Notes under the pieces: model-generated
Seen by the model: only the letters and a program-made list of their open reading frames with translations
Told to the model about the DNA's origin: nothing
Database searches by the model: none
Shown: one piece after another, positions 1 through 64,000 of the stretch
How positions within the stretch are numbered: position 1 is the first letter of the stretch
Layout of the letters: each line of letters opens with the position of its first letter
Assembly (NCBI GenBank): GCA_950097245.1
Contig: CATNCS010000003.1
Coordinates: 1-64,000 of the forward strand
DNA from: an uncultured Oscillospiraceae bacterium
GTDB lineage: Bacteria; Bacillota; Clostridia; Oscillospirales; Oscillospiraceae
DNA length: 64,000 nt
Direction: 5' to 3'
Program-made: the position numbers and the translations under genes

Positions 1-1412
1 TAAGTCTCCCTGCCTATATGCGTGATTGGCTGCTGAAAAAGTTTGAGCACGATGAGCGCGAATTCGATAAAGATGATCTATCCAGATTCGTCAAAAAATT
101 CATTCCAAGAAAAGATGACTGGAATACAATAAAGAATGATATTATTATCGAAGGGAAAACGGTGAAATTTCTTGCCAAAATATCTGTAAATATTGACATT
201 AAAACTAGTGAAGTATCTTTTTCCCTACCGGACTTTGGATTGGGGTTTAAAGATACTATTATCGAAAATGATGTGTGGGATTTATGCAAGGATGACCTTA
301 TAAAGGGAAGAGAAATATGGGGGATGGTGGGGCTTGGATATCGATCTCCGGACGATTTTGATTTCACCTTTGAATATGAAAGAAAATCCTCTAAAGCAAA
401 GAATTCAAAGGATGGAAAAATTAAACTTGTTTCCTTCAAAAATTTTTGTCCCTATGAGATTGATCTTGAGGTCTACAAAGAGGCCCGCAAAGAATTCACT
501 ACAAATGAATGGATTGATATTATCCTTGGCGCTGTGGACTACAATGCCGCAGGATATGAAACCGAAGAAGAAAAGCTCACTATGCTTACCAGACTACTTC
601 CATTTGTGGAAAAGCGTTTGAATCTGATTGAGCTGGCACCTAAAGGTACCGGTAAGTCTTATCTTTTTGGAAATGTCAGTCGATATGGTTGGCTTTCCAG
701 TGGTGGAGTCATGAGCCGTGCCAAGATGTTTTACGATCAGACAAAGCGCAGAGAGGGCTTAATCGCTGGAAGTGATTTTGTCACGCTGGATGAAGTACAG
801 ACAATTTCCTTTACCGATACGGATGAGATGCGGGCTGCTTTGAAAGGTTATCTGGAACAAGGCAACTTTACCGTGGGCGATTATAAAGGAACAGCCGATG
901 CAGGCATGATCCTCTGTGGTAATATCCGTAAAGAGATCATGGATGCAGATGGCTATGAAAACATGTTTACCGAGTTGCCTGCTGTTTTCCATGAGTCTGC
1001 ATTAATTGAAAGATTTCACGGATTTATTAAGGGATGGAATATCCCACGTATGAAAGATGATTTGAAAGTAAATGGATGGGCGCTTAATTCGGAGTACTTT
1101 TGTTCAATTATGCATGAGCTACGTGATGATATGACCTACAGGAGTATTGTAGATGAATATATCGTCGTTCCCGAAAGAGCTGACACACGTGATACCGAGG
1201 CCGTAAAGCGAATAGCTACAGCATATCTAAAGCTACTTTTCCCAAATGTTCAACATATGGAAGATATTACGCCAAGAGAATTTAAAAGATACTGCTTTGA
1301 CCGCGCTCGAAGAATGCGAGATACAATTAAATACCAACTTGGCTTGCTTGATATGGAGTATGCAGGAAAGGATTTGCCGCCATTCAAAATTTGTGGCATA
1401 GACTTAGAGTAA
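1..1412 (+). CDS. brxL: BrxL-like (TIGR02688-like) AAA+ ATPase of BREX systems, 5' end outside window
   Basis: Frame is open to base 3 upstream of the listed ATG (…SLPAYMRDWLLKKF…, resembling the BrxL N-terminus); Walker A-like LAPKGTGKSYLFG, DFVTLDEVQT Walker B-like, GNI sensor; ends …YAGKDLPPFKICGIDLE. Confidence 0.82.
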   Translation, partial: SLPAYMRDWLLKKFEHDEREFDKDDLSRFVKKFIPRKDDWNTIKNDIIIEGKTVKFLAKISVNIDIKTSEVSFSLPDFGLGFKDTIIENDVWDLCKDDLIKGREIWGMVGLGYRSPDDFDFTFEYERKSSKAKNSKDGKIKLVSFKNFCPYEIDLEVYKEARKEFTTNEWIDIILGAVDYNAAGYETEEEKLTMLTRLLPFVEKRLNLIELAPKGTGKSYLFGNVSRYGWLSSGGVMSRAKMFYDQTKRREGLIAGSDFVTLDEVQTISFTDTDEMRAALKGYLEQGNFTVGDYKGTADAGMILCGNIRKEIMDADGYENMFTELPAVFHESALIERFHGFIKGWNIPRMKDDLKVNGWALNSEYFCSIMHELRDDMTYRSIVDEYIVVPERADTRDTEAVKRIATAYLKLLFPNVQHMEDITPREFKRYCFDRARRMRDTIKYQLGLLDMEYAGKDLPPFKICGIDLE

Positions 1413-1413
1413 C

Positions 1414-1614
1414 ATGGAAATAAAAAAATGTTATGTATGTGGAAAAGCTCCACTAACAAAAGACGAAATAGGCCTGACCAAAAAGATAATCAACAAAAAA
1501 GCTACAACTTTTTATTGTTTGCCTTGTCTGGCGGAGTACCTTGAAGTTACTGAAGAGGAACTGCTTGCTAAAATTGAGGATTTCAAGAACGAGGGTTGTA
1601 CGCTATTCAAATGA
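1414..1614 (+). CDS. small double-CxxC (zinc-ribbon-like) protein, 66 aa
   Basis: CYVC…CLPC motif pair, starts 1 nt after brxL stop and ends 11 nt before the desulfurase; operonic spacing. Confidence 0.7.
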   Translation: MEIKKCYVCGKAPLTKDEIGLTKKIINKKATTFYCLPCLAEYLEVTEEELLAKIEDFKNEGCTLFK

Positions 1615-1625
1615 GGTGTTAGCTG

Positions 1626-2750
1626 ATGAAACCGCATATCTACGCCGATAATGCGGCAACGACAAAGCTGGATAAGGTTGTGTTTGAGGTAATGACACCT
1701 TGGCTTCTCGAGGAATATGGAAATGCTTCACAGCCCTATGCGTTTGCCCGTAAACCGAAAAGAGCTCTTGCAGATGCAAAAGTCATAATTGCAGAATGCA
1801 TAGGCGCCGAACCAGAGGAAATTTACTTTACCTCTGGTGGAACTGAGAGTGATAACTGGGTTATCAAAAGCTCTGCTTTTTCTGATCCGGAGAAAAGGGC
1901 AACGATAACTTCGGCTTTTGAACATCACGCAATTCTTCACTCCTGTGCGGCAATTGAGCGACTGGGATATCCAGTTGCCTACATGCTCCCTTCGAATGAG
2001 GGCTATATTACTTCAGAAATCCTGAAGAAGTATATAACCAATAGCACACGACTCGTTTCAGTTATATTTGCTAATAACGAGATTGGCAGTATCCAGCCTG
2101 TTCAAGAGCTGTGTGAAGTAGCCCATACTCATGGTGCGCTGTTCCATACAGACGCAGTTCAGGCCGTTGGACATATTAAAATCAATGTTCATGAGTTGGG
2201 AGTAGATTTTCTTTCGGCTTCCGCGCACAAGTTTAATGGCCCTAAAGGTATCGGATTCCTTTATATCCGTAAGGGTGTGGAATTGCCACCTTACGCAGAT
2301 GGCGGCGCACAAGAAGATGCGCATCGGGCAGGTACGGAGAATGTGGCAGGAATCGTTGGTATGGCAGCGGCATTAAAAGGAAACTGCGATTTACTGGAGA
2401 GGAATCAGCAGTACATTCTAGATTTAGAAAGATTGCTTATACTTCAGCTTGATAAAGCTGGCATTGCCTATAAACGCAATGGTGGAAATTGCATGTTACC
2501 GGGTCTGTTAAGTCTATCGTTTTTAGGAAAGAGTGGAGAAGCTATTCTTCACCGCATGGATCTTATGGGTATCAGCATTTCAACAGGCTCCGCCTGTGAC
2601 AGTGTAAATACAGAGATTTCTCATGTCCTGAAGGCCATCCAGCTTGATGAGGATTATGCCACAGGTACAATTCGTATTTCACTAGGAAAGAATAATACAG
2701 AAGAAGATGCTAAGATAATTGCAGCATCTCTGATAAAAATAGTAGCATGA
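1626..2750 (+). CDS. cysteine desulfurase, NifS/IscS/DndA-like
   Basis: YADNAATTKLD start, SAHKFNGPKG PLP-lysine motif, GTENVAG, STGSACDS catalytic-Cys loop. Confidence 0.93.
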   Translation: MKPHIYADNAATTKLDKVVFEVMTPWLLEEYGNASQPYAFARKPKRALADAKVIIAECIGAEPEEIYFTSGGTESDNWVIKSSAFSDPEKRATITSAFEHHAILHSCAAIERLGYPVAYMLPSNEGYITSEILKKYITNSTRLVSVIFANNEIGSIQPVQELCEVAHTHGALFHTDAVQAVGHIKINVHELGVDFLSASAHKFNGPKGIGFLYIRKGVELPPYADGGAQEDAHRAGTENVAGIVGMAAALKGNCDLLERNQQYILDLERLLILQLDKAGIAYKRNGGNCMLPGLLSLSFLGKSGEAILHRMDLMGISISTGSACDSVNTEISHVLKAIQLDEDYATGTIRISLGKNNTEEDAKIIAASLIKIVA

Positions 2751-3022
2751 AGTGTAGTATCAGGCCTAAATGCTATCTGGTAAATAATTTGCAACCCTTG
2801 TGCGGCAATGAATTTATACGAAAATGATGTCTTGTGGGAAACTGCTATATAAAAAGTCGTTTCGTTTGGAATAAGTCTGCATGAAGCTTAGTCAAAGTGT
2901 TTCATTCCAACCTTTATATTTCTCTGCCATCATCATATATTTCACTCGACTTTTGCTCCTTCATTCGGTATTGTGTTGGTTGCAAAGAGCACCAAAAAAT
3001 ACTGAATGCAGGAGGAAAAAGT

Positions 3023-3793
3023 ATGACCAGCATGAAAAAGCGCATTGCCGCCACACTGACGGCGACCATCCTTGCAACCGCACTCACCGTTCCCGCTGCG
3101 GCGGAGGCTCCGGCCATCCGGGTAAGCAGCTACAAAGGCAGCACCCTGGAGGTGGGAGATAGAAGTGGCCTGATCATCGGCCCCAGCGTCACGGACTACT
3201 CCGTCACCTCCAGCGCCCCGGACACAGTGGCGGTGGAGCAGGTGCTGACCTTCTGGGTTGCCGTCGCCAAGGCGGAGGGGAGTGCGGAGATCACCGCCTC
3301 CAACAGCGCGGGAGAGTCCGGAGCCGTAATGCTGACAGTCGGCCCCGCTATTCCTGCCACACCGGAAGTCCCCGCCAGCGGGAACAGCGTCAGCCTAACG
3401 GACAACCTTGAGATACGCCAGGAGATGATCCACTTGATTAACCAGACCCGCAAAGCCAATGGGGTCTCGGAGTTGCCGGTCAACGAGGCCCTGATGAACG
3501 CCGCCCAGGTTTGCTCTGACCGGCGCTACACCTGGCATCACACTCCGGAAGAAAGCAAGGCCGCTGCAGACGCCGGTTACCCCTATGGCTTCGGTGATAA
3601 CCTCACTGTGTTCACCGGCACAGCCGATGCCGCCCAACGCGCCGTCGACAACTGGATCAACTCCCCAGGTCACTTCCAGACGATGATCGATCCACGTTGC
3701 GACTGCATCGGGGTAGGCGTGACCCAGTACGACGGGATCACATACTGCTACATGTTTGTCGGAATACCCAACAGCGTCAATTTCTATGCGTAA
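3023..3793 (+). CDS. secreted CAP/SCP-like domain protein
   Basis: GGAGG RBS before ATG 3023 (internal to ORF 2897..3793); signal peptide MKKRIAATLTATILATALTVPAAAEA; C-terminal CAP-type region (HLINQTRKANGVSEL…WINSPGHFQTMIDPRCDCIGVGV). Confidence 0.85.
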   Translation: MTSMKKRIAATLTATILATALTVPAAAEAPAIRVSSYKGSTLEVGDRSGLIIGPSVTDYSVTSSAPDTVAVEQVLTFWVAVAKAEGSAEITASNSAGESGAVMLTVGPAIPATPEVPASGNSVSLTDNLEIRQEMIHLINQTRKANGVSELPVNEALMNAAQVCSDRRYTWHHTPEESKAAADAGYPYGFGDNLTVFTGTADAAQRAVDNWINSPGHFQTMIDPRCDCIGVGVTQYDGITYCYMFVGIPNSVNFYA

Positions 3794-3901
3794 CAAGGCA
3801 GCGAACTGAAAGTGCAGACCCAAAATCAAGAGCAGGCCGAAAACGGTCTGCTCCTGGCTTTCAGATCCTGCGTCTCCATATTCAAAGAATAACCGATCCG
3901 C

Positions 3902-4948
3902 TCAAAAGGCGGCAAATCGTTTCCGCATTTCCTCGTCCGACAGTTTTCCCTGCTCCGCCAGATCCAGCACCTCCTGAACCTGGGACATGGCAGCGTTCCA
4001 CTCATCCCTGCTGATCTTACCTCTCTGCTTTCTCGCCTTCAGGCGGTTATAGACCTTCCGATACTCCACACCTGCCGGACTCAGACCCGTGGGATGATTC
4101 GCCTTTCTGTGAGCGCCGACCTTGCGGCAGGTGCGCTCCGTCTCGCCGGGCGCGACATTATTGCAGTAGCAGGTGTTGTACGCGGCGGTCAGCAAGAAAA
4201 AGCGTCCGCAGTTGTGGCAGCGGCGGGGTGCGTTGCCCACCATCAGACCCCGGTAGAAATCGGTGTAGAGAAAGTGGGAGAGGTAACGGAACTCCACTTT
4301 CTCTGCCAGAAGGACTTTTCCTGTCTCGGCAGGGTCTACCGTCGGGACAAAGCAAAGCTGAGTGGGAAAGCTCTGACTGAATTCCTGCTCCGGGAAAAAC
4401 AGTTCCCCCGCGGCTGCCATGTCGGTAAAGTAAGCGGCGTAAGCTCCTGCGTATGCCTCATCACTGCGACGGGAGAGCGGCTCCAAATAGAGCTCCAGCA
4501 TCCCGTCCAACTGTCCCCGGAGGTTCCGCAGGCTCTCTGCAAAGTATTCCAGTCCAGAGAGAAAATCCTCAAACATCCGGTGACCCTCGGAGTCAACGTC
4601 CAGAACCTCCGACCACTTCGTCCGGTCGGACAGCAGGTCAGGAAACAAGCTCCGGGCCGCCTCTGTGTCCAGGCGCAGACTCCGGTAGACCGGCAAATCA
4701 AAAACCAGATCCCAGACAGCGTTGAGCCGTTCCTGCGCGGAACGGGCGGCGCTGTCTGTTTTTTCCTGGAGCAGTGTCCACACAGCGGACATGAAGTGAT
4801 CAACACGCCGGTCGATCTCCGTTAGTATCTCGCCGTCCAGGTTCAGAACATCCGTTGTGAGCTGACCCAGCGGAAAAGCCGCTCCGTCCAGAAATACAGT
4901 GCCTCCGGTAAAGAAAACCGAGAACCGGTCAAAGGTGTTCTCCGCCAT
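3902..4948 (-). CDS. DUF6076-like domain protein with C-terminal Cys-rich motif
   Basis: Likely start MAENTFDRF at 4948 with GGAGGGAG RBS; CHNCGRFFLLTAAYNTCYCN…CR motif. Confidence 0.65.
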   Translation of the reverse strand: MAENTFDRFSVFFTGGTVFLDGAAFPLGQLTTDVLNLDGEILTEIDRRVDHFMSAVWTLLQEKTDSAARSAQERLNAVWDLVFDLPVYRSLRLDTEAARSLFPDLLSDRTKWSEVLDVDSEGHRMFEDFLSGLEYFAESLRNLRGQLDGMLELYLEPLSRRSDEAYAGAYAAYFTDMAAAGELFFPEQEFSQSFPTQLCFVPTVDPAETGKVLLAEKVEFRYLSHFLYTDFYRGLMVGNAPRRCHNCGRFFLLTAAYNTCYCNNVAPGETERTCRKVGAHRKANHPTGLSPAGVEYRKVYNRLKARKQRGKISRDEWNAAMSQVQEVLDLAEQGKLSDEEMRKRFAAF

Positions 4949-5088
4949 GCCGCTCCCTCCTGTATCCGATAGACTTTTGGCGTTTCCCCATCCTGGGCCA
5001 AATCTATTGTACGACCACTGATTTTGTGTTACCTTCATCATATCAGAGCAACAAGCAGAAGTCAATCAGGTATAAAGGAGGATGTAAC

Positions 5089-5298
5089 ATGAAAGAGTCG
5101 GTCTACAAAACCTATGACGAGCTGCCGCTGTTCCTGAACGCGGAGACAGTGGCAAGGGTGCTGGGCGTCTCGCCGTCCAGTGGGTACGAGTTGATGCATG
5201 AGCAAGGGTTTCCCTCTCTGCGCATTGGCAGCCGTATCGTGATCCCCAAGGAGGCGTTCATCTGTTGGGTGGAAGAACACACAGGAGGTACGGCGTGA
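5089..5298 (+). CDS. excisionase / AlpA-like helix-turn-helix protein
   Basis: AAAGGAGG RBS; …FLNAETVARVLGVSPSSGYELMHEQGFPSLRIGSRIVIPKEAFICWVEEH. Confidence 0.8.
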   Translation: MKESVYKTYDELPLFLNAETVARVLGVSPSSGYELMHEQGFPSLRIGSRIVIPKEAFICWVEEHTGGTA

Positions 5299-5870
5299 AG
5301 AAATACGATCTCTATTCCAAGCGCGACCCGGCCAAGAATTTTTCTCCTCTGCCCAATGAGGTGTTCTACCTGGGGCTGTCCTACGGCGCCATTGCGGTCT
5401 ACGGTTACCTGATGCACATCGAGGACAGGAAAACCTTCCAGTCCTACGCCAGCTACAACACCATCGGCAGAGCGGTGAAGATGAGCGCTAACACCGTGCG
5501 AAAGTATGTGCTGGAGCTGGAGGACAAACACCTCATCCGCACAGAGCCCACCACCGTCGTCACCCGAGACGGACGCAAGCGCAACGGAACACTGCGCTAC
5601 TACATCCGTCCCATTCAGGAGGCAGTGGATTACTACCACGAGCGGCAGCTCAGTCAGCTGGAGCTGGATACCGAGCGGCAGGGAGCCCAGGCCCGATTGT
5701 CGCGGCTGTGTGCGGCGCAGGAGCCGCTCCCGGCGGCAGGGCGGCCCATGACACCCCCAGCAGCAGAACGCGGCGTGTCGGGGCTGTGCGGCCCGGTGTG
5801 CGGAACGGGTGACCTCAGCGATTTTCAAAACGGTCCGGTGAACCGGGGGGTCGAAAAAAGTGCAGGATAA
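5295..5870 (+). CDS. helix-turn-helix / replication-initiator-like protein of mobile elements
   Basis: GTG start at 5295 overlapping previous stop (GTGA); VKKYDLYSKRDPAKNFSPLPNEVFYLGLSYGAIAVYGYLM…SANTVRKYVLELEDKHLI winged-HTH pattern. Confidence 0.65.
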   Translation: MKKYDLYSKRDPAKNFSPLPNEVFYLGLSYGAIAVYGYLMHIEDRKTFQSYASYNTIGRAVKMSANTVRKYVLELEDKHLIRTEPTTVVTRDGRKRNGTLRYYIRPIQEAVDYYHERQLSQLELDTERQGAQARLSRLCAAQEPLPAAGRPMTPPAAERGVSGLCGPVCGTGDLSDFQNGPVNRGVEKSAG

Positions 5871-5871
5871 A

Positions 5872-5926
5872 GGCGTGGCGCCTTGCGCCGCCACGCCGGG
5901 TCACACCGGCCCGCAATGCGGGCCGG
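5872..5926. repeat. twin GC-rich hairpins (possible oriT/regulatory structure)
   Basis: GGCGTGGCG…CGCCACGCC (5872-5897) and perfect CCGGCCCGC-AAT-GCGGGCCGG (5906-5926). Confidence 0.5.
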
Positions 5927-6124
5927 GAGAGGGGAAACGCCGAAGCTTGGAACCGTTTGCGGTACATTTTAAGAAAAACTGTGCAAATCGCAGAATGGCA
6001 TCAAATTCCCCGGCGTGGCATTGGATATGGCATTGATAAGGGCGTAAACTCTACTGCCGCAAGGATAATTCAGGCATTACTGGTGGCGAAAGCCCCGAAA
6101 AACACAGTTTTGGAGGATAACATC

Positions 6125-6529
6125 ATGGCAGAAGAAAAAGTGAGATTTCAGATGAGAATTGATCCGGATACCGACCGGAAGATCAAAGCGGCGATGCCGC
6201 TAGCACACTGTCGCAGTCAAAATGAGTTCGTGGAAACTGCTCTGCGGTTCTACTGCGACTACCTGACAGCGGGAGACTGCACAGCCGTAGCGCCTATGTA
6301 CATGTCCGCTATTCGCGGTACAGTGCAGGACTCGGAGAACCGCGTCTGCCGACTGCTCTTCAAGCTGGCGGTGGAGCAGGACATGGTGATGAATGTGCTG
6401 GCGGCGGGGATGGAGATTCCCGATGAGCAGCTCAAGGCGCTCCGTGGGCGGTGCGTCCAGAATGTAAAAAAGACCGGCGGCAGTGTTACGCTGGACGACG
6501 CGGTCCGCTACCAGAACGGCGGGCTGTAA
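6125..6529 (+). CDS. RHH-like DNA-binding protein of a mobile element (hypothetical)
   Basis: GGAGG RBS; MAEEKVRFQMRIDPDTDRKIKAAMPLAHCRSQNEFVETALRFYCDYL ribbon-helix-helix-like N-terminus. Confidence 0.6.
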   Translation: MAEEKVRFQMRIDPDTDRKIKAAMPLAHCRSQNEFVETALRFYCDYLTAGDCTAVAPMYMSAIRGTVQDSENRVCRLLFKLAVEQDMVMNVLAAGMEIPDEQLKALRGRCVQNVKKTGGSVTLDDAVRYQNGGL

Positions 6530-6592
6530 AAAAGTAGTAGCTATTCCCGACGAAGTGTGGTATGTGTTGGTGTTGCAAAGGAGGTAGCAGAC

Positions 6593-6889
6593 ATGAGAAC
6601 GACTCTGGAGGATCTCTACTACGGCAACATCACACCCTGTGAGCAACAGATGATACCTGGCTCAGAGCTGAAGCGGGCAGTAGACCGTGTTGCCAAGTGC
6701 GAGGCACAGCTGATGGAACTCCTCAACGAGGAGGGTCAGCAGGCCCTCACAAGGTTCACCCGCTCCCAGCATGAGATCAACAGCATCACAGCAACCGAAA
6801 ATTTCATTCTGGGCTTCCGATTGGGTATCAGGATCATGACTGAGTGCATGGATGACAACGACGGAGATATTCGGAGTGGAGGTGAATAA
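6593..6889 (+). CDS. DUF6809-like small protein
   Basis: AAAGGAGG RBS; TLEDLYYGNITPCEQQMIPGSELKRAVDRVAKCEAQL…LGFRLGIRIMTE. Confidence 0.6.
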   Translation: MRTTLEDLYYGNITPCEQQMIPGSELKRAVDRVAKCEAQLMELLNEEGQQALTRFTRSQHEINSITATENFILGFRLGIRIMTECMDDNDGDIRSGGE

Positions 6890-6892
6890 CAG

Positions 6893-8053
6893 ATGGCAAA
6901 GCGCAGACCGTCCGGCGACGGCATGGTGCGCAAACGGGAGGACGGACGCTGGGAGGGCCGCATCGTGGTGGGCCACAAGGAGAACGGCGAGTCCATCTTC
7001 CGCTACGTCTCCGCCAAAAGTCAGAAGGCCCTGATGAAAAAGCTGCACCAGAGCATCCAGGAGTACCGGGATGTGGACCTGAGCGAGGATAGCCGGATGC
7101 CGCTGGGAGAGTGGCTGGACCGCTGGCTGGAGGAGTACGTCTCGCCCGTGGTGCGTGAGTCCACACTGAAGGGTTACCGGCAGTACATCGAGTGCTACAT
7201 CAAGCCCCGGCTGGGGGACAGACCGGTGTGCAAGGTGACTGCCGCTGACGTGCAGGCCTTGTACCGGGAGGTGCAAAAGAACGGGCGCAAGACCGAGCAT
7301 CCCGAGTACGGGTACGCGCTCTCCGGCTCTACCGTCCGCAGTCTCCACGGTGTGCTCCACCAGGCCATGGACGCGGCGGTGCGGGAGCGGCTCACGGCGA
7401 GAAATCCCACAGAGGGCGTTACGCTTCCCAAAAAGAAAGCCTCCGCCAAGCAGATTCTCAACGACGAGCAACTGGAGCGGTTCATGGAGGAGATCAAAAA
7501 GGACCCGGTCTGGCACGACTTCTTCTACACTGAGCTGACCACTGGGATGCGCCGGGGTGAGATCTGCGGTCTGATGTGGTCCGACTTCGACGGGAAGAAG
7601 GGGACGCTGACAGTGCGCCGGACGCTCCACCAGCGCAAGGGCGGCGGGCTGACCACCGGTGAGACCAAGACGGGAAAGGGCCGGCGCACCATCACCCTGC
7701 CACCCAGCACGGCCCAACTGCTGCGGGAACGGAGGAGAGGCTCCTGCTCCCAGTGGATCTTCCCCAATCCCCTCCGCCCGGAGGACCCGGTCAATCCCGG
7801 CAGGGCCTACAGCCGCCTGAAGACTCTGCTGAAAAGTGCAGGCCTGCCCGGCATCCGCTTCCATGACCTGCGTCACACCTTCGCCACCCATGCCCTGACC
7901 AGCGGCGTAGACGCCAAGACGCTGTCCGGCATCCTGGGGCACACCAAGGCGTCCTTCACCCTGGACACCTACACCCACGTCACCGGAGATATGCACCGCC
8001 GGGCGGCGGAGATTGTTGGCGGCTTTCTGGACGACATCATGGTGAGGGGGTGA
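6893..8053 (+). CDS. tyrosine recombinase / site-specific integrase
   Basis: Arm-binding N-term (RKREDGRWEGRIVVG), catalytic TTGMRRGEICGLMWSD, RFHDLRHTFATHAL, LGHTKASFTLDTYTHV. Confidence 0.95.
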   Translation: MAKRRPSGDGMVRKREDGRWEGRIVVGHKENGESIFRYVSAKSQKALMKKLHQSIQEYRDVDLSEDSRMPLGEWLDRWLEEYVSPVVRESTLKGYRQYIECYIKPRLGDRPVCKVTAADVQALYREVQKNGRKTEHPEYGYALSGSTVRSLHGVLHQAMDAAVRERLTARNPTEGVTLPKKKASAKQILNDEQLERFMEEIKKDPVWHDFFYTELTTGMRRGEICGLMWSDFDGKKGTLTVRRTLHQRKGGGLTTGETKTGKGRRTITLPPSTAQLLRERRRGSCSQWIFPNPLRPEDPVNPGRAYSRLKTLLKSAGLPGIRFHDLRHTFATHALTSGVDAKTLSGILGHTKASFTLDTYTHVTGDMHRRAAEIVGGFLDDIMVRG

Positions 8054-8057
8054 GGGT

Positions 8058-9491
8058 ATAGCGAGGAAACGGAAGAAGGGCGAGGGAACGCTCCGTCAGA
8101 GAAAGGACGGCCGCTGGGAGGGCCGGGTGGTCGTTGGCTACGATGACAGCGGCAATCCCAAGACGAAAAATGTGCTGGCCAAGAGCAAAAAGGAGTGCGC
8201 CGAGAAGCTGGAACAGCTGAAAGCGGCCCAGGGCAGCTCCGGGCCGGTGAAGGTCAGGTCGGAAATGCGGTTCGGGGACTGGCTGGACTTTTGGTATCAG
8301 AACTGCTCCAAGCCAGCTCTGCGGCACACCACCCAGCTGAATTATGAGAACTGGATCTACCTCCACGCCATTCCGGGCGTGGGGGACGTCCCTCTGAACA
8401 AGCTGTCCCAGTCCGACCTCCAGCAGTTTTTCACCGAGATGAAAAAGGGCGGGCGGCTCAACAACGTGGAGCGCCACGGCGCGGGGATGGCGGACCGCTC
8501 GGTGCGCAGCTGTCACGCGGTGTGTCAGATGGCGCTGGACCGGGCGGTGAAGGAGGGGCTCATCCGAATCAACCCGGCCATCGGCTGTAAGCTGCCGCCC
8601 CTGCGGGAGAAAGAGATGAAGATTCTGAGCCGGGAGGAGATCCAGCGGTTCCTGATCCAAGCCAAGGCGGAGGGGATGTACGAGCTGTTCCTCCTGGAGC
8701 TGACCACCGGGATGCGCCGGGGAGAGCTGCTGGCCCTCCAATGGTCTGACCTGGACTTCAAGAGCGGCAGACTGTGTATCAGCAGACAGGTGTACTCCGT
8801 CAACGGCAAGCTGGAGATCAACGAGCCCAAGACTAAAGCCGCCGTCCGCACCGTTATCCTGCCGCCCGCCATGGTGGAACTGCTGGCAGAGTACAAGTCG
8901 CAGATTTTCTCGGAGTGGATATTCCCCTCCCGCGTCAAGCCGGAGCAGCCTGTAGACCCTGGCTATGTCCGCAAGCGTCTGCAAGTCATTCTTGAGCGGG
9001 CAGGGTGCAAAAAGGTGAGGTTTCACGACCTCCGTCACACCTTCGCCACCATGTCCCTGGAGAACGGTATGGACGTGAAGACGTTGTCCGCTATCATCGG
9101 CCACGTCTCATCGGCCACCACGCTGAACATCTACACCCACGTCACCGATGAGATGCAGAGAAACGCGGCCCGGAACATCGACCAGGGCATCGCTGGGGCG
9201 GAGGTGGAGGAAGAACCGGAACATGAGGAATCTGCCCCGCCTGTGACCTTCACGCCATACCGTCCCCCGCATCGCAGACCAGGGACAGGGTGCGTCAGCC
9301 AGATCAACGACCACCTGTTTGAGGGCCGCTACTCGCCCAAGTGGATCGACGGCAAAAAGCACGCTCGCAACATCTACGCCCACACCCGTGAGGAGTGTGA
9401 GGAAAAGCTGGCGGCTCTGATTGTTCAGATGAAACGGGAGCTGGCGGAGCTGAAAGCGGCACAGGCGGCAGGGGCACCCTCCAGACATTGA
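8058..9491 (+). CDS. second tyrosine recombinase with C-terminal duplicate of the arm-binding-like segment
   Basis: TTGMRRGELLALQWSD, RFHDLRHTFATMSL, IGHVSSATTLNIYTHV; conserved N-term KRKKGEGTLRQRKDGRWEGR is encoded upstream of the listed GTG 8127, in frame from an ATA at 8058. Confidence 0.88.
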   Translation: MARKRKKGEGTLRQRKDGRWEGRVVVGYDDSGNPKTKNVLAKSKKECAEKLEQLKAAQGSSGPVKVRSEMRFGDWLDFWYQNCSKPALRHTTQLNYENWIYLHAIPGVGDVPLNKLSQSDLQQFFTEMKKGGRLNNVERHGAGMADRSVRSCHAVCQMALDRAVKEGLIRINPAIGCKLPPLREKEMKILSREEIQRFLIQAKAEGMYELFLLELTTGMRRGELLALQWSDLDFKSGRLCISRQVYSVNGKLEINEPKTKAAVRTVILPPAMVELLAEYKSQIFSEWIFPSRVKPEQPVDPGYVRKRLQVILERAGCKKVRFHDLRHTFATMSLENGMDVKTLSAIIGHVSSATTLNIYTHVTDEMQRNAARNIDQGIAGAEVEEEPEHEESAPPVTFTPYRPPHRRPGTGCVSQINDHLFEGRYSPKWIDGKKHARNIYAHTREECEEKLAALIVQMKRELAELKAAQAAGAPSRH

Positions 9492-9560
9492 GTCGCCATA
9501 TACAAAGATAGGACAGCGGATTGAGGTGATTCGCTGTTCTCTGCTGGAATAGAAGCAGTT

Positions 9561-9581
9561 TGTGCAGATACTGTCTGCACA
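9561..9581. repeat. short perfect inverted repeat TGTGCAGA-TACTG-TCTGCACA
   Basis: Read directly downstream of integrase 2. Confidence 0.5.
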
Positions 9582-9657
9582 GATTCTGTGCCCTTGATAA
9601 ATGATCGGTGCTATGATATTCTTGGATTGCTGATACAGATTTGATGGGGGTGAGATT

Positions 9658-10008
9658 TTGCAGGAGCAGCGATTTACAAAACGGGATTGGTCTCTTTTTC
9701 GCAGTAAAATTGGCAGCTGGCAGGAAGCTTACATGGGCAGGCTATGCGATGAATACATAGAACTGCTGAGCGGCGATGGTGATCCGTCAGAAAAATTCTG
9801 GCAGTTGGATAAGCGGATAAGAAGCGACCAAAGAAATCCAGGCGTCCAGCTGGAGATAACACGGACAAATTTCATATACAACATCATTTCGCTTATCAGC
9901 AATGACGTAATCAGCATGAAAGACCTTGAGGATTTTAGCGATGAGTTGAAGGAAACTGTAAAAGCCTTCCTTGAGCGGCAGACCTGGGACTATTCAGATG
10001 AAGAGTAA
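9658..10008 (+). CDS. hypothetical protein, 116 aa
   Basis: GGGGGTGAG RBS before TTG start; normal protein-like composition. Confidence 0.55.
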   Translation: MQEQRFTKRDWSLFRSKIGSWQEAYMGRLCDEYIELLSGDGDPSEKFWQLDKRIRSDQRNPGVQLEITRTNFIYNIISLISNDVISMKDLEDFSDELKETVKAFLERQTWDYSDEE

Positions 10009-10137
10009 CTTCGGGTAGCAGAGTGCGAGTCGGATTGCTCCAATTGGAACAAAAAATCAAAAGGGAGTTTTATTGGACACCTCCTGTTGTAAGCTGGAAG
10101 TACAATACGAGATGCCATAGTAAAAGGAGGATGTCCT

Positions 10138-10956
10138 ATGAAACGTAAAATCGGTTTTTGGAGTGAGATTCAAAGAAATACCGACGATATTACCCGGCCC
10201 AAGGAGGAGGCTCCGGTTTCCGCGCCGAAAAAGTCCCTGGTGCAGGTCTATTTCCCTAAACGGGGGATGAACCTGTCCTACTACAACGACCAGTTCGACC
10301 TCCAGGTGGGAGACACCGTCTATGTGGACGGCAAGCTGGAGGGCCTGCGGGGGCGTGTGACCGCTGTGAACTACAGCTTTAAAATCAAGCTCTCCGATTA
10401 CAAGCGGGTGATCGCCGTGGCGGACACCCACATCTCCGGAGAACTCCGCATGGCCGGCTCCCACCTGGTGGCCTTTGATCCCCAGACAATCCCCTATGAG
10501 AAAATCATCACCTGGTTCAAGGCCCCGGGCAAAGAGGATGACGTCTACGTGTCCGGCAGCGATGACCACGGCTTCCGGTTGGATGACCTCAGCGGGATGA
10601 AGGTCACCGGCGCCATTGCGGAGCGTGGACACGACTACTATACAGAGAACCGGGTGGTCTATCTCTGCATGGACCACGGCCATGGGCGGGGAATCGTGGA
10701 GGGCACTTCCCCTTATGAGATCGAGTTTGATTATGGCGGCGGCGAGATCAAAAATCTCACCTGCAGCTGTTATTGCGGCTATCCCTGCAAGCACACTTTT
10801 GCCGCCATGCTCCAACTGCGGGAGACGCTGAAGCTATTGAAAGAGAAGGCCGGTTTCGATTGGAATAAGGGCGGTTACGCTGCGGCGATCAGTCAAGGTG
10901 CCTTTTTCTCTTTTGCCGTGGACGGAAAAACGACCGGTAGCTTCGTGTTTCGATAG
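10138..10956 (+). CDS. SWIM zinc-finger-like domain protein
   Basis: AAAGGAGG RBS; NLTCSCYCGYPCKHTFAAMLQL matches CxCx(n)CxH SWIM pattern. Confidence 0.7.
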   Translation: MKRKIGFWSEIQRNTDDITRPKEEAPVSAPKKSLVQVYFPKRGMNLSYYNDQFDLQVGDTVYVDGKLEGLRGRVTAVNYSFKIKLSDYKRVIAVADTHISGELRMAGSHLVAFDPQTIPYEKIITWFKAPGKEDDVYVSGSDDHGFRLDDLSGMKVTGAIAERGHDYYTENRVVYLCMDHGHGRGIVEGTSPYEIEFDYGGGEIKNLTCSCYCGYPCKHTFAAMLQLRETLKLLKEKAGFDWNKGGYAAAISQGAFFSFAVDGKTTGSFVFR

Positions 10957-11077
10957 TCTCACACACAGCAAAGGTTGAGGCGCTATATCCAAAGAATAGG
11001 ACGGCGGGCCAAAGTAACAACCCGCCACCCGAAAATTTTCTGAAACCCGTCTGTGGTATTTCTGTGGTCAAAAGAAA

Positions 11078-11106
11078 AATCACCCCAGTTTTCACTGAGG
11101 TGATTT
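11078..11106 (-). terminator. terminator downstream of tRNA-Ala
   Basis: AAATCACCCCAG…CTGAGGTGATTT stem; on minus strand followed by TTCTTTT. Confidence 0.6.
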
Positions 11107-11112
11107 CTTATT

Positions 11113-11188
11113 TGGTGGACTCGAAGGGGATCGAACCCTCGACCTCTGCGATGCGAACGCAGCGCTCTCCCAGCTGAGCTACGAGCCC
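11113..11188 (-). tRNA. tRNA-Ala (anticodon CGC), CCA encoded
   Basis: Minus strand GGGCTCGTAGCTCAGCTGGGAGAGCGCTGCGTTCGCATCGCAGAGGTCGAGGGTTCGATCCCCTTCGAGTCCACCA folds as cloverleaf. Confidence 0.95.
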
Positions 11189-11319
11189 AAATCGGCACTT
11201 TTCGTGCGAAAAAAGTTGCGAATTTTGGATTTCTCAAATATTCAATTTTCAGGGGGAAGTCCAACAAATCGGACAGGAAAACGGGGAACAGAAAATCGGA
11301 TCGGATATGTCTCACTATG

Positions 11320-11358
11320 GATGCGAACCGTGCGCTCTCCCAGCTGAGCTACAGGCCC
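11320..11358 (-). pseudogene. 5'-half tRNA remnant (tRNA-Ala-like)
   Basis: Minus strand GGGCCTGTAGCTCAGCTGGGAGAGCGCACGGTTCGCATC then no anticodon 3' stem or T arm. Confidence 0.75.
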
Positions 11359-11541
11359 AACTCTTCTGCTATCATCCAGACAGCTATTATATTATATCAG
11401 ATTTTTCTTAAATGTAAAGAGAATTTTTTACCTTTTCTCATATTGTGAAGGTAATCTCCGATCATTTGTTTAAATTGCATTGACATATTGGATAATTTCC
11501 ACTAAAATAAAAAGAAATCGAGGGAAAAGGGAGGATTCATT

Positions 11542-12864
11542 ATGAGTCTGAAAGAGAAAAAACCGCAGCAGAATGGGTTGGCTCTGTTGCCCATTCTGGT
11601 GTTTTTGGTGCTGTACCTGGGGATGGGTCTGGTCTTTGAATACGGGCTGGGCGTTGAGATGGCGTTTTACAACATCCCCATTGTAGTGGTATTTATGGTA
11701 GCCCTGCTGGTAGCCTGCGTTCAGAACCGCAGGCTGAAATTCGATGACAAACTGACAATCATGGCCCAAGGCGTTGGGGATAAGAATATTATGACCATGA
11801 TACTTATTTTTCTTGTGGCCGGTGTATTTGTAGGTGTGACCGGGCGCAGCAGTGCTGAGGCGGTGGCCTATTTTCTGCTGTCCGTCACCCCTGCCTGGGC
11901 CTCGGTGGCGGTGCTGTTTGTAGCGGCATGCTTTGTGTCCACCGCTATGGGCACCTCAGTGGGTACCATCACCCTGATTACCCCCATCGCCGCGGCGGTG
12001 TCCAATGTGTCCGGCTTTTCACTGGCTCTGTGCGTAGGCTCTGTGATGGGCGGAGCAATGTTTGGGGACAACCTGTCCTTTATTTCGGATACCACCATCG
12101 CCGCCTGCAACACTCAGGGCTGCGAGATGCGGGACAAGTTCCGTGCCAACTTCAAAATTGCTCTGCCTGCCGCCGTCGCCACCCTGGCAGTCATTCTGGT
12201 CCAGTCCCTCAACGCCGGGGTGGGACAGATTGATATCCCGGACTACAACCTGCTGCTGCTCATCCCCTACATACTGGTGCTCATTGGCGGCATTGCCGGC
12301 CTGAATGTGTTTGTGGTGCTGATCGTGGGGATTCTGGCGGGAGTAGTCATTGTACTGCCCACCGGAACCATCGACTTTATGGGTCTGCTGGGAAGCATGG
12401 GCTCCGGCGCGGCCGGGATGTTTGAGACTATCATGGTCACCGTCCTGGTGTCCGCCATGTGTGCCCTGATCCGGGAGTTTGGCGGCTTTGAGGCCCTGCT
12501 GGCCTTCATCCGGCGGGTGTTCAAGGGCCGTGTGGGCGGACGGCTGGGCGTGGGCCTGTTGGTAGGGGCTATGGATATCGCCACCGCCAACAACACGGTG
12601 GCCATTGTGATGGCCGGCCCCATCGCCAAAGAAATCAGCGAGGAGTACCACATCACGCCCAGGGAGTCCGCCTCCCTGCTGGATACCTTCTCCTGTATTT
12701 TCCAGGGTGTGATCCCCTACGGCGCGCAGATGCTGGTGGCAATTTCCGCATCCGGCGGGATGATTTCCGCGTTCCAGATCATGCCTTTCCTGTACTACCC
12801 CTATCTGCTGGCGGTGGCCTCCGTCGTCTACATCCTGGCGGGCGCAGGGAGGAAACAGGCATAA
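11542..12864 (+). CDS. NhaC-family Na+/H+ antiporter
   Basis: Multi-TM; GTSVGTITLITPIA, GGAMFGDNLSFISDTTIAACNTQG motif. Confidence 0.88.
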   Translation: MSLKEKKPQQNGLALLPILVFLVLYLGMGLVFEYGLGVEMAFYNIPIVVVFMVALLVACVQNRRLKFDDKLTIMAQGVGDKNIMTMILIFLVAGVFVGVTGRSSAEAVAYFLLSVTPAWASVAVLFVAACFVSTAMGTSVGTITLITPIAAAVSNVSGFSLALCVGSVMGGAMFGDNLSFISDTTIAACNTQGCEMRDKFRANFKIALPAAVATLAVILVQSLNAGVGQIDIPDYNLLLLIPYILVLIGGIAGLNVFVVLIVGILAGVVIVLPTGTIDFMGLLGSMGSGAAGMFETIMVTVLVSAMCALIREFGGFEALLAFIRRVFKGRVGGRLGVGLLVGAMDIATANNTVAIVMAGPIAKEISEEYHITPRESASLLDTFSCIFQGVIPYGAQMLVAISASGGMISAFQIMPFLYYPYLLAVASVVYILAGAGRKQA

Positions 12865-12908
12865 AGCTCCCGCTTTCGGGGCACTCTTTGGGAATACTGA
12901 ATAAAAAG

Positions 12909-12949
12909 CGGCGTTTCTGTCCTCCCTGTACAGGGACGGAGAAACGCCG
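12909..12949. terminator. bidirectional terminator
   Basis: CGGCGTTTCTGTCC…GGACGGAGAAACGCCG between convergent genes. Confidence 0.65.
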
Positions 12950-12955
12950 TCTTAT

Positions 12956-13627
12956 TTACTGTGCCCACAGCTTAGGCAGCTTGGCGTAGAAGTCGCCTCT
13001 GTCCTCCCAGATCAGGAGCAGGCTGCCCTGTTTTACCGAGACAGAGGCTATGGTATCCAAAAACTGGTTGCTCACCCCCAGAGGGAAGTCACTGGTGAGG
13101 GTGCAGTCCTCCAAAGGGTATTTCAGTCCGGAGAGCGTCACACCCTTTGCTGTGCCGCTGTTGCACAGTACGGACAGGCAGCCGGTCATAGAGAGGGGAA
13201 ATGTAAGGACCTTTCCGTCCCGGATACAGGTAATCGCCGTCTTCTCGCCCACCAGAAAGCCCTGGGCCCCGTGAAGGGCCAGCCAGTCCAGCAGCTGGAG
13301 GTTGCCCAGGGTGTGCTCCAGCCGTCCGCCCACGCCCCCCAGCAGGACAAAGCGGCGGTAGCCCAGCTCCAGTCCCTTGCGCAGGGCGTAGACCATATCG
13401 GTGTCGTCCTTCTCGGCGGGGAGCTGGATGACATTGGGGTGATTGGGCCGGTGGCCCAGGGAGTCGAAATCCCCCACCGCCAGGTCCGGGTTTACGCCGT
13501 AGGCCATCAGGGAGTCGAACCCCCGGTCGGCAGCGATGACGTAGTCCCCTCCCACGGGGTAGGGGCGCAGGTCGGGGGTCAGAGACATGGCCCCTACAAT
13601 ATAACAGATATTGGTAGCGGGATTCAA
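12956..13627 (-). CDS. thiamine diphosphokinase
   Basis: VIAADRGFDSLMAYGVNPDLAVGDFDSL, PAEKDDTDMVYALRKGLELG; likely TTG start at 13627 after GAGGTGA RBS. Confidence 0.88.
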   Translation of the reverse strand: MNPATNICYIVGAMSLTPDLRPYPVGGDYVIAADRGFDSLMAYGVNPDLAVGDFDSLGHRPNHPNVIQLPAEKDDTDMVYALRKGLELGYRRFVLLGGVGGRLEHTLGNLQLLDWLALHGAQGFLVGEKTAITCIRDGKVLTFPLSMTGCLSVLCNSGTAKGVTLSGLKYPLEDCTLTSDFPLGVSNQFLDTIASVSVKQGSLLLIWEDRGDFYAKLPKLWAQ

Positions 13628-13762
13628 AACAGTCACCTCGTCAGTCCTGAACTTTCTGGTTCCATTATATACAAAAATATCCCTTTTGACAAGTGGGAAG
13701 TGGGTATTGACTTCCCACTGAAAACAGAATAAAATAGCCGATACTGACAATGTTTTCAGGAG

Positions 13763-14923
13763 GTGGACAACCTGTTTCACTACTTAGACAACGCCGCCAC
13801 CACACCGGTGCGGCCCGAGGCCGCCCAGGCGGCGGCTGAGGCCATGACCCGGGGCTGGGGCAACCCCTCCTCTCAGTACGCTCTGGGCAGGCAGGCGGCC
13901 GGCCAGGTGAAGGGCTGGCGGGAGGACATTGCCAAGGCCCTGGGCTGCGGGCCGGAGGAGGTCTATTTTACCTCCTGCGGCTCGGAGAGCGACAATTGGG
14001 CCATCTTCGGGGCCCTGGAGCTGAACCGGCGGAGGGGAAAGCATATCGTCACCACCGCCATTGAGCACGCCGCCGTGCTGGAGCCGATGAGGTCCCTGGA
14101 GCGGCAGGGGTATGAGGTCACTTACCTCCAGCCCGACCACCAGGGCCGCATCTCCCCCGCCCAGGTATCCGCCGCCCTCCGGCCGGACACCGTACTGGTA
14201 TCTGTGATGCTGGTAAACAACGAGCTAGGGACGGTCCTGCCTGTAAAAGAGACCGCCCAGGCCATCAAAAAGGCGGGCTGTCCCGCCCTGCTCCACTGCG
14301 ACGGGGTCCAGGGCTTTTTAAAGGTGCCCTTCACCCCAAAAGCGCTGGGGGTGGACCTGCTGTCCGTCAGCGGCCACAAGATCCACGCCCCCAAGGGGGT
14401 TGGGGCGCTGTATATCCGGAAGGAACTGGTGGACTCCAAGCGTTTTCCCCCCCTCATCCGGGGCGGGGGCCAGGAGAGCGGCCTGCGTTCCGGGACGGAG
14501 GCCACCGCGCAGATCGCCGCCTTCGCTGCCGCCGCCCGGCTGGGGGCGGCCTCCATGGAGAAGGACATCGCCCATATGTCCGCCCTGAAGGCCTGCGCTG
14601 TCGACCGGCTGGCCCAAGAGCTCCCGGAGGCGGTGGTCCTGGTTCCTGACGGCGCCCCCCACATCCTGCCCATCTCCCTGCCCGGCTATAAGAGCGAGGT
14701 GGTGGTCCGGTTTTTAAGCGACCGGGGGGTCTATCTCTCCTCCGGCTCCGCCTGCCACAGGGGAAAGCCCAGCCACGTCTTCGGGGCCCTCAAGCTGCCC
14801 AAACCGGTGCTGGACGGCGCCCTGCGGATCAGTTTTTCCTGCGACACCACCCGTGAGGATGTGGACGCGCTGGTAGAGGGGTTGAAAGGGGCTAAAGAGG
14901 CGCTGTTTACCACGCTGTCGTAG
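13763..14923 (+). CDS. cysteine desulfurase family protein
   Basis: YLDNAATTPVRPEA, SGHKIHAPKGVG, SSGSACHRG; AGGAG RBS, GTG start; TAG stop lies in the adjacent repeat. Confidence 0.93.
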   Translation: MDNLFHYLDNAATTPVRPEAAQAAAEAMTRGWGNPSSQYALGRQAAGQVKGWREDIAKALGCGPEEVYFTSCGSESDNWAIFGALELNRRRGKHIVTTAIEHAAVLEPMRSLERQGYEVTYLQPDHQGRISPAQVSAALRPDTVLVSVMLVNNELGTVLPVKETAQAIKKAGCPALLHCDGVQGFLKVPFTPKALGVDLLSVSGHKIHAPKGVGALYIRKELVDSKRFPPLIRGGGQESGLRSGTEATAQIAAFAAAARLGAASMEKDIAHMSALKACAVDRLAQELPEAVVLVPDGAPHILPISLPGYKSEVVVRFLSDRGVYLSSGSACHRGKPSHVFGALKLPKPVLDGALRISFSCDTTREDVDALVEGLKGAKEALFTTLS

Positions 14924-14991
14924 GGGGCGGCCTCCGGGCCGCCCCGTCCCAAAGGCAATATAAGCGGGGCGGCCCGGAGACCGCCCCCTAC
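14920..14991. repeat. palindromic intergenic repeat (TAGGGGGCGGCC type)
   Basis: GTAGGGGGCGGCCTCCGGGCCGCCCC…GGGGCGGCCCGGAGACCGCCCCCTA. Confidence 0.85.
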
Positions 14992-15011
14992 TTGAAAAGG
15001 AGCAATTTCCC

Positions 15012-16388
15012 ATGTTCGCGTTCATGAAGCAAAAACCTGGTTTTTACAAGCAGGTGGCTCTGCTGGCCATGCCCATCGTGCTGCAAAATCTGATTACCAG
15101 CACCCTGGGCATGGCGGACACCTTTATGGTGGGCATGCTGGGGGAGGTACCCATGGCGGCCGTTACTCTGGCCAACATCCCTCTGTTCGCGGTGCAGATG
15201 TTTATATTCGGGGTTCAGAGCGGCTCCTCCGTTCTGGTGAGCCAGTACTGGGGCAAGCAGGAGATGGACTCCATCAACCGGGTGCTGGGGGTGGCCCTGT
15301 GGGTGGTACTGGCGGTGTCCGCCCTCTTCGCCGGGGTGCTGCTGGTCCGCCCGGTGGAGTTTTTAAGCCTGTTCGGCAACGAGCCGGAGGTGATTGGGCT
15401 GGCCGCTCAGTACGGCTCCATCGCCGGGCTGTCCTATGTGTGCAACGCCTTCACCATGATGTATGTGGCCGCCTACCGCAGCATGGAGCGGCCCCAGCTG
15501 GGCCTGTACATCCTGGTGGCCTCCATGGTGGTGAACACCTTCCTTAACTGGGTGTTTATCTTCGGCAAGCTGGGGGCCCCTGCCCTGGGGGTCCGGGGGG
15601 CGGCGGTGGCCACCCTGACGGCCCGGCTGCTGGAGATCACAATTGTCATCCTCCACATGATGAAAAACCGCTTTTTCCGGATTCATCTCCACCTGCTGCT
15701 CAAGCCCGGGGTAGACATGACCCGCCGTTTTTTGAAATACGGCGGGCTGGTGGTGTGCAACGAGACTATGTGGGGGCTGGGCACCTCCGTCTTCCCCACC
15801 ATCATGGGCCACATGGCGGGCAGCACTGAGATCCTGGCCGCCTATACCATCGCCGGAAACATGGAGAAAATCACCATGGTGGTGTCCTTCGGCCTGGCCT
15901 CCACCGCATCCATCATCATTGGCCGGGAGATCGGCGCGGGCCGGCCCGACAAGGTGCTGGACGTGGGCAAGGCGCTGAACACCCTGGCTGTGGCCGGCGG
16001 GATTATCCTGGGCGGGCTGCTGCTGGCCTTCGTCCGGTTTGCCGCTCCGGCCTGGGTGTATCCCCTGTTCAAGCTGTCCCCGGGGGCCGCGTCAGTGGCC
16101 TCCATGATGATGGTGATGATGGCCCTGGCCATGCCCCTGAAGGACTTCAACAGCGTAAACATCACCGGCGTCCTCCGGGGCGGGGGCGACGTGAAGGCGG
16201 CCACCCTCATCGACATCGGCCCTCTGTGGGGGGTGGCCATCCCCTATGCCACCCTGTGCGGACTGGCACTGAAGACCACTGTGTTCTGGGTCTATCTGGC
16301 CTTTCCCCTGGAGCAGGCTGTAAAATTCTTCGCCGGCATCCGCCGTCTGCGCTCCGGACGCTGGGTCCGGGACCTGACAAGGGCATAA
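15012..16388 (+). CDS. MATE family efflux transporter
   Basis: 12-TM; LAMPIVLQNLITSTLGMADTFMVGMLGEVPMAAVTLA. Confidence 0.92.
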   Translation: MFAFMKQKPGFYKQVALLAMPIVLQNLITSTLGMADTFMVGMLGEVPMAAVTLANIPLFAVQMFIFGVQSGSSVLVSQYWGKQEMDSINRVLGVALWVVLAVSALFAGVLLVRPVEFLSLFGNEPEVIGLAAQYGSIAGLSYVCNAFTMMYVAAYRSMERPQLGLYILVASMVVNTFLNWVFIFGKLGAPALGVRGAAVATLTARLLEITIVILHMMKNRFFRIHLHLLLKPGVDMTRRFLKYGGLVVCNETMWGLGTSVFPTIMGHMAGSTEILAAYTIAGNMEKITMVVSFGLASTASIIIGREIGAGRPDKVLDVGKALNTLAVAGGIILGGLLLAFVRFAAPAWVYPLFKLSPGAASVASMMMVMMALAMPLKDFNSVNITGVLRGGGDVKAATLIDIGPLWGVAIPYATLCGLALKTTVFWVYLAFPLEQAVKFFAGIRRLRSGRWVRDLTRA

Positions 16389-16407
16389 TAATAAGGAGGG
16401 ACCCCCT

Positions 16408-17250
16408 GTGAAAGTAACCGTCTTAATGGAAAACACCGCTCTGGAAGGCTGCGGCCTGACGCCGGAGCACGGCCTGTCCCTGTACATCGAGTACCGGGGA
16501 AAGAAGCTGCTGCTGGACGCCGGGGCAACGGAAAAATTCGCCGATAACGCCCAGGCGCTGGGGGTGGACCTGGCCGCTGTAGAGCTGGCGGTTCTGTCCC
16601 ACGGCCATAATGACCACGCCGGCGGGCTGGGGCAGTTTTTCCGGCTCAACCGCCAGGCGTCTGTGTACATCTGCGCCGGCGCGGCCGGGCCGGTCTACGC
16701 TGAACACCCGGATGGCCGCTGTTTTATCGGCATCGACCGGGAGGTATGGACCCAATTTCAGAGCCGTTTTACAGAGGTGGAGGGGACCAGTCTCCTGACA
16801 GAGGGAGTCTGGCTGGTACCGGATACCCTCCGGGACCCGGCGTTTACCGGCCGGGCCACAAATCTGCTCTATCAGCGGGGGGAGGGCGACTTCATTCCCG
16901 ACGACTTCCGCCATGAGCAGTCTCTGGTGCTGGAGGAGGAGCGGGGCCTGGTTGTGTTTAACTCGTGCAGCCACACCGGCATCGTCAATATCGTCCGGGG
17001 CGTGCTGGAGCAATTCCCCGGGAAAAAGGTCTTCGCCGTGGTAGGAGGCCTGCACATGTTCGGCAGGGACCATGCCGGCCTGAACTGCACCCCTGAATAC
17101 GTATATCAGGTAGCTGATACGCTGAAGAAGCTGGGCGTAGAGGAGATATACACCGGCCACTGCACCGGCGAGATGGCCCTGTCCCTCCTCCGGGAGCGCT
17201 TCGGCCCCGGCTGTCACGCTCTGTCCACCGGAAAGGTATTGACCCTGTAA
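16408..17250 (+). CDS. MBL-fold metallo-hydrolase
   Basis: LSHGHNDHAGGL, CSHTGIVNIVRG, VVGGLHM, YTGHCTGEMA. Confidence 0.9.
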   Translation: MKVTVLMENTALEGCGLTPEHGLSLYIEYRGKKLLLDAGATEKFADNAQALGVDLAAVELAVLSHGHNDHAGGLGQFFRLNRQASVYICAGAAGPVYAEHPDGRCFIGIDREVWTQFQSRFTEVEGTSLLTEGVWLVPDTLRDPAFTGRATNLLYQRGEGDFIPDDFRHEQSLVLEEERGLVVFNSCSHTGIVNIVRGVLEQFPGKKVFAVVGGLHMFGRDHAGLNCTPEYVYQVADTLKKLGVEEIYTGHCTGEMALSLLRERFGPGCHALSTGKVLTL

Positions 17251-17288
17251 GGGAGGCCTATGGAGGGCCGGCAAAGCAGCCGGCCGGG

Positions 17289-18311
17289 TCAGCTATTTCC
17301 GTGGGACCTGGCCACAGCTGTGGCCTCCTCCAGAATTTCCAGCACCCGGACGACCTCCCCGTCCCGGACGCACTTCTCCTCTCCCCGCTCAATGGCGCCG
17401 ATCAGACTGTCGTAGATGCGCTCGTAGTGGGCGCAGCCCACAGGGACCTTCTCGGTCACCTGGTCTCCCGCTCCGTTTCGATAGACCAAGGTGCCCCAAC
17501 GGTCCTCCGGGGCCATGGCGGTGCTGATTCTGTGCCGCCCCACCACCTTGGCCTTCCCCGAGTTGTGGATCACCGGAGGCAGGGTGAAGGAGCCGCTGGT
17601 GCCGTGGAGGGTAAAGCGGGGGTAGTCAATCTGAACGCACATACTGGTGTTCACCGACGCCTTGCAGTTCCCATAGAAGAACTCCAGGTCGTAGTAGTCG
17701 TCCCCCACACCGGGATGGTGGATGGAACGCACGTCAAAATGAGTGCGGTCGGGCATGCCCAGCAGGCTGACGATCTGGTCGATCTGATGGACGGCCAGGT
17801 TGTAGAGGGTGCCCAGGTGGTCATACCAGCCGTTGGGCCTGAAGTAGTCGTAGTGGCTCTCCAGCCGCACCAGCTGCCCCAGCTTCCCGCTGTCCACCAC
17901 CCCCTTGACGGCCAGGAAGTCAGCGTCAAACCGGCGGTTCTGATTAGGCATGCAGACCAGCCCCTTCTCCCGGGCCAGGGCGAAGACTTCCCGGGCCTCG
18001 TCCGCCGTGGGGGCGAAGGGCTTTTCCACCAGGACGTGCTTGCCCGCGTTGAGAATCTGTTTGGCGTAGGGCACGTGGAACCGGTCCGGGGTGTTGACCA
18101 CCACCAGATCAACCTCGGGGTCGCTGAGCACCCGGTCAAGGTCGCTGGTAAAGGTCAGCTCCGGGTAGAAGGGCTCATATTCGCTGAACTGGGGGATATC
18201 CTCCTCCCGGCGGAAGATGTATTTTACCCGGATGTCCTCCCGGCCCTCCACGTAGGGGATGTGGTACTCCCGGACGCTGACGCCAAAGCCGATATATGAG
18301 ACAGTAAGCAT
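17289..18311 (-). CDS. Gfo/Idh/MocA family oxidoreductase
   Basis: MLTVSYIGFGVSVREYH start at 18311; VVNTPDRFHVPYAKQILNAGKHVLVEKPFA. Confidence 0.92.
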   Translation of the reverse strand: MLTVSYIGFGVSVREYHIPYVEGREDIRVKYIFRREEDIPQFSEYEPFYPELTFTSDLDRVLSDPEVDLVVVNTPDRFHVPYAKQILNAGKHVLVEKPFAPTADEAREVFALAREKGLVCMPNQNRRFDADFLAVKGVVDSGKLGQLVRLESHYDYFRPNGWYDHLGTLYNLAVHQIDQIVSLLGMPDRTHFDVRSIHHPGVGDDYYDLEFFYGNCKASVNTSMCVQIDYPRFTLHGTSGSFTLPPVIHNSGKAKVVGRHRISTAMAPEDRWGTLVYRNGAGDQVTEKVPVGCAHYERIYDSLIGAIERGEEKCVRDGEVVRVLEILEEATAVARSHGNS

Positions 18312-18378
18312 TGCAATTCTCCTTTCTTCTTCATAACAGCGAATCAGGGCCGCGGGGTTAAAACGCGGCCCTGACACA

Positions 18379-19473
18379 TTATACCGATTCGGTCGAAGCC
18401 GCCAGGCGGCGCTTTTTGGCCCGCTGGAGGTTCTCCTTAATCACCGGACCCACGGTCTGGACCAGGATGACCACGATGAGCACCAGGCCCTGGAAGGTAT
18501 CCTGAATGTCCACGCTGAGGCCGGGGATGGAGACGATGATAAAGTTGATGGTGGTGTAGGACAGGGCGCCGAAGATCACGCCCACCATGTTGCCCTTGCC
18601 GCCGGCCATGCTGACCCCGGCCAGCACCACCGAGGCGATGGCGTACATCTCGTAGCTCACGCCGGAGGAGGCGGGGGTGACGTTGCCGATCTTGCAGGCC
18701 TGGAGCATGCTGGCCACCCCCACACAGATGCCGGTGAGGATAAAGACGGAAATCTTCACCCAGGTGACGTTGATGCCCGCCAGCCGGGCGCTCTTCTCGT
18801 TGGAGCCCACAGCGTAGATGGTCTTGCCGTACTTGGTCTTCTTGGAGATGACGATAAAGAGAATGGCCATCAGCAGGAAGATGAAGGTGATGTAGGGGAT
18901 GGAGAAGCCGCCGATGGCCAGCTTTCCGGTGCCGAACTTCATGCGCAGGAACTCATAGTTGCTGTTGCCGCTGAGCATGGCGAACTGGCTGGAGGAGGAG
19001 CCGCTGATGGCCGGGTCAATCTTCCGCACCACCGACAGGGTGAGTGAGCGGTAGATGAGCATGGTGCCCAGGGTGACCACAAAGGGGGGCATCTTGCCAA
19101 AGCCCACCAGCAGACCGTTCACCGCCCCGCAGGCGGCGCCGGTGAGAATGGCGGCCAGGGCCATCAGCAGGATAGAGTTGGTGGTGTTGAATACGATGAT
19201 GGTCACGCCGGTGCACAGCACCAGCTGAGAGCCCACCGACAGGTCGATCTGGCCGGTGATGATGACAAAGGCCATGCCCAGGGCGATGGTGCCCACGATG
19301 ACAGTGTTCTGGCTGGAGAGAATGGCGGCAATGTGGCTCCATTTGAAGGAGTTGCCGTTGGAGCTGATGGTGAAGGCGTAGCCGATCATGATGATGAACA
19401 GCACAAAGATAAAGCTGTACTGGGACCAGACCCGCCCCAGGGTTCCGCCAAGTCCTTTTTTCTCGTTTTTCAT
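18379..19473 (-). CDS. sugar ABC transporter permease (RbsC-like)
   Basis: BPD_transp_2-type TM protein; GQIDLSVGSQL, NEKSARLAGINV; ATGA overlap with upstream ATPase. Confidence 0.9.
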   Translation of the reverse strand: MKNEKKGLGGTLGRVWSQYSFIFVLFIIMIGYAFTISSNGNSFKWSHIAAILSSQNTVIVGTIALGMAFVIITGQIDLSVGSQLVLCTGVTIIVFNTTNSILLMALAAILTGAACGAVNGLLVGFGKMPPFVVTLGTMLIYRSLTLSVVRKIDPAISGSSSSQFAMLSGNSNYEFLRMKFGTGKLAIGGFSIPYITFIFLLMAILFIVISKKTKYGKTIYAVGSNEKSARLAGINVTWVKISVFILTGICVGVASMLQACKIGNVTPASSGVSYEMYAIASVVLAGVSMAGGKGNMVGVIFGALSYTTINFIIVSIPGLSVDIQDTFQGLVLIVVILVQTVGPVIKENLQRAKKRRLAASTESV

Positions 19474-20969
19474 GATTTTGCCTCCTCACTGGTTTCCACG
19501 GCGTTGGTGGAGTAGAGCATGACATCCCGCTCGTTGACCTCCTCATGCCGGAAGGTTTTCACGATCCGCCCCTCGTAGAACACCACGCAGCGGTCGGCCA
19601 CCTTTTGGATCTCGGGAATCTCCAGGGTGTTGATGATCACGGTCTTGCCTCCCTCGGCAAAGCTGAGGATCAGCCGGTAGATCTCCTCCTTGGCCCCCAC
19701 GTCCACCCCCTGGGTGGGGTTGTCGAAGAGGAGCACATCCGCCCCGATGTTCAGCCACCGGGCCAGAAAGACCTTCTGCTGGTTGCCGCCGGACAGGGAC
19801 AGGATGCTGTCGGCGCTGTCCCCCGCCTTGATGTGCAGGCTCTCCTTCTGGGCTGCGTAGCGGCTGTCCTCCTCCCTGGCGCTGATAAAGGGCTTTTTTC
19901 CGGACAGCTCGTGCTCGGCCAGGTAGAAATTTTCCATAATGCTCATGTCGGGCACCACGGAGTTCTCCTTCCGGTTGGCGGGGAGCATAGCCACACCGTT
20001 TTTCATGAACCGGACAATGCTGCCCTCCATCCCCCTGCCGTTGACCCGCATGGAGCCGCCGGTGGAGGGCAGAGCGCCGAACATGGCCTGCATCAGCTCG
20101 CTGGCCCCGCAGCCGGCCAGGCCGGTGAAGGCCACAATCTCCCCCTTCCTTACCTCCAGGTCGATATTGAAGAAGCCCTGGCCGCTGAAGCGCCTCAGCT
20201 CCAGGATGGGGTCCCCCAGGGGGCGGGGGAGATAGACATCCTCGTCCACGTACTGGCTGCCCACCATCTGGGAGGTAATCTCGTGAGGATTGGTGTCTTT
20301 TATATATCCGGAGGAAATGAACTCCCCGTTTCGCAGCACCGTATACCGGTCGGCGATGGCGAAAATTTCGGGCATCTTGTGCGAAATGAAGATGAAGGAT
20401 TTCCCCTGTGCTTTCAGTTTTCGTAAGATTCCAAACAGGTGGTCGATCTCGTTGTTGGACAGGGCCGTGGTGGGCTCGTCCAGAATGAGCAGCTTGGCGT
20501 CCACATAGAGGGCGCGGCAGATTTCCAGCAGCTGCTTTTCGCTGGTCTTCAGCTCAGACACCATGGCGGTGGGGTCGATGTCCACCCCCAGGTCCTCGAA
20601 CAGCTGCCGGGCCCGGGCCACCTGCTCCTTCTGCCGCAGCAGGCCAAACCGGGTCAGCTCCCGGCACAGGAAGATGTTGTCCGCCACGGTCAGGTCGTTG
20701 ATGACGTTCAGTTCCTGGTGGACAAAGGCGATGCCCGCCGCCTCCATCTGCTGGATGGTGGGGGTGGGGTAGCGCTTGCCGTCAAAGGTGATAGAACCGG
20801 CGTCCGCCGGGATGACCCCGGTGAGAATGTTCATCAGGGTGGATTTTCCGGCCCCGTTCTCGCCCAGCAGGGCGTGAATCTCCCCCTCCTCCACCGACAG
20901 GTGGATATCGGACAGGGCCTGAGAGCCGCCGAAGGCTTTGGAAACATGGTTCATTTCAAGGATCGTCAT
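19470..20969 (-). CDS. sugar ABC transporter ATP-binding protein (RbsA/MglA-like, two ABC domains)
   Basis: GENGAGKSTLMNILTG, LDEPTTALS, second domain LSGGNQQKVFLARWL, DNPTQGVDVGAK. Confidence 0.95.
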   Translation of the reverse strand: MTILEMNHVSKAFGGSQALSDIHLSVEEGEIHALLGENGAGKSTLMNILTGVIPADAGSITFDGKRYPTPTIQQMEAAGIAFVHQELNVINDLTVADNIFLCRELTRFGLLRQKEQVARARQLFEDLGVDIDPTAMVSELKTSEKQLLEICRALYVDAKLLILDEPTTALSNNEIDHLFGILRKLKAQGKSFIFISHKMPEIFAIADRYTVLRNGEFISSGYIKDTNPHEITSQMVGSQYVDEDVYLPRPLGDPILELRRFSGQGFFNIDLEVRKGEIVAFTGLAGCGASELMQAMFGALPSTGGSMRVNGRGMEGSIVRFMKNGVAMLPANRKENSVVPDMSIMENFYLAEHELSGKKPFISAREEDSRYAAQKESLHIKAGDSADSILSLSGGNQQKVFLARWLNIGADVLLFDNPTQGVDVGAKEEIYRLILSFAEGGKTVIINTLEIPEIQKVADRCVVFYEGRIVKTFRHEEVNERDVMLYSTNAVETSEEAKS

Positions 20970-20992
20970 AGCACACTCTCCCTGTTGTGTTT

Positions 20993-21073
20993 GTAGGGGA
21001 CGCCGCCCTCGGCGTCCCGCCGTTGGATGAGCGATCCTGTATCAGCGGACCGCCCAGGGGGGCGGCCCCTACA
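20993..21073. repeat. palindromic intergenic repeat variant
   Basis: GTAGGGGACGCCGCCCTCGGCGTCCC…GGGGGGCGGCCCCTAC. Confidence 0.75.
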
Positions 21074-21156
21074 GGATGGTAACATCAGGGAGCGGACGCG
21101 GGGCGAACCCCGCATCCGCTCCATTGGCTTGCTATTCGCGAAGGATTTTCCCTGGC

Positions 21157-22323
21157 TTAGTGGCCCTGGAAGCCCTCGAACTGGCTGACGTTGGTGGCGT
21201 CCACGATCCACACGGGCTGATACTCGCCGGAGCCTACCTCGTAGCTCCAGTCGCCGGCCAGATACTTCATGCCGGTGTCGATGACGTCCTGCATCATCTT
21301 GGGGCTGAAGTACATGGACATCATATCGTCAAAGTACTGCTTGGCCAGGTCGGACTGGTCGTCGCTGCCGGCCATAACATTGTAGAGCTCCTGCATGCCG
21401 CCGATGGCGGAGATGTACACGTCCATGGCCTCCAGATCGGCCAGGGTGGCGGCGGAGGCGCCGGCCTCCAGGTAGTTGAGCACGCCGAAGGTCATCTCAT
21501 CGTCCATGGAGTAGATGTACAGCTTGCCGTTGTTGGCCTTGGCGGCGGCCACGATCTCGTCGAACTTCTGCTCGATATACTGGTAAGCGCCGTCAGCGGA
21601 CCAGTTGCACACCACGGTGTAGCCGTTGAACACGGCGTCCAGCTGCTCCTGGGTCCAGGTCTCGGTGGTCTTGTAGTTGCCGGTCTGCTTGTCCTGATAC
21701 TCGATCTCGCCCCGGAGGAACTGCTCAAAGCCCTCCTGACGGCGGGAGCACACGGTGCCGTTGTCGCCGTAGAGCACCACTACGGTGTCGCCGGGCTGCA
21801 TACCGTTCTTCTGGAGCCAGTAGGCGATGCCGGCGCCGCACTGCCAGTTGTCGCCGGAGGCGTTGAGGATGGCGTACTTCTCGGTGGCCTCAATGATGCG
21901 GTCGAAGGAGATGAAAGGGATGCTCTCGGCGTACAGGGCCTCCTGGCCGGCCTGGGCGGAGTCGTCCAGGGCCATCATGATAACCAGGGCCGCGTCGCCG
22001 TTGGCGATGATGGTGTTGCAGTGGTCCACCTGCTCCTCTCCGGAGGAGGCGGACATGTACTTGGCGGTATAGGTGCCAGCGTCGGTGATCTCCTTGCACT
22101 TGGCCTCGGCGTAGGCGCCGGCCTGGGCGGTCCAGCCGTGGTCAGGGGTGGGGCCCAGCACGTACACGGTGTTCTTGCCGTCCTTCACCGCGGGGGCGGG
22201 GGTGGATGTGGCGGGCTTGTCGGAGCCGGCAGAAGAATTGGCGGGCTTATCGCCGCCTCCGCCGCAGGCTACCAGCGCCAGAGACATGGAGAGTGCCAGC
22301 GCGAGTGCTAAAATCTTTTTCAT
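21157..22323 (-). CDS. sugar ABC transporter substrate-binding lipoprotein
   Basis: Lipobox LALVACGGGG; periplasmic-binding-protein-like fold, VYVLGPTPDHGWTAQAG. Confidence 0.92.
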   Translation of the reverse strand: MKKILALALALSMSLALVACGGGGDKPANSSAGSDKPATSTPAPAVKDGKNTVYVLGPTPDHGWTAQAGAYAEAKCKEITDAGTYTAKYMSASSGEEQVDHCNTIIANGDAALVIMMALDDSAQAGQEALYAESIPFISFDRIIEATEKYAILNASGDNWQCGAGIAYWLQKNGMQPGDTVVVLYGDNGTVCSRRQEGFEQFLRGEIEYQDKQTGNYKTTETWTQEQLDAVFNGYTVVCNWSADGAYQYIEQKFDEIVAAAKANNGKLYIYSMDDEMTFGVLNYLEAGASAATLADLEAMDVYISAIGGMQELYNVMAGSDDQSDLAKQYFDDMMSMYFSPKMMQDVIDTGMKYLAGDWSYEVGSGEYQPVWIVDATNVSQFEGFQGH

Positions 22324-22384
22324 TGTTCTTCCTCCATAAAATTGAATTTATAACAACCGCGGCACGCGGCTATTATCCGGTATA

Positions 22385-23422
22385 TTACAGCTCCACATCC
22401 ACCGGGCGCCCCTCCTCCGAGGAGCGGATGGAGGCGAAGACCGCCTTCATGGACCTGATGACATCTCCGGCGTCCAGCACGCTGGGCCGGTTTTGAGACA
22501 CCGCCTCCACAAACTCGTCGATGACCCCGGAGGCGGTCTGGTCGTCGTTGGTCTGGATCTTCTCCAGGTCGTAGTATTTGACCTCCCCCTCCTTGGGGAC
22601 CACCACGATGGAGTGGGCGGGATCGTCGTAGATGCGCATGATGCCCTTGGTGCCGTAGAGGACGGTGGAGTTGTCCTCCTGGCCGTAGTAGGTCCAGCTG
22701 GCGGTCATGGTGCCAAAGGCCCCGCCGGAGGTCTCGTAGATACAGATGGCGTTGTCGTCCACCCCGATGAGCTGGTCGTCCGCTCCCCGCTTATCCAGGG
22801 TGAGCAGCCGGGCGGTGGTGCGCACGATGTCCTGGCCCAGGATGTACCGCAGCATGTCGGTCTTGTGGATGCCCAGGTCGGCCATGGCCCCCATGGCGGC
22901 CCGCTTCTTGTCAAAGAACCAGGTGTTCTTTCCCGGGGTGATGGACCAGGTCTCGGGCCCGCCGTGGCCGAAGAAGGTACGGAAGGTGATTACCCGGCCG
23001 ATCTCCCCCGCCGCCACCAGCTCCTTGGCCTTGGCGTGGGCCTTGGCCAGCCGCTGGTTCTGGCCAATGAGCAGGCGCTTGCCCGCCTTCTCTGCCTCAG
23101 CCAGCATGGTCTGACACTCCTCCAGCGTAATGGCCATAGGCTTCTCACACAGCACGTGCTTGCCGGCCTTCAGCGCCTGGATGGACAGGTCCGCGTGGGC
23201 AAAGTTCGCCACGCAGACGGACACGGCGTCGATGGCCGGATCGGCAAAGAGCTCCGCCGCAGAGGAATAGGCCTTGCCGCCGTACTTGGCGGCGATCTCC
23301 TGGCAGCGCTGGTCGTCAGCGTCGAAGAAGCCGACGATTTGGGCCTCCTCGTTGGCGATGTACTCCGGGATGTGCCGCACCTGAGCAATCTTGCCGCAGC
23401 CTAAAATTCCAATATTCAGCAT
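22385..23422 (-). CDS. Gfo/Idh/MocA family oxidoreductase
   Basis: MLNIGILGCGKIAQVRHIPEY; AGKHVLCEKPMA. Confidence 0.93.
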   Translation of the reverse strand: MLNIGILGCGKIAQVRHIPEYIANEEAQIVGFFDADDQRCQEIAAKYGGKAYSSAAELFADPAIDAVSVCVANFAHADLSIQALKAGKHVLCEKPMAITLEECQTMLAEAEKAGKRLLIGQNQRLAKAHAKAKELVAAGEIGRVITFRTFFGHGGPETWSITPGKNTWFFDKKRAAMGAMADLGIHKTDMLRYILGQDIVRTTARLLTLDKRGADDQLIGVDDNAICIYETSGGAFGTMTASWTYYGQEDNSTVLYGTKGIMRIYDDPAHSIVVVPKEGEVKYYDLEKIQTNDDQTASGVIDEFVEAVSQNRPSVLDAGDVIRSMKAVFASIRSSEEGRPVDVEL

Positions 23423-23441
23423 AACAATTTCTCCTTCCAGA

Positions 23442-24458
23442 CTAAATCGTGTTTTTTGGGGGAGCCGCCGACTCCCGCTTCATCAGGCGGTGGGGGAGGA
23501 ACGCGCACGCTGAGAGGGCCGCCTGTTCGTTTTGGATACCGTCCAGCAGCAGGTCCACGCTCCGCCGGCCCATCTCATGGCAGGGTTGGGCCACGGTGGT
23601 CAGGTAGGGATGGACCATGGTGGTATAGTCCACGTCGTCAAAGCCGGTGACGGTCAGGTCTCCGGGGACCTCCAGTCCCAGCTCCTGGGCCGCAGAGATG
23701 ACGCTGAGGGCCAGAATGTCCGACACGCAGAAGATGGCGGTGGGGCGGGGAACCGCCGCCAGCAGCGCCCGGGCCGCCTCCTGGCCGGAGGCGAAGGAGT
23801 AGTCTGCGTCGGCCAGCCGGTACCAGTTCTCCGGGACCTCCAGCGCCTCCTGGGCCATAACGTCAAGGTAGGCCTGACGGCGCAGCCGGGTGGAGATGTA
23901 CTGGTTGTCCGCCCCGATCATGGCGATGCGGCTGTGGCCCAGCTGCCGGAGATAGGCTACCATCTCCCGGGTGGCGGCGTAGTTGTCGATGGCCACCGAG
24001 GGACAGTCCAGGTCGGGAACGTACTCACAGCACTGGACAATGTGGGACCGCTGGGCAAAGCGGGCCAGCCAGCTGTAGTCCCAATGGCAGCCCAGGAGGA
24101 TGGCCCCGTCGGCCTGGTGGCTCTCCATCATTTTAAGAAAGCGCCGCTCGCTGTTGGCGTGGCCCAGGGTGTTGCACACCAGAACGCTGTATTCCAGCTC
24201 CCAGGCCCTGTCGCCAATGCCGGTGAGGATACGGGAGTAGTATGGGTTGGAAAAGTTGGGGGCCAGGGCCAGAATTACCTGGCTCTCATTGCGGCGCAGA
24301 TTCCGGGCCGACTGGTTGGGCACATAGCCCAGCGTCTCAACGGCCTGGCGCACCTGCCGGGCGGTGGCGGGCCTGACTGCCGGGCTGTTGTTCAGGGTGC
24401 GGGACACGGTGGCCACTGACACCCCGGCCTGCCGGGCGACCTGCTCAATGGTTACCAC
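23442..24458 (-). CDS. LacI family transcriptional regulator
   Basis: VTIEQVARQAGVSVATVSRTLNNSPAVRPATARQVRQAVETLGYVPNQSARNLR; likely GTG start at 24458. Confidence 0.94.
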   Translation of the reverse strand: MVTIEQVARQAGVSVATVSRTLNNSPAVRPATARQVRQAVETLGYVPNQSARNLRRNESQVILALAPNFSNPYYSRILTGIGDRAWELEYSVLVCNTLGHANSERRFLKMMESHQADGAILLGCHWDYSWLARFAQRSHIVQCCEYVPDLDCPSVAIDNYAATREMVAYLRQLGHSRIAMIGADNQYISTRLRRQAYLDVMAQEALEVPENWYRLADADYSFASGQEAARALLAAVPRPTAIFCVSDILALSVISAAQELGLEVPGDLTVTGFDDVDYTTMVHPYLTTVAQPCHEMGRRSVDLLLDGIQNEQAALSACAFLPHRLMKRESAAPPKNTI

Positions 24459-24484
24459 TGCCTCACCCCCGTCCAATCCCTTTC

Positions 24485-24506
24485 AAAATGTAATCCATTA
24501 CATTTT
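24485..24506. promoter_or_regulatory. putative LacI-family operator
   Basis: Perfect palindrome AAAATGTAATCCATTACATTTT; LacI-like TGTAA-N4-TTACA. Confidence 0.8.
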
Positions 24507-24517
24507 TCTTTGTGTCT

Positions 24518-24546
24518 ATGATACCGACTTGGAATGGAAATGTCAA
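24518..24546 (-). promoter_or_regulatory. sigma-A-type promoter for lacI operon
   Basis: Minus strand TTGACA-17 nt-TATCAT, operator about 11 nt downstream of -10. Confidence 0.75.
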
Positions 24547-24697
24547 ATATCTTTTGTGCATTTTTTCAACTTTGTATGCTTCGGCAAATTTTAACCTTGA
24601 ATTTGTCTGTTTTGACGAATCTCCCGATTTTGCTTGACAAAAGTCCCATTTGCATTTAGGCTGAACGTACAAAAAGTGAAGAAGGAGCGTGGTCCTG

Positions 24698-25621
24698 ATG
24701 ATTCAATTTGGTCTGCTGACCGCTATTCTGGACGGCTGGTCCTATGAGGATGCCGTTAACGTAGCCGCGGAGATGAACTTCCAATGTCTGGAGGTCGCCT
24801 GCTGGCCTGTGGGCAAGGCGGAGCGCCGGTACGCCGGCGTATCCCACATCGACGGAGAGCGGGTGCTGAAGGATGATGCCTACGCCAGACATGTGCTGCA
24901 CTGCGTGGCCTCCAAGGGGATGCACATCTCCTCTCTGGCCTACTATCCCAATCCCATGGACGCCGATCTGGAAAAACGCGAAATCGCCATCGCCCACCTG
25001 AAAACGCTGATTCAGGCCTCCGCCAAGCTGGGGATCAATATGGTGACCACCTTCATCGGCTGCGATCAGTACAAGTCCGTGGAGGAAAATATTCAGCTGT
25101 TCCAGGAGATCTGGCCCCCCATCATCAAGCTGGCAGAGGATGCAGGCGTGAAAATTGCCATTGAGAACTGCCCCATGCTCTTCGGCCGGGACCAGTGGCC
25201 CAACGGTCAGAACCTGATGCGCTCTCCGGTCATCTACCGCAGGCTGTTCGAGCTCATCCCCTCCCCCAACTTCGGGCTGAACTTCGATCCCAGCCACTAT
25301 GTGTGGCAGGGGATGGATTACATCAAGACCATCTACGATTTTAAGGACAAGCTGTTCCATGTCCACTTTAAGGACATCAAGCTCTATCCTGAGAAGCTGG
25401 CCGAGTGCGGCGTGATGGCCTACCCTCTGGACTATATGTCCCCCAAGCTCCCCGGCCTGGGCGATGTGGACTGGGGCCGGTTTGTCTCTGCCCTTAACGA
25501 TATCCGCTACAGCGGTGATGCTGTGATCGAGGTGGAGGACAAGGCCTTTGAGGACAGCCGGGATGATATTGTCAAATCCATCAAGCTCTCCAAGCACTAC
25601 CTGGATAATTTTATTGTTTGA
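24698..25621 (+). CDS. sugar phosphate isomerase/epimerase family (TIM-barrel, xylose-isomerase-like)
   Basis: LEVACWP…, IAIENCPMLFG, LNFDPSHYVWQGMDYIKTIYDFKDKLFHVHFKD. Confidence 0.9.
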   Translation: MIQFGLLTAILDGWSYEDAVNVAAEMNFQCLEVACWPVGKAERRYAGVSHIDGERVLKDDAYARHVLHCVASKGMHISSLAYYPNPMDADLEKREIAIAHLKTLIQASAKLGINMVTTFIGCDQYKSVEENIQLFQEIWPPIIKLAEDAGVKIAIENCPMLFGRDQWPNGQNLMRSPVIYRRLFELIPSPNFGLNFDPSHYVWQGMDYIKTIYDFKDKLFHVHFKDIKLYPEKLAECGVMAYPLDYMSPKLPGLGDVDWGRFVSALNDIRYSGDAVIEVEDKAFEDSRDDIVKSIKLSKHYLDNFIV

Positions 25622-25696
25622 CCCCCCAGCCTGCCGCCGGATCACGCATCTCACAAGAGGCTGGACCGGCCGCACCGCTCCCCCGTAAAAGATATC

Positions 25697-25734
25697 GGGT
25701 GAGCCCGGTTATGGAAAGATAACCGGGCTCACCC
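25697..25734. terminator. rho-independent terminator
   Basis: GGGTGAGCCCGGTTAT-GGAAAG-ATAACCGGGCTCACCC then TTTATT. Confidence 0.8.
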
Positions 25735-25789
25735 TTTATTGCGTACTTTTTTCCGCGACTCTTCCGTCTCTGAAAAATGTTTACCGTTT

Positions 25790-26173
25790 TTATGCCTGCT
25801 CCCCTTTTTGCGCCTCAATGGCCTCCCGCTCCTTCAACAGCTCCTCATGGAGCTGTTCGGTGTTCCAGGTCCGGTTGGTATCAGTAAGCACGGCTTTTAA
25901 GGGAATAGGGGGCAGCTTGGCCACCCGAATGACCTCCAGCACCTGGTTGAGCAGGGCCTGGGGCAGGTAGCAGAAGACCAGCATGGGCTCGGGCAGGGTA
26001 TCAGCGGCCTCGCCGGGATCTCCCTTGCCCTGGGCCAGCTCCTCCAGAGGAATGTGATAGCGGTCAGGCCCCACCACCCGCATGCGCAGGCGGAGCATGG
26101 CAAAAATCTGCCGCAGCTTGGAGAACTCCTCCCCGGCACAATTGTACATCAAAACTGTTCCAGCGTTTTTCAT
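25790..26173 (-). CDS. DUF3783-like domain protein
   Basis: VLMYNCAGEEFSKLRQIFAMLRLRMRVV…PMLVFCYLPQALLNQVLEVIRVAKLPPIPLKAVLTDTNRTWN. Confidence 0.75.
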   Translation of the reverse strand: MKNAGTVLMYNCAGEEFSKLRQIFAMLRLRMRVVGPDRYHIPLEELAQGKGDPGEAADTLPEPMLVFCYLPQALLNQVLEVIRVAKLPPIPLKAVLTDTNRTWNTEQLHEELLKEREAIEAQKGEQA

Positions 26174-26188
26174 CTAAGCACCTCTCTG

Positions 26189-26266
26189 CAGGGGGCGGCC
26201 TCTGTGCCGCCCCGTGTCTTTCAAAATCCACGGTATTTGCGGGGCGGCCCGGAGGCCGCCCCCTGC
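26189..26266. repeat. palindromic intergenic repeat
   Basis: CAGGGGGCGGCCTCTGTGCCGCCCC…GGGGCGGCCCGGAGGCCGCCCCCTG. Confidence 0.85.
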
Positions 26267-26270
26267 CGGT

Positions 26271-27554
26271 TTACACCTGGGCCAGGGCCTGCTCAATATC
26301 GGCGATCAGGTCGGTCAAATCCTCAATGCCGCAGGAGAGGCGGACCAGATCGGCAGTGATGCCGGCGGCTGCCAGCTCCTGGTCGTTCATCTGACGGTGG
26401 GTGGCGGAGGCGGGGTGAAGGACACAGGTGCGGGCATCGGCCACGTGGGTCTCAATGGCTGCCAGCTTCAGGTGCTTCATGAAGGTCTCAGCGGCGGTCC
26501 GCCCCCCCTTGAAGCCGAAGGACACCACGCCGCAGGTGCCGTTGGGCATATACTTTTGGGCCAGCTCGTAGTACTTGTCCCCCTTCAGGCCGGGGTAGGT
26601 GACAAAGCTGATCTTGGGGTGGTTCTTCAGAAAGCTGGCCACCGCCAGGGCATTTTCGCAGTGGCGGGGCATGCGGACGTGGAGGCTCTCCAGCCCCAGG
26701 TTCAGCAAAAACGCGTTCTGAGGGGACTGGATGGAGCCGAAATCCCGCATGAGCTGGGCGGTGCACTTGGTGATGAAGGCGCCTCCCTGGCCGAATTTCT
26801 CCGCGTAGGTGATGCCGTGGTAGCTGTCGTCGGGGGTGGTCAGACCGGGGAACTTGTCCGCATGGGCCATCCAGTCGAAGTTGCCGCTGTCCACGATGCA
26901 GCCCCCCACCCCGGCCCCGTGGCCGTCCATATACTTGGTGGTGGAGTGGGTGACAATGTCGCAGCCCCACTCAAAGGGCCGGCAGTTGACAGGGGTGGCG
27001 AAGGTGTTGTCGATCACCAGGGGCACGCCGTGGGCGTGGGCAGCTTTGGCGAACTTCTCGATGTCCAGCACGGTGAGGGCGGGGTTGGCGATGGTCTCGC
27101 CAAAGACGGCCTTGGTGTTGGGCTTGAAGGCGGCGTTCAGCTCCTCCTCCGTACAGTCTGGGGAGACAAATGTAAAGTCGATGCCCATCTTCCGCATGGT
27201 GACGTGGAACAGGTTGTAGGTGCCGCCGTAGATGGTGGAGGAGGCCACCACGTGGTCGCCGCAGTTGGCGATGTTGAAGATGGCGTAGAAGTTGGCCGCC
27301 TGGCCGGAGGCGGTGAGCATGGCGGCGGTGCCGCCCTCCATGTCACAGATCTTGGCGGCCACCATGTCGTTGGTGGGGTTCTGGAGGCGGGTGTAGAAGT
27401 AGCCGCTGGCCTCCAGGTCGAAGAGCTTGCCCATGTCCTCGCTGGTAGCGTACTTGAAGGTGGTGGACTGGACGATGGGGATCTGCCGGGGCTCGCCGTT
27501 GCCGGGGGTGTAGCCGCTCTGAACGCACTTGGTGCTCATTTTGTAATCGCTCAT
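26271..27554 (-). CDS. metY: O-acetylhomoserine sulfhydrylase / PLP-dependent transsulfuration enzyme
   Basis: TKCVQSGYTPGNGEPRQIPIVQSTTFKY…HSTTKYMDGHGAGVGG PLP Lys motif. Confidence 0.92.
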   Translation of the reverse strand: MSDYKMSTKCVQSGYTPGNGEPRQIPIVQSTTFKYATSEDMGKLFDLEASGYFYTRLQNPTNDMVAAKICDMEGGTAAMLTASGQAANFYAIFNIANCGDHVVASSTIYGGTYNLFHVTMRKMGIDFTFVSPDCTEEELNAAFKPNTKAVFGETIANPALTVLDIEKFAKAAHAHGVPLVIDNTFATPVNCRPFEWGCDIVTHSTTKYMDGHGAGVGGCIVDSGNFDWMAHADKFPGLTTPDDSYHGITYAEKFGQGGAFITKCTAQLMRDFGSIQSPQNAFLLNLGLESLHVRMPRHCENALAVASFLKNHPKISFVTYPGLKGDKYYELAQKYMPNGTCGVVSFGFKGGRTAAETFMKHLKLAAIETHVADARTCVLHPASATHRQMNDQELAAAGITADLVRLSCGIEDLTDLIADIEQALAQV

Positions 27555-27623
27555 GGAGAACGCCTTCTTTCGTTAAAATCACTGTTAAGAGTAGCGGGAA
27601 ATTTCAGGATTGTCAAGCATTTT

Positions 27624-27700
27624 GTAGGGGCGGGTATTACTCGCCCGCCTTAACAGGACAAGGCCCCGATCCATGCGGGCGGATGATATCCGCCCCTACG
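27624..27700. repeat. palindromic intergenic repeat
   Basis: GTAGGGGCGGGTATTACTCGCCCGCC…GGGCGGATGATATCCGCCCCTACG. Confidence 0.8.
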
Positions 27701-28196
27701 GATTGACGTCCGCCAGCTCGTCCCACAGCACCGCCTCCCGGGGGGACAGCAGCTGATGGCTGCGGTAGGTGACCTGGCGGCCGCCGGCGGTAATCTCCAC
27801 CCCCTCCACCCCCTCCACCTGGGACAGGGTGAGGACGATGGAGTAGTCGGCCAGGCTCAGGGACACGTCGGCCAGCGCCCCGTACTGCTCGGACAGGTCC
27901 ACCAGCAGGACGCCCGGCCGCTCTTCGTCCCAGGTCCACCGCTGGAGGGTAACGCTCCGCGGGAAGGGGGAGGTGAGCCCCTCCTGGTCGGGCCCGGCCA
28001 GCAGGGCCGTCAGCAGGTCCTCGGGGGTGAGCTCCCCCTGATAGGGCTGAGAGGCCAGGGCAGGGCCGTGATTTTCCCCCGAGCCGGCGCAGAACCAGAG
28101 GACGGGGCCCTCTGTGGTCTCGGGTTTCCGGCCGCCGCAGGCGGGCAGGAGCAGGGCCAGGGCCAGCAGAAGCGGGAGCCATCTCTGTCTACTCAT
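27696..28196 (-). CDS. GerMN domain lipoprotein
   Basis: Lipobox LLLPACGG; GerMN-like; TAG stop lies in repeat. Confidence 0.75.
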   Translation of the reverse strand: MSRQRWLPLLLALALLLPACGGRKPETTEGPVLWFCAGSGENHGPALASQPYQGELTPEDLLTALLAGPDQEGLTSPFPRSVTLQRWTWDEERPGVLLVDLSEQYGALADVSLSLADYSIVLTLSQVEGVEGVEITAGGRQVTYRSHQLLSPREAVLWDELADVNP

Positions 28197-29632
28197 TGGC
28201 TCGTCCCCCTTCCTTTCGATTCGGAAATATACCGGGGAAAGCCGGCGGTAAACAGGCTGCCCTCGGGATTCCGGGGCCGGGCGGTGACCCAGCCGCCGTG
28301 GCGGCGCACCGTATCCCGGACGATGGACAGCCCCAGCCCGGTGCCGCCGGCCGCCCGGGACCGGGCCTTGTCCACCCGGTAGAAGCGGTTGAACACCTTG
28401 GGCAGGTCCTCCTCGGGGATGCCCACACCGGTGTCCCCCACCTCCAGAAGGACCTGATCCCCGTCCCGATACACCGAGACAAAGACCTTCCCTCCGCTGT
28501 AGTTGTATTTAATGGCGTTCTCCACCAGGTTGAAGCAGACCTGAGACAGATCGTCCTCGGTGCACAGAATGGAGCACCCCGGCTTCAGGCTCTTTTCCAC
28601 CGTCACCCCCGCCGCGTCGGCCACCGGCTGGAGGCGGGCGACGGTCCGCTCTGTCACCTGGGACACGTCCACCACGTGCTCCTCCCCCGCCGGCAGGCTG
28701 TCCAGCCGGGTGAGGGCCAGCAGGTGCTCGGTGATGCGGGTGAGCCGCTCGGCCTCGGAGCCGATGTCCCCCACAAAGTCCCGCACCATGGCCGGGTCCA
28801 TCTCGTCGGTCTGTAATATGGAGTCGGCCAACAGGCGGATAGAGGCCAGGGGGGTCTTCAGCTCGTGGCTGGCGTCGGAGACAAAGCGGCGCCGGACCTC
28901 CTCGGTGGTCTGGAGCCGGTCGGTGAGCTGGTTGAACTCCCCGGCCAGCTGGGCCATCTCGTCCCGGCCCACAGGCTGAAGCCGGTGGCCGTACTCCCCC
29001 TCGCCCACAATGCGGATGGCCCGCAGCAGGGCGGCGATGCGGGCGGTGAGCATCTTGGAGAAGAAGGTTGACATAATCAGCGTCACCAGAGCGATGACCA
29101 GAGAGATGGTGCGCAGGTTCTGCTGCAGGCTGTACAGCAGCTCCCCCTGGGCCTGATCCACCTCCAGAATATAGATGGAGCCGATGACCATGCCCCGGTA
29201 GACGATGGGCATGGCGGCGGTGGAGGTAAATACCCGGTCCGCGTACCGGGAGCAGAACACGTCGCTGCCCCGCAGGGCGGACACCACCTCCTGGTACAGG
29301 GCGTAGCGGTACTCCTGGGGCACATTCTCCTCCGGCGGAGATTCCTCCCCCTTCTCCGGCTGCCTGGTGCTGTCATAGAGGATGAGCCCCGCGGGGTCGG
29401 TGACCAAAATCCGTTTCAGCCCCATGTTATCCAGCATGTTCATCACCCGGGCCACCTGGTCGGCGGACAGGGACTCCAGCTCCATCAGGGCGGAGGCCAT
29501 CACTGCCGTCTGGCTTTTCAGGGAATCCCGCTTGGAGGCAAACAGCAGGTCCTGGGAGGCCAGCACCGGGTAGGTGTTCAGCAGCACCAGCACCACGGCG
29601 AAGATCACCAGATAGCTCAGGGCGTACTTCAC
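28193..29632 (-). CDS. sensor histidine kinase (HAMP, HisKA, HATPase)
   Basis: VSDASHELKTPLASIRLLADSI; NLVENAIKYN; GDTGVGIPEEDLPKVFNRFYRVD; GTG start. Confidence 0.95.
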   Translation of the reverse strand: MKYALSYLVIFAVVLVLLNTYPVLASQDLLFASKRDSLKSQTAVMASALMELESLSADQVARVMNMLDNMGLKRILVTDPAGLILYDSTRQPEKGEESPPEENVPQEYRYALYQEVVSALRGSDVFCSRYADRVFTSTAAMPIVYRGMVIGSIYILEVDQAQGELLYSLQQNLRTISLVIALVTLIMSTFFSKMLTARIAALLRAIRIVGEGEYGHRLQPVGRDEMAQLAGEFNQLTDRLQTTEEVRRRFVSDASHELKTPLASIRLLADSILQTDEMDPAMVRDFVGDIGSEAERLTRITEHLLALTRLDSLPAGEEHVVDVSQVTERTVARLQPVADAAGVTVEKSLKPGCSILCTEDDLSQVCFNLVENAIKYNYSGGKVFVSVYRDGDQVLLEVGDTGVGIPEEDLPKVFNRFYRVDKARSRAAGGTGLGLSIVRDTVRRHGGWVTARPRNPEGSLFTAGFPRYISESKGRGTSQ

Positions 29633-29692
29633 CTGGAGGGAGGAAAAGAAAGGGACCTTGTTCTTACTGCTCGTGAGGAATCACCTCATCTC

Positions 29693-29718
29693 GTAGGGGC
29701 GGATATTATCCGCCCCCA
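29693..29718. repeat. short palindromic intergenic repeat
   Basis: GTAGGGGCGGATATTATCCGCCCCCAC. Confidence 0.75.
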
Positions 29719-29721
29719 CAT

Positions 29722-30408
29722 TCAGACCTTCGCCAGATAGTAGCCCACGCCCCACTTGGTGCGGATATACTCCGGGTTGGCGGGGTCCAGCTCCAGCTTC
29801 TCCCGCAGGCGGCGGACATGGACGTCCACCGTGCGGTAGTCGCCGATATACTCATAGCCCCACACCACGTTGAGCAGATTCTCCCGGCTGTACACCCGGC
29901 CGGGGTTGCGGAGGAGCAGCTCCATCAGGTCGAACTCCTTGGCGGTGAGCTCCACAGAGACGTCCTTCCGCCAGGCGGCCCGGGCGGCCGTGTCCAGGCG
30001 GATATGGCCGGCCTCCAAAACGCTCTCCGCCCTCTTCTGCTCCGCGGTGCCGGAGCGGCGCAGCAGCGCCCGCACCCGGGCCTTCAGCTCCAGCAGGTTG
30101 AACGGCTTGGTGATGTAGTCGTCGGCGCCGCACTCAAAGCCCATGATCTTGTCGGTGTCCTCCCCCTTGGCCGTTAACATAATAATGGGGACGTTGGAGA
30201 ACTCCCGGATGCGCATACAGGCCTGAAGGCCGTCGATCTTGGGCATCATCAGGTCCAGCAGGATCAGGTCGAAGCTGCCCTCCCGGGCCAGCTCCACCGC
30301 CTGCTCGCCGTCACAGCCCACCTCCACCTGGTAGCCCTCGTGCTCCAGGTTGAACTTGATGCCCTTTACCAGCACCTGTTCGTCGTCTACTACTAAAATT
30401 TTTGCCAT
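29722..30408 (-). CDS. OmpR/PhoB-family response regulator
   Basis: KILVVDDEQ…LILLDLMMPKIDG; C-terminal winged helix DYRTVDVHVRRLREKLE. Confidence 0.96.
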   Translation of the reverse strand: MAKILVVDDEQVLVKGIKFNLEHEGYQVEVGCDGEQAVELAREGSFDLILLDLMMPKIDGLQACMRIREFSNVPIIMLTAKGEDTDKIMGFECGADDYITKPFNLLELKARVRALLRRSGTAEQKRAESVLEAGHIRLDTAARAAWRKDVSVELTAKEFDLMELLLRNPGRVYSRENLLNVVWGYEYIGDYRTVDVHVRRLREKLELDPANPEYIRTKWGVGYYLAKV

Positions 30409-30432
30409 ACTTTTTCTCCTGTTCCTATTTCC

Positions 30433-30460
30433 GTCGGGGCGGCACAGAGGCCGCCCCCTA
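30433..30460. repeat. palindromic repeat at comEA-like 3' end
   Basis: GTAGGGGGCGGCCTCTGTGCCGCCCC on minus strand. Confidence 0.8.
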
Positions 30461-30886
30461 CCCCACGGTCACATACTCCCGCAGATTTTCTAAAATCCCC
30501 GGTCCGATGCCGGAGACCTCCGTCAGCCCGTCCACATTCTGGAAGGGGCCGTGCTCCTCCCGCCAGGCGACAATATCCCGGGCCCGCTTCTCCCCGATCC
30601 CGGGCAGGCGCTGGAGGTCGTAGGCGTCGGCGGCGTTTATGTCGATGGTCTCGCCGGGGAGCAAGCTGTCCGGGCGGGCATCCTCCCCGTCCGCCGCCCC
30701 CTCCGGGGCGTCGGTCTCCTCCGCCGGCGGGCGCCGGGCGGCAGACACCTGATATGGCTCCGGAGTGCTGGTCCGGGCCAGATACCATCCGCTGCAAAAC
30801 AGGGTAAATCCCGCCAGCAGAGCCAGGACTACCGCTGCAAATCTGGATTTTCCCTCCACTGCCCACTCCCCCCTTGCGATTTTCAC
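30458..30886 (-). CDS. ComEA-like helix-hairpin-helix DNA-binding protein
   Basis: INAADAYDLQRLPGIGEKRARDIVAWREEHGPFQNVDGLTEVSGIGPGILENLREYV; TAG stop lies in repeat. Confidence 0.9.
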   Translation of the reverse strand: MKIARGEWAVEGKSRFAAVVLALLAGFTLFCSGWYLARTSTPEPYQVSAARRPPAEETDAPEGAADGEDARPDSLLPGETIDINAADAYDLQRLPGIGEKRARDIVAWREEHGPFQNVDGLTEVSGIGPGILENLREYVTVG

Positions 30887-31015
30887 CGGGCTTTGCTATA
30901 ATGGGACCCAGACTGCCATACCGTAAATTTAAGAAGTTCTTAATTGCCTTTTTCTCTTCGATACGGTACACTGTCTTTACCTGTTTTATTATACCATACA
31001 TATGGAGAATTTCCT

Positions 31016-32380
31016 ATGAAAAAATATCGTTTTCTTTCGCTGGTACTTTTGCTTGCTCTGGCCCTGTCCCTGACCCCCGTCTCCGCCGCCGGCCCTAACC
31101 AGGAGGACCTGGACCTGTTCTGCACCCACGCCGTCCTGCTGGATGCCAACCACGGGGAGATTTTGTACAACATGAGGGCCAACGAGAAGGCCTACCCCGC
31201 CTCCATCACCAAAATCATGACCGCCCTGCTGGTGCTGGAGGCCATCGAGTACGGCCAGCTCTCCCTGGACACTCAGTTGACTGCCGGGGAGACACGGATG
31301 CAAAGCGTTACCTCCTCCTACGTCAACGGCAACATCAAGCTGGGCGAGGTGCTCACGGTGGAGGAGCTGCTGTACATGACCCTCCTGCCCTCCTACGCCG
31401 ACGCCTGCAACATCCTGGCCGTGGCGGTGGACGGCACCATCGAGGACTTTGTGGACCACATGAACCGCAAGGCGGCGGAGCTGGGCTGCCAGAACACACA
31501 CTTCACCAACCCGGTGGGCATACACAATGAGAACCACTACTCCACCCCCTACGACCTGGCCCTCATCATGAAGGCCTGCCTGGAGTACGACACCTATCTG
31601 GAGATATCCCAGGCCCCCAAGCACACCGTGCCTGCCACCGACATGTCCGGCCCCCGGGAGATATACAACACCAACGCCCTGGTCTCCACCTGGAACCACA
31701 GCGGCTACATCTATGACAAATGCATCGCGGGCAAGACGGGCAACACCGACGAGGCGGGCCGCTGCCTCATCGCCGCCGCCGAAGATAACGACGAAATTCT
31801 CATCTCTGTCATCATCGGTTCCGGGCCTATGCCTGTTCCCGGTGAGGAGGATCTGAAGCAGGGCCATTTCCGGGAGAGCAAGCGGCTGCTGGAGTACGGC
31901 TTCAACAACTTCCACCGGGTGACCATCACCAAGGACAGCGAGCCGGTGGGCAAGGTGAAGGTCACCATGTCCCGTCAGGCCGACGAGGTGAACGTGAAGG
32001 CCCAGGGCTCCATCACCAAAACCCTGCCCAAGTCCATGGACGTGGACGATATTGAGACGGATATCCGCCTCTTTGCCGACGAGGTGGAGGCCCCGGTAAA
32101 GGAGGGCCAGGTGATGGGCGTTATGACCCTGTCCTACAACGACGAAGTCTACGGCAAGCTGGACCTGGTGGCCATCACCTCGGTGGAGCGGTCGGAGCTG
32201 CTGTATAAGAAAAAGCAGTTCATTGAGTTCTTCCAGAACGAGGGAGTACGGATTATTCTGGCCGTGGTCATGTTCCTGGCGGCCATTGTGATTCTCAAGC
32301 TCACTGTCTTCCGCCGGAAGAAGCGCCCCAAGGCCGGGGCCGCCGCCCGGCGGGGGAATTACAAGGGGACAAGAATGTGA
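31016..32380 (+). CDS. dacF: D-alanyl-D-alanine carboxypeptidase (serine-type, DacF-like)
   Basis: Signal peptide; YPASITKIMTALL SxxK, SYAD SxN-type, KTGNT. Confidence 0.93.
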   Translation: MKKYRFLSLVLLLALALSLTPVSAAGPNQEDLDLFCTHAVLLDANHGEILYNMRANEKAYPASITKIMTALLVLEAIEYGQLSLDTQLTAGETRMQSVTSSYVNGNIKLGEVLTVEELLYMTLLPSYADACNILAVAVDGTIEDFVDHMNRKAAELGCQNTHFTNPVGIHNENHYSTPYDLALIMKACLEYDTYLEISQAPKHTVPATDMSGPREIYNTNALVSTWNHSGYIYDKCIAGKTGNTDEAGRCLIAAAEDNDEILISVIIGSGPMPVPGEEDLKQGHFRESKRLLEYGFNNFHRVTITKDSEPVGKVKVTMSRQADEVNVKAQGSITKTLPKSMDVDDIETDIRLFADEVEAPVKEGQVMGVMTLSYNDEVYGKLDLVAITSVERSELLYKKKQFIEFFQNEGVRIILAVVMFLAAIVILKLTVFRRKKRPKAGAAARRGNYKGTRM

Positions 32381-32384
32381 AAGC

Positions 32385-32411
32385 AGCGGCTCCGTCAGAC
32401 ACGGAGCCGCT
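32385..32411. terminator. bidirectional terminator
   Basis: AGCGGCTCCGT-CAGAC-ACGGAGCCGCT. Confidence 0.75.
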
Positions 32412-32412
32412 G

Positions 32413-32652
32413 TTATTCTTTATATCTTCTCTTTTTCAGCCCCAGCACAACATCAGCCGAAACCTTATAGTACTTGCACAGAGTAATCAAATGCCTCACT
32501 GGCATCTCGTTTGCGCCGCGCTCATAGCGGGCATACATCGTCTGAGAGGTGCCTAGTATCTCTGCAACCTGTTTTTGCGTCAGGTCGTGGTCCTCCCGCA
32601 GACCCCGTAGATATTCCATATAGTATTCCACTGTGATACCCCTTCTGCGCAA
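32413..32652 (-). CDS. XRE-family helix-turn-helix protein
   Basis: LREDHDLTQKQVAEILGTSQTMYARYERGANEMPVRHLITLCKYYKVSADVVLGL. Confidence 0.88.
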   Translation of the reverse strand: MRRRGITVEYYMEYLRGLREDHDLTQKQVAEILGTSQTMYARYERGANEMPVRHLITLCKYYKVSADVVLGLKKRRYKE

Positions 32653-32759
32653 TATGTATCAGGGTATCAAAGGACAGATATGCACTATTGACTTTAGTAA
32701 ATATTTGTATTAAACTGTTTTTGTAAACCTTCCAAATAATATCGAAATCAGGTGGAGCT

Positions 32760-32921
32760 ATGGAACTAAATTATTTCAAGGACAAGCTTTTTGATCTGCT
32801 CAACGAGACCGATGAGCTGGATATTGCCGATCTGGATGCAGAGGACAGAAAAAATCTGCTCAAAGTCACAATGGCAGACGGCAGTATATTTGAGGTCTCA
32901 TGTCAAGCAATTGAACAGTAA
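32760..32921 (+). CDS. 53-aa small acidic protein (not in ORF track)
   Basis: AGGTGGAG RBS, ATG, MELNYFKDKLFDLLNETDELDIADLDAEDRKNLLKVTMADGSIFEVSCQAIEQ*, followed by terminator. Confidence 0.65.
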   Translation: MELNYFKDKLFDLLNETDELDIADLDAEDRKNLLKVTMADGSIFEVSCQAIEQ

Positions 32922-32949
32922 AAACCGCCGGCGCTGCCGGCGGTTTTTT
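32921..32949. terminator. rho-independent terminator
   Basis: AAAACCGCCGGC-GCT-GCCGGCGGTTTTTT. Confidence 0.85.
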
Positions 32950-34094
32950 CACAGCTTTGTCTCCATGGGGACAGCCACCGTATAGTGGCTGCCGTCCAGC
33001 TGGCGCAGCAGGGCGGACAGCACCCGTGCGGTGCTGCTTCCGCCCTCCAGGGTGAGGTAGACGGTGCGCCGGCGGGTGCCTAGCCGGTTGAGGACAGTGT
33101 TGGCGAAGGCCGTTCCGCCCACGGTGCCGCCGGGCTCCAGAAAGAGGGTCTCCTCCCAGCACACCCAGCCCTTTTCCTCCAGTCCGGCCCGGGCCGCCTC
33201 AGGGGCGTAGGCCAGCGTGGTGCGGGTATGGGTCAGCTCCTCCAGCGCCAGGCGGCCCCGGTTTAAAGTTTCCTCATCCCCGTCAGGGGACAGAATGCCC
33301 ACGCTGTGGCCGCTGCCCAGCATGCGGCGGACCAGGTCGCTCTCCTCTTCCACCACCCGGGGCGACAGGAAAAACAGAGCATACTGTCCGGTGCCGTCCA
33401 GCGTGTTCAGGATGGAGGACAGTCCCTGGCCATCCTCACACCGGAAGGCCAGGTAGGTGGCCACATTGCTCCCGTCCACCTCGGTGGGCACAGAGGGGTT
33501 CGCGGGAGCGGAGGGGGTGGTCTCGGCGGGGCTGAGGCTCTGGGTGTAGTCCCGCAAACGGCTGTTAATAAGCCACCGGGCGTTGTCAATGAAGGTAGCG
33601 TCGTCCAGCACAGTTTCGGCGCTCTTGATCCTCACCAGGTAGCCCTGAGAGATATAGGGCAGCTGATTATAGCTGTACTCCAGTCCAAAAAAAGCGCACA
33701 CCGTGTTCAGCGGCACGTAGGGCTTTCCATTGCGCATAATGGCCCGGCCCTCGCAGGCCATTCCAGTCATGTCGTCCCGGCTGGTCCCGTTTCTCATATC
33801 AAAGGTCAGCATCTGTCGCAGGTTGTAGATTGTGACGCTCTGGCCGCCCCGGCTGTAGCTGGTGTTCAGCCCCAGGCTGATGCCGATGCCGTTTTGACTC
33901 GTGTTGAAAACTGTATAGGGCACATAGAGGGTTCCGCCATACCAGCATGGCATGGTGTCAGAGGCCAGGGGGGCCACGCTGTCGTTGATGCCAGTGAAAT
34001 ACAGCTCGGCCGCCGAAGCGGGTATGGGCCAAAAGACGCCCAGAAGCAGAAGTGCGGTCAACAGCAGCGGCGCTATACGGCATTTTTTCCTCAT
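32949..34094 (-). CDS. secreted protein with copper-amine-oxidase-N-like stalk region and polysaccharide-deacetylase-like region
   Basis: Signal peptide; GKPYVPLNTVCAFFGLEYSYN; C-terminal GHSVGILSPDGDEETLNRG…LRQLDGSHYTVAVPME. Confidence 0.6.
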   Translation of the reverse strand: MRKKCRIAPLLLTALLLLGVFWPIPASAAELYFTGINDSVAPLASDTMPCWYGGTLYVPYTVFNTSQNGIGISLGLNTSYSRGGQSVTIYNLRQMLTFDMRNGTSRDDMTGMACEGRAIMRNGKPYVPLNTVCAFFGLEYSYNQLPYISQGYLVRIKSAETVLDDATFIDNARWLINSRLRDYTQSLSPAETTPSAPANPSVPTEVDGSNVATYLAFRCEDGQGLSSILNTLDGTGQYALFFLSPRVVEEESDLVRRMLGSGHSVGILSPDGDEETLNRGRLALEELTHTRTTLAYAPEAARAGLEEKGWVCWEETLFLEPGGTVGGTAFANTVLNRLGTRRRTVYLTLEGGSSTARVLSALLRQLDGSHYTVAVPMETKL

Positions 34095-34321
34095 GGGCCT
34101 CTCCTCCCCTCTTGATATAATTATATCATAGTATCGTCATTTGAGCAACCACCTCCTTGCAGTCCCGAACTGACACCTGTTGTTTTCCGTGACAGACCGG
34201 CTCCCCCGGAGCTTTGCCCCCGCAGGTATGTGATGCCTGCATTCGGCAAGCCAGGATTTTTATGGTGGCCATTTTATGCCCCACGTGGTATAATAGCTCC
34301 AGAAACTTCGGGAGAAAAGCT

Positions 34322-34735
34322 ATGTGGTTTTTATTTGCTCTGGCCTCATCCATATTTGCGGCCCTGACCTCCATTCTGGCCAAGATCGGCATCGAGGGGG
34401 TCAGCTCCAACCTTGCCACGGCCATCCGCACCTCTGTAGTTCTGCTGATGTCCTGGGGAATGGTGTTTGTCACCAACACCCAGGGTGGTGTTGGTGACAT
34501 CAGCAGGAGAAGCTGGATATTTCTGATCCTGTCCGGCCTCGCCACCGGCGCTTCCTGGCTGTGCTACTACAGGGCTCTGCAAATTGGAGAGGCCTCCAAG
34601 GTGGTGCCCATCGACAAACTGAGTGTGGTGATTACGATGGTGCTGGCCGCCGTGATCCTGCATGAGCAGTTCACGCCCAGGTCCGTTTTGGGCTGTATCC
34701 TGATTGGAGCCGGAACGCTGCTGATGGTGCTGTGA
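34322..34735 (+). CDS. EamA-family transporter
   Basis: MWFLFALASSIFAALTSILAKIGIEGVSSNLATAIRTSVVLLMSW… TM repeats. Confidence 0.85.
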   Translation: MWFLFALASSIFAALTSILAKIGIEGVSSNLATAIRTSVVLLMSWGMVFVTNTQGGVGDISRRSWIFLILSGLATGASWLCYYRALQIGEASKVVPIDKLSVVITMVLAAVILHEQFTPRSVLGCILIGAGTLLMVL

Positions 34736-34862
34736 CGCTATTCCCCTGCAATCTGATACATCAGCTCACAGACCTGGTCCAACGGGAACAGGCCTCGCCT
34801 GGCATCCTCCGCCCTGGCGGGACCGGCGTTGACACGAAATTTACCGGGGAGGGCAAACAGCT

Positions 34863-35192
34863 ATGGCAGACATTCCGCTTCAACCATACGAGTCAGTGGT
34901 CGGCCAGGGGATGATGGCCTACTGGGAGCCAGTGCTGGGAAGCTCGTGCAATGTATGGCGTGGAACAATTTTTGTTACGGATCAGAGGGTATGCTTTCAA
35001 ATTTCCTGGACCACCCACATGGAGGTTGAATTGAAGCGGTCAGAAATCAGCGGCTTTACAGTCGGAAAGCACCTGTTTGCCACCAAAGTGACGATACATA
35101 GCAAATCCGGAGAAAAGTTTACTTTCACCGGCTTTCCTGTGAAAAAACTGCAAGGTTGGCTTCGGAGTTTGGGCATCCCTCAATTGAAATGA
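34863..35192 (+). CDS. GRAM/PH-like domain protein
   Basis: GTIFVTDQRVCFQISWTTHMEVELKRSEISGFTVGKHLFATKVTIHSKSGEKFTFTGF. Confidence 0.65.
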   Translation: MADIPLQPYESVVGQGMMAYWEPVLGSSCNVWRGTIFVTDQRVCFQISWTTHMEVELKRSEISGFTVGKHLFATKVTIHSKSGEKFTFTGFPVKKLQGWLRSLGIPQLK

Positions 35193-35216
35193 TTGGAGAT
35201 AAAGAGGTTTGATAAA

Positions 35217-35246
35217 AACAGGGCCGCCCGTTTGGGCGGCCCTGTT
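35217..35246. terminator. terminator downstream of eno
   Basis: AACAGGGCCGCCCGTTTGGGCGGCCCTGTT. Confidence 0.8.
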
Positions 35247-35261
35247 ACGTCTGTTTAAAGC

Positions 35262-36587
<1,326 letters not shown>

Positions 36588-36634
36588 TCATAGGATTATC
36601 ATTAGAAAGCGGGCTCCCCCGCCGGGACAACAAA

Positions 36635-38149
36635 TCATTGCGCAATGAGGGTCTGGCCGTCCATCTCCGCGGGCTTCTCAAGGCCCATCAGGTCCAGCAT
36701 GGTGGGTGCGATGTCGCACAGGCGGCCGTCCCGCAGGGTGACGTTGGCCCCCACGATGCAGAAGGGCACCAGATTGGTGGTGTGGGCGGTGAAGGGGGAG
36801 CCGTCGGTGTCCACCATCCGCTCGGCGTTGCCGTGGTCGGCGGTAATCAGGGACACGCCGCCCATCTTGGAGGTGGCCTCCACCACCTTGCCCACGCACT
36901 CGTCCACCGTGGTCACCGCCTTGCAGGCGGCCTCGTACACGCCGGTGTGGCCTACCATATCGCAGTTGGCAAAGTTGAGGATAATCACGTCGTAGTTCCC
37001 GCTGAGAATGCGCTTGACCGCCTCCTCGGTGACCTCGTAGGCGGACATCTCGGGCTGGAGGTCGTAGGTGGCTACCTTGGGGGAGTTGATGAGGCACCGG
37101 TCCTCCCCGGGGAAAACCCGCTCCACGCCGCCGTTGAAGAAGAAGGTCACATGGGCGTACTTCTCCGTCTCGGCGATACGCAGCTGGGTCAGGCCCAGGT
37201 TGGAGATGTACTCCCCAAAAATATTTTGCAGCTTCTGCCGGGGGTAGGCCACCGTCACATTGGGCATGGTGGCGTCGTACTCGGTGGTGCAGATAAAGTC
37301 CACCGGGACAAAGCCGGTTTTCCGCTCCACCTCGGTGAAGTCCTCGTCCACCAGGCAGCGGGTGATCTCCCGGGCCCGGTCGGGGCGGAAGTTGAAGAAA
37401 ATCACCGAGTCGTTGTCCCGGAGCCGGGCGTCCTTGGCGCACACCACGGGGACCATAAACTCATCGGTGACCCCCGCGTCGTAGGAGGCCTGCACGGCGT
37501 CGGCGGCGTCAGCCACGTAGGGGGCCTGTCCGCAGACAATGGCGTCGTAGGCCTTCTGGAGGCGCTCCCACCGCTTGTCCCGGTCCATGGCGTAGTAGCG
37601 GCCCATGACGGTGGCGATCTGGCCAATACCCATCTGCTGCATCTTGGCCTGGAGCTGCTCCACATAGCTCTTACCCGAGGAGGGTGGCACGTCACGGCCG
37701 TCCAGGAAGCAGTGGACATAGACCTTCTTCAGGCCCTGGTCCTGGGCCATCTTCAGCAGGGCGAACAGGTGGGTGATGTGGCTGTGGACACCGCCGTCGG
37801 ACAGCAGGCCCATCAGGTGCAGGGCACTCCCCCACTCCCGGCAGTTGTCCATGGCCTCCAGGTAGGCGGGGTTTTCAAAAAAGGCCCCGCTCTCAATGTC
37901 CCGGCTGATATGGGGCAGGTCCTGGAAGACCACCCGGCCCGCGCCAATGTTGGTGTGGCCCACCTCGCTGTTGCCCATCTGGCCGTCGGGCAGGCCCACG
38001 TCCAGCCCGGAGGCAGACAGCTTGCTGTGGGGACACTGGGAGAAAAATTTGTCCAGATTGGGGGTGGGGGCGTTGACCACCGCGTTGCCTGCGGAGGGAC
38101 CTTCCACGCCGAACCCATCCATGATAATCAAAGTAGTAGGTGTTTTCAT
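36635..38149 (-). CDS. gpmI: 2,3-bisphosphoglycerate-independent phosphoglycerate mutase
   Basis: LIIMDGFGVEGPSAGNAV; DGQMGNSEVGHTNIGAGRVVFQD; ITADHGNAE. Confidence 0.98.
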   Translation of the reverse strand: MKTPTTLIIMDGFGVEGPSAGNAVVNAPTPNLDKFFSQCPHSKLSASGLDVGLPDGQMGNSEVGHTNIGAGRVVFQDLPHISRDIESGAFFENPAYLEAMDNCREWGSALHLMGLLSDGGVHSHITHLFALLKMAQDQGLKKVYVHCFLDGRDVPPSSGKSYVEQLQAKMQQMGIGQIATVMGRYYAMDRDKRWERLQKAYDAIVCGQAPYVADAADAVQASYDAGVTDEFMVPVVCAKDARLRDNDSVIFFNFRPDRAREITRCLVDEDFTEVERKTGFVPVDFICTTEYDATMPNVTVAYPRQKLQNIFGEYISNLGLTQLRIAETEKYAHVTFFFNGGVERVFPGEDRCLINSPKVATYDLQPEMSAYEVTEEAVKRILSGNYDVIILNFANCDMVGHTGVYEAACKAVTTVDECVGKVVEATSKMGGVSLITADHGNAERMVDTDGSPFTAHTTNLVPFCIVGANVTLRDGRLCDIAPTMLDLMGLEKPAEMDGQTLIAQ

Positions 38150-38193
38150 ACAAAAAACCTTTCCTTTATACGCCGATCCTGCGCTGCCATCCT

Positions 38194-38286
38194 TGTAGGG
38201 GCGGCTATCAGCCGCCCGCAGAGGGCAAACGGGCCCTGTAGGGGCGGCTTTTGGCCGCCCGCGGGCGCATAATATGCTCCCCTACA
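38194..38286. repeat. double palindromic intergenic repeat
   Basis: GTAGGGGCGGCTATCAGCCGCCCGC… GTAGGGGCGGCTTTTGGCCGCCCGC…CCCCTACAG. Confidence 0.85.
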
Positions 38287-38312
38287 GAGAAGGTGCAGCG
38301 GTATCCGGCAAA

Positions 38313-39086
38313 TTACTCCTGATTGGCAGCCTCGATAATCTTGACGAAGTCGGCGGGCTTCAGGGCGGCGCCGCCGATGAGGCCGCCGTCCACGTCGGGC
38401 TGGGCCAGCAGCTCCTGGGCGTTCTTGGCGTTCATGGAGCCGCCGTACTGGATGGTGACGGACCGGGCCACGTGGGCGCCGTACTGCTTGCGGATGACGG
38501 TGCGGATGGCCTGGCAGACCTCGCCGGCCTGCTCGGCGGTGGCGGTCTTGCCGGTGCCGATGGCCCACAGGGGCTCATAGGCGATGACAACATGGCGCAC
38601 CTTCTCGGGGGCCACGTTGGCCAGGGCACACTTCACCTGGTAGGCGATGAGCTCCATGGTGACGCCCAGCTCCCGCTGCTCCAGGCTCTCGCCCACGCAG
38701 ATGATGGGGATCAGGCCGGCCTCGATGGCGGCGTGGACCTTCTTGTTCACGGTGAAGTCGGTCTCGTTGTAGTACTGGCGGCGCTCGGAGTGGCCGATGA
38801 TGACGTACTTGGCCCCCGCCTCCTTGATCATGGCGGCGGTGATCTCGCCGGTGTAGGCGCCGTGGTCCAGCTCGTGGCAGGTCTCGGCGCCGATGGCGAT
38901 GTGGCAGTCCTTGAACAGGCGGACGGCGGACTGGATGTTCACAGCGGGGACACACAGCACCACATTGCACCACTTGCCCTTGGGCATGATGGGCTTGATC
39001 TCCTCGGCAAAAGCCTTGGTCTGAGACAGGGTGTTGTTCATCTTCCAGTTTCCGGCGATGATGGTCTTGCGGTAGCGGCGATTCAT
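38313..39086 (-). CDS. tpiA: triosephosphate isomerase
   Basis: IIAGNWKMNNTL; IGHSERRQYYNETD; AYEPLWAIGTGKTAT. Confidence 0.98.
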   Translation of the reverse strand: MNRRYRKTIIAGNWKMNNTLSQTKAFAEEIKPIMPKGKWCNVVLCVPAVNIQSAVRLFKDCHIAIGAETCHELDHGAYTGEITAAMIKEAGAKYVIIGHSERRQYYNETDFTVNKKVHAAIEAGLIPIICVGESLEQRELGVTMELIAYQVKCALANVAPEKVRHVVIAYEPLWAIGTGKTATAEQAGEVCQAIRTVIRKQYGAHVARSVTIQYGGSMNAKNAQELLAQPDVDGGLIGGAALKPADFVKIIEAANQE

Positions 39087-39124
39087 AATAAATCTCTCCT
39101 ATCGTATATTTTCCGAAACGGCTT

Positions 39125-39207
39125 TTGTAGGGGCCGGCCTCTGTGCCGGCCCGCATTTAAGATAATCACACGGTACGACGGGGCGGCGCGGAGGCCGCCC
39201 CCTACAG
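39125..39207. repeat. palindromic intergenic repeat
   Basis: GTAGGGGCCGGCCTCTGTGCCGGCCC…GGGGCGGCGCGGAGGCCGCCCCCTAC. Confidence 0.85.
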
Positions 39208-39216
39208 GGGGGTCCG

Positions 39217-40497
39217 TCAGGCGTCCAGCAGGCAGGCCACGCCGGGCAGCTCCTTGCCCTCCATAAATTCAAGGGAGGCGCCGCCGCCGGTGGAGATGTG
39301 GCTCATCTTGTCTGCGTAGCCCAGCTGCTGCACTGCGGCCGCAGAGTCGCCGCCGCCGATGATGGTGATGGCGCTGGTCTTGCTGAGGGCCTCGGCCACG
39401 GCCTTGGTGCCCACGGCGAACTTGTCAAACTCAAACACGCCCATGGGGCCGTTCCAGATGACGGTGCCCGCGTCCTTCACGGCCTCGCAGTACAGCTTGA
39501 CCGTCTCGGGGCCGATGTCCAGGCCCTGCCAGCCGTCGGGGATCTCACCGGTCTTGACCACCTTGCTCTCCGCGTCGGGGGCAAACTTGTCGGCGATGAC
39601 GGTGTCCACGGGCAGGAGGAGCTTGACGCCCTTGTCCCTGGCTTTCTGGATCATCTCCAGGGAGTAGTCCTTCCAGTCGGCTTCCAGGAGGGAGTCGCCC
39701 ACCTTGCCGCCTTGGGCGGCGGAGAAGGTGTAGGCCATGCCGCCGCCGATAATGACGGTATCGGCAATTTCGAGGAGGTTGTTGATGACGCCGATCTTGG
39801 AGGACACCTTGGACCCGCCCAGGATGGCCACCAGGGGCCGCTTGGGGTTGGCCAGGGCGCCGCCGATGAAGTCCAGCTCCTTCTGGATCAGGAAGCCGGA
39901 CACGCCGGGCAGATGGGCCGCCACACCGGCGGTGGAGGCGTGGGCGCGGTGGACGGCGCCGAAGGCGTCGGACACATACAGGCCGTCAGAACCGGCCAGG
40001 GCGGCCATCTTTTTGGCCAGCTCGGGGTCGTTCTTGGTCTCGCCCTTCTCAAAGCGGGTGTTCTGGAGCAGCATAATCTCGCCGGGCTTCAGGGCGGCGG
40101 CCTTGGCCTGGGCGTCGGGGCCCACCACGTCGTCGGCCAGAATCACCTTCCTGCCCAGCAGCTCGCCCAGGCGGGCGGCCACCGGCTCCATGCGCAGCTC
40201 GGCCAGGGACTTCTTCCACTTCTCCTCGGTGATGGAGGCCTCGTCCTTGCCCTTCTCCAGCTGCTTTTTCTTATAAGACTCAAAGGTGGCCACCGGCTTG
40301 CCCATGTGAGAGCAGGCGATCACCGCCGCGCCCTGGTCCAGCAGATACTGGATGGTGGGCAGGGCGGCCCGGATGCGCTTGTCATCGGTGATGACGCCGC
40401 TGCCGTCCTTGGCCATGGGGACGTTGAAGTCGCAGCGGAGCAGAACCTTCCTGCCCTTGACATCCACATCCTTGACGGTCTTTTTGTTATAGTTCAT
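39217..40497 (-). CDS. pgk: phosphoglycerate kinase
   Basis: [27 protein letters not shown] start at 40497; [31 protein letters not shown]. Confidence 0.98.
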
Positions 40498-40501
40498 TTT
40501 C

Positions 40502-41026
40502 TTAACTCCTTTCATTTCGTAAAGGTGAAAATGGGCTTTCCCGCTCTTGGGCCATCTCCCCCACTCCGGACAGCTCTGGAAATCCCTGCTGGCGCAGCGC
40601 CTCATAGGTGAGGACCGCCACCGAGTTGGCCAGGTTCAGGCTCCGGGCGTCGGGCCGCATGGGAATTCGGACGCACCGCTCCTGCCAGCGTATCCGCAGG
40701 TCCTCGGGCAGCCCGGCGGTCTCCTTCCCGAACATCAGCCAGCAGCCCTCCCGATACTGTGCCCGGGTGTAGTCCCGGGGAGCCTTGGTGGTAGCCAGCC
40801 ACAGATCCGGCCTGGGGTTGACGTCAAAGAAGTGGCCCAGACTGTCATAGACATGCAGATCGACCATATGCCAGTAGTCCAGCCCCGCCCGGCGCACGGC
40901 CTTCTCGCTGATGTCAAAGCCCAGGGGCTTCACCAGATGGAGCCGGCTGCGGGTGGCGGCACAGGTGCGGGCAATGTTGCCGGTATTCTGGGGAATCTCC
41001 GGCTCGACCAGTACAATGTTCAGCAC
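40502..41026 (-). CDS. trmL: tRNA (cytidine(34)-2'-O)-methyltransferase, SPOUT family
   Basis: [71 protein letters not shown]. Confidence 0.95.
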
Positions 41027-41392
41027 ATGGGCCCCTCCTTGCTCTTGCGGGTTTTATTGTAGTCCAAATCAAGGAAAATTTCAACTGTAAAATGGTCGAA
41101 ATATTGCAGAAACTTCACAAAAATATTGAAATATCTACGATTCGGTTTATTTTTTGTGCGTTTTTTAGATTTGTAACTTTTTTCCCCTCTTTTTTTGGGC
41201 AAAGTGCCGAAGCGAACCGGTCCAAACCGGCGGAAAAACTGCGTCCCGCCCCTTCCCACACCCCGCAATCTTTCGGAGAGTAGAAAAATTATACAAAAAA
41301 CATTCCTCTTTCTGGAAAACGCTACCCTTTCCCCCTTTTTCATGCTATAATAGCCCTGCCAATTCATCCATAACGACTGGGAGGTCTTTCTT

Positions 41393-42652
41393 ATGTCTCA
41401 TACTGTTGAAATTCTGTCCGTCGGCACCGAGCTGCTGCTGGGCAACATCGCCAACACCGATGCCCAGATGCTCTCCCAGGGGCTGAGCGAGCTGGGCTTG
41501 AACGTCTTCTGGCACACCGTGGTGGGGGACAACCTCCAGCGGGCCGAGGAGGCGGTGGCCCTGGCTAAAAAGCGGGCGGACATCATCATCACCACCGGCG
41601 GCCTGGGCCCCACCTGTGACGACCTGACCAAAAACGTGCTGGCCGAGGCCTTTGGCAAAAAGCTGGTCTTTGATGAGGGGTCGGCGGAGCGCATCCGCTC
41701 CTATTTTCAGCGCACCGGCCGGCCTATGACGGATAACAACCTTCAGCAGGCTATGCTCCCCGAGGGCTGCACCATCCTGGAAAACGACTGGGGCACCGCC
41801 CCCGGCTGCGCCTTCGAGTCGGAGGGGGTCCACGTCATCATGCTCCCCGGCCCCCCCAGCGAGTGCCGGCCCATGTTCCAGTACCGGGCCAGGCCCTACC
41901 TGCTGTCCCTGTCCGAGGGGGTCATCGCCTCCCACACCATCAAGCTCTTCGGCATCGGGGAGTCCTCCATGGAGGCCCAGCTGAGGGACCAGATGAACGC
42001 CATGTCCAACCCCACCCTGGCCCCCTACGCCAAGGAGGGGGAGTGCGAGCTGCGGGTCACCGCCAAGGCGTCCACCGACCAGGAGGCCCAGGCCCTGCTG
42101 AAGCCCACCGTGGAGCAGGTAAAAAAGCTGTTCCGTGACAAGGTCTACGGGGTGGACGTGCCCTCTCTGGAGCACGTGGTCATTGAAACGCTGAAGACCA
42201 AGGGGCTCACTTTGGGGGTGGCCGAGAGCTGCACCGGCGGCCTGATTGCCAAGCGGCTCACCGACGTCCCCGGGGCCTCCCACGCCTTTAAGGGTGGCAT
42301 CGTCTCCTACACCAACGAGGTCAAGGAGCGCGTCCTGGGGGTGCCCCCCCACATGCTGGAGCGGTACGGCGCGGTATCCGAAGAGGTGGCCGCCGCCATG
42401 GCCGAGGGGGTGCGGCGGGTGCTGGACTGCGACATCGCCCTGTCCTCCACCGGCGTGGCCGGGCCGGACCGGGACGACCGGGACAACGAGGTGGGCACCA
42501 TGTTTGTGGCCATCGCCACCCCCATGGGCACCCATGTCCGGGCCCTTCACCTGGGCAACCGCCCCATGCGGGAGCGGCTGCGCACCCAGACCGCCAGCCA
42601 CGCCTTCGACCTGGCCCGGCGGTATCTGTCCGGGCTGGAATATGAACATTAG
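41393..42652 (+). CDS. cinA: CinA-family competence/damage-inducible protein
   Basis: VEILSVGTELLLGNIANTDAQ; TTGGLGPTCDDLTK; VAESCTGGLIAKRLTDVPGAS. Confidence 0.96.
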   Translation: MSHTVEILSVGTELLLGNIANTDAQMLSQGLSELGLNVFWHTVVGDNLQRAEEAVALAKKRADIIITTGGLGPTCDDLTKNVLAEAFGKKLVFDEGSAERIRSYFQRTGRPMTDNNLQQAMLPEGCTILENDWGTAPGCAFESEGVHVIMLPGPPSECRPMFQYRARPYLLSLSEGVIASHTIKLFGIGESSMEAQLRDQMNAMSNPTLAPYAKEGECELRVTAKASTDQEAQALLKPTVEQVKKLFRDKVYGVDVPSLEHVVIETLKTKGLTLGVAESCTGGLIAKRLTDVPGASHAFKGGIVSYTNEVKERVLGVPPHMLERYGAVSEEVAAAMAEGVRRVLDCDIALSSTGVAGPDRDDRDNEVGTMFVAIATPMGTHVRALHLGNRPMRERLRTQTASHAFDLARRYLSGLEYEH

Positions 42653-42665
42653 GAGGTAGATCAAT

Positions 42666-44063
42666 TTGACCGCACGGGCAAAGGGGGCCGGCCGCTCGGT
42701 GGATATGACCCAGGGCAGCGTGGTGGGCCATCTGGTCCGGTTCGCCGTTCCGCTGCTGCTGGGCAACCTGTTTCAGCAGCTGTACAACACCGTGGACCTG
42801 TGGGTGGTGGGCAAGTTCGTCAGCAACGAGGCCTACTCCGCCGTGGGCACCGTCACCCCCATTATCATCATGCTCATCGGCTTCTTCATGGGGCTGGCCA
42901 GCGGCGCCGGGGTGGTCATCTCCCAGTACTACGGGGCCAAAAAGTATGACCAGGTACGGCGGACGGTCCACACCTCCATTGTCATGACTCTGATATTGGG
43001 GGTTATACTGTCTATCGCCGGAATTCTTATCATCCCCTTCATGCTCCAGCTGATGAAAACCGCCCCTGAGGCGGTCCCCGAGGCCACCACCTACCTGACT
43101 ATCTACTTCGCCGGCGCTCTGGGCCTGCTGCTGTACAACATGGGCTCCGGCATCCTCCGGGCGGTGGGGGACTCCAGGCGGCCCTTCTATTTTCTGGTGG
43201 TATCCGCTCTGCTGAACATCGCCCTGGATCTGCTCTTTGTCATCGGCCTCCATATGAAGGTGGAGGGCGTGGCCTTTGCCACCATTCTCTCTCAGGGCGT
43301 GTCGGCGGCGCTGACTCTGGCGGTGCTGGCCCGGAGCGGGGAGGACTGCATCCGCCTGCGTCTGCGGGACCTGAAAATTGATCCCCACATTTTGCGGCAG
43401 ATTGTCCGAATCGGCATCCCCTCCGCTCTCCAGATGGCCATCACCTCCTTCTCCAACGTCTTCGTCCAGTCCTACATCAATTCCTTTGGCCTGGACTGCA
43501 TGTCCGGCTGGACCACCTACAGCAAAATCGACCAGTTCATGATCCTCCCCGTCCAGTCCCTGGGGCTGGCCGCCACCACCTTTGTGGGGCAGAATCTGGG
43601 CACAAGTCAGGTGGATCGGGCCAAGCAGGGAACCCGCGCCGCGTTTTTCCTGTCTGTTGGAATTACAGTGGTCCTCTCCTCTGTGGCAATCGCAATTGCC
43701 CCTCCCCTGGTGGCCTTCTTCAACGACAAGCCGGAGGTCGTGACCTACGGCACCCTCTTCCTGCGGCACATGTGTCCCTGCTACGTGCTGATCTGCGTCA
43801 ATCAGGTCTACTCCGGCTCCCTCCGCGGGGCGGGCATCAGCCAGCCGCCCACCTATATCATGCTGGCCTCCTTTGTGGTATTCCGTCAGATTTATCTGTT
43901 CATCATGGCCAATTATATCTCCAACACCATTCTGCCCATCGCAATGGGCTATCCCGCCGGCTGGCTGGTATGCAGCGTTCTGACGCTGATCTACTACAGC
44001 CGCGTGGACCTGGCCGGCAAGCGGGTGGTGGACGACCCCACCTCCATGCCGGAAAAAACGTAA
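42666..44063 (+). CDS. MATE family efflux transporter
   Basis: VRFAVPLLLGNLFQQLYNTVDLWVVGKFVSNEAYSAVG; TTG start. Confidence 0.93.
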   Translation: MTARAKGAGRSVDMTQGSVVGHLVRFAVPLLLGNLFQQLYNTVDLWVVGKFVSNEAYSAVGTVTPIIIMLIGFFMGLASGAGVVISQYYGAKKYDQVRRTVHTSIVMTLILGVILSIAGILIIPFMLQLMKTAPEAVPEATTYLTIYFAGALGLLLYNMGSGILRAVGDSRRPFYFLVVSALLNIALDLLFVIGLHMKVEGVAFATILSQGVSAALTLAVLARSGEDCIRLRLRDLKIDPHILRQIVRIGIPSALQMAITSFSNVFVQSYINSFGLDCMSGWTTYSKIDQFMILPVQSLGLAATTFVGQNLGTSQVDRAKQGTRAAFFLSVGITVVLSSVAIAIAPPLVAFFNDKPEVVTYGTLFLRHMCPCYVLICVNQVYSGSLRGAGISQPPTYIMLASFVVFRQIYLFIMANYISNTILPIAMGYPAGWLVCSVLTLIYYSRVDLAGKRVVDDPTSMPEKT

Positions 44064-44117
44064 AAACGGCAGAACTGCCTGCGTTTTTGCGGAAAAGGAA
44101 CCAAACAACGGCAAATG

Positions 44118-44149
44118 AAAACCGCCGAAGCAGCTGCTTCGGCGGTTTT
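44118..44149. terminator. rho-independent terminator
   Basis: AAAACCGCCGAAGCAGCTGCTTCGGCGGTTTT. Confidence 0.8.
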
Positions 44150-44154
44150 GGTTC

Positions 44155-44337
44155 TTAATAGAACTTCTTACGGTTCTTGCGGGCGGCCTCAGACTTCTTG
44201 CGGCGCTTGACGCTGGGGCTCTCGTAGTGCTCACGCTTGCGGACCTCGGCCAGCACTCCGGACTTGGCGCAGCTGCGCTTGAAGCGCTTCAGAGCGCTCT
44301 CCAGAGACTCGTTCTCTCTCACACGGACTTCCGACAT
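44155..44337 (-). CDS. rpsU: 30S ribosomal protein S21
   Basis: [54 protein letters not shown]. Confidence 0.97.
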
Positions 44338-44469
44338 TTATATTTCCCTCCCTCCGCGCGCGGCGGGGGTCTCCCGCTCACGTAGGGCCATATTTATGGC
44401 TTTAACATTGTCATTATATTGCTTTCCACCGCAAATGTCAAGAGCGGATTTGTAAACAGCCTGTGAACG

Positions 44470-46971
44470 TTACTGGGGCTTGAAAATCAGGCTGACCAGC
44501 TTGCCCTTGACCACGATGGACTTGACCAGGGTCATCCCCTCGGCCAGCCTGGCGATCTTGGGCTCGGCCAGGGCGGCGGCCACCACCTCCTCGTCGGAGG
44601 CGTTGGCGTCCACCACGATGTTGGCCTTCACCTTGCCGCCCACCTGGACGGCCATCTTGGCGGTGGCGGCCACGGTCTTGCTCTCGTCGTACTCGGGCCA
44701 GCGCTGGAGGCACACCTGCCCGCCGTAGCCGTTCATCTCCCACAGCTCCTCGCACAGGTGGGGCGCGAAGGGGGACAGCATGAGCAGCAGGGCCCTGTAG
44801 TCGCCCCTGGTGGCCCCCTTGGCGTAGAAGTCGTTGACCAGGGACATGAGGGCGGCGATGGCGGTGTTGAACTTCATGGCCTCGATGTCGCCGGACACCT
44901 TTTTGATGGCCTTGTGGATGGCGCTCTCGTTGTCGGCGGAGTAGCCCTCGCCCTCCTTCAGCTTCTCGTTCAGGTTCCACACCCGGTCCAGGAACTTCTT
45001 GCAGCCCCGGACCGACTCGTCGGACCAGGTGGCGGTCTTCTCAAAGTCGCCGATGAACATGATATACAGCCGCATGGTGTCCGCGCCGTAGTCCCGGATC
45101 ACGTCGTCGGGGTTGACCACGTTGCCCAGGGACTTGGACATCTTCACAGAGGGCCGCAGGGCCTGGGAACCGTACTTGTCCATGAGGGCCTGCTTCTCCG
45201 CCTCGGTCTCCACATTGCCCACGTAGTGGGGGTTCTTGCCCAGGATCATGCCGTGGCTGGTGCGCTTGGCGTAGGGCTCGGCGTGGGGAATCACTCCGAT
45301 GTCGTGGAGGAAGTTGTTCCAGAAGCGGGAGTAGAGCAGGTGGAGGGTGGTGTGCTCCATGCCGCCGTTGTACCAGTCCACCTGGCCCCAGTAGTCCAGC
45401 GCCTCCTTGGAGGCCAGGGCCTTGTCGTTGTCCGGGTCCATATACCGCAGGAAGTACCAGCTGGAGCCCGCCCACTGGGGCATGGTGTCGGTCTCCCGGC
45501 GTGCGGGGCCGCCGCAGCAGGGACAGGTAGTGTTTACCCAGTCGGTCATCTGCGCGAGGGGGGACTCGCCGTTGTCGGTGGGCTCGTAGGACTCCACCTC
45601 GGGGAGGAGCAGGGGCAGCTGGTCCTCGGGCAGGGGCACCCAGCCGCACTTGTCGCACCACACCATGGGGATGGGCTCGCCCCAGTACCGCTGGCGGGAG
45701 AAGACCCAGTCCCGGAGCTTGTAGTTCACCTGCTCGCGGCCGATGCCCTTCTCCTCCAGCCATTTGGTGATGACGGGGATGGCATCCTTAACAGTCAGCC
45801 CGTTCAGGAAGTCGGAGTTGACCATGATGCCGGTGTCGTCCTTGGCGGTAAACGCCTCCTTCTGCACGTCCTCGCCGCCGGAGACCACCTCAATGATCTC
45901 CAGGCCGAACTTTTTGGCGAAGGCCCAGTCGCGGGTGTCGTGGGCCGGGACGGCCATGATGGCTCCAGTACCGTAGGAGGCCAGGACATAGTCAGAGATG
46001 AAGATGGGGATTTCTCTCCCGTTCACGGGATTGATGGCGTTAACGCCCTTGAGCATAACGCCCGTCTTCTCCTTGTCGGCGGCCAGCTCGGTGCGCTCAA
46101 AGTCGGATTTGCGCCCGGCCTCCTCCACGTAGGCGGCCACCTCGTCCCAGTTGGACAGCTTGTCCTTCCACTCCTTCACAAAGCGGTGCTCCGGAGAGAT
46201 GACCATATAAGTCGCGCCGAAGAGGGTGTCGGGCCGAGTGGTAAAGACCACAATGTCGTCCCCGGTGGTGGACTTGAAGGTGACCTCCGCGCCGGTGGAC
46301 CGGCCGATCCAGTTGCGCTGCTGGGTCTTCACCCGGTCGATAAAGTCCACGGTGTCCAGCCCGTCGATGAGCTTCTGAGCGTAGGCGGTGATCTTCAGCA
46401 TCCACTGGCTCTTCTCCTTGCGGACCACGGGAGCGCCGCACCGCTCGCACACGCCCTCGACAACCTCCTCGTTGGCCAGGACGCACTTGCAGGAGGTACA
46501 CCAGTTGACGGGCATGGTGGTCTTGTAGGCCAGGCCGTGCTTATACAGCTGGAGGAAAATCCACTGGGTCCACTTGTAGTAGTTGGGGTCGGTGGTGTCC
46601 ACGCACCGGTCCCAGTCGAAGGAGTAGCCCAGCATGTGGAGCTGGCGGGTGAAGTTTTCGATGTTCTGCCTGGTGACGATGGCGGGGTGGATGTGGTTCT
46701 TGATGGCGAAGTTCTCGGTGGGCAGGCCGAAGGCGTCGTAGCCGATGGGCAGCAGGACGTTGTAGCCGTCCATCCGCTTCTTCCGGGCAATGACGTCCAT
46801 GGCGGTGTAGGGCCGGGGGTGTCCCACGTGGAGGCCCGCCCCGGAGGGGTAGGGGAACTCCACCAGGCCGTAGAACTTGGGCCGGGGGTCGCCGTTCTTG
46901 CAGGCGAAGGTCTTCTCGTCCTTCCACCTGGTCTGCCACTTCTTCTCAATGGCGGTAAAATCGTACTTCAA
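44470..46971 (-). CDS. leuS: leucine--tRNA ligase
   Basis: TTG start at 46971 ([16 protein letters not shown]) ; [21 protein letters not shown]-type motif; [20 protein letters not shown]. Confidence 0.97.
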
Positions 46972-47090
46972 TGCAAACACTCTCCTGTATCGTTTGGCCC
47001 TAGGGCCGGATCGACAGTAATTCCATGCTATTATAGCGGAATGGGACCACAATTGCAAGAGGTGATTCGGTCCCTTTTCACCTTTTGCGG

Positions 47091-47624
47091 TTAAATAAAC
47101 ATAAACACAAGCAAATCCCAGTACATATGCAAAGCAACCGGCACCAATATACTTCTGCTTTTGATAAACGCGCGGCTGAAAATAACGCTCAGCGCCATAA
47201 TCTCCAAACATTGCAGGCTAGTGAAACGATGGACAAAAACTCCTGTGCAAATCCATACCGGAAAATGGATCGCCAGAAACATCACCGCGTTCCAAAAAAT
47301 AGAAAACCATTGCCTATTGTTACAGATCATCGCATTGAGCAGCCAGCCGCGGAATACCATTTCCTCCGTGATCCCAACAAACAAAACGATGATAATTTTA
47401 TCCAGTCCAAATTCTCCGGTTATCTCCACCCCGCCGTTTTTTAATATGGAGCCCATCAATACATAAATCGTAAAAGCAACGAAAACCGGCAGGTATCTCA
47501 GCCAGCTAACCTTTGTCAAAAACATCTCCCTTAAAGAAATCGCGACATCTGATTTGAAATGCTGGGTCAGCAAAATCGCGGGGAGCGTCCACACCAGGTT
47601 TTTAACAACGCAAGGTTTTATCAT
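47091..47624 (-). CDS. CPBP-family intramembrane metalloprotease-like
   Basis: [16 protein letters not shown] (EExxxR), [20 protein letters not shown]. Confidence 0.85.
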
Positions 47625-47794
47625 CTGCGCCGCCTATTTCTCTTTTATAATAGTATCAACCAACGATTTTCCCCAAAACTCCCACACAGTCCATATGCTG
47701 TAAAAAGCGATGAGATACACCGCTAGTACAAACAATTTACGCATATTACCCCTCATTCCAGCACCCCCCCACAATCAACACTAAGGTCAAAAAC

Positions 47795-47815
47795 AGCCGG
47801 CCCGTCGGGCCGGCT
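47795..47815. terminator. terminator-like hairpin
   Basis: AGCCGGCCCGTCGGGCCGGCT. Confidence 0.6.
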
Positions 47816-47820
47816 GCGTG

Positions 47821-48072
47821 CTACAGATTCATCTTTGGAATAGGGAACGCAATGGTTCCGCCCACCTCGTCGGCCCACTCCAGCAGGGTATTGACGCCGG
47901 TTCGGACCTCGGAGAGGCCCTCCTTGACTTCACACAGCTCCTCTTCCACACGGTCCAGCCGCTGGTCAATGCCATCCAGCCGCTGGTCAATGCCATCCAA
48001 CCGCTGATAGATAGGTACCAGCTTCTGATCCAGCAGTCCTTCAATCGCTTTTAATAATTCCTGATCCGTCAC
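47821..48072 (-). CDS. coiled-coil hypothetical protein with 7-aa tandem repeat
   Basis: QRLDGIDQRLDGIDQRLDRVEEEL; 21-nt DNA repeats. Confidence 0.6.
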   Translation of the reverse strand: MTDQELLKAIEGLLDQKLVPIYQRLDGIDQRLDGIDQRLDRVEEELCEVKEGLSEVRTGVNTLLEWADEVGGTIAFPIPKMNL

Positions 48073-48112
48073 AATTTATCCCCCTTTTCATCCTTCTATT
48101 TATATTTACCCA

Positions 48113-48928
48113 TCACGCCAACGCCTGGAAACCGGACTTTTTCTCGTTGTCTGCCGACTTGGGCTCCTCCACGGGGTTGGCCTTTGTGGTGGTGCGGGTG
48201 GTGCCGCCGGAGACGTAGACGTCGCCGCACTCGGGGCAGATAGCGGTGTGGATGGTCACCGACTGGCTGACCACCTTCCGGTCCTCCCGCTGGGCCTTGG
48301 CCTGCTCCCGGACCACGTGCTCCTGCTCATGGCCCCGGACGGCGGAGGCCGCCTGCTCGGGGGCCACGCTGGTGGCGGTCTTGAAGGACACCCCCGGGTC
48401 GTCGGAGCCGTCCTGATATTTGCGGTTCTTGCAGGTCTGGCACTCGGCCTCCTCCATAACCTCCTGGGGAGACTTGGCCTCCTCCGCCTCCTGGCCGGCT
48501 TTCAGGCCGTCCTTGTTCAGCAGCGTATCCAGGCCCTTGGCCTCCTCGCCGCCCAGCAGCTTGTCCAGGTCCCTGGAGGGCTCCCGGTACAGCAGCTCGT
48601 TCTCCTTATCCTCCAGCTCTCCGTTCAGGTACTGGATCCGGGCCCGCACCGCCATCTCGGCGGGGGCGGCCCCCTCCCGCATGGTGGGGAAGGGGAACCG
48701 GCTCTCCTGCCCCTCCTGCACAACAGGGGAAGCCCCCCGGCGGACGGTGGGGACCTCGCTCACCGGAGGCACAGGCGCTGTCTGAGCCCGGGACACCGGA
48801 CTTACCGGCTCCGTCCCGCCGGGATTGGTCCCCCTGTTCTGCCAGGCGTTTCTATTTTGACAGATGGAATAGTAACCGCTCATGCTGCCATAGCTTCCGA
48901 TCGCTCCAATGGCCGACATCGCGGACAC
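48113..48928 (-). CDS. SprA-related putative metalloprotease family protein
   Basis: AASAVRGHEQEHVVREQAKAQREDRKVVSQSVTIHTAICPECGDVYVSGGTTRTTT. Confidence 0.75.
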   Translation of the reverse strand: MSAMSAIGAIGSYGSMSGYYSICQNRNAWQNRGTNPGGTEPVSPVSRAQTAPVPPVSEVPTVRRGASPVVQEGQESRFPFPTMREGAAPAEMAVRARIQYLNGELEDKENELLYREPSRDLDKLLGGEEAKGLDTLLNKDGLKAGQEAEEAKSPQEVMEEAECQTCKNRKYQDGSDDPGVSFKTATSVAPEQAASAVRGHEQEHVVREQAKAQREDRKVVSQSVTIHTAICPECGDVYVSGGTTRTTTKANPVEEPKSADNEKKSGFQALA

Positions 48929-49004
48929 CCCTTTCTTTTATAAGCTTACACAATAACTATACTCGATTTCTCATTGCCGCGCAAGGGGGTTCCAAAAAAT
49001 TTTC

Positions 49005-49036
49005 AGCGGCTCCGTCCGGTTCGGGACAGAGCCGCT
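49005..49036. terminator. terminator between SprA-like gene and folD
   Basis: AGCGGCTCCGTCC…GGACAGAGCCGCT then T-run. Confidence 0.75.
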
Positions 49037-49039
49037 TTT

Positions 49040-49885
49040 TTATTTTTTTCCGTGCCGCAGCGCCGCAGACAGGGTGTTTTCCATCAAAATCGACCGGGTA
49101 ACCGGTCCCACCCCGCCGGGGACAGGGGTAATGTAAGCGGCTTTCTCCACGGCGGCGGCGTAGTCCACGTCGCCGCAGAGCCCCCCGTGCCCATCCTGGT
49201 TGATGGACACATCAATGACCGCCGCCCCCTCCTTTACCATATCGCCGGTAATCAGGCCGGGACGTCCGGCGGCACAGACCAGGATATCCGCCCGGCGGCA
49301 CTCCTCCCCCAGATCGGGGGTTCTGGTGTGGCAGACGGTAACGGTGCCGTGCTTCTGGAGCAGCAGCATGGCCTGGGGCTTGCCCACGATGTTGGACCGG
49401 CCCACTACCACACAACGCTTCCCCGCCGGATCGATGCGGTACTCCTCCAGCAGGCGCATCACCCCCGCCGGAGTGCAGGGACGGAGGGAACCTGTTCCCA
49501 TCATCAGTTTCCCCATGTTCGCGGGGTGGACACAGTCCACATCCTTGTCGGGGCGGATGGCCAGGACGGCCTCCCGCTGGCTCAAGTGCCCTGGCAGGGG
49601 GAGCAGGAGCAGGATACCGTCGATATCCTCCCGGCCGTTGAGGAGCTGAATCACATCCAGCAGCTCCCCCCGGGTGGTATCCCCGGGCAGACGGAAGGTG
49701 TCGTAGTAGATGCCGCACTGCCGGCAGTCCCGGCCCTTGCCCGCCTCGTAGGACAGGGCGGCGGGGTCCTCCCCCACCAGCACCACGGCCAGCCCGGGCT
49801 TGCGCTCCATCCTCTCCACCCGGAGCCTGACCTCCTCCTTCATTCTGGCCGCCAGGGCCTTTCCATCCATCACAACAGCCGCCAT
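49040..49885 (-). CDS. folD: bifunctional methylenetetrahydrofolate dehydrogenase/cyclohydrolase
   Basis: GLAVVLVGEDPAALSYEAGK; VVVGRSNIVGKPQAMLLL; VPGGVGPVTRSILMENT. Confidence 0.97.
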   Translation of the reverse strand: MAAVVMDGKALAARMKEEVRLRVERMERKPGLAVVLVGEDPAALSYEAGKGRDCRQCGIYYDTFRLPGDTTRGELLDVIQLLNGREDIDGILLLLPLPGHLSQREAVLAIRPDKDVDCVHPANMGKLMMGTGSLRPCTPAGVMRLLEEYRIDPAGKRCVVVGRSNIVGKPQAMLLLQKHGTVTVCHTRTPDLGEECRRADILVCAAGRPGLITGDMVKEGAAVIDVSINQDGHGGLCGDVDYAAAVEKAAYITPVPGGVGPVTRSILMENTLSAALRHGKK

Positions 49886-49888
49886 AGC

Positions 49889-50848
49889 TCATTCCTCCTC
49901 GCCGCTGTCCTCTGTACGGGCGGCCTGGGCAGCCAGCCGGTCCACAAACAGCTCTTTTCCGCTCCGGTTTCTCCACAGCGCCCACACAAGCGCCGCCCCC
50001 GCAATCACGCAGGTAATGGCGGCAAAGAGCTGAGACACCCGGATAGGCGCGCCAAACAGCTCCCATCCGAAGAGGTACAGGCTGTCGGTGCGCAGGCCCT
50101 CGATCCAGGCCCTCCCCAGGCCGTACCAGAAGAAGTAGAACAGGAAGCACTGTCCGTCAAATTTCCGTCTTTTTCCCATAAAATAGACGATTATCAGCCC
50201 CACAAAATTCCAGGCCGACTCGTAGAAAAAGGTGGGATGTACCCCCAGCCTCCCGTTTAAAATGGACTCATAGGCCAGGTTAGACTCCAGCAGCCCTTTG
50301 GCCCACAGCTCATCGGCAATAGACCGGGAACACATCCGCCAGGGCAGATCGGTGACAACACCGTAGGCCTCCACGTTCATAAAGTTGCCCCACCGGCCGA
50401 TGAGCTGGCCGATGAACAGGCCGTGGACCCCCAAATCGGCGTAGGCCAGAAAGCTGAGCTTCTTCACCCGGCAGAAGATGAGCAGCACGATGGCCGAGGA
50501 GATAATGGCCCCGTAGATGGCCAGGCCGCCGTCGCTGTAGTCCAGGATATAGCCCCAGTCCAGCGAGCCGTCCGCCCGGCGGTAGATGTCCAGATTGAAC
50601 ACCACATAGTACACCCGGATGGCCACCAGGGCGGCGGGGACGGCAAAGAGCATCATGTCGATGATGTTGTCCTCGCTGATGCCGAAGCGCTTGCCCCAGC
50701 GGGCGCACAGGCACACCGCCAGAATCAGGCCGCAGGTGATAATCACGCCGTACCAGTAGACAGGCCGGTTGAGGACCGGGATGGTAAAGGCCACCCGGTT
50801 CAGGGTAAACTCCAGCCCCAGGCCGGGGAAGGACACGGTTTTGATCAT
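49889..50848 (-). CDS. lgt: prolipoprotein diacylglyceryl transferase
   Basis: RPVYWYGVIITCGLILAV; YSDGGLAIYGAIIS; GRWGNFMNVEAYG; HPTFFYESAWN; start at 50848. Confidence 0.95.
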   Translation of the reverse strand: MIKTVSFPGLGLEFTLNRVAFTIPVLNRPVYWYGVIITCGLILAVCLCARWGKRFGISEDNIIDMMLFAVPAALVAIRVYYVVFNLDIYRRADGSLDWGYILDYSDGGLAIYGAIISSAIVLLIFCRVKKLSFLAYADLGVHGLFIGQLIGRWGNFMNVEAYGVVTDLPWRMCSRSIADELWAKGLLESNLAYESILNGRLGVHPTFFYESAWNFVGLIIVYFMGKRRKFDGQCFLFYFFWYGLGRAWIEGLRTDSLYLFGWELFGAPIRVSQLFAAITCVIAGAALVWALWRNRSGKELFVDRLAAQAARTEDSGEEE

Positions 50849-52122
50849 GTCTCCTCCTTGGCCCGGACCACCGACAGGGCGGTGCGCTCCCCGGTAACCC
50901 AATTGGCGATGAGCTCCTCCGCCTCCTCCCTGGTGATGGTGTCAAAGATCTCGGCAAAGCGCAGGAAATCGTACCCGGCAAAGAAGGCCTGGGCCTGGCC
51001 CACGCACAGGTTCTCAAAGGAGTTCAGCCCCCGGACCCGGTTGCCGTAGACACCCTTCTTCACCCGCTCCCACAGGGCGGGGTCCACCCCCTCCCGGCCG
51101 ATGCGGGCGGCCTCAGCGGCCACCGCCGCGCAGACGGCCTCCGGGTTTTTGGACTCGCCGTCCGCCGCCAGAAAGGCGCAGCCCGCGCTGCTCTCGTAGC
51201 TGTAGCCAAACTCCTGGTTGATCAGCCCCTCCCGGTACAGCTTGGCGTACAGGGGGCTGGAGTTGCCCAGCAGCACCTCCAGGGCCAGTCCGCCCACCAG
51301 CTCCTGGCGCAGGCGGTCCTCGCCGTTGATCTGGGCGTCCCCCTTCCAGCCCAGCTGGAAGATGGGGGCGGACACCTCCATCCGCTCTTCAATATAGGAC
51401 TGAGCCACCTGGGGCCGCTCCTTCTCGCCGTAGTCCTTGGCGGCGATGGGGCCGGCCTCTTTGGGCAGGATCTCCCGTGCCACCTGGCAGATGTGTTTCG
51501 GGTCCACCGGGCCGGCCACGCACAGCGCCATGTTGGCCGGGTCGTAGAAGGCCTTGTGGCAGGCGTAGAGGGTCTCCGGGGTGATCTCCGCGATGGATTC
51601 CACGCTCCCCGCCACGCTCACCCGGATGGGGTGGTGCTGAAACAGGGCCTTCATCAGGTTCATATAGCACTTCCAGTGGGGGTCGTCCTCAATCATGCCG
51701 ATCTCCTGGCCGATGATGCCCCGTTCCTTATCCACGCTCTCCTGAGTAAACCAGGGGACGGAGACGAAGGACAGCAGAATTTTCAGATTCTCCTCAAATT
51801 TTTCGGTGGAGTCGAAGTAGTAGCCGGTGATGTCGTTGCTGGTGAAGGCGTTGGGGCTGGCCCCGTTGGCGGCCAGGTCCTGGAGGGCGTTGCCCTCCCG
51901 GGTGTCGAACATCTTGTGCTCCAGGTAGTGGGCCACCCCGGCGGGGGTGTTGTGCCACTGGCCGTTCAGGCAGAAGCGCATGTCCATGCCACCGTAGTTC
52001 GTCGCGAAGAAGGCGTAGCCCTTTTGAAACTCGGGCTTGGGGAAGACGAACACGTTCAGACCGTTTTCCAGCTTCTCATGGTACATGGTCTCCCCGACCT
52101 TGGAAAAATTCCGCTTCTCCAT
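50845..52122 (-). CDS. M16 peptidase-family protein, YfmH-like
   Basis: GVAHYLEHKMFDTREGN (HxxEH); EIGMIEDDPHWKCYMNLMKALFQHHPIRVSVAG. Confidence 0.88.
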   Translation of the reverse strand: MEKRNFSKVGETMYHEKLENGLNVFVFPKPEFQKGYAFFATNYGGMDMRFCLNGQWHNTPAGVAHYLEHKMFDTREGNALQDLAANGASPNAFTSNDITGYYFDSTEKFEENLKILLSFVSVPWFTQESVDKERGIIGQEIGMIEDDPHWKCYMNLMKALFQHHPIRVSVAGSVESIAEITPETLYACHKAFYDPANMALCVAGPVDPKHICQVAREILPKEAGPIAAKDYGEKERPQVAQSYIEERMEVSAPIFQLGWKGDAQINGEDRLRQELVGGLALEVLLGNSSPLYAKLYREGLINQEFGYSYESSAGCAFLAADGESKNPEAVCAAVAAEAARIGREGVDPALWERVKKGVYGNRVRGLNSFENLCVGQAQAFFAGYDFLRFAEIFDTITREEAEELIANWVTGERTALSVVRAKEET

Positions 52123-52125
52123 GGC

Positions 52126-53409
52126 TCAGTCCTCCTTTCCTTTCAGGAAGTAGATGGTATCCAGCTCCAGCTTTTTGGCGGCCTCGGCCACCTGCTCCCT
52201 GGTTACATTTTCAAATTGGTCCACCAGTTCCTCAATGGTGGTGTCCAGCCCGGCGGCCGCCTGTCCCAGCCAGAATTCCTCCTGCCGGCCCTGGTCGTCC
52301 AGGGTGGACAGATGGCCTCCAATCAGGGTGCGCCGGGTCCCCTCCATCTCCCAGTCCTCGATGTCTCCCCGGCGGATAGCCTCCAGCTGGGCCAGGATCT
52401 CGTCCTTAGCGGTCTGGTACTTGTCAAACTCGATGCCCGAGGACACCAGCACCAGCCCTTTCATCTTCTCCATCATGGAACTGGCGTAGTAGCACAGGGA
52501 CAGCTTCTCCCGCACATTCATAAATAGCTTGGACAGGGTTGTGCCGCCAAATATGGCGTTGCACATGGTCAGGGCGGGGTAGTCCTCCTCCCAGCAGGTC
52601 TGGCCCCCGGTGCGGAATCCCAGGGCCAGCTTGCCCTGGCTCACGTCCATGGCCTCCTCCACCACAATGGGCTCGGGGCCGGCGGTAACACGCACCTCGC
52701 AGTCCGGGTCCACCCGGTTTTCGTTCACCGGCAGGCCGGACAGGGCCCGGTTCAACGCCCCCGCCACCCGGTCCGGGTCAGCGGAGCCGCAGTAGTAGAC
52801 CTCCACCTGAGCCTCCCGCAGCAGCTCCTGATACCGCTGCCACAGGCTGGCCGGGGTGATAACGGACACACTCTTCTCGTCCCCCAGCTTGTCCACCCCA
52901 AAGGCCTCGTATTTGCACATCTCCTGGGTCAGCCGCTGGGTGGCGTAGGTCCGCTTGTCGTTGATCTGGGCCCGGATGCGGTCGATGAGGTTTGCCTTCT
53001 CCCCGGCGGTATAGTCGGGGCAGAAACAGCCGTCCTGGGTATAGGGCTTGAGGAGCAGCTCGCACAGAAGGCCGGCGGCGGGCTCTAGGATCTTCTCCCC
53101 CTTCAGGGCGTAGGCGTCGTCCAGAAAGCTGGCCACGAAGCCCAGGCACTGGGTCTCTCCCCGCTTGCGGGCGGCGGGCTCAATGGCCCCGCCGTACAGC
53201 TCGTCCAGGGCGGCGGACAGGGACTCCATGTCCGGGTGGACCGCCGTCCCCCGGCGGAGGACCTCCGGAATCAGGGCGTTGGCCCCTGCGGTCTCTCTGT
53301 CCAGGGGGGTAAGCAGGGTAATGGACAGATAGGAGCTCTTGAATTTGTTGGTATGCACCGCGCGCAGCCATACCCCCGGGAACAGCTCCCGGCGCGTCAC
53401 TTGTGACAT
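52126..53409 (-). CDS. M16 peptidase-family protein, YfmF-like (degenerate zinc site)
   Basis: Paired with YfmH-like gene; ANALIPEVLRRGTAVHPDMESLSAALDELYGGAIEP lacks HxxEH. Confidence 0.85.
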   Translation of the reverse strand: MSQVTRRELFPGVWLRAVHTNKFKSSYLSITLLTPLDRETAGANALIPEVLRRGTAVHPDMESLSAALDELYGGAIEPAARKRGETQCLGFVASFLDDAYALKGEKILEPAAGLLCELLLKPYTQDGCFCPDYTAGEKANLIDRIRAQINDKRTYATQRLTQEMCKYEAFGVDKLGDEKSVSVITPASLWQRYQELLREAQVEVYYCGSADPDRVAGALNRALSGLPVNENRVDPDCEVRVTAGPEPIVVEEAMDVSQGKLALGFRTGGQTCWEEDYPALTMCNAIFGGTTLSKLFMNVREKLSLCYYASSMMEKMKGLVLVSSGIEFDKYQTAKDEILAQLEAIRRGDIEDWEMEGTRRTLIGGHLSTLDDQGRQEEFWLGQAAAGLDTTIEELVDQFENVTREQVAEAAKKLELDTIYFLKGKED

Positions 53410-53568
53410 ATCTTCGGTTCCTTTCTCTGAAAGAAATTTTTTCGTACAGCTGGATTATCATACCACAGTCGGCCTATAAAAGTAAAGTTTTCCTAAAAAT
53501 TTTGCCGCGGGGTAGCAAATCGGAAACGCTCACAGTATAATAGCAGCAGCAGAAAGGAGAGGACGCCT

Positions 53569-54195
53569 ATACTGAACCAGCCAAAAGAATTTTGGAACAT
53601 GCGGGCCCAGACCTATGATTTGACCTCCGGCAAAACCTATGCCGAAACCTACGACAAGACGGCGGCCAGCTCTCTCAAATACCTGAAGCCGTCGGACCGG
53701 GTGCTGGAATTCGCCTGCGGCACGGGACTGCTCACCCTGCGGCTGGCCCCCCATGTCGCCCGCCTCCGGGGCATCGACATCTCCCCCAGCATGGCGGATA
53801 TCGCCCGGGAAAAGGCCCGGGACATCCCCAACGTGGAGATTACCAACACCGATCTGTTTGACCCCTGCCTGGAGCCGGGGAGCTTCGACGCCGTGGCCGC
53901 CTACAACGTGCTGCTCTACCTCCCCGACCTGCCCGCCGCCCTGGCCCGTATCCGGGCGCTGCTCAAACCCGGCGGGGTGTTCCTGTCCGCCACCGACTGC
54001 CTGGCCTCCCGGCCCTCGGCGATGGGCCTGAAAAAGCTGGTGAACAGCCGCGCCGGAAAAATGCCCTACGTGGCCTTCTTCACCCAGCGGGGACTGGAGC
54101 GCAAAATCGCCCGGAGCGGCTTTGCCGTGCTGGAGCGGGAGAACCTGTTTCCCAACCCGCCCAATTTGTTTATCGCGGCCCGTGTCAAACCGTGA
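53569..54195 (+). CDS. class I SAM-dependent methyltransferase
   Basis: [36 protein letters not shown]; conserved [10 protein letters not shown] extends upstream of ATG 53599 to ATA 53569 / CTG 53572 after AAGGAGAGG RBS. Confidence 0.85.
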
Positions 54196-57100
54196 CCTCC
54201 AGCCGGTGGTCTCCAGTCAGCTCCGCCAGAAGGACCCCGTCCTTGACCAATTTTCCGTCCAGAACGGCGGAATAGGCTCCGGTACGCTTGACAAAAATGC
54301 CCAGCGTTCCGCCGGGAAGCGTCCACTTCGCCTCGTACCCCGGCCAGTCTGGGGGGAGGTTGGGCTCCACCGTGAGCCGTCCCTCCGCCACCTTCAGCCC
54401 CAGCAGCTCCTGGACGGCAATCTGCCAGTACCACCCTGCCGCCCCGGTGTACCAGGACCACCCCGCCCGGCCCACCCGGCCGGGGGCATAGGACACATCG
54501 GCAGCGATGACATAGGGCTCCGCCCGGTAGATATCCGTCTCATGGCCCTCCGGCAGGAGGGCCTTTAAAATGGCCCAGCCGTCCCCAGGCCGGTCCAGCC
54601 GGAAGCAGGCCATGGCCAGCCAGACGGAGGCGTGGGTATACTGCCCGCCGTTCTCCCGCACCCCGGCGGGGTAGCCCTTGATATAGCCGGGGTCCTTCTC
54701 CCCCTGGCCGTCGAAGGCCGGGTCGAAGAGGCGCACCACCCCGTTTTTCCGGTCGAAGAGCCGGTCCAGGGCGGCAGAGAGGGCCTGGTCCGCCTGCTTC
54801 CGGTCCGTCCCCCCGGGAAAGAGGGCAAAGGACTGGGCGATGGAGTCGATCTGGCACTGATCGCTCTGCTCACTGCCCAGGGGGGTACCGTCCTCGTAGT
54901 AGCCCCTGCGGTACCAGCCCCCGTCCCAGGCGCTCTGGGCGGCCTGGAGCAGGCGGTCCGCATGGCGCAGCAGGTCGTCGGCCCGGGCCTCCTCGTCCAT
55001 CCGGCGGCACAGGACAGCGAAGTCCTGAAGCACCGCCGCCAGAAACCAGGTGAGCCAAACCGACTCACCTCCCACCTTGTCCATGCCGTCGTTCCAGTCG
55101 CCTCCCCCCATTTTGGCCAGGCCGTGGGGGCCCGTCCCCCGGCCCAGCGCGCAGAGAATGGCGACCAGGCCGTGGCGGTAGAGGTTCTCCCGCTTTTCGC
55201 TGACTCCGGGGACCTCGTACCGGTCCTTCTCCCCCGGCTCCAGGGTCCTGGCAGTCAGATAGGGGACCTCCTCCTCCAGAATACCCCAGTCTCCGGTGAC
55301 AGTACAGTAGCGGGCCGTCACCCAGGGCAGCCACAGCAGGTCGTCGGAGATGCGGGTGCGCACCCCCGCCCCCTGGGGCGGATGCCACCAGTGCTGCACA
55401 TCCCCCTCCTCAAACTGCCGGGAGGCGGCCAGGAGCAGCTGTTCCCTTGTACGCTCCGGCCAGGTGTACACCAGTGCCGCCGCGTCCTGGAGCTGGTCCC
55501 GGAAGCCGAAGGCCCCGCCGTTCTGGTACTGGCTGGTTCGGGCCATCAGCCGGCAGGCAATCACCTGATAGAGACACCAGCCGCTCACATACCGGTCCAG
55601 CACCCCGTCCGGGGTTTTCACCGTGAGGGCGGAGACCTTCTCCCTCCACCAGGCCAGGGTCCGCTCCTGCTCCTGCCGGAAGTCCTCCCGGAAGAAGCGG
55701 GAGCAGGGCCGCCCGGCCCTCTCCTTGGTCACCAGAGACGCGGGCTGTCCCTCGCTCAGGGCGGCGGAGAGAACTTCCCCCTCCCCCAGGCGGTAAAGAA
55801 TCCGGCCGGAGGCCCCGGAGAGGGTAAAGCGGAGAATGCGCCGGTTTCCCTCCAGAGGAACGAAGCCCTCCACGGTCAGCAGGGGCGGCCTTTGGCCGCC
55901 CGTCCCCAAGTTTTCTCTCAGCTCCTTCTCCCACCGGGCGAAGCCGGGGCCGCAGGTCACGGTACAGGGCAGACCGTCCCCGGCGGCAAAGGCAGATACG
56001 TCGCGGCCGTCCAGGCTTACTGCAATCTTTTCCTGTCCGCCCACAGCCAGCGGATCGTTGGCCCAGGAGGTCAGTCTGCCCTCCCGGGAGTTCCCTCCCG
56101 ACCAGAGGAAGCCCGCCCCCGTCTCGTCGGCAAGCCAGCCGAAGTCTGGATTACACAACACCTGACTCCATCCCACCGGGGGAAGGTTCTCCCCGCAGCG
56201 GATGGTGACGGTGTCCCCCTCCATCTCCCAGGAGGCGGGACCGGGGGACAGACGGACGGGGGGAGGCGGGGAGATTTCCTCCCTGTGGGGCCCGACCACC
56301 TGGGCGGGCCATTCCCCGCCCTCCGTCTTGCTCTGTTGGCCCGCCGGGGTTGTCGGGCCCCACATATTGCCCCCTACAGGCGGCAAAACTGCCTTGGCCC
56401 AGTCCAGCACCGGCGGGGCTGCGTCGGGCCCGGCCAGGTGGATGCCTCCCCTGGCCCCCAAAGAAGACTCCGCCCCCAGCTTCTTCAGCTCTGACCTCAG
56501 CCCAGAGCGGAGAGGCCGGCGGTAGTCGCCCCCCTCCTCCAGCAGAAGAACCAGGTCGAAGGAATATCCCGCCCGGCTGAGGAGCTGGTGCCAGCGGCAC
56601 CACAGGACAGCCTGCTCCACATCGTCCGGCCCGGACAGGGTCCCGGCGGCAATGGGCAGGTCTCCGGAGATGCCATAGGGCCACAGGGCGGACTGGGGCG
56701 GGCGGTCCTTCTCCTCCACTGCGTTCAGCCGGGCCAGCAGGTGGAAGGCCCCCAGGGCCTCCTCCTCGCTGAGGGCCAGCTTCTGAGCGATGGGGGCCAG
56801 GGAGGCGGGCCCCCCTGTCTTTCCCTCCAGCATCCGCCGGACGCCCCCCTGGGCGGCGGCGGGGCTGTCCCCCAGAGCCAGGGCCAGAGAGAAGGCGCTC
56901 CGCTCCCCGCTCCCCAGAGATATCGGGATCCGGATCATCAGACAGGGGTCGGAGCCCACAGCATTTTGAAGCGGCCCTGACTTTCGGTTCGGCAGAGCCC
57001 GCAGACCGCCCCTTCCCAGGACGGCGGCCCGGTCCAGGCTGGCGGAGCTCCCCTCCCCCGTCCAGGCGGCGGCCAGCCACGGCCCCTCCTCCGTTCCCCG

Positions 57101-60100
57101 GGGGCGGCGGTGGAACAGAGCCCCCTTTCCCTCCAGGGAGCCCTCCAGAAACAGCCGGGAGAAGGCGGGGTGGGCGTCAAAGTCCCGTTGGGGGCACAGG
57201 ACGGGCTCCAGGTAAAACAGCAGCTCCCCCTCCAGCCGCTTTTTCCCGGTCCACCGCAGCTCCACCCGGCGCAGCTCCCCGTTCTCCCGCCGGGGGACGG
57301 ACAGGTCAATTCGGGCGGACAGGCCCTCCCGCTCAAATTTCCAGCACGCCCCTGAGGCGTCGAACTCCCAGCGATATCTCCCATTCTGAAACAGGGGGGC
57401 GGGAGTCAGGCCCGCAAGGCCGGCGGGACCGCTGAAGAAAACAGACACTCCGGCGGGGGCATAGTACTCCCCCGGCTTGGCCAGGGTGACGGAATTTTCT
57501 CCTGCCTTGGAGCTGGTCAGGCCGTTGTCACAGGCCAGCAGGCTGTAGCTGCCGTTGGACAACAGATGACACCGGGGATATTTCCGTCCCCAGTCCTCCC
57601 CCTCCCGCACCAAAGCGGGGCCGGAGCCGGGGCGGAGCCTGGCGGGGAAGTCCCGCTCCTCCTGCTTCATGATGGGGGCCCCCACCGGCACCCGCTCCTG
57701 AAGCAGCTCCCGGTAGGCGGACATATCGCAGTCTCTCATGAACCGCCTCTGCATCACGTTGTCCCGGAGCACATTGTCAATCGCCACCAGGCTCATGCCC
57801 AGGTGGTGGGACATATAGGAGCGCACCACCTCGTGGTCCTCCTCCCCCGTCATCCGGGCGGGGGTGTAGTCCACCGCCTCGTAGAGCCCGTACCGTCCCT
57901 CCAGCCCCATATCCCGCAGGCGGCGCAGGTTGCGCAACGCGCTTCGGGGGGCCAGCAGCAGGGCTAAAAAGGAGGCGTAGGGGGCCACCACCAGCTCGGT
58001 GTCCAGCCCCCGCTTCAGCCCCAGGGCCTGGACCCCGTGGGCCTTGTACTGGTAGCTCATGCCGGGGTCGAAGGCGTAGAAGCCCGACTCTGAAATACCC
58101 CAGGGCCTCTTTGTCTTGTCCCCCCGCCGCTTCTGGGCGTAGATACAGAAGGACAGGGTCTCATACAGGAAGGAGTTGGGCTCACAAGGCAGCAGGAGGT
58201 TGGGCATGAAGTACTCGAACATGGTGCCCGTCCAGGAGGCCATGCCGCAGTAGTCGTTGTCCCCCAGCAGCATACGGCCCAGCCGCCGCCAGTGGCGGGC
58301 GGGGACCTCCCCCCGGGCCACGCTGATAAAGCTGGTCTGCCGGGCCTCGCTGGCCATCAGGTCGTAGAAGCCGTCGGTGAGCCTGTCCTGTTCCACCTCA
58401 TAGCCGATGGAGAACAGCCGCCGCTCCCGGTCAAACAGCGGGGCGCAGTCCATGGCGTCGGACAGTACCTCGGCCCGCCGGGCCAGGGCGGTCTCCCCCC
58501 ACTGGTACAGCCCCTCCCGCAGGGCGATGAGACAGCCCCGCAGATTGCCGCTGTCCACGGTGGACACGTACCTGGGGTGGAGGGGCTTGGCGGTGGCGGT
58601 GTCATACCAGTTGTACAGGTGTCCCTTCCACTTGTCCAGCCCCTCCACCGTGTCCAGGATGTGGGAGATCAGCTCCACTGCCCGCCTCCGAGGCAGAATA
58701 TCCAGGTCGGCCGCCGCCATGACCGACAGCAGAGCCATGCCGATGTTGGTGGGGGAGGTCCGCCGGGCCAGGGCCGGGCCCGGCTGCTCCTGCCAGTTGT
58801 CCGGGGGGAGGAAGTGGTCCTCCTCCCGGAGGAATTTGTCAAAATACCGCCAGATCAGGGTGGCCTGGTGGAGGAGGAAGGCCCGGTCGGCGGGGGGCAG
58901 GGCCCGTCCCTTTCGGGAGGGCCGGCTCACCGCCCAGGCCAGCACCGGGGCCAGCAGCCAGACAAGGCCCACCGCCTTTCCAAACCGAAGCTGGGCAAAA
59001 AAGATCACAAACACCCCCACCGCCGCCGAAAACCAGGCCTTTTTGAAGTAGAAGGGGATGCTCCCCTTCCCCTTTTCCGTCTGGGCGGCAGTGACCCAGG
59101 CCAGCAGATTTTTGTGGGAAATTGTCATCCGCCACAGGGCGGAGGATATTGCCGTCAGGGAGATATAGGCCTGATAGGGCAGGAAGATGAGCTGAACTGC
59201 GGTCTGCAAAATGGCCCCGGCCAGGCCGGCAATGACGGTGGAGTGGTACCGCCGCCGCTTGCCCGACCGCCGCACGGCCAGCTCCGCCCCGGACAGCAGC
59301 AGGTTGGAGGCGGCGGCCACCACCGCCACGCCCCCCGCCCAGGCAAACACCCGCCCGGAGAAGCACATGCCCAGCACCAGAGTCAGCTGGGTAAAGATGG
59401 GGCTCAGAGACCGGCGGAGGTTGTCCAGAATCTTCCATCTGGCCAGGGGCGGCAGGGGGTTGTCCTCTCTCCCCCCGCACCCGTCCGGCACGCGCCCCCC
59501 CAGCCAGGGCAGCAGCTGCCAGTCCCCCCGAATCCACCGGTGGAGCCGGGCGAAGTAGCCGTATACCTGCCAGGGACAGCCGTCGGTGAGCTCCACCTCC
59601 CCCAGCAGCCCCGCCCGGAGGTAGCTGCCCTCCAGCAGGTCGTGGGACAGGATGGTGTTGTCAGGGAAGCGGCCGTCCAGACAGGTGTGGAAGGCCTCCA
59701 CCGAGAATACCCCCTTGCCGGTGTAGGTGCCCTGGTCGAAGAGGTCGTGGTAGACGTCGCTGGCGGTGGAGCCGTAGGGGTCCACGCCCCCCAAGCCGCC
59801 GAAAAGCTTGGCGAAGAAGGACCTGTTGGCCGCCTCCAGCTCCACCGCCACCCGGGGCTGGAACAGGGCGTGGCCGGCGGTGACAACCTTCTTTTTCGGG
59901 TCGATCACCGGCTGGTTCAGGGGGTGGAGCATGGCCCCGGTGAGCTCCCGGGCGGTGCCCACGTTGAGGCTGGTGTCCGAGTCCAACGTGATGACATACT
60001 TCACCTGGCGCAGCCAGCCCCTCTCCCCCGCCTTCACCTCCAGGCCGGTGTGCCTCCCCTTCAACAGCCGTACCAGCTCGGTGAGGGCCCCCCGCTTCCG

Positions 60101-61435
60101 CTCCCAGCCCATATAGCGCTCGTCCCGCTGGCTGAAGGCCGGGGTGCGGAAGAACAGATAGAAGCCCCCGCCGTACTTGGCATTGAGGGCGTCAATCTCC
60201 TTGCGGGCGCTGTCCAGCCAGGCTCGGCCCTCCGCCCCCATGGGGGTATTGCTGTCGGGCAGGTCAGCCAGAATGCCCAGCCGCAGCTCCGGGCCCGCGT
60301 CCCGGTTGGCCAGGCGGTAGCGCTCCAGAAGAGCGGCCAGCCTGGGTCCGCTGTCCTCCCCGGTGAGGAGGGACACCACCACGCACAGGGTCCGGCCCTC
60401 CCGGGGAATGCCCCCCTCCAGCTCCATCCTGGGCACCGGCCGGGGCGGGACAAGGCGGACCAGCAGGAAGTCCAGCACGTTTTTCACAATGTCGGACAGG
60501 GGCAGGATGAGCAGCAGGGCGGCCAGCGGTGTCCCCGCCGCCCGCCACAGGGCCAGTGCCGCAATGAGGGACAGGCCGGCTACCGCCACGCCGTAGCTCA
60601 CCCCGGAGCGGGGCCGCTCCTCCCTGCCCAGGGGCTCCCGGTAGAGGTACCAGCCCACGTGGCGGCGGGCTCCCTCCCCCTTTTTGGCCAGCTCCAGAGC
60701 GCGGCGGGCGGTCTCCTCCTCCCCCGGCCCTCGCTTTTTCGCCAGCTGGCACACCCTCTGCCGGTAGCGGCGGCGGGTATCCTCATCCATGCGGGGGTAG
60801 TGGCCCGAGGGGTCCTGGACCAGCACCCGTTCCACCCGGCTGGCCCCCTCCAGCAGGGCGGTCCACTCCCCGCCGGACAGGGCCCGCAGGGCGGTAAAGA
60901 CGGCCCCCATCTCCTCAGAAGGCACCTTGTCCTCCTTGATGGCCTCCAAATCGCCGCACAATCGGGCCAGCCGCTCTGCCAGCACCCCGGCCAGGGCGGG
61001 AACAAGGAGGGACAGCTCCCGCTCCGTCAGGGGACACACCGACTGAAAGCCCTCCAAAAACAGGGCCAGCCGCCCCTGGTGGAGGTCGGGCACCGCCCAC
61101 AGAGCGCTCCGGGCACAGCACTGAAGAAGGGCCTCTCCCCCCGCCGTCCCCCGGAGGGGCTTACCTCCTCTGAGCGCCTCCCGGGCCCGCTCCCCCTCCC
61201 GGACGGCCAGGTAGTGGTTGTCCAGCAGCCACTCCGCCGCCCCGGGCAGGGCGGTCTGTCCGGCGCTCCACAGGTTCAGCGCCTCCCGGGCCCGGCACAC
61301 CGTCCTTAAATCGGCCTTCAGCCCCCGGGACAGAGCGCGGCAGGAGACCACCCCCGACCGCTTCAGCTCCTTGGCGGCGTTGGCCGCGTATCGCTTTAAA
61401 TGCATGTCGTCCATAGGGACGTGCGGGGTATTCAT
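54185..61435 (-). CDS. cyclic beta-1,2-glucan synthetase-like protein (GT84/GH94-type, NdvB-like)
   Basis: 2416 aa; GT region [28 protein letters not shown]94-like C-term [40 protein letters not shown]. Confidence 0.9.
55880..55908. repeat. repeat copy inside glucan synthetase CDS
   Basis: CAGGGGCGGCCTTTGGCCGCCCGTCCCC, like intergenic copy at ~38239-38262. Confidence 0.65.
56289..56386. repeat. long inverted repeat inside glucan synthetase CDS
   Basis: TGTGGGGCCCGACCACCTGGGCGGGCC … GGCCCGCCGGGGTTGTCGGGCCCCACA then GCCCCCTAC. Confidence 0.75.
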
Positions 61436-61614
61436 AGAAACCCACCTCTCAGCGGAATATTCCTGTTCATTTTCCCCCGGCTATGGCGGAATATACCAAA
61501 AGAGCCGTTTCCCCCGTCAAGCATTTTGGCTTGACAAACGGAGCAAAATGTGGTAGACTTCCAAATGTAAAGTTAATTAGCTTTACATTTTTGATGTGAA
61601 GGAGGTCGTACTCC

Positions 61615-61980
61615 GTGAAAAGCCAGGCCTATCGCATGACTATGCTCTTTGATTTCTACGGCGACGTGCTGACAGACCGGCAGAAGGAGTTTTACGACCT
61701 CTACTACAACGAGGACCTGTCCCTGGGAGAAATCGCCGAGAACTACGGCATCACCCGCCAGGGTGTCCGGGACGTGATTGTCCGGGCGGAGGCCGTCCTC
61801 ACTGATTTGGAGGACAAAACCGGGCTTATCAAACGGTTCCACGCCACCCACCGCCAGCTGGAGCAGCTGCTCCAGGACGCCGACCGGATGCTGTCCCTGG
61901 CCGCCCGTCAGGACGACGGGGAGCTGGAGCGCCTGGCCCGTCAGATCCGGGACGGGGTGAAGACCCTGCTGAAGGAGTAA
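61615..61980 (+). CDS. ylxM: YlxM-family DNA-binding protein
   Basis: LFDFYGDVLTDRQKEFYDLYYNEDLSLGEIAENYGITRQGVRDVI; GTG start; directly upstream of ffh. Confidence 0.93.
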   Translation: MKSQAYRMTMLFDFYGDVLTDRQKEFYDLYYNEDLSLGEIAENYGITRQGVRDVIVRAEAVLTDLEDKTGLIKRFHATHRQLEQLLQDADRMLSLAARQDDGELERLARQIRDGVKTLLKE

Positions 61981-61984
61981 GCCC

Positions 61985-63346
61985 ATGGCATTTGAAGGAC
62001 TTTCTGAAAAGCTGTCCGCCGCCTTTAAAAAGCTGCGGGGCAAGGGCCGGCTGTCCGAGGCCGACGTGAAGGAGGCCATGCGGGAGATTCGCCTGGCCCT
62101 GCTGGAGGCCGACGTCAGCTTCAAGGTGGTCAAGCAGTTCGTAGCCCAGGTCACCGAAAAGGCGGTGGGGGCCGACGTGCTGGAGGCCCTGTCCCCCGCC
62201 CAGCAGATCATCAAAATCGTCAACCAGGAGCTCACCGAGCTGATGGGCGGCGCGGCGGCCAAGCTGACCATCGCCTCCAAGCCGCCCACGGTGGTAATGA
62301 TGGTGGGCCTCCAGGGCGCGGGCAAGACCACCAACGGCGCGAAATTGGCCGGCCTGATGAAGAAGCAGAACGGCAAGCGGCCCCTGCTGGCCGCCTGCGA
62401 CATCTACCGCCCCGCCGCCATCCAGCAGCTGGAGGTGGTGGGCAAACAGCTGGACATCCCCGTGTTCCAGATGGGCCAGACCAACCCGGTGGACATCGCC
62501 AAGGCCGCCGTGGAGCACGCCAAAAAACACGGCAACGACATGGTATTCCTGGACACCGCCGGCCGGCTCCACGTGGACGAGGAGCTGATGGACGAGCTGC
62601 GGAACATCAAGGCCGCTGTGGAGCCTACCGAGATTCTGCTGGTGGTGGACGCCATGATCGGCCAGGACGCGGTGAATGCCGCCAAGGCCTTCGACGACGC
62701 CCTGGACATCGACGGCGTCCTCCTCACCAAGCTGGACGGCGACGCTCGGGGCGGCGCGGCCCTGTCCATCAAGGCGGTCACCGGCAAACCCATCAAGTTT
62801 GTGGGCGTGGGGGAGAAGCTGGACCAGATTGAGGTCTTCCACCCCGACCGCATGGCCAGCCGCATCCTGGGCATGGGGGACATGCTCTCCCTCATTGAAA
62901 AGGCGGAGCAGTCCTTCGACCAGAAAAAGGCCCTGGAGCTCCAGGAGAAGCTGCGGAAGAACAAGTTCACCCTCACCGACTTCTACGACCAGATGAAGCA
63001 GCTGAAAAACATGGGCTCCCTGTCCGAAATCGCCGGGATGCTTCCCGGTGTGAAGGCCAGCGACCTGGAGGGGGCCACTATGGACGAGAAGCTCCTCCAG
63101 CGGATGGAGGCCATCATCCTGTCTATGACCCCCGCCGAGCGGGAGGACCCCAAGCTGCTCAACTCCAGCCGGAAAAAGCGCATCGCCGCCGGGTCCGGCA
63201 CCCAGGTGGTGGACATCAACCGGCTGCTCAAGCAGTTCGACATGCTCCAGGCCATGACAAAGCAGTTCTCCGGCGGTAAGATGCCCAAAAATCTGCGGAA
63301 GATGATGGGTAAAAAGGGCCGGGGAATGCCCGGGATGCCGTTTTAG
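61985..63346 (+). CDS. ffh: signal recognition particle protein Ffh
   Basis: GLQGAGKTTNGAKLA; DTAGRLHVDEELM; TKLDGDARGG; M domain. Confidence 0.98.
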   Translation: MAFEGLSEKLSAAFKKLRGKGRLSEADVKEAMREIRLALLEADVSFKVVKQFVAQVTEKAVGADVLEALSPAQQIIKIVNQELTELMGGAAAKLTIASKPPTVVMMVGLQGAGKTTNGAKLAGLMKKQNGKRPLLAACDIYRPAAIQQLEVVGKQLDIPVFQMGQTNPVDIAKAAVEHAKKHGNDMVFLDTAGRLHVDEELMDELRNIKAAVEPTEILLVVDAMIGQDAVNAAKAFDDALDIDGVLLTKLDGDARGGAALSIKAVTGKPIKFVGVGEKLDQIEVFHPDRMASRILGMGDMLSLIEKAEQSFDQKKALELQEKLRKNKFTLTDFYDQMKQLKNMGSLSEIAGMLPGVKASDLEGATMDEKLLQRMEAIILSMTPAEREDPKLLNSSRKKRIAAGSGTQVVDINRLLKQFDMLQAMTKQFSGGKMPKNLRKMMGKKGRGMPGMPF

Positions 63347-63354
63347 CAAAAAGA

Positions 63355-63471
63355 CCTCATCCGTCAGCGCCTAACGGCGCTGCCACCTTCCCCTAAAGGG
63401 GAAGGCTTTTGGTCCGCACCCCTTTAGCCTTCCCCTTTAGGGGAAGGTGCCCCCGAAGGGGGCGGATGAGG
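63355..63471. repeat. long palindromic intergenic repeat (MITE-like)
   Basis: CCTCATCCGTCAGCGCC…CACCTTCCCCTAAAGGGGAAGGC…GCCTTCCCCTTTAGGGGAAGGTGCCCCCGAAGGGGGCGGATGAGG. Confidence 0.85.
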
Positions 63472-63540
63472 AAAATCCGTTGGCAAGACACCCTGTGTGT
63501 TTTCCATATAACAAACAAATTCATTTGGAGGTGAAGATAC

Positions 63541-63780
63541 ATGGTTAAAATCAGACTGCGCCGCATGGGCGCGAAGAAGGCTCCCTTCTACCGCATCGTG
63601 GTGGCCGACTCCCGCTATCCCCGTGACGGCCGTTTCATCGAGGAGATCGGCATCTACAACCCCGTCACTGATCCCGCCGAGCTGAAGGTGGACGTGGACC
63701 GGGCTCAGGCCTGGATCAAGACCGGCGCTCAGCCCACCGAGACCGTCCGCGACCTGCTGAAAAAAGCCGGCGCCCTGTAA
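63541..63780 (+). CDS. rpsP: 30S ribosomal protein S16
   Basis: [41 protein letters not shown]. Confidence 0.98.
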
Positions 63781-63795
63781 GGCTGGAGGTCATTC

Positions 63796-64000
63796 ATGAA
63801 AGAGCTTCTCACCTACGTGGCCCAGAACCTGGTGGAGCACCCCGAGCAGGTGTCTGTCACTGAGGTCGAGGGCGACGGCGAGACCGTCCTGGAGCTCCGG
63901 GTGGCCCCGGAGGACATGGGCAAGGTGATCGGCCGCCAGGGCCGCATCGCCAAGGAGATCCGTGTCCTGATGCGCTCCGCCGCCCAGCGGGCCGGCAAGC
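63796..64000 (+). CDS. khpA: KH domain RNA-binding protein KhpA, 3' end outside window
   Basis: MKELLTYVAQNLVEHPEQVSVTEVEGDGETVLELRVAPEDMGKVIGRQGRIAKEIRVLMRSAAQRAGK. Confidence 0.92.
   Translation, partial: MKELLTYVAQNLVEHPEQVSVTEVEGDGETVLELRVAPEDMGKVIGRQGRIAKEIRVLMRSAAQRAGK

Follow-up and report, generated by a model that had tools for sequence, protein, structure and literature searches.

The 3' half of a probable type 4 BREX operon, with a five-cysteine mini-protein and a cysteine desulfurase, at a contig end in an uncultured Oscillospiraceae bacterium

The window, by which we mean the whole 64,000-nucleotide stretch of DNA that was analysed, begins with brxL, a gene for a small CxxC protein and a cysteine desulfurase gene, all within positions 1-2750 and on the plus strand. 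Base 1 of the window is also base 1 of its contig, C3, which breaks off within brxL. As the window starts where the contig starts, brxL is without its ~30 first residues and there is no upstream DNA to read. The features of the three genes are as follows:

3..1412, plus strand: brxL, short type 4 form, comprising an N-terminal DNA-binding region and an MCM-type AAA+ ATPase without a Lon domain (PF13337, PF20442, TIGR02688, PDLC02505)
636..659, plus strand: Walker A motif of BrxL, APKGTGKS (read from the sequence; columns conserved in 14 homologues)
1414..1614, plus strand: CxxC mini-protein of 66 aa, CxxC-x25-CxxC with a C-terminal GCxLF (48-member alignment; structure model)
1597..1599, plus strand: codon of C62, the invariant fifth cysteine of the CxxC protein (alignment, sequence)
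1626..2750, plus strand: NifS/DndA-like PLP cysteine desulfurase of 374 aa (PF00266, PADLOC DndA/SspA, desulfurase tree)
2229..2231, plus strand: codon of the PLP-lysine of the desulfurase, K202 (invariant column)
2595..2597, plus strand: codon of the catalytic cysteine of the desulfurase, C324, in the STGSACDS loop (invariant column)

An earlier note on this DNA had placed the brxL stop at 1412, the start of the CxxC gene at 1414 and that of the desulfurase at 1626 on a single strand, and these coordinates are exact. It had also described the three genes as low in GC; their GC content is 41.4%, compared to 61.4% for positions 3001-64000 of the window.

BrxL was matched by both Pfam BrxL domains, BrxL_ATPase PF13337 (E 4.6e-114) and PF20442. 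It scored 388 bits against NCBIfam TIGR02688, above the cut-off of 329, and 696 bits against PADLOC PDLC02505, where the match begins at model position 31. The C-terminus of the protein coincides with the end of the PDLC02505 model and carries no extension, as in the short form of BrxL. By comparison, the BrxL of the Acinetobacter type 1 BREX system (PDB 8EMC) is a protein of 679 aa. The window BrxL aligns to only its first ~465 residues (E 3e-74) and thus does not have the C-terminal Lon-like part. Type 4 BrxL proteins are described as being without C-terminal extensions (PMC12839542).

A total of 494 relatives were found by scanning GTDB genomes with a BrxL profile, and the best 80 were kept and read. 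Among these, BrxP, BrxC and PglZ were detected upstream of brxL by home-built profiles in 61, 62 and 63, respectively, of the 64 loci with enough upstream sequence. The gene order in the relatives is BrxP (a PAPS reductase), BrxC, PglZ (type 4), BrxL, CxxC protein and desulfurase. Locus L043, whose BrxL is 93% identical to that of the window, has the complete operon. Its upstream proteins scored 807 (BrxP), 1636 (BrxC) and 638 bits (PglZ) in PADLOC, and its PglZ scored 541 bits against the NCBIfam BREX-4 PglZ model, for which the cut-off is 140. These neighbourhoods agree with the proposal of the earlier note that the window holds the 3' end of a type 4-like BREX locus. A cultured strain, Lachnotalea glycerini DSM 28816 (L064), also has an intact operon. 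The further proposal of the note, a sulfur donor dedicated to type 4 BREX, is borne out by the downstream side of the brxL neighbourhoods, where the note had suggested a survey for the CxxC and desulfurase pair. In 54 of the 73 relatives with enough downstream sequence brxL is followed by both genes in the same order as in the window; the CxxC gene stands alone in 17, neither is present in 2, and the desulfurase alone in none. A recurrence of this extent means that the ordered trio is not due to chance.

The window resembles type 4 BREX (brxPCZL; PMC12839542) in its short Lon-less BrxL, in the gene order of its relatives and in the desulfurase and small cysteine-rich protein that follow brxL. 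Only the last three genes are in the window, due to the contig end, and no other difference was seen. The 2026 description presents type 4 BREX as a phosphorothioation-based system with a desulfurase and a small zinc finger, and reports the desulfurase in 56% of taxa (PMC12839542); brxPCZL is also listed among the gene sets that produce phosphorothioates (PMC11931770). The earlier note had regarded the desulfurase and its CxxC partner as lying outside the canonical BREX gene list known to it; the pair had already been described. The arrangement is thus a published one, and the locus is a new, truncated example of a described type. What the raw sequence confirms is that a type 4 BREX operon can carry its own sulfur donor.

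The desulfurase matched Pfam Aminotran_5 PF00266 with an E-value of 5.4e-73, and its K202 and C324 are invariant across 15 sequences, as expected of the class V aminotransferase fold. The closest NCBIfam models were NifS (TIGR03402; 410 bits, cut-off 530.75) and DndA (TIGR03235; 311.7 bits, cut-off 480), and the protein reached neither equivalog cut-off. The protein is predicted to be DndA-like in its working, though outside the DndA equivalog. Its relationship to the desulfurases of the Dnd (DndABCDE) and Ssp (SspABCD) systems is reflected in PADLOC scores of 399 bits for DndA and 397 bits for SspA, and the BrxP and BrxC proteins of the window's relatives weakly match SspD/DndC and SspC. The window desulfurase differs in being linked to BrxL and PglZ rather than to DndD/DndE or SspB/SspE. 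In a tree it nests among desulfurases from other BREX-4 loci. The branches mix hosts from many phyla, some of them represented by MAGs whose names may be wrong, and this pattern is compatible with horizontal transfer. A second, more distant cysteine desulfurase (35% identical) is encoded at 13763-14923 of the window and is probably a housekeeping enzyme. Host desulfurases are present elsewhere in the genome, so the linked desulfurase may not be essential.

To the right of the trio lies a host-like flank with an integration module, which also includes a DUF6076 gene:

3023..3793, plus strand: CAP-domain secreted protein, the first gene of the host-like flank and not part of BREX (PF00188, E 8.5e-15)
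5026..5298, plus strand: excisionase-like protein, assigned to the adjacent integrative element (TIGR01764, 25.2 bits, slightly below the cut-off of 28.8)
6893..8053, plus strand: tyrosine integrase of the neighbouring element (PF00589, E 4.4e-26)
8127..9491, plus strand: second tyrosine integrase (PF00589, E 3e-29)

GC content rises from 41% to about 59% near position ~3000, within 3 kb of the contig end, as it would if the trio were foreign to this genome and had been joined to it artificially by chimaeric assembly or contamination. We consider such an artefact highly improbable: parts of the same flanking module also border the BREX trio in L041 and L067, which come from other assemblies, and a flank of this kind is usual in the genus, where the CAP-domain gene is multicopy and the same slot holds other defence genes. 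In two congeneric loci, L175 (G610:C10) and L176 (G617:C35), the position before the CAP gene and module is taken not by BREX but by a GmrSD-type gene and an SF1-type helicase gene (Pfam tests of these slot genes were run on the G617 copies). L176 also has the type I restriction genes HsdR/HsdM/HsdS further out, and an 805-aa frame at 3187-5604 that reads as an ADP-ribosylglycohydrolase domain with a type I HsdM methylase after it. Since other restriction and defence genes fill this slot in G610 and G617, BREX sits in a variable defence slot. An integrative element carries the BREX operon as cargo, and for this organism the locus amounts to ordinary mobile defence cargo.

The assembly from which the window comes is 95.6% complete in 108 contigs. 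A search of it for the PAPS reductase family, with controls positive in all 14 genomes, found no member, and the BREX-4 PglZ model (NF033445) found no match in it. BrxC was also not found in this assembly, nor did a DNA search of the genome with the L043 upstream genes return anything; both of these searches were without a positive control. The negative results obtained in this genome with PF08665 (PglZ) and PF13182 (DUF4007) carry no weight and were discarded, because the type 4 PglZ and BrxP of L043 are invisible to those models. The missing PAPS reductase and PglZ might be taken to suggest that all the organism retains of a type 4 BREX operon is its 3' tail, a decayed remnant that would leave no sulfur mark. 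A similar state is seen in the close relative L041 (BrxL 92% identical), which lacks brxP and the beginning of brxC. The abutting DNA (1-4650) resembles another mobile element, with a PAPS-reductase-domain gene on the opposite strand; the gap in L041 may reflect decay or may itself be a misassembly. We judge a remnant improbable, since the contig ends inside brxL and the absence of the upstream genes is expected from that break alone. Moreover, the three frames of the trio are intact with their active-site residues conserved, and the upstream genes are present in L042, L043, L058 and further close relatives. Together, these results make it very probable that the contig holds the 3' half of a BREX operon of type 4, the phosphorothioation type, with the order BrxP-BrxC-PglZ-BrxL-CxxC-desulfurase, that this operon is carried as cargo beside integration genes, and that its 5' half was lost at the assembly break.

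The phosphorothioate chemistry of type 4 BREX is credited in this literature to an experimental paper by Yuan et al. from 2024. In the type 4 operon proposed here, the desulfurase would draw sulfur from cysteine via PLP bound to K202 and keep it as a persulfide on C324, as the chemistry of the family and the presence of both residues suggest. According to the published type 4 model, the sulfur would then move to BrxP, a PAPS-reductase-fold enzyme, for insertion into the DNA backbone, at sites that BrxC and the DNA-binding portion of BrxP may help to select. Unmarked phage DNA would be the target of PglZ and of BrxL, a ring helicase that has no Lon domain. In operons without their own desulfurase, a housekeeping desulfurase presumably stands in.

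The two accessory genes were also counted in a set of 91 loci, made up of the relatives, a wider sampling of the window's phylum, viral contigs and one plasmid from an archaeon. A single-sequence BrxL search of the viral contigs returned no close relative of the window BrxL, and a CxxC-based search of them found BREX-4 operons. The CxxC protein is the more constant extra part, being present in 84 of the 91 loci compared to 62 for the desulfurase, which never occurs without it. On the BrxL tree the desulfurase requires at least 19 state changes and the CxxC protein 5; informative pairs were too few for a sign test of whether the two co-evolve. The possibility that the CxxC protein is a mere desulfurase partner was rejected because 17 of the 73 loci above carry it without a desulfurase. 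Its constancy makes this cysteine-rich mini-protein a concrete target for the study of phosphorothioation.

In an alignment of 48 members, C35, C38, G61, C62 and F65 of the CxxC protein are invariant and C6 and C9 are conserved in at least 90%. Its structure is predicted as three helices with a mean pLDDT of 93. No Pfam family scored above cut-off for the protein, Foldseek of the model against the PDB gave no match below E 1, and the best hit when a profile was run against PDB sequences had E 0.62. The gene mostly lies 3' of brxL; in L037 it is found between brxP and brxC, and in L145 between pglZ and brxL. On viral contigs of 115-124 kb, the CxxC/GCxLF domain forms the C-terminus of a PAPS-reductase protein (L148, 1022-2290; L149, 6882-8177; L163, 6001-7266). 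The fusion was confirmed by Pfam in L148; in L163 the fused domain has degenerated, and one of its CxxC motifs reads CKKH. Structure prediction for the phage fusion (three sequences) gave a mean pLDDT of 45, hence no docking was inferred from it.

The fusions argue for a link between the CxxC domain and BrxP-like enzymes. Taken with the co-occurrence data, they point to a small metal-binding adaptor as the most likely role of the CxxC protein, one associated with BrxP and the BREX core and not with the desulfurase alone. A DNA-binding regulator of the operon, outside the sulfur and modification machinery, is possible, though we lean against it. The protein has been compared to HTH-type regulators (PMC12839542), and it shows sub-threshold Pfam similarity to AsnC/NirDL-type HTH domains and a weak Foldseek resemblance, none at E <1, to those of AsnC and MntR. 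However, its gene is internal to the operon rather than at the operon start, viral contigs encode the domain as a fusion with PAPS reductases, and an HTH does not require the invariant C-terminal cysteine. A further reading, which we put forward as rather unlikely, is that the five-cysteine protein is a previously unnamed domain serving PAPS-reductase-fold enzymes; it might, for example, bind metal as a scaffold and use its fifth cysteine to relay or guard the persulfide on its way to BrxP, a pairing that phages would encode as one fused protein.

Homologues of the CxxC protein also directly adjoin GH27 alpha-galactosidase genes in four genomes (L150, 9381-9620; L151, 7446-7688; L152, 9919-10122; L153, 9637-9840), two of them Pfam-confirmed, and these copies retain the C-terminal cysteine in a GC.LF or NC.LF motif. 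This neighbourhood concerns carbohydrates and shows no evident connection to sulfur or defence, so the CxxC protein need not be exclusively sulfur-related. The same CxxC domain also ends a 600-aa protein of unknown family on a further viral contig (L147, 6354-8156), whose gene follows one judged by eye to be ParB-like.
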